Shown here: piece after piece, positions 1-26,406 of the stretch
Layout: each line of letters opens with the position of its first letter
Numbering within the stretch: position 1 is the first letter of the stretch
IMG/VR virus record: IMGVR_UViG_3300033052_000083
Coordinates: 1 to 26,406 of that record
Length of the DNA: 26,406 nucleotides
Reading direction: 5' to 3' (one strand)
Source of the DNA: a virus
Position numbers and translations under genes: made by a program
Notes under the pieces: generated by a model
The model's input: only the letters and a program-made list of their open reading frames with translations
What the model was told of the DNA's origin: nothing
The model's database searches: none

Positions 1-320
1 ATCTTGGTACGAATGTCCGTCAGATGGGCCGCGGCGACTTCGCGCGCTTCGGCGCACGGGCGATCGCGGTCCTCGGCCAACCGCAGCAGCGCGCGGATCT
101 CGTCCAGCGTGAAGCCCAGTTCACGCGCGCGCCGCACAAAGCCGAGGCGCATGAGATGGCCATGACCGTAGAGCCGGTGACCGCCGTCGCTGCGCGCAGG
201 CGTGGGTAGCAGGCCTATTTTCTCATAGTAGCGGATGGTCTCGATGTTGCACCCGGTACGCCGCGACAGCATCCCGATTGGAAGCCGGGGCGCTGTGTCC
301 TGCAGATTTTTCCGATCCAT
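1..320 (-). CDS. merR: Mercury-responsive MerR-family transcriptional regulator (3' end outside window)
   Basis: This is the divergently transcribed regulator of the mer operon. The ATG at 318-320 (minus strand) opens about 106 codons that run off the left edge of the window, so the C-terminus is missing. The N-terminal winged HTH is clear: it contains IGMLSRRTGC, then IETIRYYEKIGLL, then GGHRLYG, which is the MerR signature. A leucine-rich stretch follows, leading into a CAEAR motif. In mercury MerRs this position holds the first of three Hg(II)-binding cysteines; the other two would lie beyond the edge. Known MerR proteins hold an untwisted promoter closed and activate merT when Hg(II) binds. 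The assignment to mercury rather than another metal rests on that cysteine and on the adjacent merTPA genes. Confidence 0.9.
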   Translation of the reverse strand, partial: MDRKNLQDTAPRLPIGMLSRRTGCNIETIRYYEKIGLLPTPARSDGGHRLYGHGHLMRLGFVRRARELGFTLDEIRALLRLAEDRDRPCAEAREVAAAHLTDIRTK

Positions 321-333
321 GATGAAATACCTC

Positions 334-364
334 TTGAACCTGTAGCCGCTACAGATCCTATCTA
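334..364 (+). promoter_or_regulatory. mer promoter/operator with 19-bp spacer
   Basis: TTGAAC (334-339) and TATCTA (359-364) are separated by 19 bp, the over-long spacer typical of MerR-family-activated promoters. The spacer holds a perfect dyad, CTGTAG-CCG-CTACAG (340-354), where a MerR dimer would bind. The site lies between the divergent merR and merT starts, so it probably controls both. The operator half-site resembles the CTGTAG/CTACAG type of several metal-responsive MerR proteins more than the Tn21 merOP sequence. Confidence 0.75.
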
Positions 365-394
365 GGGTCAACAACGTGATTCGGAGAACAGAAA

Positions 395-766
395 ATGACT
401 CAACCTGAAACGGCTTCCAAACGAGGTACGTGGGTTGCGATTGCCGCAGGAAGTCTCGGCGCGATTGGCGCAGCCTCGTGTTGCATCGTCCCGCTGGTGC
501 TCTTCACACTGGGCGTCAGTGGCGCATGGATCGGCAACCTGACCGCGCTCGCCCCCTATCAGCCCATCTTCCTGGCGATCGCCATCGCCTTTCTGGCGGC
601 CGGGTTCTGGCGGATCTATCGTCGACCACAGGCGGTCTGCGCCGAGGGCGAATGCGGCACGCCTTCCTCCAACCGCCTGGCAAAGACGGCCTTGTGGCTT
701 GCAACGGCGCTCATCGGGCTTGCCGTCCTCTTCCCCTATCTCGCCCCCCTTTTCCTCGAAGTTTGA
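395..766 (+). CDS. merT: Mercuric transport protein MerT
   Basis: This 123-aa inner-membrane protein passes Hg(II) from periplasmic MerP to cytoplasmic MerA. Three hydrophobic segments are visible: about residues 12-36, 48-70 and 98-118. The first contains the vicinal pair ASCCIVP, and the loop after the second carries VCAEGEC. Both cysteine pairs are the mercury-binding residues known in MerT. Start choice: ATG at 395 has a GGAG about 8 nt upstream and follows the mer promoter. It is the first gene of merT-merP-merA. Length is close to the family norm of about 116 aa. Confidence 0.93.
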   Translation: MTQPETASKRGTWVAIAAGSLGAIGAASCCIVPLVLFTLGVSGAWIGNLTALAPYQPIFLAIAIAFLAAGFWRIYRRPQAVCAEGECGTPSSNRLAKTALWLATALIGLAVLFPYLAPLFLEV

Positions 767-777
767 ACAAGGAGACC

Positions 778-1062
778 ATGATGAAGAAGCTTACTCTGCT
801 CGCGGCCGCGGCTGTGCTGTTCGCATCCGGCCCGGCCTTTGCCGCAATCCGGACCGTCACCCTGGCCGTCGAGAACATGACTTGCGTGACCTGCGGCCCC
901 GTAGTCAAAAAGAGCCTGTCGCGCGTACCCGGCGTGACCGCCGTCGAAGTGTCAGCCGAAGCGCATACCGCGACCGTCACCTATGACGACGCCAAGGCCA
1001 GCACCAAGGCGTTGATCGCGGCGACCACCAACGCCGGCTACCCTTCGCAAGTCCGCAAGTGA
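778..1062 (+). CDS. merP: Periplasmic mercury-binding protein MerP
   Basis: This 94-aa protein has a Sec signal peptide (MMKK, a hydrophobic core, then cleavage after FASGPAFA) followed by one heavy-metal-associated domain. The binding loop reads NMTCVTC, matching the GMTCxxC consensus apart from Asn for Gly. It binds Hg(II) in the periplasm and hands it to MerT. The ATG at 778 has AAGGAG just upstream (769-774) and lies 11 bp after the merT stop. The same frame stays open upstream through merT, but that part has no sense as protein and no ribosome site. Confidence 0.93.
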   Translation: MMKKLTLLAAAAVLFASGPAFAAIRTVTLAVENMTCVTCGPVVKKSLSRVPGVTAVEVSAEAHTATVTYDDAKASTKALIAATTNAGYPSQVRK

Positions 1063-1072
1063 AAGCCGGATC

Positions 1073-2512
1073 ATGAGTGATTGCTGCAATCCGGTCGATC
1101 GCCCTCAGGGCAAGACGTACGATCTTATCGTCGTGGGCGGCGGATCGGCTGGTTTCTCGGCCGCGATCACCGCAGCGGAGCAAGGAGCCCAGGTCACCGT
1201 TGTCGGTGCGGGCACCATCGGTGGAACCTGCGTCAATGTCGGCTGCGTTCCTTCCAAGGCGCTGATCCGCGCGGTCGAGAGCATCCACCACGCCAATGCC
1301 GCGCCGATGCGGTTCAAGGGTGTCGAGGCCCAGGCACGAACGGCCGATTGGGGCCAGATGATCGCAGAAAAGGACGCACTCGTCTCGAGCCTTCGCCAGG
1401 CGAAATATGCGGACCTCCTGCCTCTCTACAATAATGTCGCCTACCATGAAGGCACGGCGCGGCTCGTCGATAATGGCGTCGAGGTCGGTGGAAGGAGGTT
1501 CATCGCTGACCGGATCGTGATTGCGACAGGTACTCGTCCGGCTGCACCGGCTATCCCCGGTCTTCCGGATGTCGATGCGCTTGACAGCACGACCGCGCTC
1601 GACCTGACCGAATTGCCGAAATCGATGATCGTCCTCGGAGGCGGCTATATCGGTGTGGAACTCGCTCAGATGTTCTCGCGCGCCGGTGTCGACGTGACGC
1701 TTGTTTGCCGTAGCCGTCTTCTCCCTGAGATGGAGCCGGAGATCGGCGCCGCGCTGACCGACTATCTTTCGAGCGAAGGCATCACGGTCTTGGGCAACCT
1801 CGCCTATCAGTCGGTCCACAAGACGGCGGAAGGGGGCGCTGCGCTCACCGTCCTGCGCGACGGGGTCGCCGAAATCATCGTCGCGGAGCGCCTTCTCCTG
1901 GCGACCGGGCGCGCCCCGAATGTTGAGGACCTCGGTCTCATCGAGGCGGGGGTGAAGCAGACGCTCAGCGGTGCCATCATTGTCGATGACCATATGCGAA
2001 CCTCTGTGCGCGGCGTCTATGCCGCCGGCGACGTGACGGGCCGAGACCAGTTCGTCTATATGGCGGCCTATGGCGCAAAGATCGCTGCCAAAAACGCCTT
2101 GAACGGCGACAGTCTGAGGTACGACAATTCGGCCATGCCGTCCGTCGTATTCAGCGATCCGCAGGTAGCCAGTGTCGGCTTCACCGAAGCACAGGCTATC
2201 GCGGCCGGATATGCAGCGCGAACGTCGACGCTCCCGCTCGAGAATGTCCCGCGCGCATTGGCGGCCCGCGACACGCGTGGCCTGATCAAGCTGGTTGCGG
2301 ATGGCCGGACCCGCAAACTGCTGGGCGCGCACATCCTGGCACCGGAAGGTGCGGACAGTATCCAGACCGCCGCCATGGCGCTCCGCTGCGGTCTCACGAT
2401 CGACGATCTGGTGGAGACGATCTTCCCCTATCTGACCACGGTCGAAGGCCTGAAGCTGGCGGCGCAGGCATTCGACCGGGATGTGAATAGACTGTCCTGC
2501 TGTGCGGGCTAA
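1073..2512 (+). CDS. merA: Mercury(II) reductase MerA, short form without NmerA domain
   Basis: This 479-aa flavoprotein of the pyridine-nucleotide disulfide oxidoreductase family reduces Hg(II) to volatile Hg(0) with NADPH. Visible motifs are the FAD site VVGGGSAG near residue 22, the redox-active disulfide CVNVGC near residue 54, the NADPH-site motif LGGGYIGVE, the second FAD motif YAAGDV, and the C-terminal vicinal LSCCAG that delivers Hg(II) to the active site. There is no N-terminal HMA domain (NmerA); instead the protein begins MSDCCNP, with a cysteine pair that may act as a minimal metal acceptor. It starts 10 bp after merP and is the last recognised gene of the operon. Confidence 0.95.
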   Translation: MSDCCNPVDRPQGKTYDLIVVGGGSAGFSAAITAAEQGAQVTVVGAGTIGGTCVNVGCVPSKALIRAVESIHHANAAPMRFKGVEAQARTADWGQMIAEKDALVSSLRQAKYADLLPLYNNVAYHEGTARLVDNGVEVGGRRFIADRIVIATGTRPAAPAIPGLPDVDALDSTTALDLTELPKSMIVLGGGYIGVELAQMFSRAGVDVTLVCRSRLLPEMEPEIGAALTDYLSSEGITVLGNLAYQSVHKTAEGGAALTVLRDGVAEIIVAERLLLATGRAPNVEDLGLIEAGVKQTLSGAIIVDDHMRTSVRGVYAAGDVTGRDQFVYMAAYGAKIAAKNALNGDSLRYDNSAMPSVVFSDPQVASVGFTEAQAIAAGYAARTSTLPLENVPRALAARDTRGLIKLVADGRTRKLLGAHILAPEGADSIQTAAMALRCGLTIDDLVETIFPYLTTVEGLKLAAQAFDRDVNRLSCCAG

Positions 2513-2822
2513 GTTCGCTCAGTCGCGTCGCTGCGGTGAGATGACATGAGTAGCCCGCGCTGTTCCGATCCCGGCAGCGGCGCCAGGGATTGGTCGGGTA
2601 GCTGGCGAACCGGCGTCACGCTTTGCGGCTTTGCTGGCCTGTGGTGGGGCAGCGAACGGGCTTGGGGCATGTTCTCGCGTTCTAGGGATATTGGTGCTTA
2701 GGTTTCGCGCGAGATTGGACGCCCGTCCACTGCCATAGGGGCCTATTTGCAAACGACTGGTTTTGGGCCACGCATCGCTGGCTGTGAATGGCCGGGGTTC
2801 GGCGCAAAGTGGACGATGTTTC
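2513..2822. other. Gene-free stretch between merA and the recombinase operon; probable left element junction
   Basis: I see no convincing gene here. The minus-strand open frame across it has no ribosome site and an unnatural composition. It lies between the merA stop and the last gene of the minus-strand recombinase operon, so the left attachment junction of the element should fall here. A dyad at 2716-2729 (TGGACG-CC-CGTCCA) has the shape of a serine-recombinase crossover core, meaning inverted arms around a central dinucleotide, but nothing else supports that role. Confidence 0.3.
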
Positions 2823-3203
2823 CTACCCAAACACCGCCGCTTCCTGCTCGGCCCACGGCAGTTCGGCGGCTGCCGTCATGTCCTTGATCGACACGGCCGG
2901 GGCCATGCGCCCGACCAGCAGCTTGTCCAGCACGGCCGGGGCGAGATAGGCCAGCCGCAGCATGCGCCCGACATAGCGGTCCGAGATGCCCTCGGCCTGC
3001 GCGATGTCTTGTATCGTCGCCGCTTCCCCGCTCTCGAGCTTGCGCCGCCAGCTCCACGCCTTGGCGACCGCCTTCATGACGTGCGGGTCCACCCCGCCGC
3101 TGGTTTCCGGTGCGAGGACGGCCGGCGGCATGATCTTCGGTCGCCCGTTGCGCTTGCGGATGGTGAGCGGGATGAACACCCGCATGGTAGTCGGTGCGCT
3201 CAT
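2823..3203 (-). CDS. Small HTH protein linked to serine recombinase
   Basis: This 126-aa basic protein has a helix-turn-helix-like segment around residues 65-95 (IQDIAQAEGISDRYVGRMLR), similar to the ParB/KorB type of HTH. Its ATG overlaps the recombinase stop as ATGA (3200-3203), so the two are translationally coupled. Small HTH proteins of this kind commonly follow DUF2924 and large serine recombinase genes in proteobacterial prophages. A role as accessory DNA-binding or directionality factor is plausible from that position but not shown by sequence. The N-terminal 35 residues are rich in basic and proline residues. Confidence 0.75.
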   Translation of the reverse strand: MSAPTTMRVFIPLTIRKRNGRPKIMPPAVLAPETSGGVDPHVMKAVAKAWSWRRKLESGEAATIQDIAQAEGISDRYVGRMLRLAYLAPAVLDKLLVGRMAPAVSIKDMTAAAELPWAEQEAAVFG

Positions 3204-4519
3204 GCGGCCAACTCCTGTTTGGGCGTGACCATTTCGCGGACGATCGATCCGAGCCCCTCGGTGCGCAGGTCAACGGCGAGGCCATCGGCGCTGACCGTGA
3301 CCCGCTCGATGAGCAGCCGGGCGATGCGCGCCTGCTCGGCCGGGAATAGTGACTCCCAGAGGCCATCGAACCCCGACAACGCGGTGACCACATCGCCTTC
3401 GGCCATGTCGGGATCAGAGCGCCGCGCAGCCTCCACCGCCCGGGCCACAACCTCCGGGGTGCGCAGCAACGCCCGGATGTGCTGGACCACGGCATTCTCC
3501 ACCATGCCCGCGTTGAGCCGAACATAGCCGTCACGGCCTTCACCGGCACGGTTCCGGATAGCATCCATCGACGTGTAGTAGCGGTAAAGGCGGCTGCCCT
3601 TCTTGGTCATGGTCGGCGTCATGGCGACGCCGCTTGTCGTGAAGATTAGCCCCTTCAGCATCGCCGGGGTCTTGGCCCGGGTGTTGGCTGCGCGCTGGCG
3701 CGGGCTCTCTTGCAATATGGCATGAACCGCATCCCAGAGCTGCTGGTCGATGATACCTTGATGTTCGCCGGGATAGCTCGTGCCCTTGTGGACCGCCTCG
3801 CCGAGATAAAGCCGGTTGCGGAACAGCTTGTAGAGGAACCCTTTGTCGATCGGCTTGCCGCGCTTGCTACGCACATCATTGGCGACCAGTTCACGGGTCA
3901 GCAGCGTGGCCGAGCCCAGCTCGGTGAACCGCTGAAACACGGCCCGAACCTGAGCGGCTTCGGCCTCGTTGACGACCAGCTTGCGATCGATGACGTCGTA
4001 ACCCCAAGGTACGAATCCACCCATCCACATCCCCTTGGCGCGGCTGGCAGCGAACTTGTCGCGGATGCGCTCCCCGGTGACCTCGCGTTCGAACTGGGCG
4101 AACGACAGCAGGATGTTCAGCGTCAGCCGGCCCATCGAGGTAGTGGTGTTGAACGCTTGCGTCACCGACACGAAGGTCACGTTGTTGCGGTCGAAGGCCT
4201 CGACCAGCTTGGCAAAGTCCATCAGCGAGCGCGACAGGCGATCAATCTTGTAGACGACGATGACGTCGACGAGCCCCGCCTCTACGTCTTCCAGCAGGGC
4301 CTTGAGGCCGGGCCGTTCGAGCGACCCGCCTGAATATCCGCCGTCGTCGTAGCGTTCGCGCATGCAGACCCAGCCCTCGGCGCGCTGGCTGGCGATATAG
4401 GCCTCGCAGGATTCCCGTTGGGCATCGAGGCTGTTGAACTCCATGTCCAACCCTTCCTCGCTGGATTTGCGGGTATAGACGGCGCAGCGCAGACGGCGCG
4501 GTGTTGCTGTCTCCTTCAT
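3200..4519 (-). CDS. Large serine recombinase (integrase/resolvase family)
   Basis: This 439-aa site-specific recombinase probably catalyses integration and excision of the element. The N-terminal resolvase domain shows AVYTRKSSEEG with the nucleophilic serine near residue 19-20, then YDDGGYSGGSLERP, then VVYKIDRLSRS, then the long E helix. After it come a Recombinase domain (about residues 165-270, with NRLYLGE) and a zinc-ribbon-like/C-terminal region (GLIFTTSG, then LYRYYTS). The usual CxxC of the ribbon is not obvious. The frame stays open upstream to 4678, but that part overlaps the DUF2924 gene; the ATG at 4519 forms an ATGA overlap with its stop and opens directly onto the recombinase fold. 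It lies at the left end of the phage block, as expected for an integrase. Confidence 0.92.
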   Translation of the reverse strand: MKETATPRRLRCAVYTRKSSEEGLDMEFNSLDAQRESCEAYIASQRAEGWVCMRERYDDGGYSGGSLERPGLKALLEDVEAGLVDVIVVYKIDRLSRSLMDFAKLVEAFDRNNVTFVSVTQAFNTTTSMGRLTLNILLSFAQFEREVTGERIRDKFAASRAKGMWMGGFVPWGYDVIDRKLVVNEAEAAQVRAVFQRFTELGSATLLTRELVANDVRSKRGKPIDKGFLYKLFRNRLYLGEAVHKGTSYPGEHQGIIDQQLWDAVHAILQESPRQRAANTRAKTPAMLKGLIFTTSGVAMTPTMTKKGSRLYRYYTSMDAIRNRAGEGRDGYVRLNAGMVENAVVQHIRALLRTPEVVARAVEAARRSDPDMAEGDVVTALSGFDGLWESLFPAEQARIARLLIERVTVSADGLAVDLRTEGLGSIVREMVTPKQELAA

Positions 4520-4977
4520 GCTGCACCCCTCTTGTTTTCGCGCAGGCCAAAGAAGCGGTAGCCGTTCCACTGCGTTCCGGTGATGTCGCGGGCGATGGCC
4601 GACAGGGACTTGTAGCGGCGGCCCTGCCAGTCGAAACCGCCCTGAAGGACCGTGATGACATGCTCCACGTCGTTCCATTCGCGCACCAGCCGGGTGCCGA
4701 TGACCGGGTTGCGGGGGTCGCTGATTACCGTGCTCCGGACCTTCTTGCCTTCGACCTCGTCGGCCAGCGCATCCAGCAGCCGGCCAACAGGCTTCGGCAG
4801 ACCGCCATAGGTCAGTTCCTGGATCCGATAGGCCAGTCGCTGCTCAAGGAAAGTCCGGCTGTTATTAGGCGGCGTTGATCCCATCAGCGTCTGCCATTCG
4901 GCCTTCAGCTCATTGACCGTCATAGCCTTGAGGCCTGCCAGCCTCGCCAGCACCGGCCCGTCGTGTTGGTGTTGCAT
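4516..4977 (-). CDS. DUF2924 family protein
   Basis: This 153-aa protein has DUF2924 features: an N-terminal LAGLKAMTVNELKAEW helix, FLEQRLAYRIQEL, then GTRLVREWNDVEHVITVL and the C-terminal GTQWNGYRFFGL motif. The function of DUF2924 is not established; members nearly always sit directly upstream of a large serine recombinase in alphaproteobacterial prophages. It is coupled to that gene by a 4-bp ATGA overlap and to the small upstream gene by TAATG. The protein is soluble, and the C-terminal half resembles a small DNA-binding fold. Confidence 0.88.
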   Translation of the reverse strand: MQHQHDGPVLARLAGLKAMTVNELKAEWQTLMGSTPPNNSRTFLEQRLAYRIQELTYGGLPKPVGRLLDALADEVEGKKVRSTVISDPRNPVIGTRLVREWNDVEHVITVLQGGFDWQGRRYKSLSAIARDITGTQWNGYRFFGLRENKRGAA

Positions 4978-5183
4978 TATCGTCCTCCATTGCGGGCCTT
5001 GTGCCCAGGACGACTGACGCTCTTGCTGGCCGGGATAGCGAGCGAACTATCTCCGCTGGCAGCAGATATAGAACTGGACTGTTCGCGCATGCGCTGAATG
5101 CCCGCTGCCAGAATGCGCCCCAACTCGGCGAGCCGAGCCTCGGCGCTCATCTGGTCCGGATTGATGCCGCTGGTTCTGGTCAT
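4977..5183 (-). CDS. Small hypothetical phage protein, 68 aa
   Basis: A short gene fitted between the helicase and DUF2924 genes. Its ATG at 5183 overlaps the helicase stop as ATGA (5180-5183), and its TAA shares one base with the DUF2924 ATG. The N-terminal half is a predicted amphipathic helix (SAEARLAELGRILAAGIQRM); the rest is Ser/Ala/Lys-rich and probably disordered. No domain is recognised. Perfect packing in the operon is the main evidence that it is translated. A longer frame reaching 5258 would overlap the helicase heavily and is less likely. Confidence 0.65.
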   Translation of the reverse strand: MTRTSGINPDQMSAEARLAELGRILAAGIQRMREQSSSISAASGDSSLAIPASKSVSRPGHKARNGGR

Positions 5184-6862
5184 GCGGCGCTCCGGTGCGC
5201 TTGTCCGAAGACCGCCGTGGTGATTGCAAGGCGGTTCCAGTAGTAGCGCAGCTGGCAATTGGCATCGTACTTGGAGAAGCCGAAGTTCATCGGCGACACC
5301 GAGGCACCGGCACGGCGCAAGCAGTTGAGCTGCTTGGTGGACGCGGGCTCCTTGAGCCAGCGCTTGCTCTTGGCGGCAGCCAGACTGTTTTCGGCCGAAC
5401 GGAGAAAATCATCGGCCTCGGCCAGAGCCTGCACCTTGGTCCCGATGGCGATCTTGCGCGGAGCCCCGGCCTTGGGTCCGCCCAGCGCGTGCCAGAGAGT
5501 GCCGTCGTGAAACACGCCCGCCCAGGCGTCAAAGCCGCTGGCGATCAGCGACGATCCGTCCCCGCTGACATCACACCATTGGAAGGGCGACTGGTTCAGT
5601 AGGTCGATCTCCAGCAGTTCGAAGTCGGTCAGGACGCGCTTCTCGCCGACCTGGCGGGTGAAGACATGGCCGCAAAACGGGCATTCACCGGTCCCGAGCG
5701 GGATCTCGGCTTCACAGTCCGGGCAGGTTTTATAGGGCGCCGCGCTGGGATCCGAGTCCTCGTCGTCGAGCGAGATTTCCTGCTCGAGGCAGCCATGGCG
5801 AATGGCTGCGCCCGCGAAGTCAAGAATGACACAGTCGGTCTTGATGATGCCGGGATAACGTAGGGGATCAACCTTGCGCAGCCCACGACCCACCGCCTGA
5901 ATGAAGGTGCCCTTGTGAAGCATCGGGCGCAGGATGCCGATGCAGGCCACCGGCTGGCTGTCGAAGCCTTCGGTGAGCACCATGCAGTTGGTGAGGACCT
6001 GGACGTCGCCCCGGTCGAAGCGGGCTATGAGATCCGCACGGTCGGCACCTGCCATTTCCCCGGAAATCGTCTCGGCCGTCACCCCGGCGGACCGGAAGGC
6101 AGCAGCCACAGCATCTGCATGGTCGACGGTCGAGCAGAAGAATATGGTCCGGCGGTCGCCGGCCTTTTCTTTCCAGTGCCGCACGACCGCATCATTGAGG
6201 ACCGCCCGGTTCAAGACCTTGTCCGCCTGGCGCATGTCGAAGTCACCAGCGGTTGCGTCGATGCCGGCGAGCTCATCGCCCACCCCGAGATCCATCGTAT
6301 AGGTCCGGGGCGGCACGAGAATTCCCCGGGCAATCAGGGTGCCGATCTTCAGCTGATAACCGATGTTGCTGAAGGTCTGCCGCAGGGAGCGGCCATCCCC
6401 CCGGCTAGGGGTCGCAGACAGCCCGAGGATCTTTACCTTCGGATTGATGCGGCGGACATCAGCGACGATGTCCATGTAGCCGGTCGCAGCCGCGCGGTGG
6501 CACTCGTCGATGACGAGATGGGAGATGTGGCCGATGTCAGCCCGGCGATTGGCACGAGCCAGGGTCTGGACGCTGCCGAACACCAGCTTTCCGGTCCAGT
6601 CGTTCTGCGACGCCTTGACGATCGAGGAACGCAGTCCCGTGATACCGCTGATCGCGGCGAGGTTCTGCTGGACCAATTCATCCGTATGCTGGAGCATCAG
6701 AATGCGGGCGTTGCTTTGCGCTTCCGCCTCCTCGCCGATGTAGAACCCGGCCACGGCCGTCTTGCCGGCCCCGGTCGGAAGCATGAGGATCGTGTTGCCG
6801 TGGGCAGCCGTCTTCGCTCGGGCGGCATCGACTGCCGCCCGCTGGTAGTCCCGAGGGATCAT
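5180..6862 (-). CDS. Phage DEAD/DEAH-box helicase (SF2) with zinc ribbon
   Basis: This 560-aa superfamily-2 helicase has YQRAAV near the N-terminus (Q-motif-like), Walker A GAGKT at residues 31-35, motif II DECH at 119-122, motif III SATPSRGDG, a helicase C domain with motif V VLTEGFDSQ, and motif VI QAVGRGLRK. A four-cysteine ribbon (CPDC, then CPFCGHVF) follows, and a C-terminal region ends in a segment related to phage DNA metabolism proteins. It probably unwinds DNA during phage replication or recombination. It lies downstream of the DUF669-like and Sak4-like genes, a common phage arrangement. The start is unambiguous, 15 bp after the previous stop. Confidence 0.9.
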   Translation of the reverse strand: MIPRDYQRAAVDAARAKTAAHGNTILMLPTGAGKTAVAGFYIGEEAEAQSNARILMLQHTDELVQQNLAAISGITGLRSSIVKASQNDWTGKLVFGSVQTLARANRRADIGHISHLVIDECHRAAATGYMDIVADVRRINPKVKILGLSATPSRGDGRSLRQTFSNIGYQLKIGTLIARGILVPPRTYTMDLGVGDELAGIDATAGDFDMRQADKVLNRAVLNDAVVRHWKEKAGDRRTIFFCSTVDHADAVAAAFRSAGVTAETISGEMAGADRADLIARFDRGDVQVLTNCMVLTEGFDSQPVACIGILRPMLHKGTFIQAVGRGLRKVDPLRYPGIIKTDCVILDFAGAAIRHGCLEQEISLDDEDSDPSAAPYKTCPDCEAEIPLGTGECPFCGHVFTRQVGEKRVLTDFELLEIDLLNQSPFQWCDVSGDGSSLIASGFDAWAGVFHDGTLWHALGGPKAGAPRKIAIGTKVQALAEADDFLRSAENSLAAAKSKRWLKEPASTKQLNCLRRAGASVSPMNFGFSKYDANCQLRYYWNRLAITTAVFGQAHRSAA

Positions 6863-6877
6863 GGTGGTGCCTTTCGC

Positions 6878-7468
6878 TTACTGGGCCCAGAACGGCGCGC
6901 CGCCGTTCGTGGGAGCCATGGCCGGTGCGCTGGCAGTGGGCGTGTATGCGCCGGGCGTGGTGCCCATCAGGGCGGCGTATTCAGGATGCTGGGGGCCGAT
7001 AGCTGCGACGACGACGTTGCGCCCCTGATCGCTGGGATCATTCTTGTCGCGCTCGATCCCGAGCTTGGCGATGAAGGTCAGGCCGCTCATATCGCCGAAG
7101 CTGCGGATCGTGCGCTTTGCCCGGGCCTGGTCCGAGGTGTCATCGGCGCGGACGCCATGAGCGGACTCAAGGATGCCGCGCAGCAGGGCCCGCCCGCGGT
7201 TCGCATAGGTATCCTCCGCCCCGGTATCGGCGTTGCGGCCACGGAAACCGATGCGCGTGTAGATACGGCGGCGTGCGTGCGGGCCTTCTTCGATCACGCC
7301 CTCGGTGTTGAGATAGAGGGCAGAGCTGCTCTTGCTCTGGGTGAGCCAGCCTTCGGGGCCAGCGCCACCGGGGCGAATGGTCATGTGAAGGCGGACCAGC
7401 GTGTTGGCGGGAATAAGTGCGAAGGCCGAGTCCTGGGTGTCGGCGGTGTTGAAATCCATATTGGTCAT
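6878..7468 (-). CDS. DUF669-like phage protein (probable ssDNA-binding or recombination accessory)
   Basis: This 196-aa protein has the phage DUF669-type pattern: it begins with MDFNTADTQ, then PANTLVRLHMTIRPGG, a compact beta-rich middle (RRRIYTRIGFRG), LLRGILESAHGV, and a Pro/Ala/Thr tail ending in an aromatic tip (APFWAQ). A flexible tail with an acidic or aromatic tip recalls single-stranded DNA-binding proteins. This, with the recombinase ATPase and helicase neighbours, suggests an SSB-like role; that is inference. I chose ATG 7468, five bases after the ATPase gene; ATG 7459 is the alternative. The longer frame to 7555 only overlaps the neighbour. Confidence 0.75.
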   Translation of the reverse strand: MTNMDFNTADTQDSAFALIPANTLVRLHMTIRPGGAGPEGWLTQSKSSSALYLNTEGVIEEGPHARRRIYTRIGFRGRNADTGAEDTYANRGRALLRGILESAHGVRADDTSDQARAKRTIRSFGDMSGLTFIAKLGIERDKNDPSDQGRNVVVAAIGPQHPEYAALMGTTPGAYTPTASAPAMAPTNGGAPFWAQ

Positions 7469-7472
7469 GGTG

Positions 7473-8360
7473 TCAGGCTCCGGGCTGCGTGTTGTCGGAA
7501 TTGGTGGGAAGATCGAAGTCGAGGCGGGCCGCCGGCGGCGCGGAGAGCGGGCCACGGATCTTGTCCATCAGGCGCCCCAGGTGGGCGGGTTCGATGCTGG
7601 TGAGACGACCGGACCGGTCCTTTGCGGGGAACCCGAACTCATTGAGCGTCGTGCAGACGAAGGCGCGGTATGGAGCCCCTTCGGCCGGACGAATGTCGGC
7701 AAGGGTCACGATCTCATCGACGATGCCGGGGAGTTCGAGGCCGGTCTTGCTGCCCTCGATCTGCAAGGAGAAGAACGGGCGGTTAAAGTCGTCCAGCCGC
7801 TTGTCGAGCAGCCCGACCAGCCACACATTCTTGTCCGGGGTGTGCTGCAGATGGGTCAGCCAGCCGATCATCTCCTGACCGAGCAGGCCGTAGGCACCGC
7901 GCATGTCGGCCTTGCCGCTGCGGTCCGACATTGCCTGCGGCTGGCCCTTCGCCCACTGCAGGCAAAGGCGCGACGCCACGGTGATCGAGTCCACGAAGAT
8001 CGTGTCGTACTTTTCGAGGATGTTCGGCGGGCCGAAGGCATTGCACACCCGCGCGTAGTCGGCGCGGCTGTAGCTCTGGTCGTCGCGCATCGCCGGATTG
8101 GGGCCCCCGATCCAGCAGGCCAGGTCGCGTGCGCGGTCCCAGTCGCGGATGCGGATTTCGTCGCCCGGCCACCCCTGGACGGCGAGTTCGCCCGCCTCAA
8201 GGTTCAGGAAAAGCGTCTTGTCCGGGTTGAGGGTCCAGAGCTGCGAGGTCTTGCCGATACCGGAGGTGCCCGTAAGCACCCCCTTGATACCGCGACGTTC
8301 CTTGAGCCGTTGGTCGGCCGTGATGATCTGCAGCGGGCCGCTGTTGAACGGGGCGCTCAC
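7473..8360 (-). CDS. Sak4-like phage RecA-fold ATPase
   Basis: This 295-aa protein has a P-loop GTSGIGKT near residues 31-38, a Walker B TIFVDS, and a RecA-core layout without the long RecA flanks. This matches the AAA_24 / 'phage nucleotide-binding protein' group, which includes the Sak4 single-strand annealing recombinases. It probably promotes strand annealing together with the adjacent DUF669-like protein. The start is GTG at 8360, overlapping the upstream stop as GTGA. The C-terminal 30 residues are Pro/Ala-rich and likely flexible. Confidence 0.82.
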   Translation of the reverse strand: MSAPFNSGPLQIITADQRLKERRGIKGVLTGTSGIGKTSQLWTLNPDKTLFLNLEAGELAVQGWPGDEIRIRDWDRARDLACWIGGPNPAMRDDQSYSRADYARVCNAFGPPNILEKYDTIFVDSITVASRLCLQWAKGQPQAMSDRSGKADMRGAYGLLGQEMIGWLTHLQHTPDKNVWLVGLLDKRLDDFNRPFFSLQIEGSKTGLELPGIVDEIVTLADIRPAEGAPYRAFVCTTLNEFGFPAKDRSGRLTSIEPAHLGRLMDKIRGPLSAPPAARLDFDLPTNSDNTQPGA

Positions 8361-8650
8361 TTGCCGCTCTCCAGTTCGCGCAGCGCAGCAGCGACCGCAT
8401 TGTCGTAGCCGTGTGCCCCCTGACGCCGCGCAAGCTTGATGATCTCGTTCAGCGCGGCAGAAACACGGTTGAGAGCGGAAGCCTGGCGCGCCACCGCAAC
8501 TTCCGCGAAAGCCACTTCGTCAAGCGTGGCCTCCTCGGTCGGGACATAGGCTGCGGGGTCATCGCCCACCGCAGGCACGTTCAGGATATCAGGCACATCG
8601 TGAAGCCACATGGACTTGCGAAGGCGCTTGAGAGGCGAAGTCGTAATCAT
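8357..8650 (-). CDS. Hypothetical phage protein, 97 aa
   Basis: No family recognised. The ATG at 8650 has a GGGGAG ribosome site 8-9 nt upstream, far better than the longer frame to 8731. The first 25 residues are basic (SPLKRLRKSMWLHDVPDIL); the second half is an Ala/Glu/Leu-rich helix (about residues 40-75), possibly a coiled coil. It is coupled to the Sak4-like gene by a GTGA overlap, so it is probably part of the same recombination or replication set. Confidence 0.7.
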   Translation of the reverse strand: MITTSPLKRLRKSMWLHDVPDILNVPAVGDDPAAYVPTEEATLDEVAFAEVAVARQASALNRVSAALNEIIKLARRQGAHGYDNAVAAALRELESGK

Positions 8651-8832
8651 TTCGAGGGTCTCCCCGTTTCGTCGAAGGGACCAGGGTTCGTCAGGCAAAC
8701 ATCTGCCGGGCCCGACGCCGCCCTGGAGCACGCGGTCGGGTTGTTCCCCACTGGGGGTGTTCTATTCGCCCGAAGGCCCGGCATGATTTGGCGAGGTTTC
8801 GAGCGGCGGTGCCGTCGTCCTCTGCTGGTCAT
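8647..8832 (-). CDS. Possible small protein, 61 aa, between sigma factor and downstream gene
   Basis: The frame starts at an ATG directly after the sigma-factor stop (TAGATG) and ends in an ATGA overlap with the next gene. That is the same packing as the proven genes of the operon. The product is Arg/Pro-rich (basic first 20 residues) with two cysteines and ends FDETGRPSK. No family is recognised, and codon quality is mediocre. The ribosome site of the next gene lies within it. Equally this could be a leader or spacer. Confidence 0.35.
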   Translation of the reverse strand: MTSRGRRHRRSKPRQIMPGLRANRTPPVGNNPTACSRAASGPADVCLTNPGPFDETGRPSK

Positions 8833-9432
8833 CTACCGGCGGCGATTCCGAACTGTCGGGATCAGGCCGAGATATTCCGCGAGCCCCCAGCCCTCGGCGG
8901 CCCGGCGGATTTGCTCCTTGCGCTCGTAAATGGTTGACCGGTGCAGACCTGCCTCGCGCGCGGCTTCGCAGACGTTGTCAGCGGCGAGGATCGAGACGTA
9001 GCGCTGCAACACAGGCGGAAGGTCGCCGATGAAGCGCGCGACATCGCGGGCCAGGCCGATCTTCAATTCGTCGAGGGCACAGGGATTTTCGAGGTCGTCC
9101 AGCTTGTCGATCAGGCTGGCTCCGTCCTCTTCGTCGTCATTGGCGACAACGAAGTCGAGGGAGATGGTGATGCGTTCGGCGCGCAGCTTGTGGGTCGATG
9201 CGGTGAGGCTGGCCACCCGGTTGGTGACAACGCGGTCAGCGAAGGTGTCGAAGGATGCGCGCTCGGGGTCGAACCGGCCCTTCCGCCTGAGAAGATCGAG
9301 CATCAGTTCTTGCTCAATATCCTCTTTGTCCATGCCGGGCAGCGCACCGCTGCGCGCCAGCTTGGCGGCTTGATACTTGATGTTACGGATTACGCGGGGG
9401 GAGATGCCGCCATAGCGGTTGTTGAGCTCCAT
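8833..9432 (-). CDS. Phage-encoded sigma-70-like RNA polymerase sigma factor
   Basis: This 199-aa protein has a sigma region 2-like segment (residues about 33-80: DKEDIEQELMLDLL, then FDPERASFDTFADRVVTNRV) and a C-terminal region 4-type HTH (LPPVLQRYVSIL, then VCEAAREAGLHRSTIYERKEQI). The acidic linker DDEEDG separates them. Small sigma-like proteins of this type occur in alphaproteobacterial prophages and probably redirect host polymerase to phage promoters. The first gene of the minus-strand operon, it would be made first. I chose ATG 9432 (AAGGCG upstream); GTG 9483 gives 17 extra residues. Confidence 0.8.
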   Translation of the reverse strand: MELNNRYGGISPRVIRNIKYQAAKLARSGALPGMDKEDIEQELMLDLLRRKGRFDPERASFDTFADRVVTNRVASLTASTHKLRAERITISLDFVVANDDEEDGASLIDKLDDLENPCALDELKIGLARDVARFIGDLPPVLQRYVSILAADNVCEAAREAGLHRSTIYERKEQIRRAAEGWGLAEYLGLIPTVRNRRR

Positions 9433-9525
9433 TAGGGTTCGCCTTGATCTGCGGACCAGCTCGGGGGCTGGAATGCAGGTCACCGGCGAATTTTCGTTCA
9501 GGCGGGGTCGGAGCCCGGATCGGCA

Positions 9526-9559
9526 AAGAAAAGCCGCCGGGGATCAGCGGATTCCGGCG
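9526..9559 (-). terminator. Terminator-like hairpin upstream of the sigma gene
   Basis: Read on the minus strand, CGCCGG (9559-9554) pairs with CCGGCG (9540-9535) around a 14-nt loop, followed by a T-rich tract (TTTTCTTT, at about 9532-9525). It sits between the unknown two-gene module and the sigma gene. It could end transcription of that module, or act as a leader attenuator for the sigma operon. Confidence 0.4.
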
Positions 9560-9569
9560 ACTTTGGCCT

Positions 9570-9628
9570 CAGAAAAAAATCGAAAAAACTTCAGTCGTCT
9601 TCAGCGAATATTCGCTGACTGCCTAACT
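9570..9628 (-). terminator. Palindrome plus T-tracts at the end of the unknown module
   Basis: An 18-bp perfect palindrome TCAGCGAATATTCGCTGA (9601-9618) lies in the last codons of the 370-aa gene. An outer CAGTC/GACTG pairing extends it, and two T-tracts on the minus strand (about 9570-9590) follow. This arrangement resembles an intrinsic terminator that overlaps the coding end, which would make the two unknown genes a transcription unit of their own. The 13-nt gap between the palindrome and the first T-tract weakens the case. Confidence 0.4.
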
Positions 9629-10703
9629 GCTTTGCAGTCACAGGGCGGTTGTCACGGATGGTGAAAGCCGTCCGGTAGTCAGAGCCCTCAGAAGGTATAG
9701 GTTCTTCGGCTATACCGAATGCTGCCTGGAGACAGTCGGAGAGCAATTGCTTTTGCTTTTGGTAACCTCGGACTCCCCTCGGAGCCTTTACGGGAAGGCT
9801 GCCCCCGCCGACGGCGAACGCCAAAAGGAAGCCCCATTGTCTGTTGGCCCTACCGGTTCGGCGGTCCATCATGCCCATGTGGGCGGGCTCGAACTTTCTG
9901 GCGGGGGTATTCCCATAGCTCACGTTGATGTGCTCATTTGAGATAAACGTGATGGTAATATCGCCCCAACGCGTTCCCGGCGGGAAAGCCAGCGCAAGAC
10001 CATTACCAGTGGCCGTTTGCAGAGATTGTGTGACCTTCGCCTCAAGCTGCCCCAACAGCGTAGACAAGACCGCGGACGCATGGACCGTACCTTGATCGTC
10101 CACGAGCAAGGCATCGTCAAAGGTCCGCACCTCGGTACCGATGCTTTTCAGGTGCCGCTCTTGATCGGCGGAAAGCGTATATGGCGACGGGACCAAGAGC
10201 AGCTGCGGCTGTGCGATCTGCGTTAGAGGATCGAGCGCCGACAGGCCCTTGCTGGGTTGGCTCCCGCCCTGGAATAGGCCGAGCACAGACACGCTTCGAC
10301 CAGCGACGACATCTCGGGTGCCGATATGGAACAGGCCATCGGACCATTTTTTGAAGCCCTCAGGATTCAGAGCGAGGGCACTGGCTACCATGCCCGAAAA
10401 CCTCTGCAGATCGAGCTTTTGAACCAGAATGTCTTGGGTTGTCAGGTCCAGACGATCACATGTGGCTGGATTGTCTTGGCACTCGGCCACAAGGCGCCCG
10501 TCGGATAGAGTAATGACCTTCCGCGGGCAGTTCTCACCTGCGCCGGAAGGGCAAGCAACCGAAGTTGCCGTTCGACCGGTATTCGCCAGAAGCGGCGCGA
10601 TGACCTGCCATTCAGACGGGTGCCCACCGCGCCAATCGATGGCCGGAAGGATGGCAGTGGCCAGCAGGTCCAGCGTTTCCCAGAAGTTGGTGAGTTTTCT
10701 CAC
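9591..10703 (-). CDS. Unknown protein with four-cysteine zinc-ribbon-like motif (module gene B)
   Basis: This 370-aa protein matches no family I recognise. It begins with a Trp/Leu-rich helical stretch (LTNFWETLDLLATAIL) and then has four cysteines at about residues 51, 59, 75 and 82 (CPSGAGENC and CQDNPATC) spaced like a zinc ribbon. A predicted alpha/beta body follows, with a segment LLLVPSPYTLSADQERHL. There is no signal peptide or clear membrane segment. I chose GTG 10703, 14 bp after the upstream stop with GAGATG in front; the frame stays open to 10751. Base use is visibly less GC-biased than in the flanking phage genes. It is probably co-transcribed with the 379-aa gene as accessory cargo. 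Confidence 0.75.
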   Translation of the reverse strand: MRKLTNFWETLDLLATAILPAIDWRGGHPSEWQVIAPLLANTGRTATSVACPSGAGENCPRKVITLSDGRLVAECQDNPATCDRLDLTTQDILVQKLDLQRFSGMVASALALNPEGFKKWSDGLFHIGTRDVVAGRSVSVLGLFQGGSQPSKGLSALDPLTQIAQPQLLLVPSPYTLSADQERHLKSIGTEVRTFDDALLVDDQGTVHASAVLSTLLGQLEAKVTQSLQTATGNGLALAFPPGTRWGDITITFISNEHINVSYGNTPARKFEPAHMGMMDRRTGRANRQWGFLLAFAVGGGSLPVKAPRGVRGYQKQKQLLSDCLQAAFGIAEEPIPSEGSDYRTAFTIRDNRPVTAKQLGSQRIFAEDD

Positions 10704-10717
10704 GATGTCATGACATC

Positions 10718-11857
10718 TCAGGCCGTAGTGAAGCCACGGGCAGCCAGCCACTGCTCAACGAGGTCACTGTCGTCGTCACGATCGTAGCGCGCGATGTTCG
10801 GCAGACGGATCATCACGGACCTGTCCTTCGACGAGTTGGAGAACCGAACCTTGAAGGTGGCGCTGGTGATCTTGCCACCGCGCAGCCTGTCCTGCCAACG
10901 GTCACCGAAAGCGGCGAAAAGATCGTCGGCCTTGCGGATCTCGCGTTCACCAAAGGTCCCCCAGTACTTCTGCACCTCGATCAGTGCGACATGGTCCATC
11001 CCCTCGATGTCACCACACGCAAGAGCTTCAACCCCGACGTTGATCAAGGGATCGAAGCTGAATTTCGGCTCCTTGCTGAATTCGTCCGGGTTGTTGAAGA
11101 GGATGAGGCTAAGCGTGCCGAGGTAGAGATCCGTTTCACCCTTGGTCGTGGTGTGAACGCCAAGTTCTCCGGTATCCTCATCGTAGACCAGCACGTCATG
11201 TTGCTGTGGCCGATAGAGCTCGGTCGCGGTTTCACCGCTATCCTGGTGCTTGCCTTCGCGCCGCATGGGCAGGCCATGCCTGACCAGCATCCATACACGC
11301 CGGTCCCGCCTGAAAACCAGAAAGCGGGTGCCGCGTCCTTTCCGCTTCTTCCCGAACCAGTCGTCGAAAGCAGCCTGGATCTTGAGCGTCTGTTCTTCAG
11401 ACACCTCGGGGAACGGCTGGGGCTCGGGCGCCCGAGACCGGAAATACTCGAAGCGCTTCTGATTGAAGACAACGGTCCGAGAGTGAGAGTCCCTGAGCAG
11501 GTCGGGCCGCACAAGCCAGATGCGAACCGCAATATCTGCCGGGGTCGCATCGTCTCCAAGCACGAGATCGAGGCCAATAGGAGCTGCAATCTCGAGCAGA
11601 TCTTCGGCCCGGAGATCGCTGGCCGTTTCGTGGATGAAGTACAACGCATCGACCAGTTCGGTCGGCGTGTCATCGTTAGGCGTCATCAGCACACCGCTGA
11701 GACGCTCAAACGGGAAATCCCCCTCGTTGCCAGCCAGTACGACACCCCGGGCGGCGAGATAATTGGACCACGGATTAAACAGCGCCACAAGGTTGGCGAC
11801 CGAGATGTTCTTGAGCCGATCGGCTTTGGTAAAGAGACGAGGATTGAATGTCGGCAT
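10718..11857 (-). CDS. Unknown protein, 379 aa (module gene A)
   Basis: No family recognised. ATG 11857 has GGAG 6 nt upstream, which decides the start against the frame's beginning at 11872. The N-terminal 120 residues are Leu/Asp-rich and helical (FTKADRLKNISVANLVALF). A basic linker follows near residues 150-175 (DDWFGKKRKGRG), then a beta-rich half (RFLVFRRDRRVWMLVRHG) and a mixed C-terminal domain (MDHVALIEVQKYWGTFGER) ending in a charged helix. No nuclease, ATPase, toxin or protease motif stands out. It is the upstream partner of the zinc-ribbon gene, with a 14-bp gap. An anti-phage or superinfection-exclusion role is possible from position alone. Confidence 0.75.
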   Translation of the reverse strand: MPTFNPRLFTKADRLKNISVANLVALFNPWSNYLAARGVVLAGNEGDFPFERLSGVLMTPNDDTPTELVDALYFIHETASDLRAEDLLEIAAPIGLDLVLGDDATPADIAVRIWLVRPDLLRDSHSRTVVFNQKRFEYFRSRAPEPQPFPEVSEEQTLKIQAAFDDWFGKKRKGRGTRFLVFRRDRRVWMLVRHGLPMRREGKHQDSGETATELYRPQQHDVLVYDEDTGELGVHTTTKGETDLYLGTLSLILFNNPDEFSKEPKFSFDPLINVGVEALACGDIEGMDHVALIEVQKYWGTFGEREIRKADDLFAAFGDRWQDRLRGGKITSATFKVRFSNSSKDRSVMIRLPNIARYDRDDDSDLVEQWLAARGFTTA

Positions 11858-12182
11858 ACAGGCTCCAGGCAACTTAGGGGTGCGGCGTCGCTACCCAGCC
11901 TATCGCCCATAATGGACTTGCCAAGAGGGTAAGTTCCTTTTCTGTTCTCCCGACAGTCCGGCGACCACGCCGGTAAGTGACAGGACCATCTGGAGTCCTG
12001 TCAAATGCCCCACTTTTCCGAGCTTTTCAGCAAGCTGCGGGCCCGCACCAGGGTCGCAGGCTACCGTCTCGCAATCCACATAAATCGATCCACAGACCCG
12101 ACCATCATCGTTGTCGGGACCGTTGCGGCTGCGAATCATCTTCCGGCCCTGACGCTGGTCGTCCTGACCGGAGTGGTTGGCC
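11858..12182. promoter_or_regulatory. Divergent control region between the minus- and plus-strand operons
   Basis: Genes read left from here (unknown module) and right (replication operon), so promoters for both must lie here or close by. It contains CCGGCG-acca-CGCCGG (11958-11973) and a longer dyad at 11978-12003. Short open frames occur on both strands (11900-12184 minus, 12005-12190 plus), and neither is convincing. I could not pick a clear -35/-10 pair. No repressor gene of the CI/Cro type is adjacent. Confidence 0.45.
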
Positions 12183-12184
12183 AT
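11900..12184 (-). CDS. Doubtful small protein, 94 aa
   Basis: An open frame beginning at an ATG that shares the palindrome CCATGG with the plus-strand start at 12183. The product is hydrophilic at its N-terminus (Gln/Asp/Arg/Asn-rich) with two cysteines in its middle, and ends 43 bp before the 379-aa gene. If real, it would be the first gene of that unit. No family is recognised, the ribosome site is weak, and a plus-strand frame overlaps it. Confidence 0.25.
   Translation of the reverse strand: MANHSGQDDQRQGRKMIRSRNGPDNDDGRVCGSIYVDCETVACDPGAGPQLAEKLGKVGHLTGLQMVLSLTGVVAGLSGEQKRNLPSWQVHYGR
11978..12003. promoter_or_regulatory. 9-bp inverted repeat, candidate operator
   Basis: TGACAGGAC (11978-11986) and GTCCTGTCA (11995-12003) are perfect inverted copies separated by 8 bp. 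The site lies in the divergent region, about 180 bp before the replication operon, where a phage repressor or activator would be expected to bind. It is also within the doubtful minus-strand frame, so chance cannot be excluded. Confidence 0.4.
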
Positions 12185-12377
12185 GGATAACACCGGTGAA
12201 CGCGAACGTGCGGCGCTGGTCGCCGCCCTCAAATCCATGGCCGGTGTCCTTGGCCAGATCGGCTGGAACCGGCGCTTCAACGAACTCACCGACCAGCAGG
12301 CAGCAGCAATCGCGGAGGCTGCTGTTGCCGGTTTCCAGCGGTCGATGTGGGAAAGCGCGCCCGAGGTGCCGTTCTGA
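12183..12377 (+). CDS. Small DUF6511-like phage protein, 64 aa
   Basis: The first gene of the plus-strand operon. ATG 12183 has GGAGTGG (12170-12176) six bases upstream; the in-frame TTG at 12177 lies too close to it. The sequence is a single helical domain (ERAALVAALKSMAGVLGQIGW, then LTDQQAAAIAEAAVAGFQ). It resembles the short phage proteins grouped as DUF6511, function unknown. The stop overlaps the nuclease start as TGATG, so the two are co-translated. Confidence 0.7.
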   Translation: MDNTGERERAALVAALKSMAGVLGQIGWNRRFNELTDQQAAAIAEAAVAGFQRSMWESAPEVPF

Positions 12378-13123
12378 TGCACGGCCCGCTCGACTTCAAT
12401 CACCGGGAAAAGCCGGCCGCGTTCGTGGATCTGGTGAATGCCCGGATCGACGATGCGCTCACCAAGGCAAACGGCGAGCGCGAACCCCGCTCCTATCTGG
12501 GCGGTAGTCGCCTTGGCGAAAGCTGCTCCCGCAAGCTGCAGTATGAGTTCCTGAAGGCCCCGCGCGACCCCGGAGAAGAGTTCTCCGGCAAGACGCTGCG
12601 CATTTTCGCGGTGGGCCATATCTTCGAGGACCTTGCCGTCGACTGGCTGATCAAGGCCGGATACGACCTGCGCACCCGCAATCGCGACGGTGACCAGTTC
12701 GGCTTCTCCGTCGCCAACGGCCGTGTGCGCGGGCACATTGACGGCGTCATTGTGGCTGCGCCCGACGGGCTCGCAGTTCCGGCGCTGTGGGAGTGCAAGT
12801 CCGCGAACGCCAAGAACTGGCGGGATATCGTCAAGCGCGGTGTGGCGGCTTCGAAGCCTGTCTATGCGGCGCAGATCGCGCTCTATCAGGCCTATCTCGG
12901 CCTTACCGAACATCCGGCCGTTTTCACCGCCATCAACAAGGATACCTGCGAACTCTGGCATGAACTCGTCCCGTTCAACGGGGCGCTGGCGCAGGCCTGT
13001 AGCGACAAGGCCGTGCGGATCCTGCAGGCCTGCGATGCCGACGAATGGCTGCCTCGCGTCGCGTCTGATCCCGACCATTTCGAATGCGCGTGGTGCCCCT
13101 GGAAACAGAGGTGCTGGGCATGA
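12377..13123 (+). CDS. Cas4-like PD-(D/E)XK nuclease with Fe-S cysteines
   Basis: This 248-aa protein is a RecB-family single-strand DNA exonuclease by motif. The nuclease core shows GHIFE (motif I area), D122 in RGHIDG, E139-x-K141 in WECKS, and a QxxxY-type helix (AQIALYQAYLG). C50 (GESC) pairs with C237, C240 and C246 (CAWCPWKQRC) in the arrangement of the 4Fe-4S cluster of Cas4/AddB-type nucleases. No other cas gene or CRISPR array is present, so it is a phage recombination or replication nuclease. Its stop overlaps the primase start. Confidence 0.87.
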   Translation: MHGPLDFNHREKPAAFVDLVNARIDDALTKANGEREPRSYLGGSRLGESCSRKLQYEFLKAPRDPGEEFSGKTLRIFAVGHIFEDLAVDWLIKAGYDLRTRNRDGDQFGFSVANGRVRGHIDGVIVAAPDGLAVPALWECKSANAKNWRDIVKRGVAASKPVYAAQIALYQAYLGLTEHPAVFTAINKDTCELWHELVPFNGALAQACSDKAVRILQACDADEWLPRVASDPDHFECAWCPWKQRCWA

Positions 13124-15489
13124 TGGCTTCCGAAGCAGGTGCGCAGGCCGCGCCCGTCCTTCCCGACAGTGCCATGATCGCAACGTTCGCCGAGACAGTC
13201 TTCGGCTATTGCGAGCATCTGGTTCCGGTCCGCGCGCTGGCTGAGAAAGGCGGCGTCGACCAGATCCCGCACACGCCGTTCATGGAGAACGACGCGGACT
13301 TCGCGGCCAAGCTCGCGGTTCAGGCTGGATGGGCTGCCGACAATGGCATGGCACTTTTCGTGGTGCCCGGAACCGTTGCCATCGCCGGTGAGGCCAAGGC
13401 TGACCAGATCCTGCAGACGCAGGTGGTTCTGGTAGATCTCGATCACGGGGACATCGGAGCCAAGCGCGGCCACCTGATTGCGCATCTTGGCGAGCCCACG
13501 CTGGAAGTAGCGTCAGGCGGCGTAACCGCTGAAGGTCAGCGCAAGTTGCACCTTTACTGGCGACTGTCCGAACCCGCAGATGGTGAGGACATCACGACCG
13601 TTTGCCGCGCAAGGTATATGATCGCCTGCAAGGTCGGCGGCGATACGTCCTTCCGCTCGGCGCACCAGCCGATCCGCGTTGCCGGCTCCGTTCATGCGAA
13701 GTCCGGGCAGAGGCGGCTGGTGGAAATCCTCCACCACCGTCAAAAGGATCATGACCTCGGCGATCTGGTCGAGGCGGTGATGGCCATGCCGCCCCTCGAG
13801 GGTGAGGCCGCCAATGACCTCGACTTCAATAACGCCGGTCTGGAGCACGGCGCGGTCACCGAATTGTTCGGCAAGGTCGTCCGAGAAGGCGGCGTCGACG
13901 GCACGACGCGCTTCGAGGCCCTGACCCGGATCATCGGTTACTGGATCCGTCGGTGCCGCGAAGGCCATGTCACAGCCCAGCAAGCGTGGCAGGAGATCGT
14001 CGACTACAACAATGCCCGCATTGATCCGCCATGGGAGGAGGCCCGGCTTCGTTCTGAGGCCGAGAAGATCTGGAAACTCGATGCAGCACGCTACGGCGAG
14101 GACTATCTCGACGCGGCGGCGACTGGAGGTCCGCCCGCGGGCGGCGGCCAGAGTGGCGGCAGTTCAGCGCCTGTCCAACTGACCGAAGACGCCCTGGCCG
14201 AAGCGTTCACCGACCAGCATTCCGAGGACTGGCGCTATGTCGCAGCTTGGGGCCAATGGCTCACCTGGACGGGTGCAGTCTGGCGCAAGGAAGAGACGCT
14301 TCAGGCCTATGACCTGTCGCGCCAGATCTGCCGGACAGCGGCGCGCAAAGCCGCAAGCGCAAAGCTCAAGGCGAAGCTGTCGTCGGCCTCTACAATCGCG
14401 GCGGTCGAACGGATCGCCCGGGCGGACCGCCGCCACGCGGAAACCACCGAGGTTTGGGACCGCAACCCGTGGCTGCTGAATACGCCCGGTGGGATTGTGG
14501 ATCTGCAGTCAGCTGCTGTCGGAGCCCACGATCGCCCGGCCTACATGACGAAGATCACAGCGGCTTCGCCAGAAGGGGATTGTCCCACCTGGCTCGAGTT
14601 TCTGGACACGGTCACCGGCGGCGATGTCGAGCTCCAGCGCTACCTCCAGCGGATGGCGGGATACTGCCTGACCGGGGTCACGACCGAGCACGCGCTGTTC
14701 TTCCTCTACGGCACCGGCGCGAACGGCAAGTCGGTGTTCGCCAATACGCTGACCGCCATCATCGGCGACTACGCGACGGTGGCAGCCATGGACATGTTCA
14801 TGGCGAGCCATGGCGACCGCCACCCGACCGATATGGCAGGCCTGCGCGGGGCTCGCGTCGTATCCGCGATCGAGACCGAACAAGGCAGCCGCTGGGCCGA
14901 GAGCAAGCTCAAGGCGCTGACCGGTGGCGACAAGATCACCGCCCGGTTCATGCGTCAGGACTTCTTCGAGTTCATGCCCCAGTTCAAGCTGCTGGTGGTC
15001 GGCAACCACAAACCCTCGATCCGCAATGTCGACGAGGCGATGCGTCGCCGTCTGCACATGATCCCGTTCACGGTCACCATCCCGGCCCACAAGCGCGACA
15101 AGCGTCTGCCGGATCGGCTGCTGGCGGAACGCGACGGCATTCTCGCCTGGGCGCTGCAGGGCTGTCTGGAATGGCAGCGGACAGGTCTGAAGCCGCCGGC
15201 GTCTGTCCTCGCTGCCACCGAGGAATACTTCGAGGCCGAGGATGCTCTGGGGCGGTGGCTCGAGGAGCGCTGCGACCAAGCTCCGCATCTGCAGGACACC
15301 TCCCAGCGGCTCTACGCTGACTGGAAGAGCTGGGCGGATGCGAACGGCGAATTCGCCGGCTCGAACAAGCGGTTCTCAGAGACCCTCGCCAACCGCGGAT
15401 TTCAGCGCGCCAACAGCAACAAAGCCCGGGGATTCCGGGGTCTCGCCCTGCGTCAGGCCCAGCCCCAGACCAGCCCGATGGAGTTTTGA
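13120..15489 (+). CDS. Phage primase-helicase: AEP-type primase plus SF3 (D5/P4-like) helicase
   Basis: This 789-aa replication protein joins two domains. The N-terminal part (about residues 20-230) has an archaeo-eukaryotic-type primase look: VVLVDLDHGD with the metal-binding DxD, KLHLYW, and HQPIRVAGSVHAK. The C-terminal part (about 400-720) is a D5-N plus superfamily-3 helicase with Walker A GTGANGKS at 531-538, a VSAIETEQ Walker-B-like motif, and motif C KLLVVGNHKP. A Gly/Ser-rich linker lies near residue 340. ATG 13120 forms ATGA with the nuclease stop; the frame extends to 13084 inside that gene. It would prime and unwind phage DNA at the origin. Confidence 0.92.
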   Translation: MMASEAGAQAAPVLPDSAMIATFAETVFGYCEHLVPVRALAEKGGVDQIPHTPFMENDADFAAKLAVQAGWAADNGMALFVVPGTVAIAGEAKADQILQTQVVLVDLDHGDIGAKRGHLIAHLGEPTLEVASGGVTAEGQRKLHLYWRLSEPADGEDITTVCRARYMIACKVGGDTSFRSAHQPIRVAGSVHAKSGQRRLVEILHHRQKDHDLGDLVEAVMAMPPLEGEAANDLDFNNAGLEHGAVTELFGKVVREGGVDGTTRFEALTRIIGYWIRRCREGHVTAQQAWQEIVDYNNARIDPPWEEARLRSEAEKIWKLDAARYGEDYLDAAATGGPPAGGGQSGGSSAPVQLTEDALAEAFTDQHSEDWRYVAAWGQWLTWTGAVWRKEETLQAYDLSRQICRTAARKAASAKLKAKLSSASTIAAVERIARADRRHAETTEVWDRNPWLLNTPGGIVDLQSAAVGAHDRPAYMTKITAASPEGDCPTWLEFLDTVTGGDVELQRYLQRMAGYCLTGVTTEHALFFLYGTGANGKSVFANTLTAIIGDYATVAAMDMFMASHGDRHPTDMAGLRGARVVSAIETEQGSRWAESKLKALTGGDKITARFMRQDFFEFMPQFKLLVVGNHKPSIRNVDEAMRRRLHMIPFTVTIPAHKRDKRLPDRLLAERDGILAWALQGCLEWQRTGLKPPASVLAATEEYFEAEDALGRWLEERCDQAPHLQDTSQRLYADWKSWADANGEFAGSNKRFSETLANRGFQRANSNKARGFRGLALRQAQPQTSPMEF

Positions 15490-15492
15490 AAA

Positions 15493-16083
15493 ATGTCAGC
15501 AAAATCAACGTCAGTGACGGATGTGACGGATCGTCCCCTTATAGGCGTTACACGCGCACACGCGCGCGCCTCTGGAAATAATAATGGGGAACCCGTCACA
15601 TCCGTCACTATCCGTCACGGCGCTGTCCTTGCCCTCGACCTTGGCACCAGTGCCGGCTGGGCGCTCCAGTCGCCCGACGGACACATCACCACCGGCACGG
15701 TCTCGCTGAAGCACACCCGCTACGACGGTGGCGGCATGCGCTACCTTCGATTCCGTCGTTGGCTCGAGCAGCTGGATCTGGATACCGGTCCGATCGAGGC
15801 GGTCTACTTCGAGGAAGTCCGTCGCCACGCCGGCACCGACGCCGCCCATGTTTATGGTGGTCTGCTGGGTATGTTGACCGCGTGGTGCGAGGAAACACTG
15901 GTTGCCTATCAGGGTGTGCCGGTCGGCACGATCAAGCGGTTCATCACCGGCAAGGGCAATGCCGACAAGGCGGCTGTCATCGCGACCGTCCAGGCACAGG
16001 GCTTTGCCCCGGCCGACGACAACGAGGCTGATGCCATCGCGATCCTGCTCTGGGCCATCGAGACCTGTGGAGGTGTCCGGTGA
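15493..16083 (+). CDS. Phage RuvC-like Holliday junction resolvase
   Basis: This 196-aa protein has an RNase H-fold core: D49 in LALDLGTSAGWAL, an acidic YFEEVRRH strand, and DNEADAIAILLWA near the C-terminus. These correspond to the catalytic acids of phage RuvC-type resolvases. It resolves replication or recombination intermediates. The ATG at 15493 has GGAG 9 nt before it and lies three bases after the primase stop. The first 42 residues are encoded by the GTGACGGA repeat region and look non-conserved; no ATG or GTG in frame exists between them and the catalytic core. Confidence 0.85.
   Translation: MSAKSTSVTDVTDRPLIGVTRAHARASGNNNGEPVTSVTIRHGAVLALDLGTSAGWALQSPDGHITTGTVSLKHTRYDGGGMRYLRFRRWLEQLDLDTGPIEAVYFEEVRRHAGTDAAHVYGGLLGMLTAWCEETLVAYQGVPVGTIKRFITGKGNADKAAVIATVQAQGFAPADDNEADAIAILLWAIETCGGVR
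15514..15618. repeat. GTGACGGA repeat array with 16-bp inverted arms
   Basis: GTGACGGATGTGACGG (15514-15529) is exactly inverted as CCGTCACATCCGTCAC (15593-15608), and another ATCCGTCAC follows at 15610-15618. The octamer GTGACGGA or its seven-base core GTGACGG therefore occurs twice forward and three times reversed. The 63-bp interval contains 21 nt of strictly alternating pyrimidine-purine (15549-15569). The array lies in the 5' end of the resolvase gene, directly after the primase. It could be iterons of a replication origin, a protein-binding switch, or an RNA hairpin. Confidence 0.85.
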
Positions 16084-16349
16084 GCGCGGCTGGATTCCTG
16101 AAGCGCGTGGCGCAAGTGCTAGAGGATCGCAGTGCGGCCTACGGCGATCCCAAGACCCAGATGGAGGCCGTCGCCCGTCGCTGGTCGATCACCCTCGGTA
16201 CGCCTGTCACCGCCCAGCAGGTGGCGCTGTGCATGATCGACCTGAAGCTGGCGCGGCTCACCCATGATCCCAACTATGCCGACGGCCCGGTCGATGTGAT
16301 CGGCTATGCGGCGCTCATCCCGGAGATCACCCGTGGCTCGCGGCCGTAA
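16080..16349 (+). CDS. DUF6378 phage protein, 89 aa
   Basis: The protein matches the DUF6378 pattern: VLEDRSAAYGDPKTQMEAVARRWS, then DLKLARLTHDPN, then VDVIGYAAL. DUF6378 proteins are common in phages and recall MazG-like or dNTP-related helical folds; their role is not established. The start is GTG at 16080, overlapping the resolvase stop as GTGA. The next gene starts within its last codons. Confidence 0.8.
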   Translation: MSAAGFLKRVAQVLEDRSAAYGDPKTQMEAVARRWSITLGTPVTAQQVALCMIDLKLARLTHDPNYADGPVDVIGYAALIPEITRGSRP

Positions 16350-16932
16350 GCGCAAGGCGGGCCGCCGCCATCCCTGCGGCAAGCTGGTGCAGCCGGGCAA
16401 AGCCGAGACCATGCGGGAAGTCACGGCGACCGTGCTGGATGCCCGCCAGCGTCAGTACGGCGTCACCGCAAGGCAGGCCAAGGACGAGCGTCTGGGCTCG
16501 GCAATCGGCCGGCTGGCATTCGCCGGCAAGATCACGGCAGAGGAACTGGCAGCTGCGGAGCTCTATGGTGACCTCATGGCTCGCAACCGGGCGGTCATGG
16601 GACTGCCGCCGATCCACCCGCATTCCGCTACCGGCTTGCTTCTCGATGAAGGGATCTTCGGCCGCAGTCTCACGGAGTACGATCCGGACTACGTCGAGAA
16701 GATCCGCAAGCGGGTAGCAGCGGCCATCCTGATGCTGCGGACTGCTGACCACGATGCCATCGCAGCGACCGGTCGGCGACCGAGCATGCTTGTCCATGCG
16801 GTGGTCTGCTACGAGGTGGATGCCGCAAGCTGGGGAGACGCGGACCTGCGCAATCTGGCGCACGGGCTCGAAGCACTGGTCACTCTGTTCGGTATCAATA
16901 GGGACAGTTCGCTACCAGTATCGTCCGCCTAG
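16333..16932 (+). CDS. Hypothetical phage protein, 199 aa
   Basis: Last gene of the plus-strand replication operon. I chose GTG 16333, with GGAG 7 nt upstream; the frame extends to 16306 inside DUF6378. The N-terminus is very basic (ARGRKRKAGRRH), suggesting nucleic-acid contact. The rest is helical and rich in Ala/Arg/Asp. No known domain. It overlaps the end of the previous gene by 17 bp, which fits co-translation. Confidence 0.7.
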   Translation: MARGRKRKAGRRHPCGKLVQPGKAETMREVTATVLDARQRQYGVTARQAKDERLGSAIGRLAFAGKITAEELAAAELYGDLMARNRAVMGLPPIHPHSATGLLLDEGIFGRSLTEYDPDYVEKIRKRVAAAILMLRTADHDAIAATGRRPSMLVHAVVCYEVDAASWGDADLRNLAHGLEALVTLFGINRDSSLPVSSA

Positions 16933-17085
16933 CGGTTGATATAACAAACTGTAATTCAATGATAAAAATGCCATTGAGCATTGACGGGAGCATTGTTCTC
17001 CTGTAGATGTTTCCGAAATGTAGTGATGCGAGTTGCGCCCGGGGCTTACCAGCTTCCGGGCGTTTCTCGTTGCAGGCGTTGTGCG
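16933..17085. promoter_or_regulatory. AT-rich spacer with possible promoter before the HNH gene
   Basis: After the replication operon the sequence turns AT-rich. TTGATA (16936-16941) and TGATAA (16960-16965) with an 18-bp spacer could be a sigma-70-type promoter for the HNH gene. No gene is seen here; open frames in it lack ribosome sites. Confidence 0.35.
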
Positions 17086-17352
17086 ATGGCTGAACGACTT
17101 CGGGGACGCCAGGCAGTTGCGCAGCGCCTGCGTCGATTAAAGGCGGAACCCCTCTGTCGTGATTGCGCCTCCGCCGGGATTGTCCGCGAGGCGACCGTAC
17201 CTGATCACATTGTGCCGCTGGCCCGTGGCGGGTCGGACGAGGACAGCAACATCCGCTGCCTCTGCGCCGAGTGCCACGCCAAGCGGACTGCGCAGCAATT
17301 CGGCCAGCGCAGGACGGTCGCCGTGAGCCCCAACGGGTGGCCGATCGGGTGA
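17086..17352 (+). CDS. HNH endonuclease (phage packaging-associated type)
   Basis: This 88-aa protein is a compact HNH nuclease: CRDCASAG, then VPDHIVPLARGGSDEDSN, then IRCLCAECHAKRT. The two CxxC pairs bind structural zinc and the DH...N...H residues are the active site. In HK97-like phages such proteins sit next to cos and the terminase and help terminase cut concatemers. ATG 17086 was chosen because it opens the basic helix before the domain; the frame remains open to 16981. Here the terminase genes are 3 kb downstream, separated by accessory genes. Confidence 0.85.
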   Translation: MAERLRGRQAVAQRLRRLKAEPLCRDCASAGIVREATVPDHIVPLARGGSDEDSNIRCLCAECHAKRTAQQFGQRRTVAVSPNGWPIG

Positions 17353-17356
17353 CCAG

Positions 17357-17420
17357 GCAGGGGGCGCTCCGAAAGTCTGGGCCCTCCGCGGGGGAAACCG
17401 CGCTTGGGCCAAAATTCACG
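17357..17420. other. Candidate cos-like region after the HNH gene
   Basis: A G-run and the phrase cgaaagtctggg are followed by a nested stem-loop: GGCCC (17380-17384) with GGGCC (17406-17410), and inside it CGCGG (17387-17391) with CCGCG (17398-17402). The run aaaatt follows. Many HNH-carrying siphophages have a similar G-rich, structured, non-coding block directly after the HNH gene, near their cohesive ends. The cut positions cannot be read from sequence. Confidence 0.35.
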
Positions 17421-17537
17421 CAACCGCGAGTTAGCGACCGGGGGGCAGAAAGTGGAAAGTTGCAGATTTCCGTCGAATTGACTGGATAGTCGACGCGATA
17501 AGAGCGGTAGTCGCTTCACGGAAACGGAGCGATGCAG

Positions 17538-17900
17538 ATGACCAACTCGACCTTGCCAACCGTCAACGAAGCCTGGGGCTTCTATGGCACCAGCGGCGCC
17601 TTCACGGATGCAGATACTGCCTGGACGATTGCCTTCCCGGCGGTACTGACCGCGACCGAAGGCACGGCTGAAGGGGTTCGGGATTTTCTCTACAGTCGCC
17701 ACGGTCGCCACTTCGCAGATGATGTCTACAACGGCATCCACGCGGGACTTGATCTAACCGCAGCCATCGAAGCGGCGATCACCCGCTGGATGGGATGGAC
17801 CATCAACCGGGAAACGTCGCGCGAGATCGCGATGCCCAAGGGTCTGCCCTACCTTAAGGGTTTCGTCCTCTACTTCAGCCTTCAGGCGCAGGCTGCATGA
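17538..17900 (+). CDS. Hypothetical phage protein, 120 aa
   Basis: No family recognised. ATG 17538 has GGAG (17526-17529) eight bases upstream; ATG 17532 would be only two bases from it. The protein is acidic to neutral with Trp/Phe-rich ends (VNEAWGFYGTSGAF, GLPYLKGFVLYF) and a central helix pair, with no signal peptide. It overlaps the next small gene by four bases (ATGA). Confidence 0.65.
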   Translation: MTNSTLPTVNEAWGFYGTSGAFTDADTAWTIAFPAVLTATEGTAEGVRDFLYSRHGRHFADDVYNGIHAGLDLTAAIEAAITRWMGWTINRETSREIAMPKGLPYLKGFVLYFSLQAQAA

Positions 17901-18121
17901 GCACGGGCATCACCAGTACCATCCGCCTTCCGATTCGCACGCTGCCCGAGAACTTCGACCGCAGCCGGATCGTCGCGGTGATCGAGACTATCGAACAAGA
18001 GCTTTACGAGGGCGGCGTCTACGCCAGCGCGACCGCCGACAGCTTCACCATCGAGATCACAGTCAGGACTGACCAGTTGCTCGACACAGCCAAGGTGCTG
18101 ACCGAGCTCGAACTGATCTGA
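17897..18121 (+). CDS. Hypothetical phage protein, 74 aa
   Basis: The second gene of a two-gene unit, starting at an ATGA overlap. It is short and alternates charged and hydrophobic residues like a small alpha/beta fold (VAVIETIEQELYEGG, then FTIEITVRTDQLL). No domain recognised. It converges on the parE gene, whose stop lies 15 bp away. Confidence 0.6.
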   Translation: MSTGITSTIRLPIRTLPENFDRSRIVAVIETIEQELYEGGVYASATADSFTIEITVRTDQLLDTAKVLTELELI

Positions 18122-18136
18122 GCCCGGATAGGGGTG

Positions 18137-18466
18137 TCAGTCTTCTTCGCTGTCCTGAAGCCACGACGGAATATCCCGTTGGGCATGCAGAATGCGCCAG
18201 ACATCGACGTGGTCTTCACGTGCTATGAAAAACACGAGGTAGGGATAGCGTTTCAGTTTCTGGCTGCGCAGACCCGGTAGATTGAGTTCTTGCCCCCATC
18301 GCGGCGTACTGCTGGAGGGGTTTGCACCAATCTGCGCGTAGGTGGCCTCAAGCGCGTCGATGAAGCCGAATGCGACATCGCGACCGGCTTCGGCGAGATA
18401 ATGATCGATTGCCTGCTCAGCATCCAGCCTCGCCAGTTCGCGAGGGATCACGGGAAGCGACTTCAC
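18137..18466 (-). CDS. parE: ParE-type toxin of a type II toxin-antitoxin pair
   Basis: This 109-aa protein has the RelE/ParE fold pattern: ARLDAEQAIDHYLAE, DALEATYAQIGANP, LPGLRSQKLKRYPYLVFF and VDVWRILHAQRDIP. The last two strands with H-x-x-R-D-I are diagnostic of ParE toxins, which in known cases poison DNA gyrase. It is overlapped by its antitoxin gene (ATGA at 18463-18466). The pair lies inside the phage region between small unknown genes and the methyltransferase. Confidence 0.87.
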   Translation of the reverse strand: MKSLPVIPRELARLDAEQAIDHYLAEAGRDVAFGFIDALEATYAQIGANPSSSTPRWGQELNLPGLRSQKLKRYPYLVFFIAREDHVDVWRILHAQRDIPSWLQDSEED

Positions 18467-18702
18467 GAAGCAGCGTGCTGGCTAACCCTGGCGCGAAGCC
18501 CGGCAAAATAGGTCTCATCGGCAGGTGCCGTCGGAGCTGATGCCGCGCCGTCCAGCAGGAGGCCGCGCAGTTTCTGGATGTCCTGATCCTTGCGGATCAG
18601 TTCACGGACATATTCGCTACTGGTGCCGTAGCCCCGGGTGCTGACCTGCTGGTCGACGAACGACTTCAGCGTGTCCGGCAAAGAGATGTTCATTGTGCTC
18701 AT
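18463..18702 (-). CDS. parD: ParD-type antitoxin (ribbon-helix-helix)
   Basis: This 79-aa protein begins MSTMNISLPDTLKSFVD, then RGYGTSSEYVRELIRKD, the RHH DNA-binding fold of ParD/CopG antitoxins; the C-terminal part (LRGLLLDGA, then ETYFAGLRARV) would wrap the toxin. ATG 18702 is preferred over ATG 18693, as ParD proteins often start M-x-x-M-N. The operon is antitoxin first, toxin second, typical of autoregulation. The longer frame to 18747 has no conserved sequence. Confidence 0.87.
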   Translation of the reverse strand: MSTMNISLPDTLKSFVDQQVSTRGYGTSSEYVRELIRKDQDIQKLRGLLLDGAASAPTAPADETYFAGLRARVSQHAAS

Positions 18703-18721
18703 GAGGGCGCGAATACCACTT

Positions 18722-18737
18722 TTGGCAAAAATTGGCA
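18722..18737. promoter_or_regulatory. Tandem TTGGCA repeats, candidate ParD operator
   Basis: TTGGCA occurs at 18722-18727 and 18732-18737, ten bases apart, one helical turn. The repeats sit 20 bp upstream of parD and 45 bp before the methyltransferase start, in the 80-bp divergent gap. An RHH antitoxin that binds short repeats could control both directions. Confidence 0.35.
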
Positions 18738-18782
18738 AGATCGCCACTCTGGCTGATCTGCCGGGATCTCATCGGAATTTTC

Positions 18783-20072
18783 ATGACCCAAAACTGGCCG
18801 GCCCAGAGCAGCGAGCTCTGGCCGATAGAGAAGATCACGCCCTATGCGCGCAACTCCCGCACGCACTCGGACGAACAGGTCGCGCAGATTGCCTCCTCAA
18901 TCCGCGAGTGGGGCTGGACCAACCCGATCCTCGTCGATGAGGACGGTGGCCTGATAGCTGGCCATGGCCGGTTGCTGGCAGCCCGCAAGCTGGGCGTGAC
19001 CCAAATCCCGACCATGGTCGCCAAGGGCTGGAGCGAAGCCCAGAAAAAGGCCTACGTCATTGCCGACAACAAGCTGGCTCTGAACGCCGGCTGGGACCTC
19101 GAACTGCTCGCCGTTGAACTCGGCGATCTACAGGGCTTCGACTTCGACCTGATGCTGACCGGCTTCTCGGACGACGAGCTCGGCAAGCTGCTGGCCGAGA
19201 AGACCGACGGCCTGACCGATCCCGACGAAATCCCCGAAGCGCCCATCGACCCCATCGCCAAACCCGGCGACGTCTGGCTGCTCGGCAAGCATCGGCTGGT
19301 CTGCGGCGACTGCACCGATGCCGACACGGTGGCTAAGGCCCTGAACGGCGTTTCGCCCCACCTGATGGTCACTGATCCACCTTACGGCGTGGAGTATGAT
19401 CCCGCCTGGCGTGAGAAGGCCGGCGTTGCCGCTTCAGGCACTGCCAAGGGCAAGGTTCTGAACGACGACAAGGCCGACTGGCGCGAGGCGTGGGCACTGT
19501 TCCCGGGCGATGTAGCCTACGTCTGGCACGCTGGTCTTTATGCCGGTGTAGTCGGCGACAGCCTCGCGGCCTGCGACCTAATGCTCCGCTCCCAGATCAT
19601 CTGGGACAAAGGCCAGCTCGTCCTCTCGCGCGGCGATTATCACTGGGAGCATGAGCCCTGCTGGTATGCAGTGAAGAAGGGCGCGAAGGGCCATTGGGCT
19701 GGCGACCGCAAGCAGACCACAGTCTGGCATATCGCCAAGCCCAAGAAGAACGAGACGGGTCACGGCACCCAAAAGCCGGTCGAGTGCATGAAGCGTCCGA
19801 TCGAGAATAATTCCAGCCCCGGCCAAGCTGTCTACGAGCCATTCTCGGGCTCGGGCACCACAATCATCGCCGGCGAAATGACGGGCCGATCAATTCACGC
19901 GATCGAGCTAAACCCGGCTTACGTCGATGTTGCCATCAAGCGCTGGCAAGATTTTACCGGAATGGCTGCCACCCTTGAGGGTGACGGCCGGACTTTCAAT
20001 GAAATAGCCGAGATCGTCAGCAGCGATGACCCCGCCAGTACCGATCCCATCGCAGAGCCCAACCACCTCTGA
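18783..20072 (+). CDS. ParB-like/DNA methyltransferase fusion (beta-class, N4-cytosine or N6-adenine)
   Basis: This 429-aa protein has an N-terminal ParB-type nuclease-like domain (about residues 10-95: THSDEQVAQIASSIREWGWTN, GLIAGHGRLLAARKLG) and a C-terminal methyltransferase domain. The catalytic motif DPPYG is at 198-202 and the SAM motif FSGSGTT at 354-360; that order is the beta class. Such fusions are frequent phage orphan methylases that protect phage DNA or alter host regulation. No restriction endonuclease is next to it. ATG 18783 was chosen because the earlier frame gives a non-conserved leader. The last 56 bp overlap the convergent SNase-like gene. Confidence 0.92.
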   Translation: MTQNWPAQSSELWPIEKITPYARNSRTHSDEQVAQIASSIREWGWTNPILVDEDGGLIAGHGRLLAARKLGVTQIPTMVAKGWSEAQKKAYVIADNKLALNAGWDLELLAVELGDLQGFDFDLMLTGFSDDELGKLLAEKTDGLTDPDEIPEAPIDPIAKPGDVWLLGKHRLVCGDCTDADTVAKALNGVSPHLMVTDPPYGVEYDPAWREKAGVAASGTAKGKVLNDDKADWREAWALFPGDVAYVWHAGLYAGVVGDSLAACDLMLRSQIIWDKGQLVLSRGDYHWEHEPCWYAVKKGAKGHWAGDRKQTTVWHIAKPKKNETGHGTQKPVECMKRPIENNSSPGQAVYEPFSGSGTTIIAGEMTGRSIHAIELNPAYVDVAIKRWQDFTGMAATLEGDGRTFNEIAEIVSSDDPASTDPIAEPNHL

Positions 20073-20433
20073 CCATTGCGCAAGAGATATCGCCAGATTT
20101 TGGCGACACGCACCAAGCTGCGGTTCGGGAACCACCGGCGCCTCCTTCAGAGCGGCACTCCATTGCCGGACCGCTTACAAGAATATGCCCTTCACGCGAC
20201 ACCCCAACCGGGCGGCCGATCAGCCTGACCAGCGCATCTCGAGCTTCTTCCGCTGAGGCACGTGGGCATGGCTGATTGGATCTGCAGCTACCGTCGCTTT
20301 CACGCGCAGCGATGCCGGACAGGCGAATACGCGGACCTTCGGCGCACCAGACCGGCCCATCGCCGTCCCAGACCCGTGTCGGCGTGCAAGTAAACGTCGT
20401 GCCTTGCGGTGCAATCACTGCGGCAGCGGTCAT
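20017..20433 (-). CDS. SNase-like (thermonuclease-fold) protein
   Basis: This 138-aa protein contains a staphylococcal-nuclease-like beta core: TRVWDGDGPVW, then RIRLSGIAARES, and a helix ASAEEARDALVRLIG. It carries six cysteines, including CTPT and SCRSNQPCP, and a conserved-looking tail (GGWALRWDRYW). There is no signal peptide. The Arg and Glu of the SNase active site are partly present (RIRL and ARE), but the second catalytic Arg is not obvious, so activity is uncertain. It is the only minus-strand gene between the methyltransferase and terminase, and its 3' end overlaps the methyltransferase gene by 56 bp. Confidence 0.7.
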   Translation of the reverse strand: MTAAAVIAPQGTTFTCTPTRVWDGDGPVWCAEGPRIRLSGIAARESDGSCRSNQPCPRASAEEARDALVRLIGRPVGVSREGHILVSGPAMECRSEGGAGGSRTAAWCVSPKSGDISCAMVRGGWALRWDRYWRGHRC

Positions 20434-20519
20434 GATCAGAAATTCAAATATTATCGTGTCCTCGGGTTTTGGAGGCTTTGTACCGGTCAGGCGCGAGACA
20501 TAGAGGAAGGCGCTCGGCC

Positions 20520-23253
<2,734 letters not shown>

Positions 23254-23303
23254 ACCCGAAAGGTCCGGCAGGTCGTTTGATCACGGTGCCTGCCGGGCAC
23301 TGG

Positions 23304-23339
23304 CCCCGCCTCTGGCGCTTGCGCCGGGGGCGGGGTTTT
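23304..23339 (+). terminator. Intrinsic terminator after katG
   Basis: CCCCGCC (23304-23310) pairs with GGCGGGG (23329-23335), and GGCGC (23314-23318) pairs with GCGCC (23321-23325) inside it. TTTT (23336-23339) follows. It lies 50 bp after the katG stop and marks the host side of the junction. Confidence 0.75.
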
Positions 23340-23358
23340 GCGCATACGTAAAGGGACG

Positions 23359-23370
23359 GCAATCGATTGC
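23359..23370. promoter_or_regulatory. LacI/GalR-type palindrome upstream of the GH97 gene
   Basis: GCAATCGATTGC is a perfect 12-bp palindrome with a central CG, the shape of LacI/GalR-family operators. It lies 52 bp before the GH97 start and overlaps a possible -35 TTGCAA (23366-23371), with CATAAC (23388-23393) 16 bp further. Repression of the glycosidase by a sugar-responsive LacI protein is a reasonable inference; no lacI-type gene is in the window. Confidence 0.5.
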
Positions 23371-23422
23371 AATGATGCTTAGGGGCGCATAACCTGCGAC
23401 GAAAGGCTGTGGGAGAGACGTC

Positions 23423-25432
23423 GTGCGTTCATCGTTTTCGGGCATCGCGCTTTGTTGTCTGATGTGGGCTGGCGCTGCGACGGCCCAAACCATCCCCGCA
23501 CCGCAGCAGTGGCAGGTCGCATCGCCCGGCGGCAAGCTGGTGGCGACCTTGCGGCAATCGGCGGACGGCGGCGCGGAATACGCCATCGCGATGGATGGGC
23601 GCCGGGTGATCGAATGGTCCCCGCTGGGGCTGACGCTGGCCTGGGGTGACCAATCCAGTGCCGAGGTGGTGCAACGCGCCAATTTTGCCAGCACGGTCAC
23701 GTTCGGCGCGGAAACGCGGCGCAGCGTGCGCGATGCTTATGCGATGGTCACCGGCAAGCGGCGCGACAATGCCTATGCCGCCAATGCTCTCACGCTGGCG
23801 TTGACCGATGTTGAAACCGGACGGCGGCTCGATCTGGAGTTCCAGGTGGCCGACGATGGCGCGGCGTTCCGCTATGTCCTGCCGGAACGCAATGCGGTGC
23901 ATCACTGGGTGGAGGCGGAAGACACCGGCTTTGCGCTGGGACTGGGGGGCACGCATTGGGGGCAGGTCTATGATGCGGCCAACGCGTGGCAACCGGCCTA
24001 TGAAGCGCCTTATACCAACGGGCTGCCGATTGGCAGCTCCGCCCCGTCGCGGGAGGGGCCGGGTTGGGGCATTCCGGCGCTGTTCCGCGATGAAGGCGGC
24101 GCGTGGATCCTGCTGCACGAGGCCGGGTTGACTAGCGATTATCACGCCTCGCACTTGCAGGCGGACGCCAGCGGCGGGACGTATCGGATCGCGCCGCCGC
24201 TGGCGGAGGACGGACTGGGATTTGGCCGCAACGTGCCGGCCATGACCCTGCCGTCGGCCACGCCATGGCGGTTCATGGTGATTTCGCCCCGGCTCGGCGA
24301 CATTGCGGAATCGAACCGGGTGTTCGATCTGTCACCGCCCTCGACCGTGGCGGATACCAGCTGGATCAAACCGGGCGTCGCATCGTGGAGCTGGCTAACC
24401 GATCACGACAGTTCGCAGGATCTGGCCAAGTTGAAGGCGTTTATCGGCCTGTCGGCGGAAATGGGCTGGGCCTATTCGCTGGTCGATGCGAACTGGGACC
24501 GGATCGCCCCCGATGCGCTCGAACAGCTGGTCGCAGAGGGCAACCGGCGCGGGGTGGGGCTGCTCGTCTGGTATAATTCCGGCGGACGCCACAACGCGGT
24601 GACCGAAGGGCCGCGCAACATTATGGATGACCGCACCCGCCGCCGGACTGAATTCGCACGGCTGGCACAGCTCGGCGTGAAAGGCGTGAAGATCGATTTC
24701 TTCCAGTCCGACAAGCAGGACCGCATCCAGCAATATATCGAAATTCTGGAAGACGCCGCCGAGTTTCGCCTGCTGGTGAACTTCCACGGCTGCACCATCC
24801 CGCGCGGCTGGCAGCGGACCTATCCGCACCTGATGACGATGGAAGCCGTGCGCGGGGGCGAGCATTATTCATTCGAATCGCTGCCCGACTTCGCGCAGCT
24901 GTCGACCTATCAGAACAGCGTGCTGCCATTCACGCGCAATGTCATCGGGTCGATGGACTTCACCCCGGTGCTGTTCAGCAAGCAGCGCCGCGAACACCTT
25001 ACCACCAATGCGCACGAAGCCGCGTTGGGCGTCGTGTTCGAATCCGGCATCCAGCATCTGGCCGACAGCGTGGAAAGCTACCGCGCGGCGAGTGCCGACA
25101 CGCGCCGCTATCTGTCGCAGCTGCCGGCGGCGTGGGACGAAACGCGGTTGCTGTCGGGCTATCCGGGCCGTGACGTGGTGATCGCGCGGCGGGCGCGCGC
25201 GCGCTGGTATGTCGCGGGGCTCAACAGCGCCGATGCGGCCAAGACAGTCCAGCTGGACTTGCGCTTTCTGGGCAAGTCCGGCGCGGCGCTGGTGCTGGAA
25301 GATGGGGCGGACCGGCTGGCGATCCAGTCGCGCCGCGCCATGATCCGCCCGGCGGTGCAGCCCGTGCGGATGGCGCCTTACGGCGGGTTCGTGATGGTAA
25401 TCGAAATGGGCAACCAGGACCGGGACGACTAA
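23423..25432 (+). CDS. Secreted glycoside hydrolase family 97 (probable retaining alpha-galactosidase type)
   Basis: This 669-aa protein has a signal peptide (MRSSFSGIALCCLMWAGAATAQ) and the GH97 layout: an N-terminal beta-sandwich, then a (beta/alpha)8 barrel from about residue 300 (WSWLTDHDSSQDLAKLKAFI, LVWYNSGGRH, GVKGVKIDFFQSD), and a C-terminal beta domain. D425 in KIDFF and E474 in MEAVRGGEHY fit the Asp nucleophile and Glu acid/base of retaining GH97 alpha-galactosidases rather than the Glu pair of inverting SusB-type enzymes. The start is GTG 23423 with GGAG 7 nt upstream. It is a host chromosomal gene involved in use of alpha-galactosides, probably in the periplasm. Confidence 0.9.
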   Translation: MRSSFSGIALCCLMWAGAATAQTIPAPQQWQVASPGGKLVATLRQSADGGAEYAIAMDGRRVIEWSPLGLTLAWGDQSSAEVVQRANFASTVTFGAETRRSVRDAYAMVTGKRRDNAYAANALTLALTDVETGRRLDLEFQVADDGAAFRYVLPERNAVHHWVEAEDTGFALGLGGTHWGQVYDAANAWQPAYEAPYTNGLPIGSSAPSREGPGWGIPALFRDEGGAWILLHEAGLTSDYHASHLQADASGGTYRIAPPLAEDGLGFGRNVPAMTLPSATPWRFMVISPRLGDIAESNRVFDLSPPSTVADTSWIKPGVASWSWLTDHDSSQDLAKLKAFIGLSAEMGWAYSLVDANWDRIAPDALEQLVAEGNRRGVGLLVWYNSGGRHNAVTEGPRNIMDDRTRRRTEFARLAQLGVKGVKIDFFQSDKQDRIQQYIEILEDAAEFRLLVNFHGCTIPRGWQRTYPHLMTMEAVRGGEHYSFESLPDFAQLSTYQNSVLPFTRNVIGSMDFTPVLFSKQRREHLTTNAHEAALGVVFESGIQHLADSVESYRAASADTRRYLSQLPAAWDETRLLSGYPGRDVVIARRARARWYVAGLNSADAAKTVQLDLRFLGKSGAALVLEDGADRLAIQSRRAMIRPAVQPVRMAPYGGFVMVIEMGNQDRDD

Positions 25433-25453
25433 GCCCCGGTCCGATTGCGGTCA

Positions 25454-26077
25454 TCAGTCGGCGGCGTCGAGGCCGTAGGCGGTGTGCAGGACGCGCACGG
25501 CCAGTTCGGTCTCGTCCTCGTCGATCAGGACCGAGACCTTGATTTCGCTGGTGCTGATCGCCTGGATGTTGATCCCGCGATCCGCCATGGCACGGAACAT
25601 GGTGCTGGCCACGCCCGCGTGGCTTTTCATGCCGACGCCGACGACGCTGATCTTGGCGACCTTGCTGTCGGTGATGATCCGGTTGTAGCCGATCGCTTCC
25701 TTCTGCGCTTCCAGCAGGGTCTGCGCGCGCAGCAGGTCGGCGGCGGGGACCGTGAAGGTGACGTCCGTCTCGCCTTTGTCGCGGCCGACGTTCTGGATGA
25801 TCATGTCGACGTTGATGTTGGCAGCGGCCAGCGGGCTGAAGATCGTGGCCACGGCGCCGGGACGGTCCGGCACGCGGGTCAGGATGATCTTGGCTTCGTT
25901 CTTGTCGGCGGCAATGCCGGTGATCAGCTGGCTTTCCATGTCCAGATCCTCTTGAATTTTGGCCAGTTCCTCGTCCGAGACGATCATCGTGCCGGGGATT
26001 TCGTCTGCCGGGACGGCATCGTCGCCAATGAACGACGAGAGCACCTGCACCCGCACCTTTTCTTTCATGGCGAGCGA
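25454..26077 (-). pseudogene. lysC: 3' part of aspartate kinase, truncated by an IS3-family insertion
   Basis: The frame encodes the C-terminal ACT-domain half of aspartate kinase: SLAMKEKVRVQVLSSF, ACT1 (KIILTRVPDRPGAVATIF, then INVDMIIQN), ACT2 (VAKISVVGVGMKSHAGVAS, then GINIQAISTSEIKVSVLI) and the C-terminal AVRVLHTAYGLD. About 208 residues remain of roughly 410. The kinase domain upstream is replaced by the IS end at 26078. An ATG at 26067-26069 (MKEKVRV) could still begin an ACT-only polypeptide. Stop TGA at 25456-25454 lies 21 bp from the GH97 stop, so the two genes converge. Aspartate kinase makes precursors of Lys, Met, Thr and diaminopimelate. Confidence 0.88.
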
Positions 26078-26406
26078 TGATCTGCCCCCTTCTGAGTGGC
26101 CCAATTTCTATTTTAGAATTGGTCACGAAGGAGGAATGGAATGGCGAGGAAGCACAAGCCGGAAGAGATCATCGGGAAGCTGCGTGAGGCGGAGATCGTG
26201 CTAGCGCAAGGCGGCACGGTTGCAGATGCCTGCCGGCGGATCGGAGTGACCGAGCAGAGCTACTACCGCTGGCGTAAAGAATACGGTGGTCTGAAGATGG
26301 ATCAGGCCCGACGGATGAAAGAGTTGGAGAAGGAGAATGCCCGGTTGCGCCGAGCGGTGTCGGACCTGACGCTCGACAAGCTGATCCTGCAGGAAGCTGC
26401 ACGGGG
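26078..26406 (+). mobile_element. IS3-family insertion sequence (IS407-like), left part
   Basis: The left end starts with TGATCTGCCCCC at 26078, the TGA-type terminal repeat of IS3-family elements, immediately where lysC homology stops. An imperfect hairpin CCAATT/AATTGG (26101-26122) and the transposase orfA follow. The rest of the element, with orfB and the right terminal repeat, lies beyond the window, so target duplication cannot be checked. Confidence 0.8.
26141..26406 (+). CDS. IS3-family transposase OrfA (3' end outside window)
   Basis: ATG 26141 has an ideal AAGGAGG six bases upstream. The first 88 codons give MARKHKPEEIIGKLREAE, VADACRRIGVTEQSYYRWRKE (HTH), and a leucine-zipper-like KELEKENARLRRAVSDL, typical of OrfA in the IS407 subgroup. 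OrfA binds the terminal repeats; in this family OrfAB is made by programmed frameshifting into orfB, which would lie to the right. The same bases on the minus strand are open but carry no protein pattern. Confidence 0.92.
   Translation, partial: MARKHKPEEIIGKLREAEIVLAQGGTVADACRRIGVTEQSYYRWRKEYGGLKMDQARRMKELEKENARLRRAVSDLTLDKLILQEAAR

Follow-up and report, generated by a model that had tools for sequence, protein, structure and literature searches.

An array of short repeats, arranged as two inverted arms around an alternating purine-pyrimidine tract, lies directly after a P4-family primase-helicase gene and inside the first codons of a RuvC-like resolvase ORF. This position raises the question of which of the two genes the array serves, and whether it acts as DNA, as RNA or as coding sequence. 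We addressed this question in the 26,406-nucleotide viral record IMGVR_UViG_3300033052_000083, the whole of which is called the window here. Comparison with relatives, predicted structures and analogy with known systems suggest that the element is very probably a replication origin, or at least a region required in cis for replication, which the upstream primase-helicase would recognise with its C-terminal winged helix.

The features of the locus are collected in Table 1. A preliminary description, made from the DNA letters, had reported five GTGACGG cores, two forward and three reverse, and all five were located. It had also reported 21 nt of strict pyrimidine-purine alternation; this run maps between the arms, and the runner-up in the whole window is 12 nt long. 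Two of its measurements needed correction. The inverted arms are exact, as described, with 100% complementarity and 63 nt between them, but they are 17 rather than 16 bp long. The array does adjoin the primase-helicase gene, but the gap from the end of that ORF at 15489 to the first iteron is 24 rather than 25 nt. The claim that the array encodes about the first 40 resolvase residues held, as it occupies codons 8-42 of the ORF. The window contains 12 copies of GTGACGG compared with 5.0 expected, a count that 0 of 100 shuffles reached.

Table 1. Positions of the element, its parts and the adjoining genes in the window
Feature	Position	Strand	Description
P4-family primase-helicase, proposed initiator, 801 aa	13084-15489	+	D5_N, DUF5906, TIGR01613, PHROG DNA primase
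Predicted recognition helix, aa 761-770	15364-15393	+	AlphaFold2 helix 397-406 of the model; K762, S765 and A769 change on iteron-switch branches
Predicted wing hairpin, aa 774-789	15403-15450	+	Model strands 410-413 and 418-425; aa 776-781 change on iteron-switch branches
RuvC-like resolvase ORF	15493-16083	+	PHROG 159 match from residue 45; first ~45 codons overlap the element
Left arm	15513-15529	+	Two tandem iterons GTGACGGAT GTGACGG (15514-15520, 15523-15529); exact inverted repeat; four-fold sites invariant in the clade
Left spacer	15530-15548		A/T island TTATA at 15539-15543; alignment of 56 distinct elements
Alternating core	15549-15569		TACACGCGCACACGCGCGCGC; no second run like it in the window; depleted of transversions on the tree
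Right spacer	15570-15592		A/T island AAATAATAAT at 15576-15585; from sequence
Right arm	15593-15609	-	Two tandem iterons in inverse orientation (15593-15599, 15602-15608); exact inverted repeat
Fifth iteron	15612-15618	-	Inverse; 10-bp step to its neighbour; close relatives have one too

Spread of the element and covariation with the primase-helicase

Loci of the window group were fetched by primase protein queries alone, without a DNA pattern, and 75 of them had enough 3' sequence. The element was in register in 73 of the 75 (at most 4 mismatches in 16), while the two exceptions, L187 and L209, carry a degenerate element. Close relatives therefore have the repeats, the absence of which the preliminary description had named as evidence against its proposal. 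A strict detector of inverted tandem-iteron pairs was then run on the stretches after primase stops, on shuffles and on random places, and it scored 135 of 227 post-primase stretches compared with 0 of 1,135 shuffles and 0 of 966 random places. By group, the positives were 62 of 75 for the window, 61 of 74 for AcaML1 and 12 of 78 for phi105. Inspection by eye of the phi105 group found mostly imperfect GGTTACTGA-type arrays flanking a AATAATATATATA tract, which were not scored as positives; the few strict hits there reflect either the detector's limits or limited conservation.

Pattern searches gave a similar layout. When viral contigs were scanned with the exact 16-mer, many of the matches listed were paired with an inverted copy, spaced as in the window. 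With a relaxed paired pattern, 61 viral contigs were matched; a version made slightly stricter matched 29 genome contigs, mostly from Alphaproteobacteria (Sphingobium, Sphingopyxis, Paracoccus and others) and also from Actinobacteria and other phyla. Among the matches listed, 75 elements found by pattern had a complete helicase at their locus, and 73 of them lay -30 to +130 nt from the helicase stop (median 26). The 16-mer alone proved unsuitable as a diagnostic, since 39 of 120 matches listed had no inverse half-site nearby, and pairing and position are therefore needed. A complete D5 helicase was likewise absent from the stretch around 32 of these 39 listed matches, which resemble chance occurrences. 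A text search of the accessible literature for the 16-mer found it in no paper on the subject, the sole match being a 12-mer in a zebrafish paper. The closest relatives of the window include Sphingobium and Sphingopyxis loci, so that its sequence makes a sphingomonad the likely host of the phage.

Some loci depart from this arrangement. Paired elements occur in intergenic stretches 5.5 kb from the helicase stop in L095 (1578-1662) and kilobases from the helicase gene in L155 (3296-3380). Four more, in L125 (3703-3781), L152 (3092-3189), L153 (1956-2061) and L172 (4758-4860), have no adjacent D5 helicase gene and may be chance, decayed elements or sites of another initiator. Dense, unannotated iteron arrays of other types lie downstream of the primase gene in Mycobacterium phage Aminay (L252, 3848-4160; GTGTCGGA-type), the seed of a search that gave three loci only, and in Gordonia phage GMA4 (L254, 4180-4510; GGGTGCCGCA-type). 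These arrays are likely origins too.

The iterons themselves change between lineages. We found the types GTGACGG, ATGACGG, GTGGCGG, GCGACGG, GTGCCGG, TTTACGG, CTGACGG, CTGACGC and CTGAAGG, and a switch in a lineage affects all copies together. The arms were complementary in 854 of 896 cells, with 47 double changes (reshuffle maximum 799), and the two copies within an arm were identical in 371 of 392 cells (reshuffle maximum 352). This likeness within an arm fits repeated sites for one protein, and hairpin pairing does not require it.

The candidate for that protein is encoded immediately upstream. The primase-helicase belongs to the phage/plasmid primase P4 family, scoring 344.8 bits against TIGR01613 compared with the cut-off of 108.7. 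In its AlphaFold2 model (mean pLDDT 90.5) the helix and the beta hairpin listed in Table 1 form a winged helix, and the C-terminal winged helix expected of an initiator was found with AlphaFold2 models and Foldseek. The whole model matched hexameric D5/PrimPol helicases, and the solved structures nearest to the winged helix, at modest E-values, were RFX, a winged helix bound to DNA, and a D5-type PrimPol in its C-terminal part. Matches to Z-alpha domains were weak (E 0.3-0.6) and were taken as ordinary winged-helix similarity. An insertion of 370 bp, an intein or intron, was considered for the primase of L228 and similar loci and rejected; in L228, the one locus translated, an intact primase end is followed by a stop, and the longer tblastn range arose because the match ran into the downstream gene.

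We probed the relation between protein and iterons on 25 iteron-switch branches, taken from one reconstruction on one tree of 105 helicases. Protein changes on the switch branches amounted to 28.9% in aa 760-792 and 11.7% elsewhere, and 0 of 5,000 matched branch sets were as extreme, although the region was picked after the columns had been ranked and the permutation is thus a measure of strength rather than a blind test. Unprompted, the eleven columns ranked highest overall all lay in 760-792. The best were K762, S765 and A769, which share one helix face, then A776 to A779 and A781, followed by 789 to 792. Covariation and structural model together argue strongly, on computational grounds, for recognition of the iterons by the C-terminal winged helix of the primase-helicase. 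Only some of the element loci include a relative of the RuvC-like gene; at others no resolvase relative was found. We tie the element to the primase and not to the resolvase because of the winged-helix covariation and these loci. The roughly 25 inferred switches would constitute a natural specificity code, relating winged-helix residues to iteron bases, for self-loading helicases.

The alternating core and comparison with known origins

An alternating run of at least 18 nt follows the primase stop in 91% of window-group loci, compared with 0 of 13,902 random stretches from the same loci. The central run averages 76% GC across the window group and 72% across the AcaML1 group, with only short A/T islands beside it; in the phi105 group the run is shorter (median 10) with a GC fraction of 0.02. 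On the tree of the window clade, the core accumulated transitions and transversions at 60:9 compared with 124:132 in the spacers (p 3e-9), and the non-coding AcaML1 group gave 80:15 compared with 124:127 (p 2e-9). Expressed per column, transitions in core and spacers were 2.6 and 3.1 in the window clade and 3.6 and 2.8 in the AcaML1 group, whereas transversions were 0.39 and 3.3, and 0.68 and 2.9, a four- to eight-fold depletion. We rejected a transition mutation bias, for example at CpG, as the cause of this pattern, transition rates being alike in core and spacers. As the core takes transitions yet is depleted of transversions, the comparison indicates that selection acts on the purine-pyrimidine alternation itself.

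The lower-GC contigs L015, L023, L097 and L101 have GTGACGG iterons around an AT-rich TATATATA-type centre, so that the iterons are kept and the centre differs. An alternating centre is also found in the telRL-type protelomerase target of N15, which is a perfect palindrome through that centre. Such a site was considered for the window and rejected, as the palindrome is not full: the arms are complementary and the 63-nt spacer is not.

The layout of the window element is known from other replicons. The PICI origin itself lies directly after the helicase gene (PMC6092414, Fillol-Salom et al. 2018), and the C-terminal domains of SaPI Rep and of Cch2 recognise downstream iterons (PMC7581432). The element shares with PICI and SaPI origins (PMC6092414; Ubeda et al., as cited in PMC7581432) the position immediately 3' of the initiator helicase gene and the two iteron sets around a central region, and covariation predicts a counterpart to their recognition by the helicase C-terminal domain. 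Their centre is AT-rich, however, whereas the run in the window is alternating and 76% GC, and we did not file the element as a PICI-type origin because it has no AT-rich spacer. Those origins also belong to satellites, whereas the window-type element occurs in phages and prophages, extending to them a layout claimed to be unique to phage satellites. At the putative origin of SCCmec, the isolated C-terminal domain of the helicase Cch2 binds repeats downstream of its own gene, although there direct repeats are what counts (PMC7581432).

Among phages, an origin was annotated by the depositors of Streptococcus phage Sfi21 (NC_000872, 34487-34784) immediately downstream of a putative primase gene; its TTAGTTACTTAGTTACT iterons (GTTACT) are inverted about the centre. 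It differs in its iterons, in an AT-rich centre that is not strictly alternating and in being a 302-bp non-coding region. Acidithiobacillus phage AcaML1 (JX507079; L251) shares inverted arms, here of CTGACGG iterons, and an alternating core, TACACGCGCGCGCGCGTA, between the primase and a RuvC-like gene. In this phage, unlike the window, the element is intergenic and non-coding, lying between the primase end at 3823 and the nuclease (Gp18) start at 3964 of L251, and the record has no origin annotation there.

P4 (NC_001609) suggests another role. Its crr lies directly 3' of the alpha primase-helicase, and the forward and reverse iterons are found in the window too; each crr unit has two forward and two reverse 8-bp iterons, with a 9-bp step in the forward pair. 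P4 differs from the window in its two 120-bp repeats, its AT-rich centre and a separate annotated origin 4.5 kb away. By this analogy, the window element would be a cis-required region that the primase-helicase binds and replication needs, while strands start at another site. We consider this unlikely. The window has neither two 120-bp direct repeats nor a second iteron site, as a single such element occurs in the record, possibly a fragment, compared with iterons at both sites in P4. In Sfi21 and in PICIs (PMC6092414), moreover, the site directly after the helicase gene is the origin itself.

The preferred reading of the element as an origin bound by the primase-helicase was foreshadowed in the preliminary description, which had proposed iterons of the phage origin. 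This prediction is supported by conservation in relatives, constraint at the DNA level, winged-helix covariation and presence of the element without a resolvase relative. The winged-helix domains would bind the two tandem iterons of each arm, as the covariation suggests. Because the arms are inverted, we propose two hexamers placed head to head and flanking the spacer, in keeping with this symmetry and with SaPI Rep. The spacer would open next: its alternating core and the A/T islands beside it would be distorted or melted, perhaps by way of a B-to-Z transition driven by negative supercoiling. The hexamers would encircle single strands, unwind outward and prime, as known D5/P4-type helicases do.

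The B-Z propensity of alternating sequences is established, with GC steps most favoured (PMC3024258), and Z-DNA may form at the core. More speculatively, the B-to-Z (or similar underwound) transition of the alternating tract under negative supercoiling might in GC-rich replicons be the first strand-opening step, held between oppositely oriented hexamers and replacing an AT-rich unwinding element. As an origin or cis-required region, which it most likely is, the element would combine a known layout with a novel feature, a GC-rich alternating core in place of an AT-rich melting site. Why selection favours a GC-rich, Z-prone alternating tract, where one would look for AT-rich melting DNA, becomes a testable question. 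The element would also make the origin readable from sequence in a large number of phages and prophages, most of which lack an origin annotation.

Transcript, operator and reading frame

The RNA of the element folds at -56.1 kcal/mol (z -7.75) and spans the resolvase start region, so the RNA stem envisaged in the preliminary description is physically possible. As an explanation, however, a hairpin on the primase-resolvase transcript that serves processing, termination or translational control of the resolvase accounts for less of the data. Pairing needs neither the co-change within arms, nor the winged-helix covariation, nor the alternating core, and the element of L095 sits in an intergenic stretch away from the helicase. 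We regard a hairpin function as highly improbable. The same low probability applies to an operator at which some regulator of the replication genes, and not the helicase, would bind. Paired inverted sites near genes are commonly operators, but here the changes in specificity follow the helicase winged helix, and in nearly all loci the element stands after, not before, the helicase gene.

The overlap with the resolvase gene allowed constraint on the DNA to be separated from constraint on the protein. Within the window clade, four-fold codon sites of the left arm differed in 0 of 494 comparisons, whereas the proportion of differing comparisons was 0.05 for the core, 0.10 for the right arm and 0.343 for the remaining resolvase gene. 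The repeats thus persist at codon positions that could vary synonymously, the reverse of an outcome that the preliminary description had named as refuting, homologous resolvases with the amino acids kept but not the DNA repeats. These frozen sites and the non-coding homologues of the AcaML1 group refute the idea that the repeats merely reflect a peptide repeated at the resolvase start, for which only the open reading frame through the element in the window clade would speak.

The resolvase frame is open across the element in the 67 loci in which the RuvC motif was located, including L187 with its degenerate element. In the window clade the usual start codons are absent from the interval between left arm and RuvC motif, so the element is probably also translated, as an extension of the resolvase. 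A second case was observed in a Micromonospora genome (L150, 21-3560), where the element (1561-1663) lies within one open frame that encodes a DUF5906 helicase with a winged-helix-like end, then the element, then a family A DNA polymerase. There the element would be translated as an apparent helicase-polymerase linker. A probably translated origin, whether as resolvase extension or as linker, would be an unusual overlap.

Other features of the window

Several further features of the window were observed. Mercury-resistance genes (merT-like and merA; 395-2512 and 3200-4678) adjoin a large serine recombinase at the left end; the prophage may have inserted into a mer locus or may carry one, unless the contig is chimeric. 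In one open frame at 20932-23253, the first part (to about aa 531) encodes a terminase large subunit and the part from aa 539 encodes the C-terminal third of the catalase-peroxidase KatG; the join marks a deletion or recombination event, or else the assembly is chimeric. The right end of the window, with an alpha-galactosidase-like enzyme and an aspartate kinase (23423-26104), looks like host chromosome. A DNA methyltransferase fused to a ParB-like domain is encoded at 18732-20072.
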